This document shows, piece after piece, positions 1 through 64,000 of a stretch of 64,000 nt of DNA; the stretch's first letter is position 1; the number at the start of each line of letters is the position of its first letter. The notes under the pieces were generated by a model. That model was not told the DNA's origin. It was given only the letters and a program-made list of their open reading frames with translations, and did no database searches. The DNA is from Collinsella sp. BG-O-102 (GTDB taxonomy: Bacteria > Actinomycetota > Coriobacteriia > Coriobacteriales > Coriobacteriaceae), in assembly GCF_023656745.1 (NCBI RefSeq), contig NZ_JAMOKO010000011.1, positions 1 through 64,000 of the forward strand. The letters run 5' to 3'. A program made the position numbers and the translations under genes.

Positions 1-318
1 CTCTACGGGGCAGGGGCTGACGGCCGTCCGGGGCGGTCGGCCAGCGACCACCGGTACGGCTCAATCGTATAGCCGTGCAACGGAAAAGAGCCGCCCTTTC
101 GGACGACTCAAACTGTAATGGGGTTAAAAAGACTGGGGGAGTACATGAGCTGGTGAGTGAGAACGTCGCTGAGCCAGTCGTTTGTTTCCAGACTGTGTAT
201 CTGCGCGTTGGAGAACCCGTCTCGCGCGCACGCCATGTTGTCAATGGGTTACAGTATGAACGGCGGTTATGTTTCCGCCAACGCACGAGAGGGTCGTCAA
301 CAAGGAGGATGCACGACG
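1..318. other. Leading non-coding stretch, nothing recognised
   Basis: No open frame here looks like a real gene. A GC-rich stem-loop (GGCCG-T-CC paired with GG-T-CGGCC) lies at about 22-42, so the left edge could be the end of a structured RNA or an upstream gene's 3' region, but I recognise no tRNA, rRNA, tmRNA, RNase P or riboswitch core. The last 20 bases carry the Shine-Dalgarno sequence of the following gene. Confidence 0.3.
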
Positions 319-1035
319 ATGCAGCGTGCCAAACAGATATCAGAGTCCATCGAGCTTGGCATTATCTTGGCGCTCGCCGGTGGCTTTATGGACGTCTATT
401 CGTACATTGGGCGCGATCATGTTTTCGCCAACGCGCAGACAGGCAACATCCTGCTCGTGGGCGTGAGCATCTCGGAGGGCAACTGGGCACTTGCGGGACG
501 CTATTTCTTCCCCGTGGTGTCGTTTGCCGTGGGCATTATGCTTGCCGACCTGGTACACGAACGGTTTGGCAGCGTGATTCACTGGCGCCAAGTGACGGTG
601 TTCTTTGAAGCCGTTATCTTGCTGGGCGTGAGCTTTATCCCCGGCGGCAATTTCAACCTGCTCGCCAACTGCCTCACCTCGTTTGCCTGCGGCATGCAAG
701 TTGAGAGCTTCCGCAAGATCCACGGTCACGGCATCGCTACGACCATGTGTATCGGCAACTTGCGCAACGCGCTGCAAAACGTGGACGATTACATCATCAC
801 CCACAGGCGCGGCTTTTTGGAAAACGGCCTGCTGTACTTTGGCGTGATCTTTACCTTTGTGTTTGGCGCCGTGTTGGGCAACTGGTGCATTGAGCGCATG
901 GGCCTGCACGCCATCGTCGTGGCGAGCTTGCTGCTGTTTGTCGCGTTTGCCATCATGTTCATCGACCGCGAGCGCGACTTGCGCTTACGCTGGAAGGTTG
1001 CGGCCGAGGCTTGGAAAGAGGGCTGCCGAAAGTAA
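319..1035 (+). CDS. YoaK/DUF1275 family integral membrane protein
   Basis: A 238-residue hydrophobic protein with about six membrane segments. The N-terminal part reads GIILALAGGFMDVYSYIG, then a stretch with HVFANAQTGN, which is the hallmark of the DUF1275 (YoaK) family: small inner-membrane proteins of unknown, possibly transport, function. The frame is open upstream to 157, but an AAGGAGG at 302-308 sits ten bases before the ATG at 319, so I start there. It is transcribed alone and followed by a perfect 12-bp hairpin with a T-run. Family assignment is firm; substrate is unknown. Confidence 0.8.
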   Translation: MQRAKQISESIELGIILALAGGFMDVYSYIGRDHVFANAQTGNILLVGVSISEGNWALAGRYFFPVVSFAVGIMLADLVHERFGSVIHWRQVTVFFEAVILLGVSFIPGGNFNLLANCLTSFACGMQVESFRKIHGHGIATTMCIGNLRNALQNVDDYIITHRRGFLENGLLYFGVIFTFVFGAVLGNWCIERMGLHAIVVASLLLFVAFAIMFIDRERDLRLRWKVAAEAWKEGCRK

Positions 1036-1040
1036 CCGAA

Positions 1041-1078
1041 TGCGGCAAAGGGGCTGTCCCTTTGCCGCAATATTTTTC
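1041..1078 (+). terminator. Rho-independent terminator after the DUF1275 gene
   Basis: Perfect 12-bp inverted repeat (TGCGGCAAAGGG at 1041-1052, its complement at 1058-1069) with a five-base loop and the T-rich tail ATATTTTTC. Confidence 0.75.
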
Positions 1079-1090
1079 ATCGTCTGTTGA

Positions 1091-1141
1091 AACGCTTTAA
1101 ATAGTTTGACGTTCTCACGCGTTTTTTGTTTCAAAAGCGTT
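1091..1141. promoter_or_regulatory. Inverted octamers upstream of fucO, candidate operator
   Basis: AACGCTTT at 1091-1098 is repeated in inverse as AAAGCGTT at 1134-1141, bracketing a TTGACG (1106-1111) that could be a -35 box. The left copy lies in TGAAACGCTTTAAA, which resembles a catabolite-responsive element but is one base too short for the CcpA consensus. Function is inference. Confidence 0.25.
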
Positions 1142-1200
1142 AGGATGGGACTCATAGCGTGGGGCGTAATGGATGCCCCGCACACGATGGGAGGCTATCA

Positions 1201-2367
1201 ATGGCTAATCGTTTCGTTCTCAATACCATCTCTTATCATGGTTCCGGCGCCATCAAGGAGATCCCCGGCGAGCTCCAGCGTCGCGGCTACAAGAAGATCT
1301 TCGTCTGCTCCGACCCCGATCTGGTCAAGTTTGGCGTTACCGCTAAGGTGACCGACGAGCTCGACGCCGCCGGCATCGCTTGGAGCCTCTACTCCGAGAT
1401 CAAGCCCAACCCCACGATTCAGAACGTCAAGGACGGCGTCGAGGCCTTCAAGGCCGCCGAGGCTGACGCTATCGTGACCATCGGTGGCGGCTCCTCCATG
1501 GACACCGCCAAGGCCATCGGCATCATCATCAACAACCCCGAGTTCGCCGATGTCCGCAGCCTCGAGGGCGTTGCTCCCACTAAGAACCACGCCGTGTTCA
1601 CCATCGCCGTGCCGACGACCGCCGGTACCGCTGCCGAGGTGACCATCAACTACGTCATCACCGACCCCGAGAAGGTCCGCAAGTTCGTGTGCGTCGACAC
1701 CAACGACGCCCCCGAGGTCGCCGTCGTCGACCCCGACATGATGGCTTCCATGCCCGCCGGCCTGACCGCCTCCACCGGCATGGACGCTCTGACCCACGCC
1801 ATCGAGGGCTATACCACCAAGGGCGCTTGGGAGCTCTCCGACATGTTCCACTTTGAGGCCATCAAGCTGATCAGCGAGAACCTACGCGACTCCGTTGCCG
1901 AGGCCAAGTCCGGCCAGCCCGGCTCCGGCCGCGAGGGCATGGCCCTTGGCCAGTATGTCGCCGGCATGGGCTTCTCCAACGTTGGCCTGGGCATCGACCA
2001 CGCAATGGCTCACACCCTGTCTGCTCACTACGACACCCCGCACGGCGTCGCTTGCGCCATGCTGCTGCCGATCGCCATGGAGTTCAACAAGCCGGTTTGC
2101 GCTGAGCGCCTGGCCAAGGTTGCCCTTGCCATGGGTGTTGACACCACGGGCATGAGCACCGACGAGGCTGCCGACGCCGCTATCGCCGCCGTCAAGCAGC
2201 TTTCCGCCGACGTGAATATCCCGCACGTCTGCGAGGCTATGAAGGCCGACGAGATCGAGGTTCTGGCCAAGGACGCCATGGCCGACGCCTGCTTCCCGGG
2301 TAACCCGCGCGAGGCAACGCTCGACGACGTCATCGAGCTCTTCAAGAAGATCTGCCCGGCTGCCTAG
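1201..2367 (+). CDS. fucO: Lactaldehyde reductase / iron-dependent alcohol dehydrogenase (FucO)
   Basis: A 388-residue iron-containing group III alcohol dehydrogenase that aligns almost without gaps to E. coli FucO, which reduces L-lactaldehyde to 1,2-propanediol with NADH during fucose or rhamnose fermentation. Visible signatures are the nucleotide-binding GGGSSMDT (95-102), PTTAGTAAEVTINYVIT (138-154), and the metal ligands D195, H199, H267 and H281 in the expected spacing. The frame extends to 1159, but the ATG at 1201 follows GGGAGG and gives the family length. It is a single-gene unit with a strong terminator. No fucose or rhamnose catabolic genes are adjacent, so the physiological substrate may be any short aldehyde. 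Confidence 0.93.
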   Translation: MANRFVLNTISYHGSGAIKEIPGELQRRGYKKIFVCSDPDLVKFGVTAKVTDELDAAGIAWSLYSEIKPNPTIQNVKDGVEAFKAAEADAIVTIGGGSSMDTAKAIGIIINNPEFADVRSLEGVAPTKNHAVFTIAVPTTAGTAAEVTINYVITDPEKVRKFVCVDTNDAPEVAVVDPDMMASMPAGLTASTGMDALTHAIEGYTTKGAWELSDMFHFEAIKLISENLRDSVAEAKSGQPGSGREGMALGQYVAGMGFSNVGLGIDHAMAHTLSAHYDTPHGVACAMLLPIAMEFNKPVCAERLAKVALAMGVDTTGMSTDEAADAAIAAVKQLSADVNIPHVCEAMKADEIEVLAKDAMADACFPGNPREATLDDVIELFKKICPAA

Positions 2368-2420
2368 CCCAGTTTGGTGGTCCTTCGCCCGTAGGTGTAT
2401 GGTCTTTTGACGTGCCGCTG

Positions 2421-2455
2421 GCCCCGCCGTGCTACGCACGGCGGGGCTTTTTGTG
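2421..2455 (+). terminator. Rho-independent terminator of fucO
   Basis: Perfect 12-bp stem (GCCCCGCCGTGC at 2421-2432, complement at 2436-2447) with a three-base loop and TTTTT. Confidence 0.85.
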
Positions 2456-2527
2456 CTGCGTCGATGCCCTGAGACGGACAAAACCAAGGCGTACTGCCCG
2501 CTGCGGATAGGTGGTGCACTTCCCAGC

Positions 2528-2761
2528 GTGCATTTTTGGGAGTATTCAGCAAGCTCTTAAAAATGCATAACGTTTTGAATGGCCCGTAGTGGCCCGCAGG
2601 CGCCCATCGACAGCCATTGTGGGCGGGCTATCGATGAGTGGAGGGGGTTGTTACTGAGTTTTTGCTTTGCGACGACCTGCAACACTGCTGTAACCACGTC
2701 GTTTTGTCGTTCGTGATGGGGCCGTTGGGGCCCACGGTGCTGAATACTCCGTTTTTTGCAC
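2528..2761. repeat. MITE-like element with terminal inverted repeats, copy 1
   Basis: The 600-bp gap between fucO and the M42 peptidase gene holds a 234-bp unit bounded by 24-bp imperfect inverted repeats. The conserved inner half is GGAGTATTCAGCA at 2539-2551 and its complement at 2738-2750; the outer end is GTGCA, with the right end reading GTGCAAAAAACG outward-in. The element at 40656-40883 has nearly the same length and also begins (T)GTGCAAAAAACG. No credible gene lies inside. I read both as non-autonomous mobile elements or very large hairpins; target-site duplication was not visible. Confidence 0.5.
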
Positions 2762-2971
2762 GGCCCAAGGTGGGGTACCCTGAGACGAAGCAAAAAGACT
2801 CCTCATTTCTATGCAGATACCGATAGGATTTATGCAAGATTGGGATTGTAAGCCGTGCGCGTGCGCAAAATCGGCGCGAGGACGTCTGGAGGTGGCTCGG
2901 CTCCCAGAGCCTTGCGCGTGCAGAACGGTTAAAATCGGGACTCGGTCTTAGTTTTGCTTGGAAGGATGCAC

Positions 2972-4015
2972 ATGGCTTCTGTAATCGATGCTTCTCTAGA
3001 GGAGACGCTCTCCTATATCGCGGGACAGCTTAAGACACTGACTTCTATTGCTTCGCCGACGGGCTATACCCGTGCGGCGACTGATTATCTGATGGAGACC
3101 CTGCGCGATATGGGGTTTGGGCCTGAGCGTTCCAATAAGGGTAACGTGCTCGTTGAGCTTGGTGGCGAGGGTGAGCCGCTCGTACTGGCGAGCCATGTCG
3201 ATACCCTGGGCGCCATGGTGCGTTCCATTAAGGACAATGGTCGCCTGCGCCCCACGACGCTCGGCGGGCATCAGTGGTCTACGGCCGATGGCGAGAACTG
3301 CACCGTCTACACGCGCGACGGCAATGTCTACACGGGCGTGGTCCTCAATACCGAGCCTTCGGCGCATGTGGCCGACGAGCCGGTCAAGACCATCGAGAAG
3401 AACATGGAAATCCTGCTCGATGAGAATGTCGACAGCAAGGACGATGTGCTTGAGCTGGGCATTCAGACCGGCGACATCATCGCTATGGATCCGCGTACCA
3501 CGGTGACGGAGAGCGGCTACATCAAGAGCCGCTTCCTGGATGACAAGCTGTCGGCGTCGATTCTGCTGGGTCTGGCCCGCGCTGTTGCTGACGGCGAGGT
3601 GTCGCTTTCGCGCAAGGTGTCGCTGCTCTTTACCGTGTACGAGGAGGTCGGCCACGGCGGTGCTTTCGTGCCGGCCGACACGCGCGAGATGATCAGCGTT
3701 GACATGGGCTGCGTGGGCGACGACCTGGGCTGCACCGAGCGCATGGTGTCGATTTGCGCCAAGGATTCGGGCGGTCCGTACAACTACGACCTGGTAACCA
3801 CGCTGTCCAACATCGCGCGCGAGCTGGAGCTCGATTACGCCATCGATGTGTATCCGCACTACGGCTCGGACGTTGAGGCCACGCTCTCGGCCGGCTACGA
3901 CATCCGTCACGGCCTGATCGGCCCCGGCGTGTACGCGAGCCACAACTACGAGCGCAGCCACATCGACGGCGTGCGCAATACCTACGAGCTGGTCCGCGCC
4001 TACGTACAACGCTAG
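2972..4015 (+). CDS. M42 family metallo-aminopeptidase
   Basis: A 347-residue peptidase of clan MH, family M42 (glutamyl/deblocking aminopeptidases, tetrahedral cytosolic complexes that trim peptides). Metal and catalytic residues are visible in order: H75 and D77 in SHVDTLG, the bridging Asp of LDDKLSA (190-194), E224-E225 in YEEVGHGG, D244 in SVDMGC, and a C-terminal histidine in ASHNYERSH. The start at 2972 is preceded by GGAAGGA at 2960-2966; the ATG at 2966 overlaps that site and is unlikely. The gene is monocistronic and convergent with mnmA. Confidence 0.88.
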   Translation: MASVIDASLEETLSYIAGQLKTLTSIASPTGYTRAATDYLMETLRDMGFGPERSNKGNVLVELGGEGEPLVLASHVDTLGAMVRSIKDNGRLRPTTLGGHQWSTADGENCTVYTRDGNVYTGVVLNTEPSAHVADEPVKTIEKNMEILLDENVDSKDDVLELGIQTGDIIAMDPRTTVTESGYIKSRFLDDKLSASILLGLARAVADGEVSLSRKVSLLFTVYEEVGHGGAFVPADTREMISVDMGCVGDDLGCTERMVSICAKDSGGPYNYDLVTTLSNIARELELDYAIDVYPHYGSDVEATLSAGYDIRHGLIGPGVYASHNYERSHIDGVRNTYELVRAYVQR

Positions 4016-4023
4016 CGATGCAG

Positions 4024-4059
4024 CGGCCTCGGCTGATACGGCAGTACCGACCGAGGCCG
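4024..4059 (+). terminator. Hairpin after the M42 peptidase gene
   Basis: CGGCCTCGG at 4024-4032 pairs with 4051-4059 and is followed by the pyrimidine tail TCCTCTCT. Weak as a terminator because the tail has few T residues and the loop is long. Confidence 0.4.
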
Positions 4060-4070
4060 TCCTCTCTAAG

Positions 4071-4133
4071 TTGCGGTGAAATAGGGACTGTTTGGCGGTT
4101 TTAAACGCTTAAACAGTCCCTATTTCACCGCAA
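4071..4133. repeat. Long intergenic palindrome, TTGCGGTG family
   Basis: Perfect 23-bp inverted arms at 4071-4093 and 4111-4133 separated by 17 bases, sitting between the convergent M42 and mnmA genes. The outer end reads TTGCGGTGAAATAGGGACTG. The same TTGCGGTG start recurs in the palindrome at 63917 and, with one change in one arm, at 15201. Could serve as a bidirectional terminator or be a dispersed repeat. Confidence 0.75.
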
Positions 4134-4151
4134 TTTATGAAGGGGATGGGG

Positions 4152-5252
4152 CTACTTAAGTGCGCCGGTCACCGTGCCGCCGCCCAGGACGACGTCGCCG
4201 CGGTAGACGACGACGGCCTGGCCGGGGGCGATGGCTCGTTGCGGCTCGTCAAAAGTTAGCAGCATTTGCCCGTCTTCGTCACGCGTAAGGGTCGCTGCCT
4301 GGTCTTTCTGACGGTAGCGGTACTTGGCACCTACGCGAATGCCGCCGGCATCCAGCTCGGCCTCCATGCGTGCGTCCGGCGCGCTCCAGATCCACTCATC
4401 GGCCGTGAGGGCAGCGGCGGTCAGGTCCTCGGCCTCGCCCAGATGCACGGTGTTGTTAGCGGCGTCGACGCCCGTCACATACACGGGATGCGCCATCGCG
4501 ACGCCCAGGCCCTTGCGCTGGCCGATGGTATAGCGCAGCGCGCCGTTGTGGCGCCCGACCACGCTGCCATCGCGCCATACGATGTCGCCCGGTGCAGCGG
4601 GATGTCCGCAGCGGCGCTCGATATAGCCCGCGTAGTCACCGTCTGGAATAAAGCAGATATCCTCGCTTTCGGCCTTCTTGGCGTTGGCAAAGCCCTGCTC
4701 GGCGGCAATCCGGCGCACGTCGCGCTCTTTGTCCAAGCCTGCCAGCGGAAAGATTGTGCGTGCCAGGCGCTCTTGCGTGAGCGAATACAAAAAGTAACTC
4801 TGGTCCTTTTTAGGGTCCTCGCCGCGGTGCAGCCGCCAGGTGCCGTCGGATGCCTGACTCGTTTTGGCGTAGTGACCTGTGGCGACGTAGTCGCAGCCCA
4901 TGTCCAGCGCCGCATCGAGCAGCGCGCCAAACTTAATGTGGCGGTTGCAGATGATGCACGGGTTGGGCGTCAAACCCTCCTGATAGGCAGTCACAAATCG
5001 CTCGATAACATTGCGGTCGAAGGTCTGCTGCAGGTCGAGCACATGGTGGGGTATCCCCAGGCGCTCGGCGACGGCCTTTGCATCGGCGATGTCGCGGTCG
5101 ACTTTGCTCATACCCGTTGCAGGATCGGGCGCGGGGCAGGTGAGGCGCATGGTGGCACCGACGCATTCGTAGCCCTGGCGCTTGAGCAGATACGCGGTCA
5201 CGCTGGAATCGACGCCGCCACTCATGGCGACGAGCACGCGCTTGTTGTGCAT
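4152..5252 (-). CDS. mnmA: tRNA-specific 2-thiouridylase MnmA
   Basis: A 366-residue enzyme that thiolates U34 of tRNA Lys, Glu and Gln. The N-terminal ATP pyrophosphatase loop SGGVDSS occupies residues 11-17. The catalytic cysteines are C99 (NPCIIC, with C102) and C200 in SEDICFIPDGDY. The C-terminal third has the PUA-like and beta-barrel sequence ending in GDVVLGGGTV. The ATG at 5252 has AAGGAG upstream. It lies downstream of cysK on the same strand, 180 bp away, with a terminator between, so it may be separately transcribed. Sulfur would come from a cysteine desulfurase that is not in this window. Confidence 0.95.
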   Translation of the reverse strand: MHNKRVLVAMSGGVDSSVTAYLLKRQGYECVGATMRLTCPAPDPATGMSKVDRDIADAKAVAERLGIPHHVLDLQQTFDRNVIERFVTAYQEGLTPNPCIICNRHIKFGALLDAALDMGCDYVATGHYAKTSQASDGTWRLHRGEDPKKDQSYFLYSLTQERLARTIFPLAGLDKERDVRRIAAEQGFANAKKAESEDICFIPDGDYAGYIERRCGHPAAPGDIVWRDGSVVGRHNGALRYTIGQRKGLGVAMAHPVYVTGVDAANNTVHLGEAEDLTAAALTADEWIWSAPDARMEAELDAGGIRVGAKYRYRQKDQAATLTRDEDGQMLLTFDEPQRAIAPGQAVVVYRGDVVLGGGTVTGALK

Positions 5253-5281
5253 GGGGAGGTTCTCCTTGGTGGCATGTGGCC

Positions 5282-5320
5282 AAAAAAGAAAAGCGGCGCG
5301 GGAGGCTGGTTCCGCGCCGC
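5282..5320 (-). terminator. Terminator between cysK and mnmA
   Basis: On the minus strand, GCGGCGCGG pairs with CCGCGCCGC (plus-strand arms 5293-5301 and 5312-5320) and is followed by TTTTCTTTTTT. It ends the cysK transcript just before mnmA; partial read-through or attenuation is possible. Confidence 0.75.
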
Positions 5321-5432
5321 AGACATTGTAGCAAGTTCGGACGTCTCGTGGGACACCCTGATTGGATGGGCTCAGGCTGCCGGGAGAGAGGAGACCGGCT
5401 CGTCCCTGGGCTCAACCTATGGGCGACAGACC

Positions 5433-6371
5433 TTAGTCCTGGAACAGTGCCGTGGACAGGTAGCGCTCACCGGTATCGGCGAGCAGCGCCACGATGGTCT
5501 TGCCCTCGTTCTCGGGGCGCTTGGCCAGCTGCAGTGCGGCCCACACGGCGGCGCCGGACGAAATGCCCACGAGCACGCCCTCCTTGTGGCCCACGGCGCG
5601 GCCGGTGGCAAAGGCGTCGTCGTTCTCGACGGGGATGATCTCGTCGTAGACCTGGGTGTCGAGGACGTCGGGCACAAAGCCGGCGCCGATACCCTGGATC
5701 TTGTGCGGGCCGGCCTGGCCCTTGGAGAGCACTGGGGAAGTGGCGGGCTCGACGGCGACAACCTGAATCTCGGGGTTCTGCTCCTTGAGGAACTCGCCCA
5801 CGCCGGTCACGGTGCCGCCGGTGCCAACGCCGGCGACGAAGATGTCGACCTTGCCGTCGGTGTCATCCCAGATCTCGGGGCCGGTCGTGGCCTTGTGGAT
5901 GGCGGGGTTGGCGGGGTTTACAAACTGGCCGGCGATAATGCTGTTGGGTGTCTCCTTCTGCAGTTCCTCGGCCTTGGCGATGGCGCCCTTCATGCCCTTG
6001 GAGCCGTCGGTGAGCACGAGCTGTGCGCCGTATGCCTGCATAAGTTTGCGGCGCTCGACGGACATGGTCTCGGGCATGGTGATGATCACCTTGTAGCCGC
6101 GAGCCGCCGCCACCGAGGCGATGCCGACGCCGGTGTTGCCACTCGTGGGCTCGATGATGGTGTAGTCGCCGCCGCGCACGAGCTTGCCGGCCTTCTCGGC
6201 CTCGTCGATCATGTTCTTGGCGACGCGGTCTTTGACGGACCCGGCGGGGTTGAAGTATTCCAGCTTGACGAGCACGCGGGCCTTGAGGTCTTCATCGGCC
6301 TCAAAGTGAGTGAACTCCAGAAGCGGAGTGTGGCCGATAAGCTGATCGATGGACGTGTAAACATTGCTCAT
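5433..6371 (-). CDS. cysK: Cysteine synthase A (O-acetylserine sulfhydrylase)
   Basis: A 312-residue fold-type II PLP enzyme that makes cysteine from O-acetylserine and sulfide. K47 in NPAGSVKDR is the Schiff-base lysine; TSGNTG (76-81) is the substrate loop; [10 protein letters not shown] binds the phosphate. Length is typical. The ATG at 6371 has GGAGG seven bases upstream. It is transcribed divergently from an Rrf2 regulator gene across a 252-bp gap that contains an AACC-N5-GGTT dyad, which suggests CymR-like or IscR-like control of cysteine synthesis. Confidence 0.95.
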
Positions 6372-6443
6372 GGTGAACCTCCAAAGTGTTCAAATGACTG
6401 GATACCGTGTGGTTTTACGGTGTGTGTAACAGCGAAACCCACA

Positions 6444-6456
6444 AACCTTATAGGTT
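6444..6456. promoter_or_regulatory. AACC-N5-GGTT dyad upstream of cysK, candidate Rrf2 operator
   Basis: The 13-bp near-palindrome AACCTTATAGGTT lies 73 bp upstream of the cysK start in the AT-rich region shared with the divergent Rrf2 gene. Rrf2 regulators commonly bind such dyads and control neighbouring sulfur genes. No second copy was found, so the assignment is inference. Confidence 0.35.
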
Positions 6457-6559
6457 GTTCGTTTGCTGTTGGCAAGCATAGTAGGCACTAAAGCCTAGTA
6501 ACGCAATAGGAAATAGAAGATTATTACGAGTCGATTAACCAGCTTGACGGGAATAGGTA

Positions 6560-6587
6560 TTTTCAAAACCAATTTTTCGGCTAGAAT
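6560..6587 (+). promoter_or_regulatory. Candidate promoter of the Rrf2 gene
   Basis: TTTTCA (6560-6565) and TAGAAT (6582-6587) are separated by 16 bases and lie 37 bp before the start codon, in an unusually AT-rich stretch. Each hexamer matches consensus at four or five positions. Confidence 0.35.
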
Positions 6588-6623
6588 TTCTACGAATTAA
6601 AAGACCGAAAGGCAGCAATATAT

Positions 6624-7052
6624 ATGTTGGTTTCCACAAAGGGCAGATATGCCCTGCGCGTTATGGTTGACCTGGCCGAGCACCAGGCGGCAGGCCGCAT
6701 TCCCCTCAAAGAGATCGCGGCGCGTCAGGGGATTTCTGAGAAATATCTGGAGAACATTTTGGCTACGCTCGTCCGCGCCAATATGCTCTCGGGCATGCGC
6801 GGCAAGGGCGGCGGCTACGTGCTCACGCGTCCGCCCGAGCAGTACACGGTGGGCGAGATCTTGCGCCTGACCGAAGGCAGCCTGGCACCGGTCGCATGCC
6901 TGGACGGCGACTGCAAGGGCTGCTCGCGTTCGGACGAGTGTCCTACACTCGGCGTGTGGAAGAACCTGGACAAGCTCATCAACGACTACCTCGATGGCGT
7001 GACGCTCGATGCGCTCGTCGCCCCCAACGAGGGTTACGACTACGTCATCTAG
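6624..7052 (+). CDS. Rrf2 family transcriptional regulator (IscR/CymR-like)
   Basis: A 142-residue Rrf2 regulator. The N-terminal winged helix begins MLVSTKGRYALRVMVDLAEH, with the recognition region RQGISEKYLENILATL (35-50) and the wing GGGYVLTRP. Cysteines C92, C97, C100 and C106 lie where IscR carries its Fe-S ligands, but the spacing (x4, x2, x5) differs from E. coli IscR, so it may hold a cluster or respond to thiols. It is divergent from cysK and close to mnmA, so cysteine, Fe-S or tRNA-thiolation control is likely. A hairpin terminator follows, so it is monocistronic. Confidence 0.88.
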   Translation: MLVSTKGRYALRVMVDLAEHQAAGRIPLKEIAARQGISEKYLENILATLVRANMLSGMRGKGGGYVLTRPPEQYTVGEILRLTEGSLAPVACLDGDCKGCSRSDECPTLGVWKNLDKLINDYLDGVTLDALVAPNEGYDYVI

Positions 7053-7123
7053 CCCCACCTGCCATTTGGGGACGGGGCAGAAATGGTAGATTTTCTTGCC
7101 CTCTGAGGCTTGACAAATGACAT

Positions 7124-7157
7124 GGCCGCCCATCGTTGCGATGGACGGCCTTCGTTT
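7124..7157 (+). terminator. Terminator of the Rrf2 gene
   Basis: GGCCG-C-CCATCG (7124-7135) pairs with CGATGG-A-CGGCC (7139-7150), loop TTG, followed by TTCGTTTT. Confidence 0.65.
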
Positions 7158-7189
7158 TGGCGTGTTGTGGCGGTCCGTATCTGGTCGCT

Positions 7190-7555
7190 TTAGTTCCTGG
7201 CGATGCTGTCGAGAATGCTGCGCATGATGGATACCAGGATGCTGCCCATAAAGGCCGATCCAAAGCCGGCAATGGAGATACCCGCTCCCAGCAGATTGAC
7301 CGACAGGTAGCTGGCCAGCTCGAGCATAAAACTATTGACTACGAGCTGAAAAATACCAAGCGTGATAATAGTGAGCGGCAGTGAGATGACCGTCAGGAAT
7401 GGTTTGACGAGCGAGTCGACGATGTTGAGGAACAGTCCCACGAAGGCAGAGCAGACCCAGGCATCGGCCATGCCGAAGGGCTGAATGCCGGGGACGAGAA
7501 ACGTTGCAATCGCGATGGCGATTGAGGTCAAAAGCCAGTTGAGCAAAAAGCGCAT
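7190..7555 (-). CDS. Phage-holin-IV-like small membrane protein (YvlD-type)
   Basis: A 121-residue protein with four hydrophobic segments, beginning MRFLLNWLLTSIAIAIATFL, with the motif LGLFLNIV-like GLFLNIVDSLVKPFLTVISLPLTIITLG typical of the mycobacterial four-TM holin superfamily (PF04020). In most bacteria these are chromosomal membrane proteins of unknown role, not phage lysis genes, and no other phage gene is nearby. The frame is open to 7588, but the ATG at 7555 has AAAGGA upstream and begins the first membrane helix. Function is not known. Confidence 0.75.
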   Translation of the reverse strand: MRFLLNWLLTSIAIAIATFLVPGIQPFGMADAWVCSAFVGLFLNIVDSLVKPFLTVISLPLTIITLGIFQLVVNSFMLELASYLSVNLLGAGISIAGFGSAFMGSILVSIMRSILDSIARN

Positions 7556-7878
7556 GGTGGAGATCCTTTCTTGCGCAAGACGTGGCAAAGAGGCGTGAGA
7601 GGCGCATGCCTTTGCAACTCGGATAGATGCGCGGGCACGGTCCTGTTTGGGCGCCCATTGTCTCAGATATTCGTGGAGCTTGCGTGCGCATTCGGTTTCA
7701 AACCGGCGTTCGTCCTAAAAAACGCGCCGCTGGCAGAGAGTCTTGTCGCTTTAGTTTGGTGGTGTGCTACACTGCTACGGGCAAAAGCCACAGGCGTTGC
7801 CCTATTGCATAGAACGGGCGAGCGATGCCCGATGTCAGTATCAACTTCGATGCCTTTTGGCGGGTTTGGCGGTGATCG
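7556..7878. other. Gap between divergent genes, weak promoter only
   Basis: No gene is visible. TTGTCG (7743-7748) and TACACT (7768-7773) are separated by 19 bases and could drive the YerC-like gene, although the spacing is long. Nothing else was recognised. Confidence 0.3.
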
Positions 7879-8178
7879 ATGAATATCGAGAACATGTTTG
7901 ACAAGCCTGATGTCAAGCAGCTGGTCCACGCATTTAGCCTTTTGGACGACGAGAAAGATATCCAAGCGTTTTTGACCGATATCTGCACGCCGCGCGAGAT
8001 TTGCGATCTATCGCAGCGTCTGCAGGTCGCGCGTTACCTGGACGAGGGCGAGCCCTATGTCGAGGTTCAGGCGCGTACCGGCGCTTCGTCCACCACGGTG
8101 AGCCGTGTGTCCAAGGCGCTCAACGGCGAGTACGGTGGCTACCGCAAGATCCTCATTAAGCTGGAGGATGGCGAGTAA
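7879..8178 (+). CDS. YerC/YecD-type TrpR-related DNA-binding protein
   Basis: A 99-residue all-helical protein of the TrpR/YerC/YecD family. The helix-turn-helix reads LSQRLQVARYLDEGEPYVEVQARTGASSTTVSRVSKAL, with the GASSTTVSRV recognition helix characteristic of the family. These proteins resemble the Trp repressor fold but most have no known ligand. The ATG at 7879 is preceded by GGTGATC. It is followed at once by a terminator and a 31-bp palindrome, so it is monocistronic. DNA binding is well supported; targets are unknown. Confidence 0.85.
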   Translation: MNIENMFDKPDVKQLVHAFSLLDDEKDIQAFLTDICTPREICDLSQRLQVARYLDEGEPYVEVQARTGASSTTVSRVSKALNGEYGGYRKILIKLEDGE

Positions 8179-8203
8179 GCCGCGCCAAAAAACCGATTTG
8201 TAC

Positions 8204-8231
8204 AAAACCGCTCCTCCGGGGGCGGTTTTTT
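8204..8231 (+). terminator. Terminator of the YerC-like gene
   Basis: AAACCGCTC pairs with GGGCGGTTT, followed by TTTTTT. Confidence 0.8.
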
Positions 8232-8314
8232 GATCCCCTGGGGACGGAGGAAAACGGATCACGGGGTTAGACAGACCCCCTCGGTGATCCGTTTTCCTCC
8301 GTCCCCAAGGGATC
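8232..8314. repeat. 83-bp palindrome with 31-bp arms
   Basis: Arms at 8232-8262 and 8284-8314 match at 30 of 31 positions, with a 21-base loop that holds a further GGGG/CCCC pairing. The arms contain GGGGACGGAGGAAAACGG. It lies directly behind a normal terminator, so termination is not its obvious purpose. The phrase GGGGACG recurs in the palindrome at 63842. Confidence 0.8.
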
Positions 8315-8399
8315 AAATCTGTTGGCGTGGGGCAAATCTGTCCGCTTGGGCGGGTAGGATGGATGCATTGATTATTGCGAACAGTTTGAGCGGAGGACC

Positions 8400-11300
8400 A
8401 TGCCTGTTCGAATCTATACCACCAATGACGGCACGGATTTGAGCGATGCCGAGTCGGCGTTGCTTGCCGATCTTATTGCCCGCCACGGGCGTGCCGTGTT
8501 GCTGGCACCTACGTTTGCCGAGCTCGACCTGTGCCGTCATGATGCGGCGGAAGCCGGCGTTTCGCTGGGTATCGACTACAAGACGCCTACATCGTGGCTT
8601 CGCTCGCTTTGGGAGCTTTTGGGCGACGGGCGCGGTTTCGTCGACAACCTGCAGCGCCAGATGCTGTTCTCGGACACGGTCACGCGTCTCGACGATGCCG
8701 ACCTGCAGCCGCTTTCGCGCAGCCAGGGCACGGTGCGCATGCTTGCGCGCATGGCCCGCGATGTGCTGCCGGGTGTGGCGGGGACGACGGCCGAGCGATG
8801 CGGTGGCAACAATTGCCAGCCTGAGCCAAAAAGCGATGCCGAGGCTCGCGTGTTCGAGCTTTTGCGCGCCTACGCGGGCGGTTTGGATCGTCGAGATATG
8901 GTCGAGCCCTGCGAGGCGGCTGACATTATGGCCGGTGCCCTGGCCGATAACCTGCCGGCGTGCACCCGCGCCGTATGCGTGCGCGGTATCACGTCGTTTA
9001 CGCACGGCCTGCTCGAGCTGCTGTCTGCCGTGGCGAACAATGGGGGAGAGGTCGTCGTGCTGCTTGCCCGCGAGCAGGCGGCGATGCGCGAGGAGCTTGC
9101 CGCGGCATTTGATGCCCGCGGCGTGCTGTTTGAGGCCGCGCCGCTGGAGGAGGATGCCGTCGCGCCTGATGTCGCTTGCGGGACTGCCGCTCAGCCTGTC
9201 TTTATTGAGGTCGCCGGTCCCCATGCCCGTGCTCATGTCTATGCGGACGCCATCGATAAGTTGGTGAAAGTGCACAAGGAGTCCAAGGCCGATAAAGCTA
9301 CTGCAACGCCCGCCGACCCCGTGCGCGTGCTCGTTGTTTCTGCCCGGGCACCCCAGCTGTTCGGTGAGCTCGCCTCTCGTCTGGCGGCTCGTCATATCGC
9401 TGCCGAGACGGTTGAGTTCACGGCGTTTTCCCAATCCATTGCGGGCAGGCAATTTGCGGCGCTTGCCGGCCTGATCGAGCGCATGAAGGCCGCCGATGAG
9501 GGCGTGGCGTCAAAGACCGAGTGGTGGCCCGCGCCGGAGCTTACCGACTGGATCTACAGTCCGCTTTCGGGCGCTGATGCCGTCAATGCTCGTGCCTTCG
9601 ATAAGAATATGCGTCTCTCGCGCAGCAAGACTACCGCGGGCGTTAAGAGCCTGCTGCAGAGCGTTCAGGGCCAGGTGAGGGGCGCGCGCAAGGCGGCGAG
9701 CGACGACAACTGGTTTAAGAACGTACCGTGTGTGGTTTCGGACGTGTTCCAAGCGCTGTGGCGTGACAAGCCCGTGACGGCGCTCAAGGCCATGCTTGCC
9801 GTTGCCGAGGCGTTGCCCGATCGCGCCCTTGGAGGCCTTGACGGTCAGGCTCGTCACCAGGCGGAGGTGGCCTTGCTGCGCCACGTCATCGAGATCCTTA
9901 TGAATGGCGCCCGCGCGCTCGACGTGTCGCAGGCCGCGACCGTACCCGTGCTCGATGGCATTCGCACCAAGGTGGACAAGCGTAGCACCGCCTACGATTA
10001 CGAGACCCACGAGGTTGACCGTGCGCCACGTGCTCAGGTTCGTTTTGCTTCGCTTGCCGATGCGGCAGCTCTGCGCCCCGGCAGCTACGATGCCGTGCTG
10101 TTTGCCGATGTCGATCTGGACAGCTATCCGCTCTCGCACGAGGAGGGGCCGCTGGCCACGCTGACGGCGAGCCTTGGTCGCGAGGGCGTGACGCTTGAGC
10201 CCGCGGCCTTGCTGCGCGCGCGCTTTGGCCACGCGATGCAGGCGTCACGTGGCTCGGTTGCGCTTGCCCGCGTGACGCACGATCGCCAGGCGCGCGAGTG
10301 CTATCCGGCTGCCGTGTGGACCGAGTTGCGGGCGCATGCCGAGGCCGCTGACAACGCTAAGGCCGCTGACGACGCTAAGGCCGCTGACAACGCTAAGGCC
10401 GCTGACGCCGACAAGGCGAAGTGCGTGGGTGAGGGTGATATCGTAAGGGACTTCGATCCCGCGGCAGGCGAAGGTCTCAAGCGCGAACGCGTGACCTGTG
10501 AAGCCCCTCAGCATCTGAGTGCCGAGGCCGTGCCGTATTTGGTCCTGCGTCGTCGCGATGGCGAGGGCGAGGACGCGCCACTCGTGCCGCGCCTGACGTC
10601 CGCCTCGCAGATCGAAGCCTATTCCACCTGCCCGCTGTGCTGGTTCGTCTCGTATCGCGTCAAACCTCAGTCCATCGATGCGGGCTTTGGCAACATGGAG
10701 AAGGGCAACTTTGTCCATGACGTGCTGGAGCACCTGCATGCACGTCTTCCGCAGGAGGGCATGGAGCGCGTGACGCCCATGAATCTGCCGCGCGCGAAGG
10801 AGCTGCTGCACGAGGTCTTTGCCGAGACCCTGGCTGAGCACGCCGGCAAGCGCGGTACCGAGGGCCCGCTGGTGCCGCTCTCTCCAGTGGAGGAGCGCCA
10901 AGTGGCCGAGATCTTGCCGCAACTGGAGGGCGTGCTCGCCTACGAGTCCGAGGCGCTCGCGCCCTTCGCGCCGCGCTACCTGGAGTTTGCGTTCAACGAG
11001 CTCCAGGTCGAGTATGCCGGCTGGCCGCTCGGCGGGCGCATCGACCGCGTGGATGTGGACGCCGAGAACCGCGCTGTGGTGATTGACTACAAGCATCGTT
11101 CGGGTGTCGAGGAGTTTAAGCTCGCCGACCCCACGGTGCGCGACGAGGAGTCGGGCGAGGCCCCCATCGACGATCCGCGCTGGCTGCCGCCCCATACCCA
11201 AACGCTCATCTACGCCCAGGCCATGCGCCGGGCGCTGGGTCTAGATGCCCGTGCGGCGCTCTATTTTTCGACCAAGGGCGGCAAGCCCGCACTGCGTGGT

Positions 11301-11552
11301 GCCGCAAGTGCCGAGTTGCTCGAGGAAGAGCGCGGCGACGGCCGCATTCCGGGCCTTAAGAAGGGCTTTCCGGGCGAGGGCGGCAACATGGACTTCGATG
11401 CGCTGCTCGACCGCGTGGAGGCCGGCATCGCCGAGCGCTTGCGCGAACTCGAGGCGGGCATCGTCGCCGCCGTCGACCCGACGTCGGCGCAAGCCGCGCA
11501 TGCGCGCTGCTCGTATAACCACGAAGGAACGTTTGTAAGGAGGGACGTGTAG
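8400..11552 (+). CDS. addB: AddB-like subunit of the AddAB/RexAB helicase-nuclease
   Basis: A 1050-residue protein directly upstream of addA. The N-terminal two thirds resemble an inactivated UvrD-type helicase with no intact Walker A. The C-terminal PD-(D/E)XK nuclease domain is clear: YSTCPLCWFVSY (about 741-752), GNFVHDVLEHLH, GRIDRVDVD (about 879) and VIDYK (about 894). Cysteines near 744-747 and in ARCSYN near the C-terminus could form the AddB iron-sulfur cluster. The enzyme resects double-strand breaks for RecA loading. An in-frame run of 18-bp repeats (10344-10415) encodes a degenerate ADNAKA linker. The start is ATG 8400 after GGAGG; addA follows after three bases. Confidence 0.87.
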   Translation: MPVRIYTTNDGTDLSDAESALLADLIARHGRAVLLAPTFAELDLCRHDAAEAGVSLGIDYKTPTSWLRSLWELLGDGRGFVDNLQRQMLFSDTVTRLDDADLQPLSRSQGTVRMLARMARDVLPGVAGTTAERCGGNNCQPEPKSDAEARVFELLRAYAGGLDRRDMVEPCEAADIMAGALADNLPACTRAVCVRGITSFTHGLLELLSAVANNGGEVVVLLAREQAAMREELAAAFDARGVLFEAAPLEEDAVAPDVACGTAAQPVFIEVAGPHARAHVYADAIDKLVKVHKESKADKATATPADPVRVLVVSARAPQLFGELASRLAARHIAAETVEFTAFSQSIAGRQFAALAGLIERMKAADEGVASKTEWWPAPELTDWIYSPLSGADAVNARAFDKNMRLSRSKTTAGVKSLLQSVQGQVRGARKAASDDNWFKNVPCVVSDVFQALWRDKPVTALKAMLAVAEALPDRALGGLDGQARHQAEVALLRHVIEILMNGARALDVSQAATVPVLDGIRTKVDKRSTAYDYETHEVDRAPRAQVRFASLADAAALRPGSYDAVLFADVDLDSYPLSHEEGPLATLTASLGREGVTLEPAALLRARFGHAMQASRGSVALARVTHDRQARECYPAAVWTELRAHAEAADNAKAADDAKAADNAKAADADKAKCVGEGDIVRDFDPAAGEGLKRERVTCEAPQHLSAEAVPYLVLRRRDGEGEDAPLVPRLTSASQIEAYSTCPLCWFVSYRVKPQSIDAGFGNMEKGNFVHDVLEHLHARLPQEGMERVTPMNLPRAKELLHEVFAETLAEHAGKRGTEGPLVPLSPVEERQVAEILPQLEGVLAYESEALAPFAPRYLEFAFNELQVEYAGWPLGGRIDRVDVDAENRAVVIDYKHRSGVEEFKLADPTVRDEESGEAPIDDPRWLPPHTQTLIYAQAMRRALGLDARAALYFSTKGGKPALRGAASAELLEEERGDGRIPGLKKGFPGEGGNMDFDALLDRVEAGIAERLRELEAGIVAAVDPTSAQAAHARCSYNHEGTFVRRDV
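10344..10415 (+). repeat. Four tandem 18-bp in-frame repeats inside addB
   Basis: Units of 18 bp (GCCGCTGACAACGCTAAG) at 10344, 10362 and 10380, the middle one with one change, plus a fourth degenerate unit at 10398. They encode ADNAKA/ADDAKA six-residue repeats in a likely flexible linker before the nuclease domain. Multiples of 18 keep the frame, so copy number could vary between strains. Confidence 0.9.
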
Positions 11553-11555
11553 ACC

Positions 11556-14500
11556 ATGGATTTTTCGACCTTGATGCCGCAACAGCTGCAAGTCGTCAAA
11601 ACGCTCGACCGCCCGCTGTTTGTCTCGGCAGGTGCCGGCTCGGGCAAGACCTTTACCCTCACGCGCCGCATCGTCTATGCGCTCTCGCCCGAATCCGGTC
11701 CGTTTGTCGAGCATCTGGACCAGGTGCTCGCCATTACCTTTACCAAAGACGCCGCGGCCGAGATTCGCGACCGCGTGCGCCGTGCGCTTATCGAAGAGGG
11801 TATGGACGAGGAGGCCCTGACCGTCGACGACGCTTGGATCTCGACTATTCACGGCATGTGCTCGCGTATCCTGCGCGCGCATGCGCTGGAGCTGGGCATC
11901 GATCCTGAGTTCACGGTGCTCACCGATACCGATGAGCTTATGGATCAGGCTGTCGAGCATGTGCTGGGGCGCGCGACGGCGCCCGATGCCGCGCCCCAGC
12001 TCGCCGCCTCGCTTAAGGCCCTCTACGCCTGGTATCCCATGGCGGGCGAGGGCGGGTCGTTTGGCGCCGGTACCACCATCAAAGGCCTGGTGCGCGACCT
12101 GTTGGAGCTATCGAGCCAGCTGCCGGGCGGCATGGACGATGTGTGCGTGGCGCGCGGCCAGGCCGACACCTCGGCGCTTGCCGATGCCTATCGTGCGGCG
12201 CTGGGCGCAAGCAAGGCCACGACCGAGAAAGCGCAGGCGGCACTCGACGCCATCGACGCGTTTGAGGCGAGCGGCAAAACCATGGAGGATGCGGCGCGAC
12301 TCATGATGTCGTGCAGCATGCCACGCGCGAGCAAGGCGTTTCCTAAGGAGCAGGTGGAGCTACTCAAGGCCGAGGCGGCTGATGCGTTTATCAATATCGT
12401 GCTTGCCTGCGGCGGTCCGGCGGTCGATGCGCTGGTGGGGCTTGCCCGTGCTGTGGAGGCGGAGTACCGCGCGCTCAAGGCCGGCCAGTCCGCGCTCGAT
12501 AACAACGACCTGCTGCGCATGGCGTACGAGGCGCTGCGCGACTACCCGGCTATTCGAGCTGCCTATGAGGACCGCTTTAAGATGGTCATGATTGACGAGT
12601 TCCAGGATACCGACCAGATGCAGGTCGATCTGATTCGCTATCTGACGGGTGCGGGGGAGCGCGCGCTGTGCACCGTGGGCGATGCGCAGCAGTCGATCTA
12701 TCGCTTCCGAGGCGCCGAGGTCGAGGTGTTCCGTCGCCAAGAGCGCAAGGTGGGCTCCTCTGCTGCGCCCGAGGCGACTGCCGTGGCCGACGCCCCTGCT
12801 GGCGAGCTCGTCAAGCTTGTGCGCAACTTCCGCAGCCATGACGAGGTGCTGCGTTACGTAGCACGCGTCTTCGACGGCGATACCGGTGGTTTGATGCAGG
12901 GGTTCTTGGATCTTGAGCCGAGTGACGATCGCGAGGACAAGTTCAAGGCAAAGGCTTCGCGCCGCCAGGCGCTGCTCGTTGCCGGCGGCAGCACCCAGGA
13001 ACGAACGCAGGCGAAAGCCCGTGCGATTGCGGAGCGGTTCCAAGCGCTCGTTAAAGCGGGCCAGCCCCAGGGCAGCATGGTGTTGTTGCTGGGCCGTATG
13101 ACTAATGCCGACGTCTACGCGCAGGCTTTCCGCGACCAGGGACTCGACTGCGTTATCGCGGGCGGCTCGGTCTTTGCCCAGGCAGCCGAGGTGCAGACGG
13201 TGCGTGCCCTGGTCTGCGCGCTCGCCAATCCGGCTGATACGGCCCAAGGTCTTATGCCGTTGCTGGCCTCGCCGATGTTTGCACTCGGCGTCCAGGAGTT
13301 CCTGGCGCTGGCGACCAAGCTCGACGAGCGGACGGGCGAGACGTCGCGCCGCAATATCGATGTGGGCATCATGAGCGATTCCGATGTGCCGGGTTTGCAG
13401 AACCTGCCGCTCGTGACGCGTGCCCGCGAGGTACTGCGCTACGCGCTTCGTCGCGTGGGACGCGATTCGTTCGCCGCCATCGCGCGCGACGCGGTCAATG
13501 CCTCCGGCTGGTTCGTGCGTCTGGCGCAGCGCGGCCCCGAGGGGAAGGCCATTGCCGCCAACGTGCTCAAGGCGCTCGACGCCGTGACCGAGGCAGAGGC
13601 CGAGCTCGGCAACTCGCCGCGCTCCATCGCGCTCGCCTTCGACCGCTTCTTGGCGGGCAAGGAGGCCCCGGGCGCGCTCAACGAGGAGGGCGACGGCGCG
13701 GTGCGCATCATGACCGTGCATGCGTCCAAGGGTCTGGAGTATCCGGTCGTAGCGGTTGCCGAGTGTTTTGGCGTGCGCAAATCGTCCGGTGCGGCACAGA
13801 TGGGTCGCGTCGACGGTGGGGCGCATGTCGTGGCGCTGCCGGCGCGCTTCGATGGCGTTAAGCTTGCCGACGGGACCTTCGTGAAGGGCGATGACGTCAA
13901 AAAGCAGTTTGAACACGCGTTTAAGGGCAAGGGCACGTCGCTGTGGCTGCCGCCAGAGCTTATGGAGGACGTATGCGCGACGGGCTCTCCCGCCGAGGCA
14001 TTTGCTCGCCTGCGCAACGACGACCTGCGGCTTTCGCTCGAGGAGCGGGCCCGCCTGCTCTATGTCGCCATGACGCGTGCGCGCGAGCTGGTGATCTTGG
14101 CGATGGATGCCGGCGTGAGCCGCGGCAAGGTGACGGCGCCGACCTTCGACGTCGAGACCGATCTGACCTATGACGTGCTGCGTCGTATTCTGCCGACGGA
14201 CGGCCTGGACACGCCGCAGCTCGATAGCGACCGCCTGGTGTTCGACAACTCCCAGCCGGGCGACTACGAGCTCATTTCGCTCGCGGACTTTACCTTTGGC
14301 GAGCGGGCGTTTGAGGCCAACGCTTCGCTGGATGCCGAGGGTAGGCTCGTTCGCGGCGATGCGGAGCCGGAGGGTGCCGGTGCGGATGCCCGCGCCGCCG
14401 TTCCCGGTCCTGCCGACCCCGAGCCCGATTCGTTTGAGCTTGTGTATCCCCAGGCAGTGGGCGTGCGCATGGGCACCTGTCCATTCCCGGCGCGTGACTC

Positions 14501-15188
14501 ATATAGCTACTCGTCAATCGCCGCGGCACTGCATGCCGAGACGGAAGACCGTGCCGCCGAGACGCGCGTGCCCATGGACGAGGCTGGCGATGATGCGGAG
14601 TCGGATGGTTCCGAGATGACGGATGCAGACGTGGCCGCCGTTGAGCCCGCCGGCAACCCTATGGCGCTGGGCTCGGCGTTCCATGCCGCCTGCCAGTGGC
14701 TGATCGAGATGGGTTCCGATGCACTGCCCGCTGAGCGTGCCGATGCGCTGGCGCGTCTGTGGTGCCTGACGCCGGAGCAGCGCGAACGCTTCGACGTTGC
14801 CCTGGACCGCTGGCTCAAGTCGGCTGTTCGTGCCGACCTGCTCGCGTGGCCGTGCGTTCGCGCCGAGGTGCCGTTCTTTTCACTGGGCTGCGAGGACGAG
14901 GACATTGCCCGCTACGGTGTCTATGCCGAGGGCGCCATCGATGCACTGGCGACCGACCCGGCCGATCCGTCGCGCGCACTGGTCATCGATTACAAGACAG
15001 GTGGCACGCCGGATGAGACGCCGGACCAGCTGCTCGAGAAGCACGCCCTGCAGGCGCGCGTCTACGCCGATGTGTTGCACAAGGCGGGCTTTGAGGCCGT
15101 GACCGTCAAGTTCGTCCGCGTGGAGCAGGCGAATCCAGCCATCTTCGTCGAACCCGCCGAACCTCAAGTGGTCACCTACAACCTCTAG
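11556..15188 (+). CDS. addA: AddA: UvrD-type helicase with RecB-like nuclease
   Basis: A 1210-residue superfamily 1 helicase. Walker A is SAGAGSGKTFTLTRR (24-38), motif Ia ITFTKDAAAEIRDRV, motif II IDEFQDTDQ (about 346-354), motif III VGDAQQSIYRFRGAE, and motif V-VI HASKGLEYPVV and LLYVAMTRARE. The C-terminal RecB-family nuclease has GSAFHAACQWL, EGAIDAL and VIDYKTGG (about 1143-1150). Together with AddB it unwinds and degrades broken ends for homologous recombination. The gene starts three bases after addB stops, so the two are translationally linked. No SOS box was seen upstream of the pair. A linker rich in A, D and E (about 925-1030) is not conserved in the family. Confidence 0.93.
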   Translation: MDFSTLMPQQLQVVKTLDRPLFVSAGAGSGKTFTLTRRIVYALSPESGPFVEHLDQVLAITFTKDAAAEIRDRVRRALIEEGMDEEALTVDDAWISTIHGMCSRILRAHALELGIDPEFTVLTDTDELMDQAVEHVLGRATAPDAAPQLAASLKALYAWYPMAGEGGSFGAGTTIKGLVRDLLELSSQLPGGMDDVCVARGQADTSALADAYRAALGASKATTEKAQAALDAIDAFEASGKTMEDAARLMMSCSMPRASKAFPKEQVELLKAEAADAFINIVLACGGPAVDALVGLARAVEAEYRALKAGQSALDNNDLLRMAYEALRDYPAIRAAYEDRFKMVMIDEFQDTDQMQVDLIRYLTGAGERALCTVGDAQQSIYRFRGAEVEVFRRQERKVGSSAAPEATAVADAPAGELVKLVRNFRSHDEVLRYVARVFDGDTGGLMQGFLDLEPSDDREDKFKAKASRRQALLVAGGSTQERTQAKARAIAERFQALVKAGQPQGSMVLLLGRMTNADVYAQAFRDQGLDCVIAGGSVFAQAAEVQTVRALVCALANPADTAQGLMPLLASPMFALGVQEFLALATKLDERTGETSRRNIDVGIMSDSDVPGLQNLPLVTRAREVLRYALRRVGRDSFAAIARDAVNASGWFVRLAQRGPEGKAIAANVLKALDAVTEAEAELGNSPRSIALAFDRFLAGKEAPGALNEEGDGAVRIMTVHASKGLEYPVVAVAECFGVRKSSGAAQMGRVDGGAHVVALPARFDGVKLADGTFVKGDDVKKQFEHAFKGKGTSLWLPPELMEDVCATGSPAEAFARLRNDDLRLSLEERARLLYVAMTRARELVILAMDAGVSRGKVTAPTFDVETDLTYDVLRRILPTDGLDTPQLDSDRLVFDNSQPGDYELISLADFTFGERAFEANASLDAEGRLVRGDAEPEGAGADARAAVPGPADPEPDSFELVYPQAVGVRMGTCPFPARDSYSYSSIAAALHAETEDRAAETRVPMDEAGDDAESDGSEMTDADVAAVEPAGNPMALGSAFHAACQWLIEMGSDALPAERADALARLWCLTPEQRERFDVALDRWLKSAVRADLLAWPCVRAEVPFFSLGCEDEDIARYGVYAEGAIDALATDPADPSRALVIDYKTGGTPDETPDQLLEKHALQARVYADVLHKAGFEAVTVKFVRVEQANPAIFVEPAEPQVVTYNL

Positions 15189-15200
15189 CCACCTCAGGCT

Positions 15201-15263
15201 TTACGGTGCTATTTGGGTAGTTTTGCGGCTGTAAAGCCCTCAATCGTCCAAATGGCACCGCAA
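15201..15263. repeat. Imperfect palindrome after addA, TTGCGGTG family
   Basis: Arms TTACGGTGCTATTTGG (15201-15216) and the complement of TTGCGGTGCCATTTGG (15248-15263) differ at two positions. The outer TTGCGGTG matches the palindromes at 4071 and 63917. No T-run follows. Confidence 0.6.
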
Positions 15264-15324
15264 CGCATGGGAGAGCCTGGGGCGTTACAATGACTCGAAC
15301 GGTTCAAACGAATAAGGAGCCATC

Positions 15325-15834
15325 ATGCAGCTCACCAAAACGCTTAAGGTGACACCGGAGGAGCTTTTTGACGCTCTGGCGGGGTCCATCATGCAGGATA
15401 TCGAGAACGCCACGGGCAAGCGTCCCAGCCGCAACAAGCTCAACGGCTATAAGTACGAGAAGCGCGCCCAGTCCGCAAAAGGCAAGGCCAAGGGCACGGC
15501 GATCAAGGTTAAGATCAAGCACTTTGACTACCCGTGCCTCTATGAGGTCCGTTTTCAGTATGCGGCGGGCATCAATACCATGCGCTATGAGGCTGCACCT
15601 GCTGGCGATGGTGCCTGCGAGCTCACCTATACCGAGGATTTTCAGGGCGTGGGTGGCAACACGTCTGGCACGCGCGGCAAGCTCGGCCTCTTCTTCTATG
15701 AGCGCAAGCTCAAGAGCCACGCCAACCAGACGATTGATCAAATCGTCAAATACATCGAGGGTGAGCGTCGCGTAAAGGCTAATCCCGCCTTCGCCGATGA
15801 TACTGCCGAAAACGCTTCGGATGTACTCCATTGA
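15325..15834 (+). CDS. DUF3284-like hypothetical protein
   Basis: A 169-residue soluble protein without signal or membrane segments. The beta-rich middle (KVKIKHFDYPCLYEVRF, CELTYTEDFQG) and the helical ends look like a START/SRPBCC-type fold; I associate the sequence with DUF3284, a small family found in Firmicutes and Coriobacteria, but from memory. The ATG at 15325 follows AAGGAG. It lies between addA and an apparently acquired MFS gene and shares no clear operon. Function is unknown. Confidence 0.65.
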   Translation: MQLTKTLKVTPEELFDALAGSIMQDIENATGKRPSRNKLNGYKYEKRAQSAKGKAKGTAIKVKIKHFDYPCLYEVRFQYAAGINTMRYEAAPAGDGACELTYTEDFQGVGGNTSGTRGKLGLFFYERKLKSHANQTIDQIVKYIEGERRVKANPAFADDTAENASDVLH

Positions 15835-15937
15835 TACCCTGTGCAAAAGCTTTACCGCTCTTCACATCAACTGTGAACACTTCAGGTTTCGAATCAGTAG
15901 CGAGCGGCCCGACAAAAATAGTTGTTGGTAGTGCCAA

Positions 15938-17137
15938 ATGAATAAGAATGCCACTACGCAACTGCACGTCTATTCCGCCTTTTTCGTTCTCACGGGATTT
16001 GTTTTAAATCGGGGAGTGTTTCTACTTTTCCTTGCGGAGAAAGGAATGTCTGTCACGGAAATCGCGCTTTATCAAGCCCTGTTCAACATAGCAACGGTCG
16101 TCCTCGAGCTGCCAACAGGGCTGATAGGCGATTTCTTTGGAAAGAAGTTTTCGATTCAAGTGGGCGTGCTGCTGCTTTTCTTCCATACCGCCGGCATGCT
16201 GTTGCTCTCAGGCCCCTTTCTTGTCGTGCTTTCCCTTGTTGAGGCACTCGCCTACTCCCTTCAATCGGGATCCGAACAAGCACTTTTATATGAAATTGCC
16301 CGAAATGCCGGTCAAGGAGAGCGCTTCCTCACCATCAACGCTCGGCTGCTTGCCGCGCAATCAATCGCTACGGGAATGGCAATTGTGCTCGGATCTTTCA
16401 TTGCCCAAGTATCTTGGAGTGCCCTCTACGTATGTGTCTCCGTTTTCTATCTCCTGCAGCTTTTCCTTCTGTATCCCATTGAGAGGACGGAAACGACCCG
16501 TTCTGAAAGATCAGAAAAGGGGAGGTTTGACGCAGCCAAGATGTTCAGGCGCGAGACCTGGCGCGTTGGAGAATCCGCTTTTGCGGTATTGCTTCTCCTC
16601 ATCGGCACAAGCATGCTCGACGGATTCTACGGGAGTTATTACAACTTGAATCAGTTGGTATTCGACGCATTTGATGCTCCCGTCTCCATAATAGGAATCT
16701 TTTTCGGTGCATCCTATGCAGTAAATGCGACGGCCTACATTGCAGCAGATTTCTTCTCATCGCGTTTCGGGAAAAGAAATACCATGCTCGTCTCGATGCT
16801 AATCGAGGCTGGCCTTTTCTTGATTCTTCCGTGGCTCGCTTCAAATCCTCTGTGCTTGTTTGGCCTTAGCATGGCGCTTTGTTTCCTCCCAGAAGTGGTG
16901 TACATCACTTCGGAAAACTTAATCCAAGACGCGATAGCGGACGATCTCCGCGCGACGATCCTTTCCGTCGCATCTCTGGTAAGGGCCTTCTTTTCCGCAA
17001 TGTTTTTCTTCATATTTGGACATGTGTTGGGGTTATATCCCATTCAGATAGCGCTCGGTATTATTGGTGCAATCGCGATAGCAATTACCGCCGTTGTTTC
17101 ATTAAAAATGGTAGGAATGCAGGTCTCCAAGAATTGA
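15938..17137 (+). CDS. MFS family transporter, probably acquired
   Basis: A 399-residue protein with about twelve hydrophobic segments. The loop between helices 2 and 3 reads PTGLIGDFFGKKF, the major facilitator signature, and a central hydrophilic loop (about 180-205) divides two six-helix halves. It is a permease or efflux pump for a small molecule that cannot be named from sequence. Codon use differs from its neighbours: many A/T third positions and frequent TTT, ATA and AGA codons, where flanking genes use GC-ending codons. This suggests recent transfer. No partner regulator or resistance gene is adjacent. Confidence 0.8.
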   Translation: MNKNATTQLHVYSAFFVLTGFVLNRGVFLLFLAEKGMSVTEIALYQALFNIATVVLELPTGLIGDFFGKKFSIQVGVLLLFFHTAGMLLLSGPFLVVLSLVEALAYSLQSGSEQALLYEIARNAGQGERFLTINARLLAAQSIATGMAIVLGSFIAQVSWSALYVCVSVFYLLQLFLLYPIERTETTRSERSEKGRFDAAKMFRRETWRVGESAFAVLLLLIGTSMLDGFYGSYYNLNQLVFDAFDAPVSIIGIFFGASYAVNATAYIAADFFSSRFGKRNTMLVSMLIEAGLFLILPWLASNPLCLFGLSMALCFLPEVVYITSENLIQDAIADDLRATILSVASLVRAFFSAMFFFIFGHVLGLYPIQIALGIIGAIAIAITAVVSLKMVGMQVSKN

Positions 17138-17377
17138 TATATCGATTGACGAGCTATCCGAAGCGTCGAGCCTTCTTGATGGACATGACTATCCGTCACA
17201 AATCATTCCGCGCATCGCCGGGGTTCCAGTAATACTCGATATATCTGGATGCCCTCATTCCCCTTTTTGAGGGTCCCAAAAAGACTACCCGTGTGGGTTT
17301 GGCTAGGTTCGGGTGCTGTCCGTGCCGTGCGGTAAAATCGTTCAGTCAGAACACGAACCCGCATCGGAGCTCATCAT

Positions 17378-20300
17378 ATGGCATTCGTCCATCTGCACAA
17401 TCACACTGTTTTCTCCATGCTCGACGGCGCAACCCGTATCCAGGATATGGTCAACCGTGCCGTTGAGCTTGGCATGCCCGCCGTGGCCATTACCGATCAC
17501 GGTTACATGTACGGCGTACCCGACCTGGCGCTGGCCTGCGACGCCGTCAATCACAACACGCCCGAGTACAAAACCTGGAGCCACGACAAGGCCTTCTTGG
17601 AAAAGGACCGCCGCGACGAGCTGGTGGAGCCCGATCCCGAGGAAAACCCGCGCGAGCATGCCCAGTATGTGAAGGACATGGCCATGTGGGACGAGAAGGG
17701 CAACATCGACGAGCTCAAGCCGCCCCTGGTCATCAAGCCCATCTTCGGCTGCGAGGTCTACTTTACGCCGGACGAGACCCTTGCCCGCGACCACAAGCCC
17801 GAGCTCTATCATATGATCCTCCTGGCCAAAGACCAGGAAGGCTACGTCAACCTGATGCAGACGGTCTCCGAGGCCGCCGTGCAGGGCTTTTACTACAAGC
17901 CCCGTGTGACGCTCGACAACCTGCGCCGCCATGCCAAGGGCATGATCTGCACGAGCGCCTGCATCGCGGGCATCATCCCCAAATACATCGACCGCGGTGA
18001 CATGGAGGGCGCCATCAAGTGGGCTGAGACCTTCCGTGACACCTTCGATCCCGGCGACTTTTATATCGAGATCCAGGAACACGGCATCACCACCGACAAC
18101 GGCCTGACCGACGAGCAGATGGACCGCACGCTCATCGACATCGCCAAGCAGGTGGGCGTCAAGGTCATCGCCACCAACGACTTCCACTACCTGCGCCGCG
18201 AGGACGCGCCCGTGCAGGACGTCATCATGTGCATCGGCATGAACGCCAAGGTCGACGACCCCAACCGCATGCGCATGACCGGCTCGGAGTTTTACATGAA
18301 GACCGAGGAGGAGATGCGGGCGATGTTCCCGTATTGCCCCGAGGCCTGCGACAACACGCTCGAGATTGCCGACAAGTGCTACGTTGAGCTGGACTGGGAC
18401 TCCATCATCCTGCCGCGCTTCCCGTTGCTCGATCCCGGCGAGACGCACGAGAGCCAGTTCCGCCGCGAGTGCGAGAAGGGCCTGCGCCAACACTACGGTG
18501 ACGACTGGGCCACGCGCGAGATCTGTGGCGTCAACATCAAAGAGCGCTTTGAGTACGAATACAAGGTCATCTGCGACAAGGGCTTTGCCGCCTACTTTTT
18601 GATCGTCGCCGAGTACGTGCAATGGGCCAAGGACAACGGCATCGGCGTCGGTCCCGGCCGTGGCTCGGCCGCCGGCGCTATCGTCGCCTACGCCATGAAC
18701 ATCACCGCGTTCGACCCGCTCGAGAACGGCCTGATGTTCGAGAGGTTCCTGTCCCCGCAGCGTACCGAGATGCCCGATATCGATATGGACTTCGACGATG
18801 AGCGGCGCCTCGAGGTCGTGGAGCACGTTCGCCAGCTCTACGGTCCCGAGAAGGTCACCCACGTCATCACCTACTCGACCATTAAGGCCAAGCAGGCCAT
18901 CAACGACGCCGCGCGCGTGCTGGACTACCCGGTCTACATGGGCCAGCGCCTGTCCAAGATGGTCTCGAGCGACCCCAAGGTCAAGCTCAAGCAGGTGCTC
19001 GAAAAGCAACCCGGCAAAGAGGATCTGTTTAACCCCGACTTTGCCGAGGCCTATAAAAAGGATGACGACGCCCGCCGTATCATCGACACGGCGCTCTCGA
19101 TCGAGGGCCTCACCCGTGGCGAGGGTGTGCACGCGTGCGCCGTCCTGATCTGCCGCGATCCCGTCAACGAGCATGTGCCCACCAAGCTCGATACCAAGGG
19201 CGGCGTCGAGATTACCCAGTACGAGGGCCATACCGTTGCCGACATGGGCCTGCTCAAGATGGACTTCCTGGGCCTGCGCACGCTGACGGTTATCTCCAAG
19301 GCTAAGGCAAACATCAAAAAGAATTTCGGCATCGACATCAAAGAGGAAGAGATTCCCTTTGACGACCCCGAGATCTTTAAGCTCATGGGCTCCGGTCACA
19401 CCGCCGGCGTCTTCCAGGTCGAGTCCGCCGGCATGACGGCCACGATCAAGAATATGAAGCCCACCGAGTACAAGCACGTTGTGGCATTGATCGCTCTATA
19501 CCGCCCGGGCCCGCTGGGTGCCGGCATGGTTTCGTCCTACATCAACCGTATGAACGGCAAGGAGCCGGCCGTCTCCTACGACGACCGCCTGGACGACATC
19601 CTGGGCGAAACCTACGGCACCATGGTCTACCAGGAGCAGGTTATGCTCATCTCCGTTGAGATGTGCGGCTTCTCCAAGGGCGAATCGGACTCGCGTATCC
19701 GTAAGCCCGTGGCTAAGAAAAAGATCAAGCTGCTCACGTCGACGGTGCTCCACTGGGAGGATGGCTCGGACGAGACCACCTACGACCACTGGATGAACGG
19801 CGCCATCAAGAACAACTACACGCGCGAGGTCGCCCAGAAGATTTGGGACGATGTTCTCGAGTTCGCGTCCTACGCCTTCAACAAGTCGCACTCCGCCGGC
19901 TACGCCATTCTGGTTATGCAGACGGCATGGCTTAAGGCGCACTATCCGCACGAGTACATGGCGGCCGTTCTGACGTCCTACACGGGCAAGACCGACAAGA
20001 TCGTTCACTACGTCTCGGCATGCCGTCACGACGGCATCCCCGTGCTTTCGCCAGATGTCAACGAGTCCGGCACCGAGTTCACGGCTACCAAGGAGGGCGT
20101 GCGCTTTGGCCTGGCCGGCATCCGCGGCGTGGGCACCGGCGTGGCGCAGGCGATTATCGCCGAGCGCGAGGCGGGCGGCCCGTTTAAGACGCTGCACGAC
20201 TTTGTCGAGCGCGTGGACTCGAGCCAGGCAAACCGTCGCGTGATCGAATCGCTGATCAAGGCAGGCGCCTTCGACTCCACGGGGTATCCGCGTCGCCAGA

Positions 20301-21181
20301 TGATGCACTTTGTGGACAAGAACAACCCCGAGAACATTATCGATGCCGCCGTGAAGCGCCAGAAGGATCGTGCGAGCGGCCAGACGTCGTTCTTCGACAT
20401 GTTTGGCGATGTTGAGGGCTCGGGCTTTGAGGTGAGCGTGCCCGATCCGGATGGCCAGGAGTGGGACCGCCACCTTAAGCTGAGCCAGGAGAAGGAGGTT
20501 CTGGGCATCTATGTCTCGGACCACCCGCTGCGCCCGTTTGAGTATGCGCTAGCCAAGGCGCGCGACTTCTCGTTCTCGCAGATCGACACCGGCTACGAAG
20601 TGCAAAACCCCACGGGCGGCACCATCAACCAGGAGATCCCCGAGGGCAAGGCGTTGTGGTGGGCCGGTATGGTCTCGAGCGTATCCAAGCGCGTGACCAA
20701 AAACGGCGACCCCATGGGCATCGTGCAGCTCGAGGACATGGAAGGTGAGGCCACGGTCGTGGTGTTCCCCAAGACCTACAAGGAGGCCGAGGGGTACCTG
20801 TACGGCGAGGTCGATCCCGAGACCGGCGCGCAGCTGTCCGATGCGTTTGTGCGCATTAAGGGCAAGCTCGAGCGCTCGGACCGCGGCGACCAGATCATCG
20901 CGCAGGAGATCGTGCCGCTGGAGCTCAACGAGGAGAACAACAAGCCCAAGGTGTTTGAGGTCATGGTGCCCAACAGCCGCTTTAGCCAGGGCAATATGGC
21001 GCGTCTTGCCACGGTGCTTACCGCCAACCCGGGCGGCGACCGCGTGGAGATCTTTATCGAGCAGGTGGACGGGCGTGTACTGCGTGCCGAGGTGCCGGCC
21101 AAGGTCAACGCGCGCTCGATTCCGCTGCTGGCAGAGGCAAAGGCCATCGTCGGCAACCAAGGCCGCGTGACGGTTATCTAA
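17378..21181 (+). CDS. dnaE: DNA polymerase III alpha subunit (DnaE)
   Basis: A 1267-residue C-family replicative polymerase. The N-terminal PHP domain begins VHLHNHTVFSMLDG (4-17). It carries an acidic insertion (about 66-120) that many homologues lack. The palm carries the catalytic pair in MPDIDMDFDDERR (about 465-477), preceded by GPGRGSAAGAIVAY. Helix-hairpin-helix and OB-fold regions follow, the latter around WWAGMVSSVSKRVTKNG (about 1090). The length is somewhat above the 1160 residues of E. coli. The ATG at 17378 follows CGGAG. A SNF2 helicase gene follows by 28 bp and may be co-transcribed. Confidence 0.96.
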   Translation: MAFVHLHNHTVFSMLDGATRIQDMVNRAVELGMPAVAITDHGYMYGVPDLALACDAVNHNTPEYKTWSHDKAFLEKDRRDELVEPDPEENPREHAQYVKDMAMWDEKGNIDELKPPLVIKPIFGCEVYFTPDETLARDHKPELYHMILLAKDQEGYVNLMQTVSEAAVQGFYYKPRVTLDNLRRHAKGMICTSACIAGIIPKYIDRGDMEGAIKWAETFRDTFDPGDFYIEIQEHGITTDNGLTDEQMDRTLIDIAKQVGVKVIATNDFHYLRREDAPVQDVIMCIGMNAKVDDPNRMRMTGSEFYMKTEEEMRAMFPYCPEACDNTLEIADKCYVELDWDSIILPRFPLLDPGETHESQFRRECEKGLRQHYGDDWATREICGVNIKERFEYEYKVICDKGFAAYFLIVAEYVQWAKDNGIGVGPGRGSAAGAIVAYAMNITAFDPLENGLMFERFLSPQRTEMPDIDMDFDDERRLEVVEHVRQLYGPEKVTHVITYSTIKAKQAINDAARVLDYPVYMGQRLSKMVSSDPKVKLKQVLEKQPGKEDLFNPDFAEAYKKDDDARRIIDTALSIEGLTRGEGVHACAVLICRDPVNEHVPTKLDTKGGVEITQYEGHTVADMGLLKMDFLGLRTLTVISKAKANIKKNFGIDIKEEEIPFDDPEIFKLMGSGHTAGVFQVESAGMTATIKNMKPTEYKHVVALIALYRPGPLGAGMVSSYINRMNGKEPAVSYDDRLDDILGETYGTMVYQEQVMLISVEMCGFSKGESDSRIRKPVAKKKIKLLTSTVLHWEDGSDETTYDHWMNGAIKNNYTREVAQKIWDDVLEFASYAFNKSHSAGYAILVMQTAWLKAHYPHEYMAAVLTSYTGKTDKIVHYVSACRHDGIPVLSPDVNESGTEFTATKEGVRFGLAGIRGVGTGVAQAIIAEREAGGPFKTLHDFVERVDSSQANRRVIESLIKAGAFDSTGYPRRQMMHFVDKNNPENIIDAAVKRQKDRASGQTSFFDMFGDVEGSGFEVSVPDPDGQEWDRHLKLSQEKEVLGIYVSDHPLRPFEYALAKARDFSFSQIDTGYEVQNPTGGTINQEIPEGKALWWAGMVSSVSKRVTKNGDPMGIVQLEDMEGEATVVVFPKTYKEAEGYLYGEVDPETGAQLSDAFVRIKGKLERSDRGDQIIAQEIVPLELNEENNKPKVFEVMVPNSRFSQGNMARLATVLTANPGGDRVEIFIEQVDGRVLRAEVPAKVNARSIPLLAEAKAIVGNQGRVTVI

Positions 21182-21209
21182 GCTACCCCGGGTGAGATTG
21201 GAGGAAGTG

Positions 21210-24200
21210 ATGACGCAGGGGACGTTTGCGCAGGCGCTTCGCAAGGAGGCGGCGCTCAGCAGCACCTTTATGAAGGGGCGTTCGCTCATGCTCAACGGCG
21301 CCGTGCTGTCGTTTGAGGACTCCGGCTCGCGCTTCTCCAAAAACGTGAACATCGAGGGCTCGGTGCGCGGCTCGCGCGGCGACCTGTACAAGACGCACGT
21401 GGCGCTCGACATGGACGAGCACGAGGTTGTCGACTACGACTGCGATTGCCCCGCTGCCTTCCGCTATTCCGGCATGTGCAAACACGTCATCGCCACGGCG
21501 TTGGCGTATCTGGATGCCAGTGGCGCCGAGCCCGTCGAGGGTTTGCGCACGCCGGTCCGCACGTTTACGGCGCAGCCGAAACAGCCCGCGCGTACCGCGC
21601 CCAAAGCGCCGGCCGTCAACCCCAACTTTCCCTTTCCGGCGCCCGTCCCCACGAGCCCCAGCCTCATGGCGGCGCTCTCCGACCTTTCGGACGCGCGCAT
21701 GGATGAGCTGGCGAGCATGCGCCGCAAGCTTGCCGGTGCCGTTGATCCCGACGCCCCCAAAGCGGCGTTGGAACCCTCGTTGGTGCCGTACTACAATCCG
21801 CTGTTCGCCGACCGCTTTAGCTGGGCGCTCGAGTTCCGCATCCGCTGCGGTTCGGTGTCCTACGTGGTCAAGGATATCGACGGCATGGCCGACGCCTATG
21901 TCCGAGGCGGCACCTTCTCGTACGGCAAAAAGCTCACATTCCTCCATGCGCCCGAGGCCTTTGACGAGGTTTCGGTGCGTCTGCTCGACCTTGTTGTGGC
22001 AACGGTTGTGTATCTGAGCGACATCACGAGTTCGCGTTCGGCGTCGTACGATTTTGCACGCAGCGGCTTTGTCGCCGAGCGCCAGTTGCCGCTGTCCGAG
22101 CATGACATCGTATACATGCTGGACTTGCTGCGTGGCCGGACCATTTCCTTTGAGCCCGCCTGGTCGCGGGGAACGACGACGCATCGCACCTATGACGTGG
22201 CGGTTGAACTGTCTCCAGAAGGGGAGGACGAGGCGCCGTCTAAGCGCCCACCGCTCCTTGCCGCCAAAATCGCGCCGGCGGCTGGTGGCAGCTACGATCT
22301 GCGCCTGCCGGCCGATGCATACTGCTTTGCTTCGGGCGACGTTGCCTATCTGGTCGACACCCGCCGTGCGCGCCGCACCGATGTGGCGTTTGCCCAGCAT
22401 GCGGCGCCGTTCCTATCGCGCTTGCTGCCCTGCCGCACGCCGGTCCATATCGCTGCCGACCAGGTGGGGGAGTTCTGTCGTATGGCGCTGCCCATTTTGC
22501 GCGACTACACCGACCTTACCGCGCCCGCTGCGCTCGATACCGTGGCGCCCGAGCCGAGCTTTGCCATGGCGATCGGCGTCGACGATGGGCTCGTGACCTG
22601 CAAAATTACGGTTACCTACGGCGACTGGTCGGCAGATCTCTTTAGCCTGGGCGCTCCGGGCAGCCCCTTCGAAGAGCAGCGCCCGGGCGTGCCGCCGCGC
22701 GACGAGGTGGCAGAGTTTCGCGTTATGGATACGGCGGCCCTGTATTTCGACTTTTACGAGGGCGGCCTGGCGTTTGAGGAACGTGATGACGAGAGCCTGT
22801 TCCGCTTGCTGACCGAGGGCCTGTCTGCCCTGTCCGAGCTGGGCGAGGTCATGCTCAGCGACCGCCTGCGCCAGATTTCGGTCCGCCCTGCGCCCAAGCT
22901 TTCGGTGCGTGCGACTGTCAAGAGTAACCTGCTCGACGTCGAACTGGGCGCGAGCGGACTTTCGGCGGCAGACCTTGCCATCTATCTGGACTCCTACAAG
23001 CGTCACCAGACGTTTGCGCGTCTCACGTCGGGCGACATCGTACGCCTGGACGAGGGGGCGCGCGCTGCGTTTGGCCTTGCCGAGGATCTGGGGGTCGATG
23101 CTGTCGACTTGCTCGACGGCGTGTCGCTCCCCGCGTCGAGTACCCTGTTCGTTGACAGCATGCTTGCGCGCACGCCCGCGCTCGAAGCCGATCGCGACGC
23201 TGCATTCCGTCGTACCGTCGAGCGCTTGGATACGCTCGGCAAGATGGACTTTACGGTGCCGGTCTCGCTCAAGGCCACACTGCGCGGCTATCAGGTCGAC
23301 GGCTACCAGTGGCTCGGCTCGCTCGAGCACCTGGGCCTCGGCGGCATCTTGGCCGACGATATGGGCTTGGGCAAAACGCTGCAGATGATCGCGCATATCC
23401 TGGCGCGCGTGGAAGCGGGGGACGCTAAGCCCACGCTTGTGGTGTGCCCAGCGTCGCTTGTGTACAACTGGACCGCCGAGCTGGAGCGCTTTGCCCCGTC
23501 GCTCGATGTGTGCGCCATTGTGGGCGCCAAGGCCCAGCGTCGCGTGCAGATCGCCGGCGTGGCCGAGCATAACGTGGTCGTGACGTCGTATGACCTTATG
23601 CGGCGCGATATCGACGAGTACGTCGAGCAGGACTTTGCCCGCGTGGTGCTCGATGAGGCCCAGTACATTAAAAACCCGCTCACGCAGGTGGCGCGCGCCG
23701 CAAAGCGCCTGCCTGCCGGCGTGCGCTTTGCCCTGACGGGCACGCCCATCGAAAACCGCTTGTCCGAGCTCTGGAGCATCTTCGACTTTTTGATGCCGGG
23801 CCTGCTTGGCACGCGCGAGTCGTTTGCCAAGCGCTTCGAAAGCCCGGTCGAGCACGCCGAGGGGGACAGCGCCGCTCGCCTGCAGGCGCTCGTGTCGCCG
23901 TTTGTGCTGCGCCGTGTCAAGGAAGACGTGGTGGCCGATCTGCCCGAAAAGATCGAGGACACTGTCGTGGCTCAGCTCACCGGCGAGCAGCGCAAGCTGT
24001 ACCTGGCAAACCAGGACCGCATCGCCCAGCAGGTGCAGCACCGCGAGGCATCCGAGTTTAAGAAAGACAAACTCAAGGTGCTCGCCGAGCTCACCAAGCT
24101 GCGCCAGATCTGCTGCGACCCGCGTCTACACTACGAGGATTACAAGGCGGGGAGCGCCAAGCTCGATACGTGCATGGAGCTCGTGCACGGCGCACTCGAC

Positions 24201-24674
24201 GGCGGGCATCGCATCCTGTTGTTCAGCCAGTTTACGGGTATGCTCGATATCATCGGTAAACGCTTGGCCAAGGAGGACATCGCCTTCCTTAAGCTCACGG
24301 GCGCTTCGTCTAAGGAGAGTCGCGCCAAGATGGTCGCGCAGTTCCAAGCGGGCGAGGTGCCGGTCTTTTTGATTTCGCTCAAGGCGGGCGGCGTGGGCCT
24401 TAACCTGACGGCGGCCGACGTGGTCATTCACTACGACCCGTGGTGGAACGTGGCCGCGCAGGACCAGGCGACTGACCGCGCACATCGTATTGGCCAGATG
24501 CATACCGTGACCGTGTACAAGCTCATCGCCAAGGACACGATCGAGGAACGCATTATGCAGATGCAGGAGTCCAAGCGCGACCTGGTCAACAGCGTGCTCG
24601 GCGGCGACGGTATCTCGTCGGCGCTGTTTACCCGCGAAGATGTTTTGGCGCTGCTGGGCGGCGACGGGCGCTAA
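21210..24674 (+). CDS. SNF2-family helicase with N-terminal SWIM zinc finger
   Basis: A 1154-residue superfamily 2 translocase. A SWIM finger (CDCPAAF...MCKH, residues 77-93) lies near the N-terminus, followed by a long family-specific region. The helicase core is near the C-terminus: ILADDMGLGKTLQM (about 714-727), DEAQ (about 815-818), LTGTPIENRLSELW, and motif VI ATDRAHRIGQ (about 1087-1096). It is probably a DNA-remodelling ATPase of the bacterial RapA/HepA type that clears proteins from DNA. The GTG at 21192 is also in frame, but GGAGG at 21200-21204 fits the ATG at 21210. It lies 28 bp after dnaE, suggesting a shared transcript. Confidence 0.9.
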   Translation: MTQGTFAQALRKEAALSSTFMKGRSLMLNGAVLSFEDSGSRFSKNVNIEGSVRGSRGDLYKTHVALDMDEHEVVDYDCDCPAAFRYSGMCKHVIATALAYLDASGAEPVEGLRTPVRTFTAQPKQPARTAPKAPAVNPNFPFPAPVPTSPSLMAALSDLSDARMDELASMRRKLAGAVDPDAPKAALEPSLVPYYNPLFADRFSWALEFRIRCGSVSYVVKDIDGMADAYVRGGTFSYGKKLTFLHAPEAFDEVSVRLLDLVVATVVYLSDITSSRSASYDFARSGFVAERQLPLSEHDIVYMLDLLRGRTISFEPAWSRGTTTHRTYDVAVELSPEGEDEAPSKRPPLLAAKIAPAAGGSYDLRLPADAYCFASGDVAYLVDTRRARRTDVAFAQHAAPFLSRLLPCRTPVHIAADQVGEFCRMALPILRDYTDLTAPAALDTVAPEPSFAMAIGVDDGLVTCKITVTYGDWSADLFSLGAPGSPFEEQRPGVPPRDEVAEFRVMDTAALYFDFYEGGLAFEERDDESLFRLLTEGLSALSELGEVMLSDRLRQISVRPAPKLSVRATVKSNLLDVELGASGLSAADLAIYLDSYKRHQTFARLTSGDIVRLDEGARAAFGLAEDLGVDAVDLLDGVSLPASSTLFVDSMLARTPALEADRDAAFRRTVERLDTLGKMDFTVPVSLKATLRGYQVDGYQWLGSLEHLGLGGILADDMGLGKTLQMIAHILARVEAGDAKPTLVVCPASLVYNWTAELERFAPSLDVCAIVGAKAQRRVQIAGVAEHNVVVTSYDLMRRDIDEYVEQDFARVVLDEAQYIKNPLTQVARAAKRLPAGVRFALTGTPIENRLSELWSIFDFLMPGLLGTRESFAKRFESPVEHAEGDSAARLQALVSPFVLRRVKEDVVADLPEKIEDTVVAQLTGEQRKLYLANQDRIAQQVQHREASEFKKDKLKVLAELTKLRQICCDPRLHYEDYKAGSAKLDTCMELVHGALDGGHRILLFSQFTGMLDIIGKRLAKEDIAFLKLTGASSKESRAKMVAQFQAGEVPVFLISLKAGGVGLNLTAADVVIHYDPWWNVAAQDQATDRAHRIGQMHTVTVYKLIAKDTIEERIMQMQESKRDLVNSVLGGDGISSALFTREDVLALLGGDGR

Positions 24675-24823
24675 CCCGCTCGGGTGGGGCCGCCAGGGCG
24701 GATGCACACGCTGCCCCATCGTCCCTGCCCGTTATGTGTTCATTTGCCATGCCGTGGATGGTTCGCCTGCCTTTGGGCATAAGAACCATCGAGAACATTG
24801 GCACATCAGCAAAGGAGAACATC

Positions 24824-25186
24824 ATGGCGAAATTCTTTAAGGACCCCGATGGCAAGCTTATCGCCGCCCTTGGCGACGACGTTGCGACCCCTGCCGGCTG
24901 CACGGAGCTGACCGCGAACACCGAGGACGCGGCGCACGAAAAGCACGTGCCGGTCGTTGAGAGCGAGCGCGACGGTCACGTGATCCGCGCACGCGTGGGC
25001 TCGGTCGAGCATCCCAGCCTGCCCGAGCACTACATCGAGTGGATTGCCCTTGAGGCCGAGGGCCGTCTGGAGGTCCATTACCTTGAGCCCGGCATGAAGC
25101 CCGCGACGTTTTTTGCCGGTGGCTCTAAGACCGGTACCGTCTATGCCTATTGCAACCTGCACGGGCTGTGGTCCGCGACGTTCTAG
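24824..25186 (+). CDS. Desulfoferrodoxin-family superoxide reductase
   Basis: A 120-residue superoxide reductase that turns superoxide into peroxide without oxygen release, a marker of anaerobes. The iron centre II ligands are visible: HEKHVP, the two histidines of EHPSLPEHYIEW, and the C-terminal YCNLHGLW. The N-terminal desulforedoxin centre I (four cysteines) is absent; only one Cys (AGC) is in that region, so it is a one-iron neelaredoxin-like type fused to a degenerate head. The upstream frame is open, but AAAGGAG at 24811-24817 sets the ATG at 24824. A terminator follows. Confidence 0.87.
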   Translation: MAKFFKDPDGKLIAALGDDVATPAGCTELTANTEDAAHEKHVPVVESERDGHVIRARVGSVEHPSLPEHYIEWIALEAEGRLEVHYLEPGMKPATFFAGGSKTGTVYAYCNLHGLWSATF

Positions 25187-25232
25187 GAGCGCGCTCCCGC
25201 TCGGGGTATCATAGCTAGCATATGCACATGCG

Positions 25233-25265
25233 AGCGCCGACTGCATCATGCGGCCGGCGCTTTTA
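25233..25265 (+). terminator. Terminator of the superoxide reductase gene
   Basis: AGCGCCG (25233-25239) pairs with CGGCGCT (25255-25261), followed by TTTT; an inner GCA/TGC pair tightens the loop. Confidence 0.65.
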
Positions 25266-25303
25266 CTACGACAACGATGGTTTACGACGGAAAGGGCTGA
25301 GCC

Positions 25304-27289
25304 ATGAAGCTCGCACTTGCACAGATCGATATGCGCCTGGGTGATATTGAGGGTATCTGCGGTCGCATCGAGGACCAGGCGCGCCTGGCCCACGAGCGCG
25401 GTGCGCGCGTGCTGTGCGTCCCGGCTCCGCTCTTTATGGGCGCTTTGCCCGGCGGCTTGGTGGGCGCTGCCGACTTTGAGCACGACATGCTTGCCGGCTT
25501 GACCGGCGTCGCCGAACGTATCCAGGAACTCGATATGATCTGCATTGTGCCCGCGGCAGTTTCGTTTGAGGGCCAGCCCCTGCTCGACTACATGATGCTC
25601 AAGGACGGCCATGTGGTGCCGGCCCGTTCGAGCATTGCCCTGCAGCGCGGTGGGACCGGCGATGCCCGTTGGGCGCCGCCGGTCTTCGATGTGGACGGCG
25701 TGCGTATCGCCGTGATCTTCGACTTGGACCGCGAGCTCGAGATGCTGCCGACCGGCGTCGACCTCATCGCCTATTTCCAGTTCAACGCGTTTGATATGAC
25801 CGACCGCGAGAGCGCTGCGATCGCCGCCGTGCGCAGCGGTGCCTACCGCAAGATCGCTTCAAAGCGCAGCGTATGGTTTGCCTGCATGGCGCCGGTCGGT
25901 GCGTATGACGAGTCGGTGTATACCGGCGGGTCGTTTGTGCTCGACGATTGCGGGCGCGTGGTGGCCCAAGCGCCGTGCTTTGAGGAGAGCCTGTTGGTTC
26001 AGGAGATCCAGCGCGGCGTGATGCTCGATGCCCTGGAAGATCACGAACTGCCCGAGTTCCGTTCCGAGGAGTGGCTGTGGCAGGCGCTGGTGCTCGCTGT
26101 GCGCGATAACGCCCGTGCCCATGGTACGTCGCGCGCTGTGGTGGCGCTCGAGGGCGATCTGCCGTCGTCTTTGCTTGCGGCGCTGGCTGTCGATGCATTG
26201 GGCTCGCGCAACGTGATCGGCCTGGTGTTGGACCGCAACCGCATCTTTACGCCGGCGCAGGAGGAGGCCGAGGCCGCCCGTTGTGCCGCCGTTCGCGCGA
26301 TTGCCGAGCGCCTGCATATTCGCACGGTTGAGCGCGATGCGCCGGATGCGGCGCGCGTACTCGACCGCGATGTGTCGGCGGGCGATGCCGAGCGCCTGCG
26401 TTCGCGTGCGCTGGGCCTCATGTTGGAGGACACGGCGCTCGAGCTGGGCGCGATGGCTCTGAGTCCGCTTTCCAAGACCGAGTACGCGTTGGCGGCACCG
26501 GCGCTTTGCGGTGGCTACCAGGGCGATTACGCGCCCTTTGGCGATGTGTATCTGTCGACCCTCGAGTTTGTGGCGCGCGTGCGCAACCGCACGTCTGCCG
26601 TGGTGCCGCAGGAGCTCGTGACGCTCAACGCGGTGGAAGATTGCATGGAACGCGTGCTGGCGCGGGCGCTCTCGACGCTCGACGGCCCGGTCGACATGCT
26701 CGATCGCGCGGCGCACCTGCTCGGTGGGCTTGAGCCGGGCGAGGTCGATGGCGCGCTCGAGGCGCACGTGGACCGCAACCGACCCTTCGACGACATCCCA
26801 ATGGCCGCCGGCAAGCCCGAGGCTTGCTCGCTGCTGCTGATGCTCGTACGTCAGGGCGAGGCCGCCCGCCGCATGCTGCCGACGGCGCCGATCGTCTCGG
26901 CCCGCTCGTTTGTCGAGCGCGCTTGGCCGTACATGCTCGCATGGTCCGACCTGGGGTTGAGCGGCAAGGAACGCATGACGGTCGATGCGCTGGCGCGCGC
27001 TGAGGTGCGTCGTTTTGCCGACGAGGATACAAGCGAACGCATGCGTGGCGAGATGATGGGCTTACTGGGTGACCTGTTGGGTATTTCGCCCGAGCAGATG
27101 GAAGAGCTGCGCTCCGAGGATGGCCAGCGTCGCCTGCATGAGGGTATGAAAAAGTTTGAGGGCGAGGTCCAGGACGCCATCGAAAAGATGATGGGCGGCC
27201 AGGGCGGACCGCAAGGTGGGCCCCAGGGCACGCCGATGCCGCAACCGCCGGTGGATCCCCGACAGTTCCCGTTCTTCTCTCAAAACTAA
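25304..27289 (+). CDS. Degenerate NAD synthetase homologue (nitrilase plus NadE folds), probable pseudoenzyme
   Basis: A 661-residue protein with the domain order of glutamine-dependent NAD synthetase: nitrilase-like residues 1-250, then NadE-like 260-470. Family landmarks such as ALAVDALGSRNVIGL, SKTEYAL and APFGDVYLSTLEFVAR remain, yet the active sites are gone. The nitrilase Glu (FPE) is A41, the Cys of LICED is F139, the Lys motif is lost, and the PP-loop SGGxDS reads EGDLPSS at 283-289. A C-terminal extension of about 190 residues ends in a Gly/Gln/Pro-rich tail. The ATG at 25304 follows AAAGGG. I infer a non-catalytic binding or regulatory role; a genuine nadE should lie elsewhere. Confidence 0.75.
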   Translation: MKLALAQIDMRLGDIEGICGRIEDQARLAHERGARVLCVPAPLFMGALPGGLVGAADFEHDMLAGLTGVAERIQELDMICIVPAAVSFEGQPLLDYMMLKDGHVVPARSSIALQRGGTGDARWAPPVFDVDGVRIAVIFDLDRELEMLPTGVDLIAYFQFNAFDMTDRESAAIAAVRSGAYRKIASKRSVWFACMAPVGAYDESVYTGGSFVLDDCGRVVAQAPCFEESLLVQEIQRGVMLDALEDHELPEFRSEEWLWQALVLAVRDNARAHGTSRAVVALEGDLPSSLLAALAVDALGSRNVIGLVLDRNRIFTPAQEEAEAARCAAVRAIAERLHIRTVERDAPDAARVLDRDVSAGDAERLRSRALGLMLEDTALELGAMALSPLSKTEYALAAPALCGGYQGDYAPFGDVYLSTLEFVARVRNRTSAVVPQELVTLNAVEDCMERVLARALSTLDGPVDMLDRAAHLLGGLEPGEVDGALEAHVDRNRPFDDIPMAAGKPEACSLLLMLVRQGEAARRMLPTAPIVSARSFVERAWPYMLAWSDLGLSGKERMTVDALARAEVRRFADEDTSERMRGEMMGLLGDLLGISPEQMEELRSEDGQRRLHEGMKKFEGEVQDAIEKMMGGQGGPQGGPQGTPMPQPPVDPRQFPFFSQN

Positions 27290-27357
27290 CTATGGAATAG
27301 GATTCGCTCCCAACCCCGATACTTCAACTAAGCATCGTGTCCCCGTTGTGTTATTCT

Positions 27358-27371
27358 AGAACAGACGTTCG
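27358..27371. promoter_or_regulatory. SOS (LexA) box upstream of ruvCAB
   Basis: AGAACAGACGTTCG matches the actinobacterial and Gram-positive LexA consensus CGAACNNNNGTTCG at all but the first base. It lies 55 bp before the ruvC start and next to TATTCT, a possible -10 box, so LexA binding would block transcription. Confidence 0.7.
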
Positions 27372-27426
27372 TGAATAGTGCGCGGGACCTTGTCTTGCGC
27401 CGTGCGTGTGGCGAGGGGAGGTTGGC

Positions 27427-27948
27427 TTGGTCATTTTGGGTATCGACCCCGGTTTGGCCCATACGGGCTGGGGAATTATCGAGGAGCGGCGCGGCGAGGT
27501 TCGCTGCCGTGCCTACGGTTGTATCGAGACCAGCGCGGGCAGTCCGCTCGCGGTGCGCCTGTCGCATATCGCCCGCGACCTCAAGGGTGTCGTGGAGCGT
27601 TATCGACCCGATACCGCTGCTATCGAGAGCATTTACTTTGGCGCCAACGTTCGCTCGGCCATCCCTACGGCGCACGCCCGCGGTGCTGCACTCGTGGCGC
27701 TTTCGGAATGCGCGCTCGAGATTGGCGAGTACACGCCTATGCAGATTAAGCAGGCTGTTGTGGGCACCGGCGCCGCGGACAAACGGCAGGTCGCGTATAT
27801 GGTTCGTACGCTCACACAGCTCGATCACGACCCACATCCCGACCATGCCGCCGATGCCCTGGCCTGCGCCATCTGCCACGTTAACCTCAGCCGCACCCGG
27901 GCGCTTACCGGCGGCGAGTTCTATCAACAGAGAGGAACCGGATACTGA
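27427..27948 (+). CDS. ruvC: Holliday junction resolvase RuvC
   Basis: A 173-residue RNase H-fold endonuclease that cuts Holliday junctions. The four acidic catalytic residues are visible: D7 in GIDPG, E67 in AIESIY, D139 and D143 in HPDHAADALA. A TTG start at 27427 preceded by GAGGGGAGG gives exactly the length of E. coli RuvC; an upstream GTG at 27406 is also in frame but poorly spaced. The stop codon overlaps the ruvA start by one base. The operon sits behind an SOS box. Confidence 0.95.
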   Translation: MVILGIDPGLAHTGWGIIEERRGEVRCRAYGCIETSAGSPLAVRLSHIARDLKGVVERYRPDTAAIESIYFGANVRSAIPTAHARGAALVALSECALEIGEYTPMQIKQAVVGTGAADKRQVAYMVRTLTQLDHDPHPDHAADALACAICHVNLSRTRALTGGEFYQQRGTGY

Positions 27949-28568
27949 TGATCTCCCAGCTCCATGGAACGCTTGTCGAGGCCACGATGAGCTCGGCCGT
28001 TGTCGATGTATCGGGTGTGGGCTTTGAGCTCGGCATCTCGGGCAGCACTGCCGCCACGCTGCCTACACCCGGCGGCGAGGTGCGCCTCTATACCCGTATG
28101 CAGGTGCGCGAGGACGCCATGACGCTCTTTGGCTTTGCCTCTAAAGACGAGCGCACGATGTTCGACCGGCTCGTGTCCGTGTCGGGCGTTGGCCCGCGCC
28201 TGGCACTTGCCGTGCTCTCCACCTATACCGTGGGCCAGCTGTATTCCCTGGTAATGGCCGAGGATGACAAAGGCATGGCCAAGGTTCCCGGTGTGGGCAA
28301 AAAGACTGCGCAGCGTCTGATCCTGGAGCTCAAGAGCACCTTTGCCAAGGATAAGGGCTTTGTGCCGGTCGACGTGATTCCCGGACAGGTTGCGATGCCC
28401 GTGCCCGCTGCCGCTCCCTCGGTGATCGATGATGCTCGTGCGGCGCTCCTTTCCATGGGCTTTAGCCCGCAGGAGACCGATGTTGCCCTGAGCGGGTATG
28501 ATGGGCAGAATATGCGTGTCGAGGATCTGCTCGGCGCGGCGCTTAAGCGACTCGGAATGGATGCGTGA
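27948..28568 (+). CDS. ruvA: Holliday junction branch-migration protein RuvA
   Basis: A 206-residue junction-binding subunit of the RuvAB motor. The N-terminal OB fold ([12 protein letters not shown]...) is followed by two helix-hairpin-helix motifs, [20 protein letters not shown] and [17 protein letters not shown], and a C-terminal UBA-like domain (about 155-206) that contacts RuvB. It overlaps ruvC by one base and ruvB by one base (ATGA), typical of tight translational coupling. Confidence 0.95.
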
Positions 28569-29635
28569 TGTGGGAAGCCGATGACTCTCAGGACTTGTGG
28601 GCGACGCCCGGTAACTCGCCGGCGGCATCCATGGCGCACGGCGAGCGCATGGTGGGCTCGGAGCTGACGGCCGAGGATCTCGATGTCGACCGCACTTTGC
28701 GCCCTCAGCGCCTGGACGATTACTGCGGCCAGGAGCACATCAAGCAGAGCCTGCGCGTGTTGATCGAAGCGGCGCAGAGCCGTGGCGAGACGCTCGACCA
28801 CGTGATCTTCTCGGGTCCTCCGGGCCTGGGCAAGACCACGCTGGCCACCGTTATCGCCAACGAGCTGGGCGCTCAGATCAAGACCACGAGTGGCCCTGCC
28901 ATCGCGCGCACGGGCGACCTGGCGGCCATCCTTACTAACTTGCAGCCGGGCGATGTGCTGTTTATCGACGAGATCCACCGCCTCAACCGTTCGGTCGAGG
29001 AGGTCCTGTACCCCGCGATGGAGGACTTTGCCCTCGATATCGTGATTGGCAAGGGTCCGGCGGCGCGCTCGATTCGCCTGGATATCCCCAAGTTTACGCT
29101 GGTGGCGGCAACGACCCGCTCAGGCATGTTGACCGGCCCGTTGCGCGACCGCTTTGGCATTTCATATCGCCTGGATTACTACACGGTCGAGGAGCTCGCG
29201 CAGATTGTGACGCGCTCGGCGACTATCCTGGGCGTGACGATCGACCATCCCAGTGCACTCGAGATCGGCTCGCGTTCGCGCGGCACGCCACGTCTTGCCA
29301 ACCGTCTGCTCAAGCGCGTGCGCGATTACGCACAGGTGCGCGGCAACGGCCCCATCGAGCTCGATATCTGTCGCCAGGCGCTCGAGTTCTTCGAGATCGA
29401 CGAGCTCGGTCTGGACTGGATGGATATTCGCATTTTGGAGACGCTCGCCAAGACGTTCTCCGGTCGCGCCGTGGGACTTACGACCCTTGCCAGCGCGGTG
29501 GGCGAGGACCCGGGCACGCTCGAGGATGTCTATGAGCCCTATTTGCTGCAGTGCGGATTGATGATTCGTACGCCGCAGGGCCGTCAGGCAACCCTCCGCA
29601 CCTTTGAGCACCTGGGGATTGAACCTACCGTTTAG
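28568..29635 (+). CDS. ruvB: Holliday junction helicase RuvB
   Basis: A 355-residue AAA+ ATPase that drives branch migration. Walker [11 protein letters not shown] is at 82-91, Walker [11 protein letters not shown] near 132-141, sensor 1 AATTRSG, and the arginine-finger region GPLRDRFG. The C-terminal winged helix includes LMIRTPQGR. The first 45 residues form a slightly long, poorly conserved leader. The ATG overlaps the ruvA stop; a GTG three bases upstream is less likely. Confidence 0.96.
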
Positions 29636-29711
29636 GGCGTTTTGTTTTGGCGGGCTGTTGGACTATCGCTGGGCATCGGGTAAACATATCGCCGTTCATC
29701 GGTTATGGGCG

Positions 29712-29739
29712 TTTTACTATTGCGCGCCCGTGCTATGCT
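29712..29739 (+). promoter_or_regulatory. Candidate promoter of fhs
   Basis: TTTTAC (29712-29717) and TATGCT (29734-29739) with 16-base spacing lie 40 bp upstream of the fhs start. The match is moderate. Confidence 0.35.
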
Positions 29740-29779
29740 GAATTGGTCTTTTTCTCATTCGGTAACGAAAGGACCGCCC

Positions 29780-31447
29780 ATGCCTACTGACATCGAAATC
29801 GCACGTTCTGTCACGCCGCTGCCTATTACCGAGGTGGCCAAGAACGCCGGCGTCGACGTTAAGTACCTTATTCCGTACGGCTTCGACAAGGCTAAGGTCG
29901 ACTATTCACTGCTCAACGAGCCGACTGATCACCAGGCCAAGCTCGTCCTCGTGACCGCTATCAACCCAACGCCCGCGGGCGAGGGCAAGACCACCACGAC
30001 CATCGGTCTGGCCGATGGCCTGCGTCGTCGCGGTATCAAGAGCGCCGTGGCCCTGCGTGAGCCTTCGCTCGGTCCCGTCTTTGGCGTCAAGGGCGGTGCC
30101 GCTGGCGGCGGTTGGGCCCAGGTCATTCCCATGGAGGACATCAACCTGCACTTTACCGGCGACTTCCATGCCATCGGTGCTGCCAACAACCTGCTGGCCG
30201 CCATGCTCGATAACCACATCCAGCAGGGCAATCAGCTCGGTATTGACGTTAAGCGCATCACCTGGAAGCGCGTCGTCGACATGAACGACCGTCAGCTGCG
30301 CCATGTTATCGATGGCATTGGCGGTAAGGCCCAAGGTGTGCCGCGCGAGGACGGCTTCGACATCACCGTTGCCTCCGAGGTCATGGCAATCCTGTGCCTG
30401 TCTACGAGCATCAACGATCTCAAGGAGCGCTTGGGCGAGATCGTCGTCGGCTACAGCTATGCCGGCGAGCCCGTCCGCGCCCGCGACCTCAAGGCTCAGG
30501 GCGCCATGGCTGCGCTGCTTAAGGATGCGCTCAAGCCCAACTTGGTGCAAACACTCGAGGGCACGCCCGCGTTTGTCCACGGCGGCCCCTTCGCCAACAT
30601 TGCCCACGGCTGCAACTCTATCATGGCCACGCGTATGGCGATGCGCTTTGGCGATGTCGCCATTACCGAGGCCGGCTTCGGTGCCGATCTGGGTGCCGAG
30701 AAGTTCCTCGACATTAAGTGCCGCATGACGGGCGTTCGCCCCAGCGCCGTCGTGGTCGTCGCGACCGCTCGTGCGCTGAAGTACAACGGTGGCGTCGCCA
30801 AGGCCGACCTCAACGAGGAGAACCTCGAGGCACTCAAGGCTGGCATGCCCAACTTGCTGCGTCATGTCGACAACATCCAGAACGTTTATGGTCTGCCCTG
30901 CGTGGTCGCCATCAACCGCTTCCCGACGGACACCGAGGCTGAGCTTGCACTCATCGAGTCCGAGTGCCAGAAGCTCGGCGTCAACGTTAAGCTTTCCGAG
31001 GTCTGGGCCAAGGGCGGCGAGGGCGCGCTCGAGCTGGCCGATGAGGTCATGCGTCTGATTGAGCAGCCGAGCGAGCTCAAGTTTGCCTATGAGGACGGCG
31101 CTGATGTCGCTGATGCCCTCGAGGCCGTTGCCACCAAGGTCTACCGCGCCGACGGCGTTGACTTTACGCCGGCCGCCAAGCGCCAGCTCGCCGAGCTGCG
31201 CGAGAACGGCTTTGGCAACCTGCCGGTGTGCGTCGCCAAGACGCAGTACAGCTTTAGCGACAACGCCAAGGTCCTGGGCGCTCCCGAGAACTTCCGCATC
31301 ACCGTGCGTGAGCTCAAGGTTTCTGCCGGCGCCCACTTTGTGGTCGCGCTGACCGGCAGCGTTCTGACCATGCCGGGCCTGCCCAAGGTGCCCGCGGCCG
31401 AAAACATCGACGTCGACAACGACGGCAACATCACCGGTCTGTTCTAA
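29780..31447 (+). CDS. fhs: Formate--tetrahydrofolate ligase
   Basis: A 555-residue ATP-dependent enzyme that charges THF with formate to 10-formyl-THF, feeding purine and formyl-Met synthesis or the methyl branch of acetogenesis. The nucleotide loop [11 protein letters not shown] is at residues 64-74, and the family blocks [19 protein letters not shown] and [11 protein letters not shown] follow. Length is standard. The frame is open upstream to 29705, but AAAGGA sets the ATG at 29780. It is monocistronic with a terminator. fchA and folD, encoding the next two steps, lie 8 kb away. Confidence 0.96.
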
Positions 31448-31472
31448 GCCTGCCGCGCATAGCCGCTTGATT

Positions 31473-31506
31473 GCCCCGCCGTGCCCCATGGCCCGGCGGG
31501 GCTTTT
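31473..31506 (+). terminator. Terminator of fhs
   Basis: GCCCCGCCG (31473-31481) pairs with CGGCGGGGC (31494-31502), followed by TTTTGTTTT. Confidence 0.8.
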
Positions 31507-31511
31507 GTTTT

Positions 31512-31748
31512 CTATCCGCGCTGAAGGCCGAAGAGTTTGGCGTTGCGCTCGGCGACCATCATGTTGATATCGGCGATTTCCATCTCGCCGTCAATGTAGG
31601 GCTGGTAGGTACCGTACGGGTCGCCTGCCCCCAAGCTGCAGCTGCCGCAGTTATCGCAGCTGCCGTTGCCGCAGCCCGCGAGTGCCAGCTTGATGATTTC
31701 TTCACGTTCGGCGCGCGTTGTGTCTTTGATGAGCTTGCTTTTTGCCAT
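31512..31748 (-). CDS. Small cysteine-rich protein of unknown function
   Basis: A 78-residue protein beginning MAKSKLIKDTTRAEREEI. It contains a compact cysteine cluster, CGNGSCDNCGSC (C26, C31, C34, C37), then a tyrosine-rich GTYQPYIDGEMEIADINMM segment. The four cysteines in 12 residues could bind zinc or an iron-sulfur cluster. The start at 31748 is chosen because the upstream part of the open frame is low-complexity and unlike a protein. I do not recognise the family. It is convergent with fhs and separated from it by the fhs terminator. Confidence 0.7.
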   Translation of the reverse strand: MAKSKLIKDTTRAEREEIIKLALAGCGNGSCDNCGSCSLGAGDPYGTYQPYIDGEMEIADINMMVAERNAKLFGLQRG

Positions 31749-31885
31749 GACGTTTCTCGATTCGCTTGTAACCGTCGGCCGCGCATGTCTTGTAGATACC
31801 GACGGCCTTTGCCCATCATAGGCTTTTGCGCGGGTAGAATGCATGGATAACTTGATGCTTACAGGCGACGGAAAGGAAACGTTGC

Positions 31886-32872
31886 ATGGACCAGGACAAG
31901 ACGACCGTGATGGGCGGATATGGCTCCGCACAGGCTGGCGGCAGCGCCGATGCGACCCGCATCGTGTCGAACCCCGGCAATGCTGCTCCCGATGCGACGC
32001 AGGCGTCTGCCGAACCCACACGGGTTATGGGCTATGGCGATACACCACGGGATCCGTTTGATTATGCACCGCAGGACCCGTATGGCAATGCGGCTCCGGA
32101 CCCGTATGGCAATGCGGTGGCAGATGCCTATAACAACCTGCCGCAAAATCCCATTCCGCAGCCTCAGCAGACGACGTATATGCCGCGCACGGCGCAGGCC
32201 CAGCCTCGTTATGAATCGCGCGATCCGTATGCGCGCCAGCCCTATCGCGAGTATCCCAAGTCGATTCCGCAGTATGGTGAGGACGAGGAAGAGGCTCCGT
32301 CGCGTTCGTCGAGCGTTATCAAGAAGATCCTCATTGTGCTGGCGATCTTTTTTGCGCTGTCGGTTGTGTTTGCCATCGTTTCGGGCATGCTCAACAAGCG
32401 AGGGAGTTCAACGGCCGATACCACTGCCGAGCAAACCGAGTCTGCCCCGTCTAGCACCGTCGATCTGGGCGATATCCCGGGGCAGTACTGGTCTAATGCC
32501 AAAAAGCTCCTCAAGTCACGCGGGGCTGATCTTTCGAATGCTGTGATTCTGACTGACGACGGCTCGACGCCCGTCGTCGATGCCAACTGGGTTGTTACTT
32601 CTGCCTACTATAACGACAACGGTAACCTCGAAATTCAACTCACGCACAAGAACGGCTCGGGCAACTCGTCCGACGGCCAAAGCGGCACCGACGATTCGAG
32701 CTCCAACACGCTGGAGGACCTGAGCAACAAGGCACAGGAGTTGGGAGACAAGGCGCAAGAGCTGGGCGATACGGCGCAAAACCTCGGCGATACTGCTCAG
32801 AATCTGGGCGATATGGCTACCAATGCCTGGGACGCGCTGCAAAACGGTATTTCGGGCGCACAGGAAAACTAG
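31886..32872 (+). CDS. Membrane-anchored protein with disordered head and heptad-repeat tail
   Basis: A 328-residue protein. Residues 1-140 are disordered, rich in P, Q, Y and A, with DPYGNAAPDPYGNA repeats and three similar short motifs (DKTTVMGGYG, ADATRIVS, AEPTRVMGYGD). One membrane helix follows (about 147-169). The outer part has a PASTA-like block (IPGQYWSNAKKLLKSRGADL) and near the C-terminus four seven-residue repeats of the form AQ(E/N)LGD(K/T), predicted coiled coil or amphipathic helix. The threonine motifs resemble Ser/Thr-kinase or FHA target sites, which is inference. The gene ends 13 bp from the convergent CDF gene. Function unknown. Confidence 0.75.
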   Translation: MDQDKTTVMGGYGSAQAGGSADATRIVSNPGNAAPDATQASAEPTRVMGYGDTPRDPFDYAPQDPYGNAAPDPYGNAVADAYNNLPQNPIPQPQQTTYMPRTAQAQPRYESRDPYARQPYREYPKSIPQYGEDEEEAPSRSSSVIKKILIVLAIFFALSVVFAIVSGMLNKRGSSTADTTAEQTESAPSSTVDLGDIPGQYWSNAKKLLKSRGADLSNAVILTDDGSTPVVDANWVVTSAYYNDNGNLEIQLTHKNGSGNSSDGQSGTDDSSSNTLEDLSNKAQELGDKAQELGDTAQNLGDTAQNLGDMATNAWDALQNGISGAQEN

Positions 32873-32885
32873 CGGCTGAGTGGGG

Positions 32886-34067
32886 CTACAACTGTTCGGC
32901 CGGACGCTCGGGCGAGCTAAAGCCGGAGTCAAACGTGACGACGCATGATGCATCGGGCCTGCGCTCGTGCACGATATGCGTCACGCGTTCCAACAGCTCG
33001 TCGTCGGAGATGTGAAAGTCGTCGGGACGCACCAGGTCAAATGACACAAGGTCATCGTGTTCGTGCAAGTCGTGGATGGAAAGCGCGGGGTCGATCTGCG
33101 CTACGCCGCGCTTGACCCAGCCGCGTAGATCGTCACCGGTTGTTGCAATGGGGTCGCAGTGCAGCGTGATGGCGATGCCCATCTGACGTTTGATGTCGTG
33201 TTCGATGGTGTCCAGAATCTCGTGGTGCTCAAAGGCATCGCCCTCGCCGGGCATTTCCACGTGTGCACTGGCAAACTGACGGCCGGGGCCGTAGTCGTGC
33301 ACCATAAGGTCGTGCGTGCCCAGGACCTGGGGGTACGACATAATCCTGTCGCGGATTTCCTGGACGAGCTTGGGGTCGGGCGCTTGTCCCAGCAGCGGGC
33401 TGATGGCGTCGCGCACCAGGCCCATGCCGCTGATGCAAATGAAGATGCCCACGCCCAGACCTGCCCAGCCGTCGAGATCAAAGCCTGTCGTCTGCGAAAT
33501 AAGCGCCGCCGCCAAGACCGAACCCGAGGCGATGACATCGTTTTTGGAGTCCTGCGCCGTGGCGATGAGCGTCTCCGAGTCGATGCGATCGCCCAACGTG
33601 CGGTTGAATGCGGCCATCCAGAGCTTAACGAGCATGGATGTAGCCAGTGCCGCAAGGGAAACGAGCGTGTAAGCGGTGGGGGAGGGCTTGATGATCTTGG
33701 TAATGGACTCGAGCACCAGGTTGATGCCGACGGCACAAACGAGGACGGCGACAAACAGACCGGCGAGGTATTCGTAGCGGCCGTGGCCATAGGGGTGACC
33801 TTCGTCGGCCGGGCGGCTGGCAAGGCGGAACCCGAGCAGGCTCACGATGTTGCTCGAGGCGTCGGAGAGGTTGTTGAAGGCGTCGGCGATAAGCGAGACA
33901 GAGCCGGCGAGCAGACCCGCGATGCCCTTGGCTAGGCACAGGGTAATGTTGAGACCAATGCAAATGAGGCTTGCGGCAAAGCCCGCGTTGGTGCGGCAAG
34001 TCGTATCGACCGGCTCGTCCTCGCTGCCGGGAACAAGCGTATGTACCAGCCGATTTACAAATAGCAT
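32886..34067 (-). CDS. Cation diffusion facilitator (CDF) metal transporter
   Basis: A 393-residue CDF exporter of divalent metals such as zinc, iron or manganese. Six hydrophobic segments lie in residues 30-235; the metal-site motifs are IADAFNNLSDASSN (TM2), the PYGHGRYEYLAGL loop, and AQDSKNDVIASG (TM5). The C-terminal cytoplasmic domain (about 245-370) contains His-rich patches (HDLMVHDYGPG, HVEMPGEGDAFEHHEI). The start at 34067 follows GAGGAG; the open frame continues upstream to 34226 without a better signal. The N-terminal motif with N and D pairs is closer to Mn/Fe-type CDFs, but specificity is uncertain. Confidence 0.9.
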   Translation of the reverse strand: MLFVNRLVHTLVPGSEDEPVDTTCRTNAGFAASLICIGLNITLCLAKGIAGLLAGSVSLIADAFNNLSDASSNIVSLLGFRLASRPADEGHPYGHGRYEYLAGLFVAVLVCAVGINLVLESITKIIKPSPTAYTLVSLAALATSMLVKLWMAAFNRTLGDRIDSETLIATAQDSKNDVIASGSVLAAALISQTTGFDLDGWAGLGVGIFICISGMGLVRDAISPLLGQAPDPKLVQEIRDRIMSYPQVLGTHDLMVHDYGPGRQFASAHVEMPGEGDAFEHHEILDTIEHDIKRQMGIAITLHCDPIATTGDDLRGWVKRGVAQIDPALSIHDLHEHDDLVSFDLVRPDDFHISDDELLERVTHIVHERRPDASCVVTFDSGFSSPERPAEQL

Positions 34068-34285
34068 GGCGTATCTCCTCGCATCCTCGTTTAAGGGGAT
34101 AGTGTAGCTCGCGTGGGCGCGCCGTGCGCCGATGCTCAGAAAATGCAGCAATGGTCTGCTGGAGCTAACGAGCGGCCCTTCTTGTCCGACCAGGTGCTCC
34201 ATTTTGGGCCACATGGGTATGGGCATGTGCTTGCCTGCCCGACATACTTAATGTCGACAGCCCCTGCGTAAAGGAGGACGTATCC

Positions 34286-35623
34286 ATGGACGAGATGTTT
34301 GCCATTAAATGCCAAAACTGCGGCGGCCCTATGTACTCACACCAGGCTAAACGCAGCTTTGAGTGCGCCTATTGCGGCACGGTCGTTCCGTGGCAGGCCG
34401 ATGCGGGGGAGCCAAAGAGCGCCCTGGGCATTCGCCATACGCCGCTGACGGTTGTCGATGGACTGCTTAAGCTCACCCATGTGTCGCAACTTGAGCGCCC
34501 GGAGGACCCGGACTGGTATTTCTTTAATTCACACTGGCGCAACCAGTCGGTTCTGGAGCATCTGCTGTGGGAGGATCGCGGCACGGCGCAGGAGTTCCAA
34601 GAAGCCACGCACGTGAGCATTCCCTGCCCCTTCTGCGGCGCGTCCTTTGAGGGGTCATCGACCCAGCGCGTGTTTGAGTGCCCGTCCTGCGGCAATAAGA
34701 TCGGCGTTGCCGACCTGCTCAAGCCCGGTACCTTTAGCAAGCGTCTGACCATGGGCGTTGGTGCCGAGTACGTGCCTGAGCAGGGTATTCCTTGCGAGAT
34801 AACGCCGCAGCAGGCACGTGCCAACGCGCTGCAGCTGGTGTGCCAGTATCCCGATGCCTTTGCCGGGCACGACGTGGAAGACGCGATTCAAAATGACATG
34901 ATGCTCTTCTACTTCCCCATGGCGCTCGCGGACCTGCGCATGATGGCAAGCTTCCCGGGCAAGGGGCTGAGCAAGGAGACCTTGGTGTACTACGAGGTGC
35001 TCGACTGGGCGTATCCGCGGGCAAACTACCTGGACGTTCGCCTTATGGGCATTTTGGAGCCGTGGGACTTTGCCAAGGTTGGGCCGTTTGACCCGGCCAT
35101 GCAGGAAGGCGACTTCCGCGTTGTCTCCGTCGATGCGTCTACCAAGGACCAGGTGGTCATTGATAAGCTGGCGCTCGACATTGCCGGCAACGATGCCGAG
35201 GCGGTGCTGGGGCTCAATAAAAAGAGCATCCGCACCTGGGCGCGCAAGGCTCGCAAGCATAAGGACGGCCTGGTGATGGTACCGGTCTACTTTGTCGATC
35301 GCCCAGCGACGGACAGCCGCGATGGCGAGCAGGTGCGCATTGCCGTAAACGGCCAGACGGGCCGCGCGGCCGCGGTGGCGTTTAGCGACAAGCGTGAGAC
35401 GCATGTGGTGGCGCCGCTCAACCCGAGCCTGCATCTATCGAACGAAAGTACCGTGCATGCCACGCCCATCGAGGTCAAATACGTTAAATCGCCCTTCCTA
35501 TACCAGATCGTGCGTCGTGGAGACGGCGAACAGCCGCGTCAGGTGGCAGCGGTTGCCGAGGGTTCCTACCGAGAAGAAAAGCCCAAACGCAAGGGGCTGC
35601 TTGCAACGATCTTTGGGAAGTAG
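34286..35623 (+). CDS. Twin zinc-ribbon hypothetical protein
   Basis: A 445-residue cytoplasmic protein with two four-cysteine zinc ribbons: C9, C12, C27, C30 (KCQNCGGPMY...CAYCG) and a second set near residues 114-136 (CPFCGASFEG...CPSCG). The middle (about 160-330) is mixed alpha/beta with no motif I recognise, and the C-terminus is basic (KPKRKGLLATIFGK). Similar twin-ribbon architectures occur in TerY-C or virion-core-like accessory proteins of unknown role, so I leave it unnamed. The ATG at 34286 follows AAGGAGG. It is divergent from the CDF gene. Confidence 0.75.
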   Translation: MDEMFAIKCQNCGGPMYSHQAKRSFECAYCGTVVPWQADAGEPKSALGIRHTPLTVVDGLLKLTHVSQLERPEDPDWYFFNSHWRNQSVLEHLLWEDRGTAQEFQEATHVSIPCPFCGASFEGSSTQRVFECPSCGNKIGVADLLKPGTFSKRLTMGVGAEYVPEQGIPCEITPQQARANALQLVCQYPDAFAGHDVEDAIQNDMMLFYFPMALADLRMMASFPGKGLSKETLVYYEVLDWAYPRANYLDVRLMGILEPWDFAKVGPFDPAMQEGDFRVVSVDASTKDQVVIDKLALDIAGNDAEAVLGLNKKSIRTWARKARKHKDGLVMVPVYFVDRPATDSRDGEQVRIAVNGQTGRAAAVAFSDKRETHVVAPLNPSLHLSNESTVHATPIEVKYVKSPFLYQIVRRGDGEQPRQVAAVAEGSYREEKPKRKGLLATIFGK

Positions 35624-35685
35624 GGGAACGGTACGGGACAGTGCGCAGTAGTGCGAGCTGTCCGTCGTGGTAGATCTAAATAAAC

Positions 35686-35716
35686 GGTGGGACGGCTGCA
35701 AAAGAGCCGCCCCACC
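35686..35716 (+). terminator. Hairpin downstream of the zinc-ribbon gene
   Basis: GGTGGG-A-CGGCT pairs with AGCCG-C-CCACC with one internal mismatch. No T-run follows, so it may be a 3' stabiliser instead of a terminator. Confidence 0.35.
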
Positions 35717-35799
35717 GGGCAAAATCAAGGTGTGCCGCGGAACCCGCTCCTCAGTCGGTCAACTTTGGAAGCGCGGGCAACGCAGGTGCTAATGTCTAA

Positions 35800-35825
35800 A
35801 GGGCCGGGGCAACCGGCCCTTTTCT
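35800..35825 (+). terminator. Terminator in the gap after the zinc-ribbon gene
   Basis: AGGGCCGG (35800-35807) pairs with CCGGCCCT (35813-35820), followed by TTTCT. The rest of this 311-bp convergent gap shows nothing recognisable. Confidence 0.6.
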
Positions 35826-35934
35826 GTGGCAGCGGGGATTCGAATACCAATACGGTGCACGGTCCCACGGTACTTTGCTCTGTGACGAACGGACCCATGA
35901 CGGCGCATTCTGTAATCATCATTTATGCGGTCCC

Positions 35935-36768
35935 TTAATCATTTGCGTTGACTGACATTGTCTTCGTTGAAGGCGTGTCCCAAAACAAACACTGCTCTAT
36001 CAACTCTTTACCGCGCAGGGTATCGATCCACTCCTGCGGAATTGCGTCGATACCGTAGGCCGTGCCGGCGAGGGCGCCTGCGACGGCTGCGGTGGTGTCG
36101 GTGTCGTCGCCTAGGTTGACGGCGGCAAGCACGCAATCTTCGTAGCTGTTAGTGTTGACGAAGCACCAGGTGGCTGCCTTAAGCGTGTCGCGCACGAAGC
36201 CACCTGACTTGATCTCCTGCTCAGGCATGCCTTTCAGATGGAGTGCCCACGAGGGGAGCGCGTCGTTCATCACATCCCTCATCAGCTCGACAAATATGAT
36301 GCATGCGTCGGTCGACGTTCTGTGGGCGTGCGTAATTGCGGAGACCTCGCGGATCTCGTTGTTCGTCGCATCGGTGAACGCCAGGGGAGCGATACGCATG
36401 AGCGAGCCGTTGCCGTTGTCGCGCTCGCCGGAGCCTCCTTTGCCGGTGTGCAAGGCGCGGGCGGTCGTGCCGCCGTAATCGAAAACGCCGTCGATTGTAT
36501 ACTCGCCACGGGCAATCCAGCCGATGAACTTGTCGCGCATGTCCGCGGTGTCGATGTGCCCGAGCTCCCTAATCGAGTCACAGGTAGCAAGCGTCATGGA
36601 CGTGTCGTCGCTCCAGGTGCCGGCGGGCTGCCCATGCGTGCCGTAGCCGATCATGTCCGTGCATTTGAACGTGCCGCGGGGCCTAAACTCGTAAGGAACG
36701 CCCAGCGCGTCGCCGACGGCAAGCCCATAGATGCAGTCGCGTAGCGTTGCCTTTGATGCCTCTGCCAT
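35935..36768 (-). CDS. ADP-ribosylglycohydrolase family protein
   Basis: A 277-residue ARH/DraG-type hydrolase that removes ADP-ribose from proteins or small molecules. The two magnesium-binding signatures are present: GTWSDDTSMTLATCDS (about 65-80) and NLGDDTDTTAAVAGALAGTAYG near the C-terminus; the N-terminal IYGLAVGDALGVPYEF is also diagnostic. The ATG at 36768 follows AGGAGGAG. No ADP-ribosyltransferase toxin or nitrogenase gene is adjacent, so its substrate is unknown. It is divergent from the next gene. Confidence 0.88.
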   Translation of the reverse strand: MAEASKATLRDCIYGLAVGDALGVPYEFRPRGTFKCTDMIGYGTHGQPAGTWSDDTSMTLATCDSIRELGHIDTADMRDKFIGWIARGEYTIDGVFDYGGTTARALHTGKGGSGERDNGNGSLMRIAPLAFTDATNNEIREVSAITHAHRTSTDACIIFVELMRDVMNDALPSWALHLKGMPEQEIKSGGFVRDTLKAATWCFVNTNSYEDCVLAAVNLGDDTDTTAAVAGALAGTAYGIDAIPQEWIDTLRGKELIEQCLFWDTPSTKTMSVNAND

Positions 36769-36966
36769 GTATGACTCCTCCTGTGTCGAGCGATTAAGGA
36801 TGCGTCGAATTTGTCTTCCTCCGCAATGGCGTATCTATTAACTGAACCATAAAGCCTCGCGCGGACACAAATCTAGATGCCTCCAACCGCCTTCGCGTGG
36901 GGGTCTCGGAATGACTAAAATGAGGAGTTAAAGGTAGTTTGCGCGAGTCCATGGGGAGCGATGCGT

Positions 36967-37236
36967 ATGGACAACAACACTTTGCTGTTCCAGGACAAGG
37001 GTTCGGGCGGGTTTAAAGACGTCAAGATCTACCCTAACCGTATCGAGGTGCTCAAGAAGGGCACTTTCGGCGGCAAGCACACCGAGATTGTCTACCTTAA
37101 GGACATCACGGGGGTCAGCAGAATCAAGGGCCGCAATGTTTTTCTGCGCAACATGCTGTTGACTGCTTGTGTCTTTAGCCTCAGCAGCCGCTCCCAGGCC
37201 CAGGAATTTGTGAACGTGCTCAATATGGTGATGTGA
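36967..37236 (+). CDS. Small hypothetical protein, PH-like fold possible
   Basis: An 89-residue protein, MDNNTLLFQDKGSGGFKDV..., built from short beta strands (VKIYPNRIEVLKKG, TEIVYLKDITGVSRI) and one C-terminal helix (AQEFVNVLNMV). The pattern fits a small bacterial PH-like domain, but there is no diagnostic motif. GGGGAG at 36953-36958 is two bases from the ATG at 36961 and eight from that at 36967, so I prefer the latter. Gene length and codon use are consistent with a real gene. Confidence 0.6.
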   Translation: MDNNTLLFQDKGSGGFKDVKIYPNRIEVLKKGTFGGKHTEIVYLKDITGVSRIKGRNVFLRNMLLTACVFSLSSRSQAQEFVNVLNMVM

Positions 37237-37252
37237 CCGGGCGCTTTTGAAC

Positions 37253-37292
37253 ACAAAAACCGGGATGCAAGGAGTTGCACCTTGCATCCCGG
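37253..37292 (-). terminator. Terminator of lipoprotein gene 1 (minus strand)
   Basis: Perfect 13-bp stem (CCGGGATGCAAGG at 37260-37272, complement at 37280-37292) with a seven-base loop. On the minus strand it is followed by TTTTTGTGT. Confidence 0.8.
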
Positions 37293-37329
37293 CTGAGCTA
37301 AAACGGCGTTGCTGCATACCGTTGGAGCT

Positions 37330-37923
37330 TTAGCGCTTAATCTCGATATCCTCGAGCTTGACGTCCATGGCCTCGGTCTTGGCCTTGGCGATATCATCGG
37401 CAAATTCCAGGGACTTCATCATGGTCTCGACGGCGTCCTTGTGCTCCTCGACGTTGTCGATGCGCACGTAAACGCTGCCGCCTTCAACGTCGGTAAAGTA
37501 CTCGGTCGTTACGCCGCCCGAGTGCGTAAAGTAAGCACTGCGCCAGGTCTTGCCGTTGTATTTAACGGGGTCGCTCTCGGTCCATCCGGAGTTGGCCTTC
37601 CACTTTGCCTCGTAGTCGAACAGTTCGTCGGCGTTCTTATCGGGGTCGAAGACGGGAATGAAGCGGTCGCTCGCATGCTCGCTCTCGGTGAACTTAAACT
37701 GGGCCCTGTCGGCGGTGTCGCCGGCAACGTCGGTGATCTCGACGCCCTCGGGGACCTCGACCTTAAACCAAATGAAGTCGGTCCTCATATCCACGGCTGG
37801 CTTTTCTGCTCCGCCGCCACCGCCACTGCCGGTAGCGCCGCCGCTGCCGCCGCAGCCCACCAGGGTAACCGCGGCAAAGAGACTGATGCAGAGGGTGAGA
37901 ATCGCAAAGGCCTTCTTTTTCAT
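37330..37923 (-). CDS. Secreted lipoprotein, paralogue 1
   Basis: A 197-residue lipoprotein with signal MKKKAFAILTLCISLFAAVT and lipobox LVGC (Cys24), then a Gly/Ser linker and a conserved domain opening TDFIWFKVEVPEGVEI. It shares signal peptide, FIWFKVE motif, the WR/WLT-centred sheet (PVKYNGKTW) and the C-terminal ending DIEIKR with the next lipoprotein, so the two are duplicates. The domain is beta-rich with no enzymatic motif visible. Extracytoplasmic ligand binding is plausible but not shown. The gene has its own terminator and upstream palindrome. Confidence 0.85.
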   Translation of the reverse strand: MKKKAFAILTLCISLFAAVTLVGCGGSGGATGSGGGGGAEKPAVDMRTDFIWFKVEVPEGVEITDVAGDTADRAQFKFTESEHASDRFIPVFDPDKNADELFDYEAKWKANSGWTESDPVKYNGKTWRSAYFTHSGGVTTEYFTDVEGGSVYVRIDNVEEHKDAVETMMKSLEFADDIAKAKTEAMDVKLEDIEIKR

Positions 37924-37997
37924 GGTCGTGTCCTCCTCGATCTGTAACCGCCCATGGATTACCTGCCTTTACTGTACGCGCGAGCGGCTCGTTCGGG

Positions 37998-38013
37998 TGG
38001 GCCACATGTCCCA
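37998..38013. promoter_or_regulatory. 16-bp palindrome TGGGCCACATGTCCCA, candidate operator 1
   Basis: Matches TGGG-N-CA-N2-TG-N-CCCA, the same pattern as at 38950. It lies 75 bp upstream of lipoprotein 1. If the TACAGT on the minus strand (37971-37976) is the -10 box, the dyad centre falls about 41 bp before the start point, a usual activator position. Confidence 0.5.
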
Positions 38014-38065
38014 TTCTGGGGGCAGGATTTGCGCCGACAAGTGGCAATATGTCGCAATATAAGTA

Positions 38066-38094
38066 GGGGAGGATCGGCTGATCCGATCCTCCCC
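38066..38094 (-). terminator. Hairpin after lipoprotein gene 2 (minus strand)
   Basis: GGGGAGGATCGG (38066-38077) pairs perfectly with CCGATCCTCCCC (38083-38094). The minus-strand tail (CTACTTATATT) is only partly T-rich. Confidence 0.5.
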
Positions 38095-38148
38095 CGGCTG
38101 GGCGTCCGATCATGTAATGACTGCGCATGCGATGCTGCGTGCGAGCCC

Positions 38149-38751
38149 CTAATGCTTGATCTCAATGCTCGAAATCTCGACTTCGCGTGCCTCGGAAACC
38201 GCCTCCGCCATGTCATCGGGGAACTCGATGGAGTTGAGGAGCGTCTCGGCTTCTTTCTCGTGCTGATCGAAGTTCGCGATGAGAACGCAGACGCTTCCCG
38301 GTTCAACGTCGGTAAAGAGATAGGTATGGGTGCCGCGGTTGTCCTCGCACGTTCCGGTGAGCCATGTCCTGCCGTTGTACTCGACGGGGTCGCCAACTTT
38401 CCACTGGAACATGCTGTTCTTTCGACCCTCATCGGCAAGAGCTTCTTCTGCCGTCATCTTCTCTTCCCAAACGGGGATAAAGCGGTCGACTGTGGTGTTC
38501 TCGTTCTCGGGGAAGGTGAGCTGGACCCTGTCGGCGTTCTTGCCGGCGGAGTCGCTCACGCCAACGCTCTCGGGCATCTCGACCTTAAACCAGATAAAGT
38601 CAGTCTTTTCGGCGACGGGGGCCTTTTCCTTGCCTTCGCTCTTTGAGGTGCTGCTGCCTCCGCCCGATGCGATCCCGCCGCAGCCCACAAGGGCGAGCGC
38701 GGCAAAGAGGGCGATGCAAAGGGAAAGGATCGATAGGGTCTTTTTCTTCAT
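38149..38751 (-). CDS. Secreted lipoprotein, paralogue 2
   Basis: A 200-residue lipoprotein with signal MKKKTLSILSLCIALFAALA and lipobox LVGC (Cys24). The mature domain opens TDFIWFKVEMPESVGV and ends SSIEIKH, paralleling the neighbour at 37330. The start at 38751 is placed at the basic signal peptide with GGAGG upstream; the frame is open further but lacks signal character. Two single-gene transcripts are likely, each with its own hairpin, under related upstream sites. Function unknown. Confidence 0.85.
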   Translation of the reverse strand: MKKKTLSILSLCIALFAALALVGCGGIASGGGSSTSKSEGKEKAPVAEKTDFIWFKVEMPESVGVSDSAGKNADRVQLTFPENENTTVDRFIPVWEEKMTAEEALADEGRKNSMFQWKVGDPVEYNGRTWLTGTCEDNRGTHTYLFTDVEPGSVCVLIANFDQHEKEAETLLNSIEFPDDMAEAVSEAREVEISSIEIKH

Positions 38752-38949
38752 GGTGGCGTCCTCCTTGTCTGTTAGGGGCATCGTGTGCAGCGGTTCGCCA
38801 ATCGGCGGTTGCGCTTGCACATGATGGCTTTATTTGCTGTGTGGTGATTCCTCCGTTCTGTGTCCGGCGCCGTGGCGAGCGTTGCCCCAGCATGGGGCTC
38901 CTTATCTATATGTATGCCCCAGTTGCCGCCGTCCGAGAGTCCCGAAACG

Positions 38950-38965
38950 TGGGCCATGTGTCCCA
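38950..38965. promoter_or_regulatory. 16-bp palindrome TGGGCCATGTGTCCCA, candidate operator 2
   Basis: Differs from the copy at 37998 only at two central bases, which are exchanged. It lies 199 bp upstream of lipoprotein 2 and 163 bp upstream of fchA, in a 376-bp gap with no gene. A TATAGA-like -10 (about 38910) on the minus strand may be the lipoprotein promoter. Confidence 0.45.
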
Positions 38966-39127
38966 TGTTTGCGTCGCTGCCGCCTATCGTGTGTCATAGA
39001 AATCCGCGATGGCCAGGTGCGCTGACGCTCATGTGCTTATGGGCTAGACTTAGCACCATTACGTGTTCGATGCGGTTGGTTGGCGGTTGCCGCCCGACCG
39101 ATGTATATGACTTGAAGGTGCGTGCGC

Positions 39128-39760
39128 ATGAGCCAAGAGATGATGGATAAAACCTGTCGAGAGTTTGCCGAGGCGCTTGCCGCACGCGAGCCGGTGCCCG
39201 GCGGCGGCAGCGCGAGCGCCTTTGTGGGCGCGCTGGGCGCCTCACTTTGTGGGATGGTTGCGCGTTACGGTGCGACCAATCCCGCGCTTGCCGATCGCGC
39301 GGACGATCTGACACGCGCATTTGCCCAGGCAGACGAGTTGGCGCAGGAACTTGTGGGTCTGGTTGCCGAGGATGTTCGTGCATACGGCCAGGTGTCCGCG
39401 GCATACGGTATTTCCCGTGATGATCCGGCTCGACCCGCGGCGATTCAGGATGCGTTGCGCGTGGCGGCCATGCCTCCGTATCGGATTATGGATGCCTGCG
39501 GACGCGCACTGGCGCTGCTCGAGGACATGGCCGACAAGGGCTCGCGCCAGTTGCTGTCCGACGTGGCGTGCGGTGCCGTGTTCTGCCGCGCCGCCATGCA
39601 GGGCGCGAGCTTGACGCTTTTTGCCAATACCACGTCTATGAAAGACCGGGGGCGCGCCGAGGAACTCGAGGCGGCGTGCGATAAGCTGCTGGATACGTGG
39701 CTGCCGCGCGCCGATGCACTGGCGCGCCGTGCTGCTGACGCCGCAAGGAAGAGGGGGTAG
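39128..39760 (+). CDS. fchA: Methenyltetrahydrofolate cyclohydrolase (cyclodeaminase family)
   Basis: A 210-residue all-helical protein of the formiminotransferase-cyclodeaminase family. The substrate loop VPGGGSASAFVGALGASL (about 23-40) and the AMPPYRIM segment are diagnostic. Stand-alone members in acetogens and clostridia act as FchA, hydrolysing methenyl-THF to 10-formyl-THF. It lies two bases before folD and is surely co-transcribed. Because that FolD lacks the cyclohydrolase lysine, FchA probably supplies this step. ATG 39128 is preferred over GTG 39122 by spacing from GAAGG. Confidence 0.9.
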   Translation: MSQEMMDKTCREFAEALAAREPVPGGGSASAFVGALGASLCGMVARYGATNPALADRADDLTRAFAQADELAQELVGLVAEDVRAYGQVSAAYGISRDDPARPAAIQDALRVAAMPPYRIMDACGRALALLEDMADKGSRQLLSDVACGAVFCRAAMQGASLTLFANTTSMKDRGRAEELEAACDKLLDTWLPRADALARRAADAARKRG

Positions 39761-39762
39761 CC

Positions 39763-40617
39763 ATGGCCGAGCTGCTCAAGGGTGCTCCCGTTGCCCGCGC
39801 GTTGACCGAGGAACTTGCCGCTCGTTGCGCCGCCCTGCGCGAACAGGGCATCGTGCCGACGCTGACCATCGTGCGTGTGGGCGAGCGCGAGGACGACCTG
39901 TCCTACGAGCGTGGCGCACTCAAGCGCTGCGAGAAGACTGGCATTGAGGCTCGCCGCGTTTTGCTTCCCTCCGATGTTTCGCAGGACGAGCTGCTGGCGG
40001 CCATCGAGGACATCAATGCCGACCCCGCTGTTCATGGCTGCCTGATGTTTCGCCCGCTGCCAGCCGGCCTTGACGAGGATGCGGTTGCCGCGGCGCTCGA
40101 TCCTGCCAAGGACGTTGACTCCATGACGCCGGCCTCGCTGCTTACCACGCTTTCGGGTCGCGGCGAGGGCTTTGCTCCCTGCACGGCCGAGGCCGTGCTA
40201 GCGTTGCTGGACTATTACGGCGTTGAGCTGGATGGGGCCAAGGTCGCGGTCGTTGGTAGGTCGCTGGTGATTGGCCGTCCCGTTGCCGCCATGCTTACGG
40301 CTCGCAATGCCACGGTGACAATGTGCCATACGCATACGCGCGACTTGGCTGCCGAGTGCCGCGCGGCTGATATTGTGGTTGCGGCCGTTGGACGCGCGCG
40401 TACGATTGGCGCGGATGCGGTTCGCGAGGGCCAGACGATCATCGATGTTGGCATTAATTGGGACGAGGCCGCTGGCAAGCTGGTCGGCGATGTCGATTTT
40501 GATGCTGTGGAGCCGATCGTTGGCGCAATTACTCCCGTGCCGGGTGGCGTGGGCGCTGTAACGACGGCGGTTCTCGCCAAACACGTGATTGAAGCGGCGG
40601 AGTGCGCATCGAAATAG
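39763..40617 (+). CDS. folD: Methylenetetrahydrofolate dehydrogenase FolD, cyclohydrolase site lost
   Basis: A 284-residue FolD homologue. Conserved: tyrosine Y48, KDVD (D119), the nucleotide loop VVGRSLVIGRP, DVGIN and the closing ITPVPGGVGAVT. An ungapped alignment to E. coli FolD puts A52 at the catalytic lysine (K54 in E. coli, K56 in human) and F96 at the conserved glutamine of VQLPLP, which here reads MFRPLP. Both residues are needed for cyclohydrolase chemistry, so the enzyme is likely a dehydrogenase only. The upstream gene encodes a separate cyclohydrolase, which fits. Cofactor preference cannot be read from sequence. Confidence 0.92.
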   Translation: MAELLKGAPVARALTEELAARCAALREQGIVPTLTIVRVGEREDDLSYERGALKRCEKTGIEARRVLLPSDVSQDELLAAIEDINADPAVHGCLMFRPLPAGLDEDAVAAALDPAKDVDSMTPASLLTTLSGRGEGFAPCTAEAVLALLDYYGVELDGAKVAVVGRSLVIGRPVAAMLTARNATVTMCHTHTRDLAAECRAADIVVAAVGRARTIGADAVREGQTIIDVGINWDEAAGKLVGDVDFDAVEPIVGAITPVPGGVGAVTTAVLAKHVIEAAECASK

Positions 40618-40655
40618 GCGTTTTAGGCTGTATAGAGGGTCAGTTATATACCCAC

Positions 40656-40883
40656 TGTGCAAAAAACGCCAAATATGAGTACTGTTGCAAAGATAGTCAC
40701 ATATGTTTTATGACATTTGGGCTTCCTAGTGATATCCATTATCGTTAGGAAGCTCATTTTATTGAACCTATGGGGAATAACGTTGTCTTGCTTTTGGACA
40801 AATAGGGATTTTCGGCACTCATTACAAGGAAATTTGCTGCTACTAAATTGGTGACAGTACTCATATTTGGCATTTTTTGCACA
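40656..40883. repeat. MITE-like element with 30-bp terminal inverted repeats, copy 2
   Basis: The 366-bp gap after folD holds a 228-bp AT-rich unit with 30-bp ends (40656-40685 and 40854-40883) that match at 29 of 30 positions. The ends begin TGTGCAAAAAACGCC. A nested inverted repeat, GCTTCCTA against TAGGAAGC, lies at about 40720-40755. Length and terminal GTGCAAAAAACG resemble copy 1 at 2528. An open frame that crosses it is not credible. Transposition is inferred; no duplication of the target was visible. Confidence 0.65.
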
Positions 40884-40983
40884 CAGAGGTCCCGAGGGGG
40901 TTCCGAGGGGCCGCGGTTTCGCCCTTTTTGCGCCGAAGCGATACACTGTTGCCGTTTGATTTCTTCGCTCAAGGAGGATGCGC

Positions 40984-42507
40984 ATGCCGTGCACAACGAT
41001 TTTGGTTGGTAAGAACGCGAGCTACGACGGGTCGACGCTGGTTGCCCGCAACGAGGATTCGTCCAACGGGGTGTTTGAGCCCAAGCGCATGCGTGTTGTG
41101 CACCCCGACGAGCAGCCGCGTGTCTACACGAGTGTCTTGAGCCACCTGACCGTTGAACTGCCCGACAATCCCATGCGTTACACAAGCGTCCCCGACGTCA
41201 TCCCCGGTCACGGCATTTGGGCCGAGGCCGGCTTCAACGAGCTCAACGTTGGCATGTCCGCAACCGAGACGCTCACCTCCAATGAGCGCGTCCGCGGCGC
41301 CGATCCGCTCGTGGACTATGTGCCCGCAAAGGGCAACGAGGGCGAGGACGGCTATGTTCCGGCGCAGCCCGGCGGTCTGGGCGAGGAAGACATGGTGACC
41401 CTGGTACTGCCGTACGCCAAGTCCGCCCGTGACGGCGTACGCATCCTTGGTGACCTGCTCGAGCGCTATGGCACCTACGAGAACAACGGCATTGCTTTTA
41501 GCGATGTGGACGAGATCTGGTGGCTCGAGACCATCGGCGGCCACCACTGGATCGCCAAGCGCGTGCCCGATGACGCCTATGTGACCATGCCCAACCAGCT
41601 GGGTATCGACAGCTTTGACCTGGACGATGCTGAGGGCGCGCAGGCCGACCACATGTGCTCCGCCGACCTGCGCTCCTGGATGGCCGAGTGGCATCTGGAT
41701 CTGACGCTGGGTGTTAAGGGCGACGGTCCCGCCGCGGTCTTTAACCCGCGCGAGGCCTTTGGCTCGCACAGCGACAGCGACCACGTCTACAACACGCCGC
41801 GCGCCTGGTACATGCAGCGCTGCCTCAACCCCAGCGATGTGTGGGACGGTCCCGACGCCGACTACACGCCCGAGAGCGACGACATCCCCTGGAGCCGCGT
41901 GCCCGAGCGCAAGGTGACCCTCGAGGACATCAAGTACGTGCTTTCGAGCCACTACCAGGGCACGGAGTTCGACTGCTACGGCAGCAAGGGTACGCCCGCC
42001 ACACGCGGCGCCTATCGTCCCATCGGCATCAACCGCAACAGCCAGCTTGCCGTGCTGCAGCTGCGCCCCTATGCGCAGCCGGCGTATCGCGCCGTACAGT
42101 GGATGGCGTTTGGCTCCAACTCGTTTAACGCGCTCGTGCCGCTGTATGCCAACGTCGAGACCATGCCCGAGTACTATGCCGACACGCAGGCTCGCGTGAC
42201 GTCCGAGAATTTCTATTGGGCAAATCGTCTGATCGGTGCCTTGGCCGATGTTCGCTTCCATGAGTGCGGTCGCGCGGTCGAGGACTATCAGGAGAAGGTC
42301 GGCGGCATGGGCCACAAGCAGATTCACGACGTTGACGCCGTCGTAGCCGCGATGCCCGAGGCCGAGGTGCCTGCCGAGCTCGCCCGCGCCAACGAGGCCT
42401 TTGCCGAGCTTGTACGCGTGGAGACCGATGCCCTGTTGGGCAAGGTGCTCTACACCACGAGCTGTGCCATGAAGAACTCCTTCGCGATGAACGACAACGT
42501 AAGGTAA
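40984..42507 (+). CDS. pepD: C69 family dipeptidase (PepD type)
   Basis: A 507-residue Ntn-hydrolase. It begins MPCTTILVGKNASYDGSTLVARNEDS, which is the family signature; the cysteine of PCTT becomes the N-terminal nucleophile after processing. Motifs GIAFSDVDEIWWLETIGGHHW and ENFYWANRLIGAL follow. These dipeptidases release amino acids from short peptides and are common in lactobacilli and gut anaerobes. No signal peptide is present, so it is cytosolic. ATG 40984 lies six bases after AAGGAGG; the ATG at 40978 abuts that site. Confidence 0.93.
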   Translation: MPCTTILVGKNASYDGSTLVARNEDSSNGVFEPKRMRVVHPDEQPRVYTSVLSHLTVELPDNPMRYTSVPDVIPGHGIWAEAGFNELNVGMSATETLTSNERVRGADPLVDYVPAKGNEGEDGYVPAQPGGLGEEDMVTLVLPYAKSARDGVRILGDLLERYGTYENNGIAFSDVDEIWWLETIGGHHWIAKRVPDDAYVTMPNQLGIDSFDLDDAEGAQADHMCSADLRSWMAEWHLDLTLGVKGDGPAAVFNPREAFGSHSDSDHVYNTPRAWYMQRCLNPSDVWDGPDADYTPESDDIPWSRVPERKVTLEDIKYVLSSHYQGTEFDCYGSKGTPATRGAYRPIGINRNSQLAVLQLRPYAQPAYRAVQWMAFGSNSFNALVPLYANVETMPEYYADTQARVTSENFYWANRLIGALADVRFHECGRAVEDYQEKVGGMGHKQIHDVDAVVAAMPEAEVPAELARANEAFAELVRVETDALLGKVLYTTSCAMKNSFAMNDNVR

Positions 42508-42525
42508 AGACAGCCTTGCGGCGAA

Positions 42526-42564
42526 CGAGCGGGGCAAACGCCGTCAAAGGCTTTGCCCCGCTCG
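42526..42564 (+). terminator. Hairpin downstream of pepD
   Basis: CGAGCGGGGCAAA (42526-42538) pairs perfectly with 42552-42564. No T-run follows (ATTCCT), so termination efficiency is doubtful. Confidence 0.5.
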
Positions 42565-42655
42565 ATTCCTACCTTGGCGGTAAAACGATTTTGTGCCGTT
42601 CGCCCAATCTTGGGTACAAGAAGGCCAATGCAGTTGTTCATGATTGGAGCCAACC

Positions 42656-43072
42656 ATGGTTATGAAACTCGATCAGCTTGTTAACGGTGCCATCAACGTG
42701 GGCTTCGGCGCTGCCGCCGTTGCCGTTGAGGGTGGCAAGAAGGTCCTTGACGACCTCGGTACCAAGGGCGAGCAGATCCGTAAGGATGCCGGCACCCCCG
42801 ATATCGCCCGCAGCGTGTCTGACATGTTCGAGCAGGCGGGTGGCACCATCTCCGACCTGACCGAGCGCCTGGGCATGCAGGGCGAGACTGCGGCGCAGCG
42901 CGTGCTCGACGAGCTCATCCTGGCCCGCGTCCGCGTCATGACCGCCCCCGAGCGCACGGCCTTTTTGGCCCATGTGCGCGACATCGTCGATTCGGTCGAG
43001 GACAACGTGACCTCGGTGCCCGTCGAGTCCGTTGAGCCCGACGATGCAGAGGACACCGAAGAGGCCGAGTAG
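42656..43072 (+). CDS. Phasin-like helical protein upstream of the AarF kinase
   Basis: A 138-residue acidic helical protein, MVMKLDQLVNGAINVGFGAAAVAVEGGKKVLDDLG..., with long amphipathic helices and an acidic tail (EPDDAEDTEEAE). It resembles phasin or DUF1640-type accessory proteins found upstream of AarF/UbiB genes in Actinobacteria. It is eight bases from the next start, so the pair is an operon. GGAG at 42646-42649 supports ATG 42656. Function is unknown; an adaptor role to the kinase is inference. Confidence 0.7.
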   Translation: MVMKLDQLVNGAINVGFGAAAVAVEGGKKVLDDLGTKGEQIRKDAGTPDIARSVSDMFEQAGGTISDLTERLGMQGETAAQRVLDELILARVRVMTAPERTAFLAHVRDIVDSVEDNVTSVPVESVEPDDAEDTEEAE

Positions 43073-43080
43073 CAGCGCAG

Positions 43081-44844
43081 ATGGCAGATTCCACCACCGA
43101 TTACAACAATCTAGATCCCTTGGGTGACGAGGCGGCGGTTGTCGATGAAGTCGATGCCGCCGTCTCGGGCGCTCGCAAGAAGCCGCGCGCTGTCGATATG
43201 GTCCCCGAGGAGCCCGACGCGATGGCACCGGACGAGGAATACCAGCTCACGCCGGCGGGCCGCCGCGAACGCATCGGTCAGATCGTTCGCCTGGTCAAAA
43301 AGTACCGCGTATGGGATAACCTCACGCCGGTGCGCCTGCGTCGTCTGCTCGAAGAACTCGGCCCCATGTTCGTCAAGATGGGGCAGATTCTGGCTAACCG
43401 CTCCGAGATTTTGCCGCAGCGGTTTTGCGACGAGCTGCGTCGCCTGCGCTCCGACGTGGAGCCGGTGCCGTATGAGGTGGTGCTCCGCTGTCTGGAAGAG
43501 GAATACGGCCAGCGCCTGGGGCAGATGTTCGACGCGATCGACCCCAACCCGCTCGGTAGCGCGTCGCTCGCACAGGTGCACCGCGCCCGCCTGGTGACGG
43601 GCGAGGACGTGGCCGTTAAGGTGCAGCGTCCCGGCGCGCAACAGGTCATGGCGCAGGACATCGACATCATCCGTTCGGTGGTGCGCATCGTTTCCAAGTT
43701 CGTCAACACCGACCAGTTTGTTGACTTACACGCCGTCGTCGAGGAGCTGTGGGCCTCGTTTCGCGAAGAGACCAACTTTTTGGCCGAGGCCAAAAACCTC
43801 AACGATTTCTATGAGTTCCATAAGAGCGTCCATGGCGTGTCGTGCCCCAAGTCCTATCTGGATCTGTGCACCGAGCATGTCGTGGTCATGGACTACATTG
43901 ACGGCATCTCGATTGCCGATCCCGAGCGCCTGGTGGCCGAGGGCTATGACCTGGAAAAGATCGGCTCGGCGATTGTCGAGGACTATTCGACGCAGGTGCT
44001 CGACGACGGCTTTTTTCATGCCGACCCGCATGCGGGAAACATCATCCTCAAGGACGGCGTCGTTTACTTTATCGACCTGGGCATGGTTGGGCGCATGTCG
44101 AGCCACGACCGCGGTATCGTCAAGGATATGATCTTTGCCGTGGCCGAGGGCGACGTGCCCAAGCTCAAGGATTCGCTCATGCGCTTTGCCGTGACGCGCG
44201 GCGATTCGGCCGAGCTCGACCATTCGGCCTTTTTGTCCGACTTGGACCTTATCGTCGCCGACTTTGCGGGGCTCGATCTTAAGGACCTGGATATCGGCGA
44301 GTTTTTGACCTCGCTGCTAAACCTGGCGCGCAAAAACGATGTTGAGCTGCCGAGCGTGGTGACGATGTTCGCCCGCGGCATGGTGACACTCGAGGGTCTG
44401 CTGACCGAGTACATGCCCAACGTCAACATGATCCAGATCATCCAAGCGCACATCAAAAACGAGAAGAGCGCCTATGCGCGCGTCCGCGAAATGGGGCGCG
44501 ACTTTGCGGCGAGCAGCTATCGCGCGGCAAAAGGCTCGCTCGAGGCGGCCGAGTATCTGGGCTTGGCGTCGCGTATGCTCACGCGCGGCCAGCTTAAGGT
44601 GAACACGCAGATCATGAGCAGCGATAAGGCGCTGCGGCAGCTGGGTGGAATCATCGACCGCATGTCGATGGCAATTGTGATCGCCGGTCTGTTTATCGGT
44701 TCGTCGGTGGTGTACTACGCGCGCATCGAGCCGGTTGTGTTTGGTATCCCGGTGATTGGCTTTATGGGCTACGTGAGCGCGCTGGTGCTGGCGCTGATGC
44801 TGGGCCGCGAGATCTGGCGCAACAGCCACGGCGGCAAGCGTTAG
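43081..44844 (+). CDS. AarF/UbiB (ABC1/ADCK) atypical kinase
   Basis: A 587-residue protein-kinase-like ATPase. The family's KxGQ motif is in FVKMGQILANR (about 97-107), the AxxS-type loop reads GSASLAQVHRA, the lysine VAVKVQRPG follows, and FHADPHAGNI carries the catalytic Asp region; FIDLGMVGRM is the DFG-like motif. Two C-terminal membrane helices (about 525-580) anchor it. UbiB proteins support quinone or isoprenoid-lipid metabolism, but this anaerobe shows no ubiquinone genes here, so a menaquinone or other lipid role is possible. An acidic 60-residue leader is unusual. It is co-transcribed with the small gene before it. Confidence 0.9.
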   Translation: MADSTTDYNNLDPLGDEAAVVDEVDAAVSGARKKPRAVDMVPEEPDAMAPDEEYQLTPAGRRERIGQIVRLVKKYRVWDNLTPVRLRRLLEELGPMFVKMGQILANRSEILPQRFCDELRRLRSDVEPVPYEVVLRCLEEEYGQRLGQMFDAIDPNPLGSASLAQVHRARLVTGEDVAVKVQRPGAQQVMAQDIDIIRSVVRIVSKFVNTDQFVDLHAVVEELWASFREETNFLAEAKNLNDFYEFHKSVHGVSCPKSYLDLCTEHVVVMDYIDGISIADPERLVAEGYDLEKIGSAIVEDYSTQVLDDGFFHADPHAGNIILKDGVVYFIDLGMVGRMSSHDRGIVKDMIFAVAEGDVPKLKDSLMRFAVTRGDSAELDHSAFLSDLDLIVADFAGLDLKDLDIGEFLTSLLNLARKNDVELPSVVTMFARGMVTLEGLLTEYMPNVNMIQIIQAHIKNEKSAYARVREMGRDFAASSYRAAKGSLEAAEYLGLASRMLTRGQLKVNTQIMSSDKALRQLGGIIDRMSMAIVIAGLFIGSSVVYYARIEPVVFGIPVIGFMGYVSALVLALMLGREIWRNSHGGKR

Positions 44845-44957
44845 CGATTTCCCGGGGTCGGGGAAAGACGGATCCTTTTGCTCGGCATTCCATCCTCACC
44901 CTTTTCTATCGCAAACCATAGCTTTTACCTTGGGCTTCGCCTGTGTGCGGGGCCCTT

Positions 44958-44986
44958 TTGCGTGATACCATACTGACAGTAATAAT
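44958..44986 (+). promoter_or_regulatory. Promoter ahead of the cobalamin riboswitch
   Basis: TTGCGT (44958-44963) and AATAAT (44981-44986) with 17-base spacing would start transcription at about 44993, just ahead of the riboswitch. Confidence 0.4.
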
Positions 44987-44990
44987 CGAT

Positions 44991-45168
44991 GGCCTAGATG
45001 GTGGTGCGGAGACGCACGAATGCGTGGTTTTCCTGCGCGTTTGGGAGAATCGGGGTGCAAGTCCCCGGCTGTACCAGTAACCGTAATTCCTCTTGGCCCG
45101 GGATAGTCGCGTCGCAGATCGGACGGCGCGCCCGGGTCGGTAAGGTTAAGTCGGATCGCCTCCCATCT
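44991..45168 (+). ncRNA. Cobalamin (B12) riboswitch
   Basis: The core GGGAGAATCGGGGTGCAAGT, continuing CCCCGGCTGTACCAGTAACCG (45043-45083), matches the conserved P4-P6 centre of AdoCbl-class aptamers, including the GGTGNAANNCC and the CAGTAACCG equivalents. The B12 box AAGTCGGATCGCCTCCC follows at 45148-45164, at the expected distance. A GC-rich region downstream (45170-45200) could form the expression platform. It lies in the leader of the two-gene DUF4430 surface operon, predicting that cobalamin represses those genes. Confidence 0.8.
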
Positions 45169-45311
45169 TGTACGCGGCCGCGGCGCATGCCGCCGGTACG
45201 CGTTGGGCTCTGGAGGGAAGGGGGACCCCGATGGGGGTACTCGAGCGCAATGTGCGCGATGACGTGGGGCAGCCGCTGGGCAATGCTCCAAGTTCAGACA
45301 ATAGGAGACAA

Positions 45312-48300
45312 ATGGATATGTTTGAGGACGAGTGCCAGCGCGCCTCGTGGCGTCGCCATGGAGCGATTGCCCGTGGCGTAGCCAAGCGCGGTCTGGTGGC
45401 GTTCCTGGCTTTTGCCATGGCTTTTGGCACCACGCCGGCGCAACTTTGGGCCGAGGGCGCCGAGGGCATTGCCGAGGCCGTCGCTTCGCAGGATGCGGAG
45501 CCGACGGGGGAAGATAGTTCCACGGCGACCGATGCTGACCAGGCGGCGACCGAGGATGAGAAGCCTGCAAAGGGCGCGGATACGAGTGATTCTGCCGCTT
45601 CTGCTGGCGCGCAGGAGAGCGGGTCGCAGGATGCTTCGCAGCCCGCTGCAAAAGTGGAGGCTGCCGCCGAGGCAAGTGCCAAAGTCGAGTCCGCTGTGCC
45701 GAGCGATGATGACGAGTCGGATATCGCTACCGCAGCATACGTGACGGTCGACTCCGTCAGTCTACTGAATGCCAAGGACCAAGATATCGTTTGGGGCTCT
45801 GCGTCCAATACTGCTCTCAAGGTTGGCGATACGATTAAGGTCGGCGCCTACTACGAGGACGACTGGGGCGACGACGAGGAGATTCTCGATTCCGAGTATG
45901 ATTGCCTTACGTACCAGTGGTACGTGGGCGACAAGCAGAGTTCCGCCCCCACTGCCTCAGGCTACACGCCCATCGAAGGCGCAACGTCGCGTGAGTTCAA
46001 GCTCACGGCCGCTCAGGCGGGCAAGTATGTTGCCTGCAAGGTGACCTATGGCTCGAGCAAGTGGGACAACAAGTTCACCGCAAGCACGAAGCTGGCGATT
46101 GTCGAGGACGAAGGCGCCACCACGCCTGCGACGCCCGATGCCAAGACGCTTGCCGAGGCCAAGCAGAAGCTCTCCACTTGGAAGCCGAGCCCGGTCTATG
46201 GCACCGACACCAATATCGTCGACATGCTCTCGGCCAAGCTCAAGGCGCTCGGCTACGCGAACGTGAAGCCGACTCTCAAGTCTGTGACCTTCGGTGCGAC
46301 CGACCCGGTCCAGCAGGGTGGCATCGCTGCAGATGGCACCATCACGTACTTCTTCCTGTCCAATGCGGAGAAGACCGTATCCGCGGATTGGTCGGTGCTG
46401 CGCCAGTTCAAACCTACTTATACGCTGACGCTCGGCAGCGAAATCGTCGAATTCACTCCCGAGTTCAATTCGACGCTCGCGTGGGATCAAGCCAAGGTTG
46501 AAACGTATCTGAGCGAACAGCTCGACGCCGCGACTCTTACCGCCTCGGTCAAGGCGGGCATCGCGCCTTCGACTGCCAAGGAAGAGGTGCTTCCCGGCGC
46601 GCTCTATGTGGGAGGCAAGAAGGTTGCCGACCTCACCTGGACGAGCGATTCGTCTGCGGCCAAGCTGACTTTGAGCTACGATTCCAATTACAACACGGTC
46701 TACAAGGTCGCCTACACTCATGGCAATGGCGACAAAAACGTGACGTTTACCGCGCGGGCAACACTATTTGTCCCTGGTTATGGCAACCCTCCCTCGACTG
46801 CAATTACGCGCGACTACCCGGTCAAGGTAGCCTCCAAGTCTGCCGAGGACATCGCTGCCGAGAAGGCCGAGCTCGAGGCCGCGCTTGCCAAGATTGACGG
46901 CCTGGTGAAGGACTATGCCGACTCGAGCAAGAGCGTTGACCTCTCGGCGATCGAGGGCGACTTCATCTTGCCCACGACGCGCAAGATCGGTGCCGGGTCT
47001 GCTAAGCTCTCGTATTCTTCCAATAACGAGTCCGTGGCAAAGGTTAACGGCTATCGCGTCATCGTCACCCGTGATATCGCCGGTGGCTCCAACACCGCCA
47101 CCATTACGGCAACGCTCACGCGCGATGGCATCACCGCCACGCGCGACATCACCGTGACGGTCAAGCCCATCGACGAGTCCGAGATCGACGCTGCCGTAGC
47201 ACAGATGCAGGCCGTCAAGGATGCCTACGCCACTTCAATCCTGGGCGCCAACACTTCCGCTCATGCGGTGAGTGCGAATCTCAGTCCCTGGAGTTCCGCC
47301 ATGGTCGCCGAGGACGGCACCATCTCGTACTCCAAGACGTACCAGACCGGCCAGATTCATGCCGACGATCTGCCTGGCTATGATGACATGTCCGGCACCA
47401 ATTGGCGCACGTACCGCTCGAGCGACACTTCTGTCATCGCGGACGAGACGCTGCGCGTGACCCAGCCCGAGGCTGACACGCTCGTCACGGTGGAGAGCTC
47501 GCTTACCTATGAGAAGTATGAGGCGCTCGCCAAAGCTCATCCGGATAACGCCAAGCTTCAGAGCCTGGTCAATCAGTCGGTTAAAGCGACGTATCGTGTG
47601 GTGGGTACGACCGACCACTCCGATCCTCAGATTTCGGTCAACTTCAAGCTTGTGGGTGTTAGCGCCGACGGCAGCGATGAGGTTTGGTTCGACGGCGCGC
47701 AGAGCGTTGGCTACGGCTCAACTGCCGATGCCCTGATTGAGCAGATCTTGGATGCCCAGGGTCTCGCTCACACCTCCGGTACCACGGAATATGGTTACTA
47801 TCTCTCCGATATCACCTCAAGCGATGGCCGTACGCTTGGCTGGGATGCAGCCACGCGTAAGTACTGGCAGCTTTTCGTAAACGGTAAAGCATCCGAGGTT
47901 GGCGCCAGCAGTGTGACGCTTGGCGCGGGCGACTCTATCGCTTTGTACTACTCTGCCCTTGGCGCAAGCCTTGATGATGCGAATAAGGCCACCGTTAAGG
48001 CGTCGGTGAGCTTCATTGGGCCAGATGAGAATGGCGGCAACTCCGTGTGGGCGTCTGCCGCTGACGTCAAGATGTCTGATGGATCCACGGCAGCCGACCT
48101 TACCGAGCAGCAGCTCAAGGCAGCAGGTCTCACCTATGACAGCCAGGGTACTTCTGGGACTTCGTTCTACCTTGCCAGCATTACGCGCGCAGGCAAGACG
48201 TATCGCTGGGACCAGTCGACCGGCAGGTACTGGCAGCTCTATGTCAACGGCGAGAAGTCTCAAAAGATGGCGGGCCAGGTTACCCTCAAGCCGGGAGACA

Positions 48301-50216
48301 AGCTTCAGTGGGTTTACGCTGCAGATAGCGAGAAGCCCCTGGAGGGCCCCATTGTCAATCCCTTTGCTCCCCGTCCGGACTGGACCGCAAGCTGGAACGG
48401 CTTTGGCAATGCGGGCAGCACGACGCTTGTGAATACCCCGACGCCTACCGAGTCGGCTACGGAGCTGTGGAAGGTCAATCTGGCAACGGCAGCCGACAAG
48501 TGGGTTTCGCTGGGCGACCCCATCATTGCGGGCGGCTACGTTTTCGTTACCACGAACTCTGAGCTCGTCAAGATCGATGGCACGGGCAAAGTTGTCGCGC
48601 GTGTTTCCAAGGGCGGCACCACTTCGTATTTTTCGCGTCCTGTATACGCGGATGGTCTGATCATCTCGGCAAACGACGACGGTTCTGTGTACGCCTTCTC
48701 CGCTGAGACGCTTGAATGCGTGTGGAAGACGCCTGCGCTCAAGGCTCCTGCTGCTGGCGGGCGCTATCAGGCAAATTCGACTATGACGGTGGCAAACGGC
48801 TGCGTGTATGCCGAGTTTGTCACGGGCGCTGGCGCTTTTGGCACCGCAACTGGCGGAGCTATGCTTTGCATCGACATTGCGACGGGCAAGATCGTCTGGT
48901 CGGACGTCACCACAAAGAGCGGCTCCTCCACTGGTGAGGGTTATTACTGGGCGGGCGCTGCCGCTTCTGATTCCGATCTTGTTATCGGCGACGAGGGCGG
49001 TTGCGTGAAACTCATCGACGGCAAGACCGGTAAGGTCAAGTCTTCTGTCGGCCTGTCCGGCAATCCCGTGCGCGCAACGATCGTCTCTGCTGGCACCGAG
49101 AACGGTAACCCGGTCTTCTTGGCGGTTGGTCGCCAGCCGGCAACGCTCTATAAGATTGTGCGTGAGGGCGACACGCTTCGTATTGCCAGCTCTTGCGCAT
49201 TTGCGAACACTTCGACTTCGACGCCGGCCGTGGCAAACGGCAAGGCCTATATCGGCGGAAGCGACGCTTCGAACAACGGCCAGTTCACCGTTATCGACCT
49301 TGCGTCTATGACGGTCGAAAAGTCGTTTGACATGGGAAAATATGCCGAGGTCAAGGCTTCACCGATTGCATCCGTGCAGGCTGGCGGCGTTTATGTCTAC
49401 TATACGTGCAACAAGACTCCCGGCGCCTTGTACTGCTTCAACCAGTTGACCGGCGAGGTTGCGGAGATCTATACGCCGTCCGGATCCAATGCGAATTACT
49501 GCACCGCAAGTGTAATCGCGGATGCCAGGGGCAATCTCTACTACACCAATGATTCCGGCACGCTCTTTGCTCTCAAGGCGGTTCCGGGCTTTACGGTTTC
49601 CTTTGACGCGCGCGGCGGCAGCGCGGTCCCCAGCGCGCTGACCGCGCAGAACAAGACCATGGTCGCCCCTGCGAATCCCGAGCGCGCCGGCTTCACCTTC
49701 GCCGGCTGGTACAAGGACGCCGCGTGCACCCAGGCCTGGAACTTCGCCAAGGACGTCGTGACGGCCGATATGACGCTCTACGCCAAGTGGACCAAGAATG
49801 CCGTTACCCCTGGCGGTAACGGTGGCTCTGGCTCCAATGGCGGCAATGGCGGCTCGGGTAATGCCGGTGCTGGTTCTGGCTCCGGTAACGGCACAAACGG
49901 CCAGCAGACTGGCGGTGCTGTTGCTCCGGGTCAGAAGCCGGTGTCTGCCACGACTACAACGGAGACCAAGGACGGCAAGGATTCCAAGAAGGATTCCGAC
50001 AAGGGCGACAAGAAGGACAGCAAGAAGTCTGACAAGAAGTCCGGCAAGTCCAGCTCCAAGTCCGATACGGGCTCGTCTGCTACGACCGCTGCTAAGAAGT
50101 CTGCCGAGGCTTCCGCGCAGGAGTCTGGCGTCAATCCGCTCGCCATCGTTGGTGTGACGGCTGGCGTGGTCGGACTCGCCGTCATCGGTGTGTTCGTGCT
50201 CACCAAGCGTCGGTAG
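45312..50216 (+). CDS. Giant surface protein with two DUF4430 domains, PQQ-like propeller and C-terminal anchor
   Basis: About 1,634 residues. A Sec signal (GLVAFLAFAMAFGTTPAQLWA) is followed by an acidic linker, Ig-like regions, then two DUF4430 domains near 773-884 and 896-1006, each with YWQLFVNG/YWQLYVNG. DUF4430 is the transcobalamin C-terminal-like fold. A PQQ-like beta-propeller (about 1035-1423) and one Listeria-Bacteroides repeat (about 1425-1495, ending TLYAKWTKN) follow. A Gly/Ser then Lys/Ser-rich wall-spanning stretch leads to a membrane helix ending TKRR; no LPXTG is seen. A B12 riboswitch precedes it, so I infer corrinoid capture. ATG 45312 follows GGAG; in-frame codons upstream lie inside the riboswitch. 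Confidence 0.82.
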   Translation: MDMFEDECQRASWRRHGAIARGVAKRGLVAFLAFAMAFGTTPAQLWAEGAEGIAEAVASQDAEPTGEDSSTATDADQAATEDEKPAKGADTSDSAASAGAQESGSQDASQPAAKVEAAAEASAKVESAVPSDDDESDIATAAYVTVDSVSLLNAKDQDIVWGSASNTALKVGDTIKVGAYYEDDWGDDEEILDSEYDCLTYQWYVGDKQSSAPTASGYTPIEGATSREFKLTAAQAGKYVACKVTYGSSKWDNKFTASTKLAIVEDEGATTPATPDAKTLAEAKQKLSTWKPSPVYGTDTNIVDMLSAKLKALGYANVKPTLKSVTFGATDPVQQGGIAADGTITYFFLSNAEKTVSADWSVLRQFKPTYTLTLGSEIVEFTPEFNSTLAWDQAKVETYLSEQLDAATLTASVKAGIAPSTAKEEVLPGALYVGGKKVADLTWTSDSSAAKLTLSYDSNYNTVYKVAYTHGNGDKNVTFTARATLFVPGYGNPPSTAITRDYPVKVASKSAEDIAAEKAELEAALAKIDGLVKDYADSSKSVDLSAIEGDFILPTTRKIGAGSAKLSYSSNNESVAKVNGYRVIVTRDIAGGSNTATITATLTRDGITATRDITVTVKPIDESEIDAAVAQMQAVKDAYATSILGANTSAHAVSANLSPWSSAMVAEDGTISYSKTYQTGQIHADDLPGYDDMSGTNWRTYRSSDTSVIADETLRVTQPEADTLVTVESSLTYEKYEALAKAHPDNAKLQSLVNQSVKATYRVVGTTDHSDPQISVNFKLVGVSADGSDEVWFDGAQSVGYGSTADALIEQILDAQGLAHTSGTTEYGYYLSDITSSDGRTLGWDAATRKYWQLFVNGKASEVGASSVTLGAGDSIALYYSALGASLDDANKATVKASVSFIGPDENGGNSVWASAADVKMSDGSTAADLTEQQLKAAGLTYDSQGTSGTSFYLASITRAGKTYRWDQSTGRYWQLYVNGEKSQKMAGQVTLKPGDKLQWVYAADSEKPLEGPIVNPFAPRPDWTASWNGFGNAGSTTLVNTPTPTESATELWKVNLATAADKWVSLGDPIIAGGYVFVTTNSELVKIDGTGKVVARVSKGGTTSYFSRPVYADGLIISANDDGSVYAFSAETLECVWKTPALKAPAAGGRYQANSTMTVANGCVYAEFVTGAGAFGTATGGAMLCIDIATGKIVWSDVTTKSGSSTGEGYYWAGAAASDSDLVIGDEGGCVKLIDGKTGKVKSSVGLSGNPVRATIVSAGTENGNPVFLAVGRQPATLYKIVREGDTLRIASSCAFANTSTSTPAVANGKAYIGGSDASNNGQFTVIDLASMTVEKSFDMGKYAEVKASPIASVQAGGVYVYYTCNKTPGALYCFNQLTGEVAEIYTPSGSNANYCTASVIADARGNLYYTNDSGTLFALKAVPGFTVSFDARGGSAVPSALTAQNKTMVAPANPERAGFTFAGWYKDAACTQAWNFAKDVVTADMTLYAKWTKNAVTPGGNGGSGSNGGNGGSGNAGAGSGSGNGTNGQQTGGAVAPGQKPVSATTTTETKDGKDSKKDSDKGDKKDSKKSDKKSGKSSSKSDTGSSATTAAKKSAEASAQESGVNPLAIVGVTAGVVGLAVIGVFVLTKRR

Positions 50217-50225
50217 GTGAGGGCC

Positions 50226-51086
50226 GTGTCCAATAAACCACAGGACGCCGACTCCAAGCAGCCCGACTCGTCGTTCATTCAGCTCGACGATGCAAAGCAA
50301 AAGGGCGCCGCTTCGGCGGCGTCCGCCCCTCGGCGCAAGGCGCTTGTTGGCGTCCTGACAGCCGCCTGTATTGCACTCATCGTCGTCTCGTTGGGTTTTG
50401 TACACCCCTCTGCCAGCGGTGCATGGTCTATCGATTGGATTGCTCAGGCCGTGACAGGGGAGAGCGTTGTTGACAAGGATGCGTCGGTTTCCGGCTCGAC
50501 TACCACTTCGGGCAAGGCTGCGCCCAAGGACTCCAAATCCTCGGACAATGCGAAGGGCGGGTCGAAGGACTCAAAAAAGGATTCGAAGGAGAAGAAGTCC
50601 GAAGGCAAGGGCGGCAAGAAGTCCAACAACACGTCTGCCGAACAGGGTTCGGAATCCACCGGCGGGTCTAGCTCTTCTGACGGCGCCTCTTCGGGCGCTG
50701 GCTCGGCGACCGGTGGTGGGTCTGCATCTAACGGCGGCAATGCCTCGTCGGGTAACCAGGGCGGCTCACAGCAGCCTGGCTACGTCACAGTGACGGTTTC
50801 GGTCACATCGAGCGCCGTGGGCAATCCTGTGTCTTCTGGCGGCACCTTCACCTTTAACGAGGGCGCTACGGTCTACGATGCCCTGTGCGCTCTGGGCCTT
50901 TCCGTCAATGCGCACGGCTCGTCATACGGAACGTATGTTGCCGCTATTGGCGGTCTAGCCGAGAAGGAGCACGGCAGCACGAGCGGCTGGATGTACTCCG
51001 TTAACGGTGTGGCGCCCAACACGGCGTGCAGCAACTACGTCCTATCTAACGGCGACAGAGTTGTCTGGTATTACGTAACGGGCTAA
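50226..51086 (+). CDS. Membrane-anchored DUF4430 protein
   Basis: About 286 residues. An N-terminal membrane helix (ALVGVLTAACIALIVVSLGF, about 40-60) anchors an external Lys/Ser/Gly-rich stalk (about 100-190). The C-terminal DUF4430 domain (about 190-286) has VTVSVTSSAV, GATVYDALCALGL, GWMYSVNGV and VVWYYVTG. The gene starts within ten bases of the upstream stop, so it shares the riboswitch-controlled transcript. It may form a second binding site or pass ligand to a membrane transporter; no ABC transporter gene is adjacent. GTG 50226 follows AGGTGAG; GTG 50217 is an alternative. Confidence 0.8.
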   Translation: MSNKPQDADSKQPDSSFIQLDDAKQKGAASAASAPRRKALVGVLTAACIALIVVSLGFVHPSASGAWSIDWIAQAVTGESVVDKDASVSGSTTTSGKAAPKDSKSSDNAKGGSKDSKKDSKEKKSEGKGGKKSNNTSAEQGSESTGGSSSSDGASSGAGSATGGGSASNGGNASSGNQGGSQQPGYVTVTVSVTSSAVGNPVSSGGTFTFNEGATVYDALCALGLSVNAHGSSYGTYVAAIGGLAEKEHGSTSGWMYSVNGVAPNTACSNYVLSNGDRVVWYYVTG

Positions 51087-51107
51087 ATGCCTCGACATAA
51101 CACGCCA

Positions 51108-51146
51108 AACGGGCGGTTCGGATAAACATCCGAGCCGCCCGTTTTT
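51108..51146 (+). terminator. Terminator of the DUF4430 operon
   Basis: A 15-bp stem (51108-51122 with 51129-51143, one mismatch) beginning AACGGGCGG and ending in TTTTT. Confidence 0.85.
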
Positions 51147-51183
51147 CATGCGAATGGAACTGGGCCGCCGGGTCTCTTGGCAA

Positions 51184-51220
51184 ACAAAAAAACCGGCTGG
51201 AATGGAAATTCCAGCCGGTT
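51184..51220 (-). terminator. Terminator of GtrA gene 1 (minus strand)
   Basis: AACCGGCTGGAA (51191-51202) pairs perfectly with 51209-51220; on the minus strand a run of seven T follows. Confidence 0.85.
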
Positions 51221-51246
51221 GCGAATGCAAGGGTATGTTTGGTTGA

Positions 51247-51654
51247 CTACGACTGCGCGCCCTCGAGGAAAAAGCGACGGCTAAAGTAGTTGTACCAGGT
51301 GACCAGGAACGTTGCGATGGCCTTCATGGCCTGGTAGCCGATGCTCAAAAACGTGACGCCCACAAACATGTACAGGTCGTTGAGACCCAGGCCAATCACC
51401 GACAGGATGGTGAAGATCGTGAACTCGCGCTTGCGGCTCATGCCCTCGCGGTGGTCGAACACGTACTTCATGCTGAGCCAGTAGTTAACCACGACGGATG
51501 TGGTAAACGAGACCGTGGTGCTCATCAAAAAGTCGAGGTGGAACAGCTCGACGAGCGCAATGAGCATACCCCAGTCGATGCCAAAGGAGATAAGTCCCAC
51601 GACAGCGAACTTGAGGAACTGCTTGGTATGAGGTTGTGCCAGTGCCTTGCGCAC
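51247..51654 (-). CDS. GtrA family membrane protein 1
   Basis: A 135-residue four-helix membrane protein of the GtrA family (PF04138), thought to help flip or modify polyprenyl-linked sugars. Signatures are QFLKFAVVGLISFGIDWGML and the C-terminal WYNYFSRRFFLEG. A GTG start at 51654 is inferred from alignment with the second GtrA (MQKLLAQIMKFG); the frame extends to a TTG at 51735 without a Shine-Dalgarno. About 60 bases upstream the sequence ATGCAAAAGCTCTAA encodes MQKL then a stop, matching the start of the second copy. Confidence 0.85.
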   Translation of the reverse strand: MRKALAQPHTKQFLKFAVVGLISFGIDWGMLIALVELFHLDFLMSTTVSFTTSVVVNYWLSMKYVFDHREGMSRKREFTIFTILSVIGLGLNDLYMFVGVTFLSIGYQAMKAIATFLVTWYNYFSRRFFLEGAQS

Positions 51655-51874
51655 GTAATCACATCCAATGCGTTGATGAATCGAGCAACGAGATACTTTA
51701 GAGCTTTTGCATGGGAAACGTAAGGTCTTTGGCAAGAACTATACGAACTCGCCAAATACTCAAGAGGTAATCCGCAAACGTTGCAAATCTTCCCGTAAAC
51801 GAGCAAGGCCCACGAGCAACGCAGCACTCGACGCGCGTCATCCGCAGGTCCCGTAGTGCATCGAGGAGACCGGG

Positions 51875-52270
51875 CTACTTGGTCTGCTCGCCCTCCAGGA
51901 AAATTTTGCGCGTTACAAAGTTGTAGACCATGACCAGTGCGGTGGCGCAAATCTTGGCGATATTGGCCTCGAGGCCCAGGCCGGCGTTGAGGGCCAGCAC
52001 GATGCCGTCGTTGAGCGCCAGGCCAATAACGGACAACACGACAAAGATGATGAACTCGCGGCGGCGGCTCATGCCCTCCTTGTGTGCAAACACGTACTTC
52101 ATGCTCGCGACGTAGTTAAAGATGAGCGAGACGATAAAGCCGCTGGTGTTGGCGATCAGGATATTGAGGCCCAGACCGTAGTGGAGCAGATTCATGATGC
52201 CAAAGTCGATGACGGTGGCAACGACGCCGACGACGCCAAACTTCATGATCTGCGCAAGGAGCTTTTGCAT
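51875..52270 (-). CDS. GtrA family membrane protein 2
   Basis: A 131-residue GtrA protein with four hydrophobic helices: MQKLLAQIMKFGVVGVVATVIDFGIMNLL, then SGFIVSLIFNYVASMKYVFAHKEGMSRRREF and a C-terminal MVYNFVTRKIFLEG. Sequence and topology match the neighbour at 51247; the loop HKEGMSRRREF versus HREGMSRKREF is nearly the same. The ATG at 52270 follows AAGGCAGG. It is a tandem duplicate on the same strand, between fbp and the first copy. No glycosyltransferase partner is in the window. Confidence 0.87.
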   Translation of the reverse strand: MQKLLAQIMKFGVVGVVATVIDFGIMNLLHYGLGLNILIANTSGFIVSLIFNYVASMKYVFAHKEGMSRRREFIIFVVLSVIGLALNDGIVLALNAGLGLEANIAKICATALVMVYNFVTRKIFLEGEQTK

Positions 52271-52348
52271 GACACCTGCCTTAGGGTGGCGCCGCAGCGC
52301 CGTGGGGATGGCAAACTCAGCAAGTTTAGCCAAACCCCGTAGGCGGGG

Positions 52349-54265
52349 CTAGGCGCGCTCCTCGATAGCACCGTTTCTATATGCATCGAGCAGTTGGCGC
52401 AGGTCCTGGATCTGGCTGCGAATCTTGACGCCGGTATCGGTGTCGCTCACCATGCGGCGCCGGTCGGCCTCGTCAAAGCGGTTGGTCTCGCTTTCGATGT
52501 CGATGTTGCGGGTGAGCGCCTCGGCAACGGTGGTAAAGGCCTGGTGCGACTTGAGGCGGCATCCGCGCGAGCTCGAGATAAGCGTGTAGCCGGCGATGCC
52601 CGTTTTGGGATGGTAGGCGCGACAGAAACCGCCGTCGATGACCAGCAGCTTGCCGTTGGCACGGATGGGCTGCTCGCCCTTGGTGGTCTTGACTGGGGTA
52701 TGGCCGTTGATGATGTGGCCCGTCGGCGAGCAGGCCATGGGGGCGACGCCAAACTCGCGCATGATGTCGTCGCAAACGGACGAGGACGTGGTGAGTGTAT
52801 AGTACGGGTCCATCGGCTCGACCCACGTGCTCTTGTCGGCAATGTAGGCGCGCTCGAACGTGCGTACCACGCGTCCGCTGGCGGGTGAGTTAAAGCCGAT
52901 CCACAGGTACCACATCCAGTCGAGGGCATCGCGGTCGCCGACGCGCCAGGCGCGGCGGGCGATATGGTCGCAGAAATCAAAATAATCGCGGCCGGCGTGC
53001 CAGGTGCCCAGGCAGTTCATGCTGCTAAAGGTGCCGTCTTCGTTGAGCGGCACGCAGCCGTGGAAGAGCAGGTTGCCGTTGGCGACCTTGTACATGGAGC
53101 CGTGGGTATAGAGGAAATCGATATGGCGATGCAGGTGGTCGGCAGTGACAAACTCGGACACGAGCTTGTCGATGATGTGCTGCTCCTCGGGCGTGAGCGC
53201 GTAAGGGTCCGCCGGATCGACGGTGGGGAAGTCGTTGGTCGTGAGCGGCCACACGCTGCCGTCGGCGAGCGTGACCGTGCCGGTGTCGTGATCGATCTTG
53301 TCGAGTAACAGACGGTCGGTCATGTCGAACTCGGGATGGCGCTGGATAATCTGCCCCTCGAGCTTAAAGAGCAGCACGTTGATGGCTTTGATCAGCGGGC
53401 TGATGCACTCGCCGGCGGTATAGGTGGCGTCGGCGAAGGCGACGAGCTCGCGCAGTGAGATGCCGTAGTCGTTCTCGAGGATCTCGTAGTTGTCGTAGCG
53501 CAGGTTGTTGCGCAACACCGTGGCGATGCAGGCGGGCTCGCCGGCAGCGGCGCCCATCCACAGCAGGTCGTGGTTGCCCCATTGGATGTCGAGCGAATGA
53601 TAGGTGAGCAGGCGGTCCATAATCTTGGCCGCGCCGCCACCGCGGTCGAAGATGTCGCCCACCAAGTGCAGGTGGTCGACGGCGAGGCGCTTGATGAGCG
53701 AGGCGAGCGACTCGATAAAGTCGTCGGCGCTGGCGGTCTCCAAGATGGATTCGATAATGCGCTCGTGATAACGCACGCGGTAGTTGTTCTCATCCGGATG
53801 CGTGTGCAGCAACTCGTCGATGATGTAGGCGTAATCGCGCGGGATGGCCTTACGCACCTTGGAGCGGGTATAGCGGCTCGAAAGCGAGCGGGCGACCACA
53901 ATGAGTCGGTCGAGCATGGTCTTGTACCAGGTGGGCGAGTCCTCGCGCCGGCTGCGGACAAGATCGATCTTCTCGCGCGGATAGTAGATGAGTGTGCACA
54001 GCTCGCCCTTTTCGTCAAAGGAGAGCATGTCGCCAAAGATCTCGTCGACATGCTCGCGCACGACGCCCGAGCAGTTGTTGAGGATGTGCATAAAGGCTTC
54101 GTACTCGCCATGCACATCGCTCATAAAATGCTCGGTGCCCTTGGGCAGGTTGAGGATGGCCGAGAGGTTGATGATCTCGGTGAATGCGGATTGCTCGGTG
54201 GGGAACTGTCTCGACAGCAGGCGCAGATACTTGAAGTCTTGCGGATTGCGATCGAATGCGACCAT
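52349..54265 (-). CDS. fbp: Class III fructose-1,6-bisphosphatase
   Basis: A 638-residue manganese-dependent phosphatase of the Firmicutes/Actinobacteria class III type, catalysing the last irreversible step of gluconeogenesis. It carries calcineurin-like metal motifs SDVHGEYEAF, VGDIFDRGGGAAKIMDRL and WGNHDLLWMGA, and a long insertion typical of the class. Signature START is MVAFDRNPQDFKYLRLLSRQ. ATG 54265 follows GGAAGGTG. An ACTGATAAAC-N10-GTTTATCAGT dyad lies just upstream and may control it. It is monocistronic or followed by the GtrA genes 79 bp downstream. Confidence 0.94.
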   Translation of the reverse strand: MVAFDRNPQDFKYLRLLSRQFPTEQSAFTEIINLSAILNLPKGTEHFMSDVHGEYEAFMHILNNCSGVVREHVDEIFGDMLSFDEKGELCTLIYYPREKIDLVRSRREDSPTWYKTMLDRLIVVARSLSSRYTRSKVRKAIPRDYAYIIDELLHTHPDENNYRVRYHERIIESILETASADDFIESLASLIKRLAVDHLHLVGDIFDRGGGAAKIMDRLLTYHSLDIQWGNHDLLWMGAAAGEPACIATVLRNNLRYDNYEILENDYGISLRELVAFADATYTAGECISPLIKAINVLLFKLEGQIIQRHPEFDMTDRLLLDKIDHDTGTVTLADGSVWPLTTNDFPTVDPADPYALTPEEQHIIDKLVSEFVTADHLHRHIDFLYTHGSMYKVANGNLLFHGCVPLNEDGTFSSMNCLGTWHAGRDYFDFCDHIARRAWRVGDRDALDWMWYLWIGFNSPASGRVVRTFERAYIADKSTWVEPMDPYYTLTTSSSVCDDIMREFGVAPMACSPTGHIINGHTPVKTTKGEQPIRANGKLLVIDGGFCRAYHPKTGIAGYTLISSSRGCRLKSHQAFTTVAEALTRNIDIESETNRFDEADRRRMVSDTDTGVKIRSQIQDLRQLLDAYRNGAIEERA

Positions 54266-54292
54266 GAAACACCTTCCGATGGGGCTGGTAAA

Positions 54293-54322
54293 ACTGATAA
54301 ACAGCGTCAAACGTTTATCAGT
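54293..54322. promoter_or_regulatory. Dyad upstream of fbp, candidate operator
   Basis: Perfect 10-bp arms ACTGATAAAC (54293-54302) and GTTTATCAGT (54313-54322), spaced ten bases, 28-57 bp before the fbp start. Could bind a regulator or form a leader hairpin. The remaining gap to the DegV gene is AT-rich and has an 11-bp direct repeat GGTGGAGACGA (54415 and 54459). Confidence 0.45.
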
Positions 54323-54585
54323 ATGCGCCGCTTTTGTTTCGATTTTGCGCCAGCGGCTGAATTGTCGGCTGAATGGTTTGGTAAATCGATTTAGTGAAGG
54401 TAGATGTGTTGGTTGGGTGGAGACGACAGAGGGTGTTTTCTCAGATATTTATGCGTGGGGCCGGTGGAGACGATGGTGGTAAAGATGTTCACTATTTTTG
54501 GTTCGATTTGGTAAATAGTGGACATATGTACCGCATGTAGGCTCACTGTGCGATAATTTGCGCAGCAATGAGTAAGGAGCCTCAT

Positions 54586-55476
54586 ATGAGTGATTATGTC
54601 CTGACCTGTGAATCCGCCGCCGACCGAACCCGTGAGTTCTTTGCGTCGCGCAATATCCCTGTCGTGTGTTTTCATTACGAGATCGACGATGTTGTCTATA
54701 CGGACGATCTGTATCAGTCGATTACGCCGGACAAGTTTTTTGCCCAGATTGCCGCGGGCGCCATGCCCAAGACGTCTCAGGTGAGCGTGGGCGAGTACGA
54801 GGAGTTTTGGGAGCCGTTTGTTGCCGAGGGTAAAGACGTGCTGCACCTGACGTTGTCGTCGGGTATTTCGGGCACGTATGGATCGGCCTGCGTCGCGGCG
54901 CAGATGCTCGCGGATCGCTATCCCCAGGGCGGCAAGGTGCGCGTCATCGATTCGCTGGGGGCGTCTTCGGGCTTTGGCCTGTTGCTGGAATATGCCTCCG
55001 ACGTGCGCGATAGCGGGGCTTCACTCGACGAGACGGCTGCCTGGATCGAGGAGCACAAACTCAACCTGCACCACTGGTTCTTCTCGACCGATCTGTCGAG
55101 CTACCTACGAGGCGGTCGCATTTCGGCTGCGAGCGCGATCATCGGCACGGCGCTTAAGATTTGCCCGCTTATGACGGTCGATTGCGAAGGTAAGCTGTCG
55201 CCACGTGAGAAGATTCGCACTAAGAAGCGCGCGATTTCCGAGATGGCCAAGACCGTGATGGCACACGTGCAGGACGGTGTGGATTATTCGGGTAAGTGCA
55301 TCATGTCGCACTCGGCGTGCCGTGAGGATGCCGAGGCAGTTGCGGCGCTGATTGGGGAACAGGTTCCGCAGCTTAAAGGCAAGATTGAGATCAATGACAT
55401 CGGTACTCTGATTGGCTCGCATACCGGACCTGGTACGGTGGCGCTCTTCTTTATGGGCGACAAGCGCGTGGATTAA
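54586..55476 (+). CDS. DegV family fatty-acid-binding protein
   Basis: A 296-residue DegV protein; these bind a long-chain fatty acid and, in Firmicutes, can serve as FakB partners of the FakA kinase. Signatures are CESAADRTREFF near the start, KTSQVSVGEY, LTLSSGISGTYGSA and STDLSSYLRGGRISAASAIIGTALKICPLM. The end HTGPGTVALFFMG is typical. ATG 54586 lies after AAGGAG. No fakA gene is nearby. Function as a FakB is a family inference. Confidence 0.9.
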   Translation: MSDYVLTCESAADRTREFFASRNIPVVCFHYEIDDVVYTDDLYQSITPDKFFAQIAAGAMPKTSQVSVGEYEEFWEPFVAEGKDVLHLTLSSGISGTYGSACVAAQMLADRYPQGGKVRVIDSLGASSGFGLLLEYASDVRDSGASLDETAAWIEEHKLNLHHWFFSTDLSSYLRGGRISAASAIIGTALKICPLMTVDCEGKLSPREKIRTKKRAISEMAKTVMAHVQDGVDYSGKCIMSHSACREDAEAVAALIGEQVPQLKGKIEINDIGTLIGSHTGPGTVALFFMGDKRVD

Positions 55477-55510
55477 TTTGCCCCATCACGTCGCTGCATG
55501 ATTGCTCAAA

Positions 55511-55545
55511 CGAAAACGGCCCGCCTCACGTTTGTGGGGCGGGCC
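55511..55545 (-). terminator. Terminator of the TIM-barrel gene (minus strand)
   Basis: GGCCCGCC (55518-55525) pairs with GGCGGGCC (55538-55545). The minus-strand tail is GTTTTCGTTT; the plus strand also has a weaker GTTTTG, so it may act for the DegV gene too. Confidence 0.65.
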
Positions 55546-55556
55546 AAGATGTTTTG

Positions 55557-56648
55557 CTAGCGCTTCTTTCCGCGGAAGAAAAAGCCGTGCAGTGACGGCT
55601 TGAGGCCGCGGTTGGCGCGATGCTCCTCGACGCGCTCGTGGATCGAAGCGACGCGCTCGATGACTTCGTCGGGAATCGGCACGTCGGGATTCATGTTCTC
55701 GACCTGGCTGACCTCGGCGGCGGCGACCTGGTCGATAATGGGCACATCGTCGCGCGAGATGACAGGTGTGGCGTCTTCCTTCATCTTGCGATAGCGTTGC
55801 ATCATGTCGGCCTGTAGCTGCTGGGCCGAAGGCGGCGTCCAGATGATGGCGTTGGCACCGGCGGCGATGGTTTCGCGGATGCTCTCGGGCGTCTTGCCGC
55901 CCGGCGCGATGAGCGGCAGGTTGGGATAGTGCTCGCGCAGCTCGCGTAGGACCTGCGGTGTGTTTTTGCCGGCCGCGATGTTGAGAATCTTGGCTCCGGC
56001 GCGCACCTTGGCATGCGCATCGTCGTCGCAACGTACGACCGTGGCGATGACAGGGATGTCGGCGATGTTGGTGATGTGCTCGACCATCCCGGCGGTGGCG
56101 GGGGAGTTGACCACGCAGCCCGCCGCGCCCTGCATCTCGGAGACGGCTGCCATCTGCACGGAGCGCTTACCGGTCGTAGTTCCGCCGCCCACGCCTACAA
56201 AGACCGGGCACTCGGCGACGGTCAACAGTGCCTGCGTAATGGCCGGCTGCGGCGTGAAGGGGTAAACGGCAAAGACGGCATCGGCGTTGGAGTTGCGGAT
56301 AACCGCGACATCGGTGGTGTAAATGAGCGACTTGATGCGGCGGCCGAAGAGCGTAAAGCCGCTGGCCTCCTCGATCTCGTCGGGCATGCGAAGGGCCGCC
56401 TTGCGCAAACGTCCGTCGATGGGCAGTGGCTCCATGGGGAGCAGTCCGTTGGGGGTCACGGCTACCTGGGGCTCGGTGAACTCGTCTGCGAGCTCGACCT
56501 CGGAGAAATCGACCGAGGCGACGATGTCCTCGTGAACCTCGGCGGGCACATCGATGGGAGCTTGGTCGTTTGCCGCGGCAGGCGTGTCGAAGGAGCTGGT
56601 GCCGACGAAGGCGTCGACGCGCTCATTTAGATCGTTGAGGGTATCCAT
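55557..56648 (-). CDS. TIM-barrel protein with acidic N-terminal extension, KDPG-aldolase-like
   Basis: A 363-residue protein. Residues 1-70 are acidic and likely disordered. The core (about 80-290) shows a TIM-barrel pattern with VGVGGGTTTGKRSVQMA, GAAGCVVNSPATAGMVEHI, IPVIATVVRCDDDAHA, KILNIAAGKNTPQVL and LPLIAPGGKTPESI, resembling the phosphate-binding and anomeric loops of KDPG aldolase-type enzymes. No clear Schiff-base lysine can be assigned. Homologues in Clostridia and Coriobacteria are annotated only as hydrolase or unknown. The basic C-terminus ends FFFRGKKR. Catalysis is uncertain. Confidence 0.65.
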   Translation of the reverse strand: MDTLNDLNERVDAFVGTSSFDTPAAANDQAPIDVPAEVHEDIVASVDFSEVELADEFTEPQVAVTPNGLLPMEPLPIDGRLRKAALRMPDEIEEASGFTLFGRRIKSLIYTTDVAVIRNSNADAVFAVYPFTPQPAITQALLTVAECPVFVGVGGGTTTGKRSVQMAAVSEMQGAAGCVVNSPATAGMVEHITNIADIPVIATVVRCDDDAHAKVRAGAKILNIAAGKNTPQVLRELREHYPNLPLIAPGGKTPESIRETIAAGANAIIWTPPSAQQLQADMMQRYRKMKEDATPVISRDDVPIIDQVAAAEVSQVENMNPDVPIPDEVIERVASIHERVEEHRANRGLKPSLHGFFFRGKKR

Positions 56649-56839
56649 GGAGGCTCGATTCTATGTGATAACGGCCGGCGCTATGCAGCCGGAATTGCGA
56701 ATGCTAAATCGTTTGACGAGTTGATTTTTCCCCGCCGCGCCATCCGTTAGACCGAAGGGCCGGCGAACGTGAAGGAGCTGTGGTGGCGGGGATCGAGGTG
56801 CTATCTTGAAAGTCCCGTTTAAAAGAGAGGTGACGCGGT

Positions 56840-57010
56840 ATGGAATTGACAGCAATGTTTGGCTCGATTGGCCTGTGTGTGGGCGCAATCGTTGCCGCCG
56901 CGGTCATCTACTTTGTGGTCACGGCCATTAAGGGCAAAAGGGCCGAGCGCAAGGAGCGTGCGATGCTTAAACAGCATCGCGACCAGCAGGGCAAACGCGC
57001 ACAGAAATAG
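56840..57010 (+). CDS. Small single-helix membrane protein (56 residues)
   Basis: A short frame, MELTAMFGSIGLCVGAIVAA..., encodes one membrane helix (about 8-28), then a strongly basic cytoplasmic tail (KGKRAERKERAMLKQHRDQQ). AAGAGAGGTGA lies upstream in a correct position. The hydrophobic-then-basic layout and codon use argue for a real gene. It is convergent with the RsmB-like gene. Function unknown. Confidence 0.6.
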   Translation: MELTAMFGSIGLCVGAIVAAAVIYFVVTAIKGKRAERKERAMLKQHRDQQGKRAQK

Positions 57011-57034
57011 CTTGTTGAGTTTTGGATCCGTGCG

Positions 57035-58138
57035 CTAGCTGCGTTTTCGGATCAGGGCAATGTAGAAGCCCTCAAAGTCGCGGCTAGGCGGAATGGTGAG
57101 CGTGCCGGGCAGGCCGTTGGCGATGGCCGATACCTGACCGGCGGCAATGGCTTCGGTCAGAGCGTTGGACTCGATGCGCGGCTCCTCGCCGGCATCCTGG
57201 GCGCGGCGTGCTTCACTTTCGCTTGGCGTGCCGTCGAGGGGGATGAGCTCGCAGTCCATATGCTTGTCGAGGGCCTCTTGCAGGGCGTCCTCGTTTTCCT
57301 GCGGCAAGATTGAACAGGTCGAATAGACGAGCGTGCCGCCCGGTTTGAGGGCTCCCATGGCGCGGTCCAGAAGCGCGCGCTGCGAGCGGGCGCACTTGCT
57401 CAGCAGCTGCTCGGTCAGGCCGCGCAGGCTTTTCTCGTTGCCGCTGATGACGGTGCCCGTGCCGGTGCAGGGAGCGTCGAGCAGGATGCGGTCAAAGCGG
57501 AAGAACTCGTCGAGCTCGCGTGCGTCGATACGCATGACGGGCACGTTTTTGGCACCCTGGCGGTGGAGGTTGGACTCAAGCTTTTCGGCGCGGGGAATGC
57601 TCATCTCACAGGCGGTGAGGTGCGCCTGTCCCTGGGTGAGGGCGGCGATCTGCGTTGTCTTGCCGCCGGGGGCTGCGCACATGTCCAGGATGTCCTCGCC
57701 TGCCTGGGCGCCCAGGACCAACGGCGGCATCATGGATGACAGGCTCTGCAGGTAGATCTTGCCGTCGCGGTAGATGTCGAGATCCCACAGATCGGAAACC
57801 TGGGCCTCGGGCAGGATAAAGGCGTCTGGGTACCAGGCGACGGGGTTGTGGACGATGCCGGCGGCACCGAGCGCCGCAGCGATGTCCTCGGCGGTCGCCT
57901 TGAGCGTGTTGGCGCGCAGCGTGACCGGGCGTGTGGCCGCGGCGCCGAAGCCCTCGATCATGAGCTTGGCATCGGCGGGCGCATAGGCGCCGGCGACCGT
58001 GTCGACCATAAAGCGCGGCAGGTCGGCGGCGGAGTGTTGGGCGGCAAGCTGGTCAGAAAGCTCGGTAGCAGCAAACTGCCTGAGCTTGAGCTCGGCCTTG
58101 ACCTGCTTTTTCTGCTTACGACGACGCGGCTTGGACAT
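57035..58138 (-). CDS. RsmB/NOP family rRNA cytosine-C5 methyltransferase
   Basis: A 367-residue SAM-dependent rRNA m5C methyltransferase. SAM-binding motif I is DMCAAPGGKTTQ (152-163). The two catalytic cysteines are C224 in DAPCTGTG and C275 in STCS. The N-terminal basic tail (MSKPRRRKQKKQVK) and an RNA-binding N-terminal domain are seen. It resembles the RsmF/YebU subgroup that targets 16S rRNA C1407, but the exact target is not readable. ATG 58138 follows AAGGAA. It lies 40 bp after the MetRS-like gene and may share its transcript. Confidence 0.9.
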   Translation of the reverse strand: MSKPRRRKQKKQVKAELKLRQFAATELSDQLAAQHSAADLPRFMVDTVAGAYAPADAKLMIEGFGAAATRPVTLRANTLKATAEDIAAALGAAGIVHNPVAWYPDAFILPEAQVSDLWDLDIYRDGKIYLQSLSSMMPPLVLGAQAGEDILDMCAAPGGKTTQIAALTQGQAHLTACEMSIPRAEKLESNLHRQGAKNVPVMRIDARELDEFFRFDRILLDAPCTGTGTVISGNEKSLRGLTEQLLSKCARSQRALLDRAMGALKPGGTLVYSTCSILPQENEDALQEALDKHMDCELIPLDGTPSESEARRAQDAGEEPRIESNALTEAIAAGQVSAIANGLPGTLTIPPSRDFEGFYIALIRKRS

Positions 58139-58178
58139 CCGTCTTTCCTTCCCATTCCATTACATGTCGAGTGTTGTT

Positions 58179-60329
58179 TTAGTACTGGCTCTCGTGCTTG
58201 CTGAAGAAGTCGAAGCGCGGGGGCAGCGGCTTCACGCGGTGCTCGCCGGGCTTCTCGCCCAGGCTTTCCACGAACTCGTCCGTGGAGGCAAATATGTTGT
58301 CCCAGCTAAAGAAGGCGACCGGATCGACGTCGAAGTACTCGCAGATGAGCTCGCAGCCGGCCGGGACGATGCCGTGCATGAGCACGGTCGCCACGCGCAG
58401 CTCGGTAAAGGCGTCGACGAGGGCCTGCGTCATCGCGACGTTTGCCTCGTTACCCTCGAGCTTGTTGGCGGCCTTGGAGGCGTCGCTCCAGCGCTTGTTG
58501 GCGGCGCGCAGGTAGTCGTCGCACACGGCGAGTGCGCGGTGCGTCTCGAACTTGTACATGGCCTGCTCAAAGGCGAGGGCTGCCTGCTCGGCGGCTTCGA
58601 TCACGGTGGCGGAGGCGGCACCGGCGGGGATGCAGCCGTTGCGATAGGGGCTCTCGTCGCCCTCCTTGATGGCGACGCCGTAGAAGCAGCTGCGGGCCAG
58701 GCGGTTGAAGACGCCGGTCAGCAGCGCGCTCTCCTTAAGGGCCGGATCGATGACACGCTTGTCGTCGCAGGCACGCACCTCGTTGCCGTCCTTGTCCTTG
58801 CCGGTCACGCGCGTGTCGTATGCCTTGGGGCTAAAGCTCACTGGCTTCTCGGACAGGCCGAGCGACAGCCAATGCGCGCGCATCTGCTCGCAGGTGTAGT
58901 GGTTGAGCAGGTCGTCTGCCGGCGGGGGAGGCGTCTGCGAGGACGAGCTGGCCTTTTTGCCCATGTAGAGCAGGTGGTAGCAGGCGCTGACAGTGCTCTG
59001 CGTGAGGTCCCAGCCCAGGGCCTCCCACATGGCGGTCTGAGCGATGCAGTAGAAGTAGATGTTGTCCTGACCGATAAACTGGTAGATCTGAGCGTCGTCA
59101 GAGCACCACCAGTCGCGCCAGTCGAGCGAGCTGTGCTGGTAGGTGGGCGCGGGGACCTGCGTGGAATCGGCGGCGGGCTCGCCCATGAGGGCGGCATCCT
59201 GGGCGGCGACGCCCTCGGTCACGCCGGCGGCCTTGGCATCGCGTGCGAGCACGGTGCGCGTATAGCTGATGGGAGCCCACAGGCTCTCGGGCCAGCACCA
59301 GCAGGTGACGTCGGAGACGCCATCGACCTCGGGCACCGGAACGCCCCAGTCGATGTTGCCGGTGATGCGGAAGGGTACGAGCGCCTTGCCGCTGCGGAAG
59401 CGCACGCCGCCGTTGGCGAGCACCGCGTGGGCATCGTCGCGCTCCTTCCAGCTGGGGAAGGTGACGGTAAAGCTGCTCTTGTTGCCCTCGGGCTCCAGCA
59501 CGGTGTGCTCGGGAAGCTGATCCTCGACGGCATCGAAGGCCTCGCGGAACTTGTTCTGGATGTAGAGCTGAGCCGGCAGCAGCCACTCCTCCATGGTCTT
59601 GGAGACCACGGAGCGAACCTGCGGGTTCTGGGCGAGCTTGTCGGTATAGGTCTTCATAAAGTCGAGGTAGGCCGGCAGGTCGAAGTAGAGGTTGTCTACC
59701 GGGCGCAGCTCGGGCACCTCGCCGGTGAGCTGGCTCTTAGGCGCGATGAGCTCCTCGGGCTCAAACTGGTGGCCCAGGTCGCACTCGTCGGCATAGGCCT
59801 TCTCGGACTTGCAGCCCTGGATGGGGCAGCGGCCGATCACCTGACGGCCGTTGAGGAACGTGCCGGCCTTGGCATCGTAGAACTGCAGCGTGGAGCGCTT
59901 GGAGATGGTGCCCTGCTCGTGCAGGCGCTCGATAATCTCAGCGGTTACCTCGTTGTGGATCTGGGCCGCCGGCTCAAGGCCCGAGCCGCCGTAGATGTCA
60001 CAGCTGATGTTGTAGTTGTTGAGGGTCGCGGCCTGGCGGGAGTGATTGGACTCGACATACTCGCTAATGGACTTGTCGTAGCCCTCGTTCTCCTTGAGCT
60101 TGCGGTAGCTTTCCATGATGGGCGAGCCATAGCAGTCGGTGCCCGAGGTGAAGATGACGTTCTCGCGGCCCAGACGGTCGCGCAGGAAGCGGGCGAAGAA
60201 GTCGGCCGGGACAAAGACGCCGCCGACGTGGCCAAAGTGAAGGCCCTTGTTGCCATAGGGCTCGCCGGCGGTAACGATGGCGCGTCGAGGCCAGCTGGGA
60301 CGGTCGTTCATGGAGTATTTGGATGCCAT
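58179..60329 (-). CDS. Divergent methionyl-tRNA synthetase-like class I ligase
   Basis: A 716-residue class I synthetase core most like MetRS. VTAGEPYGNKGLHFGHVGG (19-37) carries the HIGH motif as HFGH; a zinc-knuckle (CPIQGC...CDLGH) and EPEELIAPKSQLTG follow; FIGQDNIYFYCIAQTAMWEA matches the MetRS active site. In place of KMSKS the sequence reads KASSS (about 460) within GKKASSSSQTPPPP, then ADDLLNHYTCEQMRAHWLSLGL. Loss of the second KMSKS lysine is uncommon for an active synthetase. An insertion of about 70 residues follows the Trp-rich region. ATG 60329 follows AAGGAG. It may charge tRNA weakly or act on another substrate. Confidence 0.78.
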   Translation of the reverse strand: MASKYSMNDRPSWPRRAIVTAGEPYGNKGLHFGHVGGVFVPADFFARFLRDRLGRENVIFTSGTDCYGSPIMESYRKLKENEGYDKSISEYVESNHSRQAATLNNYNISCDIYGGSGLEPAAQIHNEVTAEIIERLHEQGTISKRSTLQFYDAKAGTFLNGRQVIGRCPIQGCKSEKAYADECDLGHQFEPEELIAPKSQLTGEVPELRPVDNLYFDLPAYLDFMKTYTDKLAQNPQVRSVVSKTMEEWLLPAQLYIQNKFREAFDAVEDQLPEHTVLEPEGNKSSFTVTFPSWKERDDAHAVLANGGVRFRSGKALVPFRITGNIDWGVPVPEVDGVSDVTCWCWPESLWAPISYTRTVLARDAKAAGVTEGVAAQDAALMGEPAADSTQVPAPTYQHSSLDWRDWWCSDDAQIYQFIGQDNIYFYCIAQTAMWEALGWDLTQSTVSACYHLLYMGKKASSSSQTPPPPADDLLNHYTCEQMRAHWLSLGLSEKPVSFSPKAYDTRVTGKDKDGNEVRACDDKRVIDPALKESALLTGVFNRLARSCFYGVAIKEGDESPYRNGCIPAGAASATVIEAAEQAALAFEQAMYKFETHRALAVCDDYLRAANKRWSDASKAANKLEGNEANVAMTQALVDAFTELRVATVLMHGIVPAGCELICEYFDVDPVAFFSWDNIFASTDEFVESLGEKPGEHRVKPLPPRFDFFSKHESQY

Positions 60330-60461
60330 GGGACTCCTTCGCATATGGTAAGAGCGCGGCCGGGCGCAAGGCCTGGCGACGCGGTGGTCAATTCGTGCAT
60401 ATCGTTCGACATTATCGCACATGCGGACGGGTACGTGGCAGGGGCGCTATCCTAAGATGTT

Positions 60462-61028
60462 ATGAATGAGATTTCCAACATACATGCGTTTGAAGACGAG
60501 GAATTTCTGCACGCCTGCTTTGTGTGGGGGATAGCCGTGCTCGGCGCATTTGCCGTGTGCCTGGTGCCGGTGTTTATGCTGATGGGCGGGCCCGCTGACC
60601 TGGATGCGGCTGACGCGGGCGGTTGGACGGCCGTCTTGGGCTGGATAGTCGGCTTGGCTGCGGTTTCGGCGGCGTCATTTGCCGTGCACGAGCTGGTGCA
60701 CGCGGTGTTCTTTAAGCTGCTGGCGCCTGCGGGCGCGAAGGTGACCTTTGGGGCGAATCGCGAGACAGCGATGATCTATGCCTGCGCCGAGGGCGTGGTG
60801 TATTCGCGCCGGCGGTACGTGGCAGTTTGCCTGGCGCCTACGGTTGTTGTGACGACAGCGTTTGCCCTGGGGTTTGCGTTCTCGGGCTATCCGCTGCTGT
60901 GCTACCTGGCGGCCGGCTTGCATTTGTCGGGCTGTGTGGGCGACTGGTATTACATGCGGACCATCTTGCGCGACCGCCGCATTGTCGCCTGCGAGGACAC
61001 GTCCTTCGGCGTGCGCTTTTTCGGGTGA
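60462..61028 (+). CDS. DUF3267 membrane protein with HELVH motif
   Basis: A 188-residue membrane protein with about four helices. HELVH (H76, E77, H80) is the zinc-binding HExxH of the DUF3267 family, a putative membrane metalloprotease group. The second half (VCLAPTVVVTTAFALGFAFSGYP, GDWYYMRTILRDRRI) matches the family. No strong Shine-Dalgarno precedes the ATG, and a TATCCT lies about ten bases before it, so a leaderless transcript is possible. It is divergent from the MetRS-like gene and 10 bp from queH. Confidence 0.8.
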   Translation: MNEISNIHAFEDEEFLHACFVWGIAVLGAFAVCLVPVFMLMGGPADLDAADAGGWTAVLGWIVGLAAVSAASFAVHELVHAVFFKLLAPAGAKVTFGANRETAMIYACAEGVVYSRRRYVAVCLAPTVVVTTAFALGFAFSGYPLLCYLAAGLHLSGCVGDWYYMRTILRDRRIVACEDTSFGVRFFG

Positions 61029-61038
61029 GGAGATGTCG

Positions 61039-61614
61039 ATGAAGCCGTTGTTGCTGCATGCGTGCTGTGCGCCGTGCTCGCTTGAGCCGGTCCGCCTGCT
61101 GCGCGAGGAAGGGTTTGAGCCCACGATTTGCTGGACCAACCCCAATATTCAACCGCGCGATGAATGGCAGCGCCGCTTGGACGAGCTGCGCCGGTGGTGT
61201 GTCGATGGCGACATCGAGCTCATCGAGGCAGGGGAGGACCGCGATCGCTGGGAGACCGGCGTGGCACCGCTGGGCGCCGATCGGCCTCGTCGCTGTCGCG
61301 CGTGCTATGCCCTGCGCTTGGCCGAGGCGTGCCGCGTGGCCCAGGAGCGCGGGTTTGAGTTTGTGGGCACGACGCTCGCCGTCTCGCCGTACCAGTTGTT
61401 CGAAACCTGCAATGATGTGTTGGAGCGTCTGGCTGCCGCCCGCGGTCCCACTCCGGTGATTCGTGATTTTCGTCCGTATTACCCCGAGGCCACGCGTCGT
61501 TCGCGCGAGCTGGGCATGTATCGGCAGAACTACTGTGGTTGCCGCTTCTCGGCTGTCGAGGCGGCCATGGACCGCGCCCGCATCCGCGACGAGCGCAAAG
61601 CCGCCAAAAAGTAG
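61039..61614 (+). CDS. queH: Epoxyqueuosine reductase QueH
   Basis: A 191-residue protein of the DUF208/QueH family, which reduces epoxyqueuosine to queuosine in tRNA without cobalamin, unlike QueG. Cysteine pairs are in HACCAPCSLEP (C9, C10, C13), RCRACYALR and QNYCGC, as expected for the Fe-S and catalytic sites. ATG 61039 follows GTGAGGAG by six bases. It is followed 64 bp later by queA, which makes epoxyqueuosine, so the pair covers consecutive steps. Confidence 0.92.
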   Translation: MKPLLLHACCAPCSLEPVRLLREEGFEPTICWTNPNIQPRDEWQRRLDELRRWCVDGDIELIEAGEDRDRWETGVAPLGADRPRRCRACYALRLAEACRVAQERGFEFVGTTLAVSPYQLFETCNDVLERLAAARGPTPVIRDFRPYYPEATRRSRELGMYRQNYCGCRFSAVEAAMDRARIRDERKAAKK

Positions 61615-61678
61615 TTCATTTGGGACGTCAGCCTGCTAGGATGTAGAGCGGACTTTAGCTATATAAGGAGTATCCGAC

Positions 61679-62896
61679 GTGTCTATGCGTACCGATGATT
61701 TTGACTACAACCTTCCCGAGGAACTGATTGCCCAAGCTCCTGCCGAGCCGCGCGACTCCTGCCGCCTTCTGGTGGTGGATCGCAAGGGCTCCCAGGCGGG
61801 AACGCCGCTGGAGCACGGCGGTACCGTTGAGCACCGCATCTTCCGCGACATCATCGACTATATCGAGCCGGGCGACGTGCTCGTCATCAACCAGACGCGC
61901 GTGATGCCGGCTCGCCTGATCGGTCGCAAAGCCGGCTCGGGCGGCGTGGTCGAGACTCTGCTGCTCAAGCGCCGCGAGGACGTGGATCCGCTGGGCCATG
62001 TTTGGGAGTGCTTGGTCAAGCCGGGCAAGCGCCTGAAGCCCGGTGCTCATATTGAGTATCGCGCCGGTGGCGCCCATGCGCCCGAGGGGGCTCCCGTGGT
62101 GCTGACAGCCGAGGTTGTCGACTTTGTCACCGATAGCCGCGGCGGCCGTCTGGTGCGTTTTGAGCCGGCCGGTTGCAATGCCGCCGGCGACCCGCGCACG
62201 CTCGACGAGGCCATCCACGCTGCCGGCCACGTGCCGCTGCCGCCCTACATTACCGATTACGAGGGCGATCCCGAGAAGTACCAGACCGTCTACGCCATGA
62301 AGGAGGAGCACTCGGCTGCCGCTCCTACGGCGGGTTTGCACTTCACGCCCGAGCTCATGGCCGCTATCGAGGCCAAGGGTGCGAAGTTTGCCGCCGTCGA
62401 GCTCGAGGTGGGTATCGATACCTTCCGTCTGGTGGAGGAGGACGACCCCACGCAGCACGTGATGCACACCGAGCGCTACCACGTGTCGCAGGAGGTTGTC
62501 GATGCCGTGCACAAGGCCAAGGCCGAGGGTCATCGTGTGATCGCCGTCGGCACCACCGCGGTGCGCTCGCTCGAGAGCGCGTTTGACGCGGACGCGCCGG
62601 TGTCCGATCCGGCTGTGACGGCGCGCTATTTTGAGGGCCGCGAGGACGGGGCCGACACGCTCGGCCGCGGCGACATCGTGGTGCGCGAGAACGCGACAAC
62701 GCAGCTCTACCTCATGCCCGGCTCGACCTATCACGTGGTCGACGCGTTGATCACGAACTTCCACGTGCCGCGCTCCACGCTCATGATGCTCGTGAGCGCG
62801 CTTGCCACCCGCGACCAGATCATGGATGCCTACGCCGCCGCCATCGAGGAGCGCTACCGCTTCTTCAGCTTTGGCGACGCGATGCTCATTCAGTAG
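61679..62896 (+). CDS. queA: tRNA S-adenosylmethionine ribosyltransferase-isomerase QueA
   Basis: A 405-residue enzyme that transfers the ribosyl part of SAM onto preQ1-tRNA, forming epoxyqueuosine. Diagnostic blocks are DFDYNLPEELIAQAPAEPRD near the start, INQTRVMPARLIG, AAPTAGLHFTPEL, and NFHVPRSTLMMLVSA near the end. AAGGAG at 61665-61670 is eight bases before a GTG at 61679 and fourteen before ATG 61685, so GTG is preferred. The length is a little above E. coli QueA (356) because of a middle insertion. Confidence 0.95.
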   Translation: MSMRTDDFDYNLPEELIAQAPAEPRDSCRLLVVDRKGSQAGTPLEHGGTVEHRIFRDIIDYIEPGDVLVINQTRVMPARLIGRKAGSGGVVETLLLKRREDVDPLGHVWECLVKPGKRLKPGAHIEYRAGGAHAPEGAPVVLTAEVVDFVTDSRGGRLVRFEPAGCNAAGDPRTLDEAIHAAGHVPLPPYITDYEGDPEKYQTVYAMKEEHSAAAPTAGLHFTPELMAAIEAKGAKFAAVELEVGIDTFRLVEEDDPTQHVMHTERYHVSQEVVDAVHKAKAEGHRVIAVGTTAVRSLESAFDADAPVSDPAVTARYFEGREDGADTLGRGDIVVRENATTQLYLMPGSTYHVVDALITNFHVPRSTLMMLVSALATRDQIMDAYAAAIEERYRFFSFGDAMLIQ

Positions 62897-62924
62897 GTTA
62901 CGGCGTTTTCCAAACGCCGTAACC
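62896..62924 (+). terminator. Perfect hairpin after queA
   Basis: GGTTACGGCGTTT (62896-62908) pairs perfectly with 62912-62924, overlapping the last base of the queA stop. No T-run follows. Confidence 0.5.
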
Positions 62925-62971
62925 GGCCGACGCTGCGCGGGCCGCATTTGGACAATCTGACGTTCAACTTC

Positions 62972-63005
62972 AAGGGCGCGACCAGAAGGTCAGCGCCCTT
63001 TCGTT
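62972..63005 (+). terminator. Second hairpin downstream of queA
   Basis: AAGGGCGC (62972-62979) with inner GACC/GGTC pairs with GCGCCCTT (62993-63000), followed by TCGTT. Confidence 0.55.
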
Positions 63006-63047
63006 ACGGGCTTTAGCCTGTGCGGGGCGCGCAGCGCGCCGCATCAG

Positions 63048-63766
63048 AAACCACCCGCTATGCGGGTGGGGCCAAACGGCTTTACAAAGCCGCCCCCTCG
63101 CCGGACACTTGCGATTGTTCAGGCCGCAAGGAATCCGAGTCGAGAGGGCGGTGGTGGCGTATGGCCCAGAAGGCCTACAGCCTGTCGCACACGAAGTGGA
63201 TGTGCAAGTACCACGTCGTGTTCACGCCGAAGTATAGGCGCAAAGTCATCTACAACCAAATAAGGTCCGACCTTGGGGAGATCTTCAGGAGGCTCTGCCA
63301 GTACAAGGGGATAGAGATCATCGAGGGGCACCTGATGCCCGACCACGTCCACATGCTGCTGGCGATACCGCCGAAGTACAGCGTATCGAGCGTGATGGGC
63401 TACCTGAAGGGGAAGAGCTCGCTGATGATATTCGACAAGCACGCGAACATGAAGTACAAGTTCGGCAACAGGAAGTTCTGGGCCGAGGGCTACTACGTGT
63501 CCACCGTCGGCCTGAACGAGGCCACCGTCGCGAAGTACATCAGGGAGCAGGAGAAGGCCGACATCGCGATCGACCGGCTGAGCGTCAAGGAGTACGAGGA
63601 CCCCTTCGATAGGGGGCCGGGGCGCAAGTAGCGCCGGTTTGACCGGCCCGTCACGGGTCAACCTGCATGCGGCCCGAACCCCGTGAGGGCCGGCGCCTTT
63701 AGACGCGTGCCGGAAATCCAAGGGTTATACCCTAAGAGCAAACCACCCCTTTTAGGGGTGGTTTTG
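63048..63766 (+). mobile_element. IS200-like insertion sequence
   Basis: About 720 bp containing a single TnpA gene. Left-end hairpin CCACCCGC-TAT-GCGGGTGG (63051-63069) and right-end hairpin AACCACCCCT-TTT-AGGGGTGGTT (63741-63763) share an AAACCACCC core, as expected of IS200/IS605 ends that form single-stranded DNA hairpins. No TnpB is present. Exact borders are estimated. Confidence 0.65.
63161..63631 (+). CDS. tnpA: IS200-type transposase TnpA (Y1 HUH family)
   Basis: A 156-residue single-strand transposase. The HUH motif is PDHVH (H62, H64) and the catalytic tyrosine is Y126 in ATVAKYIREQ. The N-terminal SHTKWMCKYHVVFTPKYRRKVI is typical. Arg is coded by AGG where neighbouring chromosomal genes prefer CGC, a sign of a mobile origin. 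ATG 63161 follows GGGCGG; the upstream frame is inside the left end. Length is complete, so the element may be active. Confidence 0.92.
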   Translation: MAQKAYSLSHTKWMCKYHVVFTPKYRRKVIYNQIRSDLGEIFRRLCQYKGIEIIEGHLMPDHVHMLLAIPPKYSVSSVMGYLKGKSSLMIFDKHANMKYKFGNRKFWAEGYYVSTVGLNEATVAKYIREQEKADIAIDRLSVKEYEDPFDRGPGRK

Positions 63767-63841
63767 ATTCACGTCACCTTGCCTCAAATGCGACCCGCTC
63801 GCTGACTCTGCCATAACATCGGCATTTCTTTGGTTGTCGAT

Positions 63842-63899
63842 GTAGTCATTGGGGACGTTCTTGTTCGACTAGTCGTTTAAGAACGTCCCCAATGACTAC
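63842..63899. repeat. 58-bp palindrome with perfect 21-bp arms
   Basis: Arms at 63842-63862 and 63879-63899 are perfect complements, outer sequence GTAGTCATTGGGGACG. The 16-base loop is itself CGACTAGTCG-centred. Shares GGGGACG with the palindrome at 8232. Confidence 0.75.
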
Positions 63900-63916
63900 C
63901 TTGCATCAATCTAATA

Positions 63917-63983
63917 AGTTGCGGTGAGATAGTTCTTGAACTGGCCTTTTTTGAGGCTAAACAGGAACTATCTCACCGCAACT
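63917..63983. repeat. 67-bp palindrome, TTGCGGTG family
   Basis: Arms at 63917-63937 and 63963-63983 match at 20 of 21 positions; the outer part AGTTGCGGTGAGATAG is close to the 4071 palindrome (GTTGCGGTGAAATAG). It lies 18 bp after the previous palindrome in the 3' gap of the window, where no gene is visible. Confidence 0.75.
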
Positions 63984-64000
63984 GCGTTGAGCGTTTTTTT

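Follow-up and report, generated by a model that had tools for sequence, protein, structure and literature searches.

A two-gene operon of Collinsella sp. BG-O-102 was found to encode what is very probably the surface half of an uptake system for corrinoids (vitamin B12-type compounds), controlled by a riboswitch and feeding a CbrT-like ECF importer. The operon lies in the window, the stretch of 64,000 nucleotides that was analyzed, and all the window features given below are on the forward strand. The initial annotation had proposed a B12-repressed corrinoid-capture system in a Gram-positive bacterium, and this core idea was supported because four independent lines point to it: covariation in the riboswitch, the predicted transcobalamin-type fold of the DUF4430 domains, the ECF operons of relatives, and the organism's own ECF genes with a CbrT-like S component.

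Domains and anchors of the two surface proteins

Gene 1 (45231–50216) encodes a secreted protein that is anchored in the membrane at its C-terminus, as the initial annotation had described. The length of about 1,634 residues given there fits the ATG at 45312, but the in-frame ATG at 45231, which gives 1,661 residues, is favored since the leader element formed by CUGG, a Shine-Dalgarno sequence and this ATG is conserved. Pfam profiles placed an Ig-like stalk domain (aBig_2, slightly under the Pfam cut-off) at 46938–47165, two DUF4430 domains at 47718–47954 (model ma18038dc3b09, mean pLDDT 93) and 48081–48320 (also with a predicted model), and a List_Bact_rpt (InlB B-type) domain at 49590–49787. 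Between the second DUF4430 domain and the latter lies an eight-bladed beta-propeller of the BamB/YxaL type (48498–49577), which matched YxaL with a Z of 40.8 and an rmsd of 2.1 with 338 residues aligned. Profile and fold matches agree with the earlier claim of two DUF4430 domains and a propeller. The C-terminal transmembrane anchor, with a basic tail, is at 50127–50213. The N-terminal region of the protein is highly variable.

Gene 2 (50217–51086) adjoins the stop of gene 1 and starts at GTG 50217 or 50226. Its 289-residue product has an N-terminal transmembrane anchor and a DUF4430 domain at 50862–51077 (Pfam profile; model pLDDT 95), so it was correctly described as an anchored protein with a third DUF4430 domain. 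An LPXTG-type sortase signal was found in neither protein; both have transmembrane anchors instead. A terminator-like hairpin followed by a T-run at 51110–51146 coincides with the end of the unit proposed initially (51146). The terminator scan of the stretch did not list this hairpin, which has a bulged stem.

All three DUF4430 segments scored over the Pfam cut-off of 23.8 (74.9, 51.3 and 41.6 bits), and a profile search found no other DUF4430 domain in the genome. The suggested likeness of DUF4430 to the C-terminal domain of transcobalamin held in the predicted structures, where the fold of the gene 2 domain is of the transcobalamin type. Every one of the 19 Foldseek matches of the model at E ≤ 0.001 was transcobalamin, haptocorrin, intrinsic factor or the related Ruminococcus entry 3u7z (R. 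gnavus). Against the beta-domain of the three carriers the model reached a Z of 14–15, compared to 8.5 for the next fold, and the rmsd to the human B12 carriers was 1.6–2.2 with a sequence identity of only 14–20%. A single DUF4430 domain sequence searched against solved structures found nothing; the DUF4430 profile gave 3u7z as its sole credible match. In transcobalamin, the alpha-barrel supplies much of the B12 site. The alpha/alpha-barrel domain was absent from the Pfam matches of both operon proteins and, therefore, these were filed under the SLBB/DUF4430 clade only.

The sequence and fold matches of the propeller were BamB, YxaL and PQQ-dehydrogenase-like proteins. BtuG was not seen in these match lists, an absence that does not exclude homology. 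The comparison with BtuG made at the outset would hold for surface capture, for which the operon would be a Gram-positive analogue, but the propeller is BamB/YxaL-like and probably no more than analogous to BtuG. Its residues are strongly conserved, and a propeller is also retained in those few operons whose propeller protein showed no DUF4430 domain. One tentative idea is that the propeller stands in for the transcobalamin alpha-barrel, with the corrinoid clamped between it and a DUF4430 beta-grasp domain and the extra DUF4430 copies acting as capture arms. The result would be a Gram-positive receptor type that evolved apart from BtuG and the animal carriers.

The importer, its cargo and the operon in relatives

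Genes for EcfT-EcfA-EcfS come after the same gene pair in Slackia, Eggerthella, Gordonibacter, Olsenella, Cuneatibacter and others, and the propeller protein, the second DUF4430 protein, EcfT and EcfS occurred together in 41 of 80 related loci. Many of these ECF-bearing operons are led by the same riboswitch or by a canonical Rfam cobalamin riboswitch. RF00174 exceeded its cut-off in Cuneatibacter (88.5 bits), Soleaferrea (77.3 bits) and an Atopobiaceae MAG (76.5 bits), each time just upstream, and RF01689 exceeded its own in Slackia equolifaciens and Rubneribacter (38.4–39.3 bits). The linkage of DUF4430, ECF genes and riboswitch recurs across families and also in Clostridia. The receptors of relatives have up to five DUF4430 domains, and the minimal form of the locus is a DUF4430 lipoprotein with the ECF genes alone.

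Genes for EcfT, EcfA and a CbrT-related S component are all present in Collinsella sp. BG-O-102, on a separate contig outside the window (C45:49390-52662). The S component matched chain A of 6FNP (182 residues, an ECF-CbrT entry) with an E of 1e-5 over 169 residues, as expected of a CbrT-type importer, which would transport B12. The importer is thus encoded elsewhere, as had been expected, but it is an ECF transporter and not a classical binding-protein ABC importer. Among 45 Collinsella genomes, one (G040) lacks the riboswitch, DUF4430 and the S component together; this co-absence is known from that genome alone, which retains a B12-binding protein. Another (G030) has a weak model match at C10:222228 that does not adjoin DUF4430, and it seems to retain gene 2 after loss of the large gene and its riboswitch.

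The genome also contains a gene for B12-dependent methionine synthase and a cbi cluster (CbiD, CobU, CobS and CbiK), besides TP_methylase genes. Because of this cluster, the organism may make corrinoids itself; C. aerofaciens has been reported to need B12 although synthesis genes are present (PMC6593275). Both CbrT and BtuF bind cobinamide besides cobalamin (PMC5997447). These findings make it possible, if rather unlikely, that the natural cargo of the same uptake system is not complete cobalamin but a corrinoid that is incomplete or of another kind (cobinamide, cobyrinate derivatives or pseudo-B12), finished by the organism's own CobU and CobS. A cobalamin-type riboswitch senses the finished cofactor and not necessarily the cargo and, therefore, the evidence does not separate the two readings.

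The partner of the receptor could also differ. Genes for FecCD, a Peripla_BP_2 binding protein and an ATPase adjoin cbiK and the cbi cluster on contig C41 of the same genome, and this importer could serve the receptor in place of the ECF system. We consider this improbable, since dozens of relatives have DUF4430 in one operon with EcfT, EcfA and EcfS, not with FecCD, and the organism's own S component is CbrT-like.

The long stalk, the Ig-like and List_Bact_rpt domains and the variable N-terminal region would suit B12-regulated adhesins or wall-structure proteins, and beta-grasp domains bind varied ligands (PMC1796856), so that the DUF4430 ligand need not be a corrinoid. Such a function is very unlikely compared to corrinoid uptake, since operon linkage to CbrT-like ECF genes and to cobalamin riboswitches recurs in different families, Clostridia included, and since the minimal form consists of a DUF4430 lipoprotein and the ECF genes.

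The riboswitch leader

The leader contains a cobalamin-type aptamer with P0, P2, a P3-like helix, P4, P5 and a P6 arm (44993–45173). The initial annotation had recognized a cobalamin riboswitch core and a B12 box here, and the latter corresponds to the B12-box-like element AAGTCGGATCGCCTCCC at 45148–45164, in place of which Eggerthellaceae relatives have AAGTCGGAATACCTGCC. Scoring with the Rfam cobalamin models, which had been suggested as a check, gave an AdoCbl-II match (RF01689) at 45031–45141 in a permissive scan (30.5 bits, E 5.2e-5), but this is below the gathering score of 36.5 bits. At gathering thresholds, the scan of the leader region had no match, and RF00174 had none in the whole genome, so the aptamer scores under both thresholds; relying on these alone would miss it. 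The RF01689 match is the only one genome-wide, and exactly one per genome was found in 42 of the 45 genus genomes scanned, four of which exceed the gathering score (38.7–41.4 bits). One further genome gains a match with the custom model R1. R1 matched 44993–45173 with 176 bits, its training set having included the window sequence.

Covariation was tested in an alignment of 20 leaders with 500 shuffles and slid controls. Standard pairs made up 94.4% of paired cells, and 21 pairs had changed on both sides; the slid controls reached just 31–43%. Compensatory changes occurred in all helices, with P5 and the proposed long-range pairing as the exceptions. It is hardly credible that the leader is non-functional, a riboswitch remnant or a chance resemblance, as its scores under the Rfam gathering thresholds might suggest, given these compensatory changes, the failure of any of the 500 shuffles to reach the observed pairing, and the conservation of the element at the same position across genera. 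The strong covariation backs the fold and supports the prediction of a diverged cobalamin riboswitch.

A putative extended -10-like promoter, TGATACCAT, lies at 44963–44971, and TGnTAnnAT recurs at this position in most relatives in the leader alignment. A complete sigma-70 site was not detected in the promoter scan. Downstream, the expression platform (45205–45230) consists of GGGCTCTGG and a purine-rich Shine-Dalgarno sequence directly before the start codon. The conserved element with the ATG spans 45205–45233, and its CTGG, Shine-Dalgarno sequence and start are kept in all 40 Collinsella leaders and in most other genera. The CCAG of L5 (45074–45077), invariant in alignment A1 and in other genera, is the proposed partner of CUGG 45210–45213; the pairing is without covariation support since both sides are invariant. 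Direct pairing of the B12-box region (CCTCCC) with the Shine-Dalgarno sequence was dropped by eye, as it is not kept across relatives, and we infer that the invariant CCAG/CUGG pair is the preferable switch contact.

Proposed mechanism and relation to known systems

When cobalamin is high in the cell, the aptamer would fold and the CCAG of L5 would pair with the CUGG beside the Shine-Dalgarno sequence, so that gene 1 would not be translated and, through coupling, neither would gene 2. Scarcity of cobalamin would allow both proteins to be made. The gene 1 protein would then be a long membrane-anchored receptor displaying two DUF4430 domains and the propeller outside the cell, and the gene 2 protein a shorter DUF4430 protein kept near the membrane. 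Both would bind corrinoid, presumably through DUF4430, and hand it inward to the CbrT-like ECF importer.

Burroughs et al. (2007) predicted B12 scavenging for transcobalamin-like SLBB surface proteins of Gram-positive bacteria (PMC1796856). In the part of that account used here, the clade shares with our operon a secreted or anchored beta-grasp domain fused to Ig-like domains or a beta-propeller, a second paired SLBB protein, and operons with CbiO/CbiQ-like ECF genes. The same part contains no riboswitch link, in contrast to the operon described here; Collinsella also splits the ECF genes from the surface genes, has two DUF4430 domains in the receptor, and has an S component tied to CbrT. The importer resembles ECF-CbrT of Lactobacillus delbrueckii (PMC5997447, PDB 6FNP). 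The study of that transporter does not refer to a lipoprotein, a solute-binding protein or a riboswitch; here, the importer family comes with surface receptors and a riboswitch. Bacteroides BtuG and BtuH also capture B12 at the surface under cobalamin riboswitches and are multidomain, some with a beta-propeller (PMC8941943). They differ from the putative capture proteins of Collinsella in phylum and envelope, and here the propeller is BamB/YxaL-like, DUF4430 is the proposed binding domain, and ECF replaces BtuBCDF. Human transcobalamin, intrinsic factor and haptocorrin share the fold of their C-terminal beta-domain with DUF4430, but their alpha/alpha-barrel domain was not found in the operon proteins. 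Like cobalamin and AdoCbl-II riboswitches (Rfam clan CL00101), the leader element has the conserved core, P4/P5, a B12-box-like 3' element and a leader position; it differs in being a diverged variant under the gathering score in this genome. No earlier report of a link between a riboswitch and DUF4430 was found in the literature searched, which left out most subscription journals. This link appears to be new, while the idea of B12 scavenging dates to 2007.

For many gut genomes, finding the B12 transport systems has been described as an open problem (PMC6593275), and surface capture of B12 by Gram-positive gut bacteria is poorly known. Giant surface proteins that form a widespread family in Collinsella, Eggerthella, Slackia, Gordonibacter and Olsenella and contain a "domain of unknown function" are linked by this operon both to a cobalamin riboswitch and to a CbrT-like importer, and the operon provides a compact, testable pair of receptor and importer. 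It is also relevant to the competition for corrinoids between gut Actinobacteria on one side and Bacteroides and the host on the other; the host's B12 carriers in blood use the same fold as that predicted for DUF4430.

Leader riboswitch and expression platform

The initial annotation read the locus at 44958-51146 (+) as a candidate corrinoid-capture surface operon. The riboswitch, two genes, three DUF4430 domains, propeller and anchors that it described were confirmed. Its interpretation is also supported once two points are corrected: the importer is of the ECF type, and BtuG is not among the listed matches of the propeller. Ligand binding and hand-over to the importer are predictions, as is the direction of regulation.

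Scoring of the leader with Rfam models, proposed as a check, gave a mixed result. No riboswitch was reported in the leader region at gathering thresholds, but a permissive scan gave an AdoCbl-II (RF01689) match at 45031-45141 (30.5 bits, E 5.2e-5), under the 36.5-bit threshold. This was the sole RF01689 match in the genome-wide scan, and exactly one match was found in 42 of 45 genus genomes, with 4 exceeding the threshold. In an alignment of 20 diverse leaders, standard pairs filled 94.4% of the cells of the named structure, and both sides changed in 21 pairs (84 cells). None of 500 shuffles reached the observed level of covariation, and slid controls paired at 31-43%. Compensatory changes were seen in five of the six closing-stem pairs. 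The sub-threshold match and this covariation uphold a cobalamin riboswitch in the leader (44993-45173). The window sequence has a typical aptamer core, GGGAGAATC-GGGGTGCAAGTCCCC-GGCTGTACCAGTAACCGT, and a B12-box-like element, AAGTCGGATCGCCTCCC; the Eggerthellaceae version of the latter, AAGTCGGAATACCTGCC, is close to the classical B12 box. With a custom covariance model built on the same alignment, 86 of 248 class genomes gave a match, among them one (G024) overlooked by the Rfam model. Also, the window holds a full-length Collinsella-1 RNA (RF01700, 185 bits) at 35627-35819 (+), which places it in a Collinsella genome.

CTGG, a purine-rich Shine-Dalgarno and the start codon follow one another in all 40 Collinsella leaders and with nearly all aptamers from other genera. 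The L5 loop CCAG was invariant across the 20 leaders. An L5-L13 kissing loop is known in cobalamin riboswitches, and by analogy the L5 CCAG would pair with CUGG and occlude the ribosome site. We infer this pairing from the analogy; its two sides are invariant, which places it beyond the reach of covariation. Given this platform, gene 1 likely starts at 45231, 27 codons ahead of the start implied by the earlier residue count.

Surface proteins

Both genes of the proposed unit were present. Gene 1 (45231-50216; 1,661 residues) encodes a signal-like hydrophobic segment, an aBig_2 Ig-like region, two DUF4430 domains, the propeller, List_Bact_rpt and a C-terminal transmembrane anchor, while gene 2 (50217-51086) encodes an N-terminal anchor and one DUF4430 domain. 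All three DUF4430 domains were found by profile, and a genome-wide profile search found no others. The gene 2 domain (mean pLDDT 95) has a predicted transcobalamin fold. Foldseek returned 19 matches at E <= 0.001, every one of them to transcobalamin, haptocorrin, intrinsic factor or the bacterial structure 3u7z; in VIA-align these scored Z 13.9-15.4, against 8.5 for the next fold.

The DUF4430 pair and propeller were predicted at a mean pLDDT of 93. The propeller matched BamB and PQQ dehydrogenases by sequence, and YxaL (Z 40.8) and BamB (Z about 35) by predicted fold. BtuG, to which it had been likened, was absent from its listed sequence and fold matches. Just downstream, at 51247-52333 (-), lies a pair of small membrane proteins that resemble each other and may be GtrA-like; several Collinsella loci have similar ORFs close to the operon.

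Importer and operon in relatives

The surface system had been proposed to feed an ABC importer encoded elsewhere; the separate location was supported, but the importer is of the ECF type. In five loci of some Collinsella relatives (L047, L048, L051, L052 and L041), the riboswitch and a DUF4430 lipoprotein are followed by EcfT and fused EcfA-S ORFs. The counterpart genes of the window genome sit on another contig (C45), and their S component matched chain A of 6FNP, the ECF-CbrT entry, at E 1e-5. In L048, a single 748-residue reading frame (4584-6827) is an EcfA1-EcfA2-EcfS fusion.

A survey of 248 genomes of the class and of 80 loci in named genomes revealed a recurrent operon of a propeller protein (up to five DUF4430 domains), a second DUF4430 protein, EcfT, EcfA and EcfS. 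The custom model matched in most of these loci, and Cuneatibacter, Candidatus Soleaferrea and an Atopobiaceae MAG have a canonical RF00174 riboswitch (76-88 bits) immediately ahead of the operon. One genus genome (G040) lacks the riboswitch, DUF4430 and the S component together; a B12-binding protein is still present in it.

Two Gordonibacter loci carry tandem riboswitches before the operon (L146, 4747-4863 and 5002-5177; L149, 4697-4822 and 4957-5132). In Candidatus Aphodovivens (L129; G246 C25:33776-33920), the same riboswitch type precedes genes without DUF4430 or ECF, including an FAD-dependent oxidoreductase-like gene. The Collinsella genome G030 (L113 10216-11097, L112 1729-1850) kept gene 2 and appears to have lost the propeller gene with its riboswitch; a weak riboswitch match lies elsewhere, ahead of a 1,522-residue surface protein.

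Prior work and metabolic setting

Burroughs et al. (2007; PMC1796856) defined a transcobalamin-like SLBB clade, described its surface anchoring, propeller fusion, second SLBB partner protein and CbiO/CbiQ operons, and proposed B12 scavenging as the role of such proteins. The functional idea is therefore not new. The additions here, for which no earlier report was found in the literature searched, are the riboswitch link, the importer's CbrT relationship, the class-wide operon, its split in Collinsella and the fold-level match.

On contig C41 of the window genome (L217 1851-7495), a FecCD permease, a Peripla_BP_2 binding protein (its N-terminal half without domain assignment), an ABC ATPase and CbiK adjoin the cbi cluster. 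These genes may encode a second importer, of corrinoids or tetrapyrroles; no riboswitch was found at this locus. C. aerofaciens is reported to need B12 for growth although synthesis genes are present (PMC6593275). The window genome has a B12-dependent methionine synthase, a cbi cluster (CbiD, CobU, CobS, CbiK) and the adjoining FecCD-type importer, so it may produce corrinoids as well as scavenge them.
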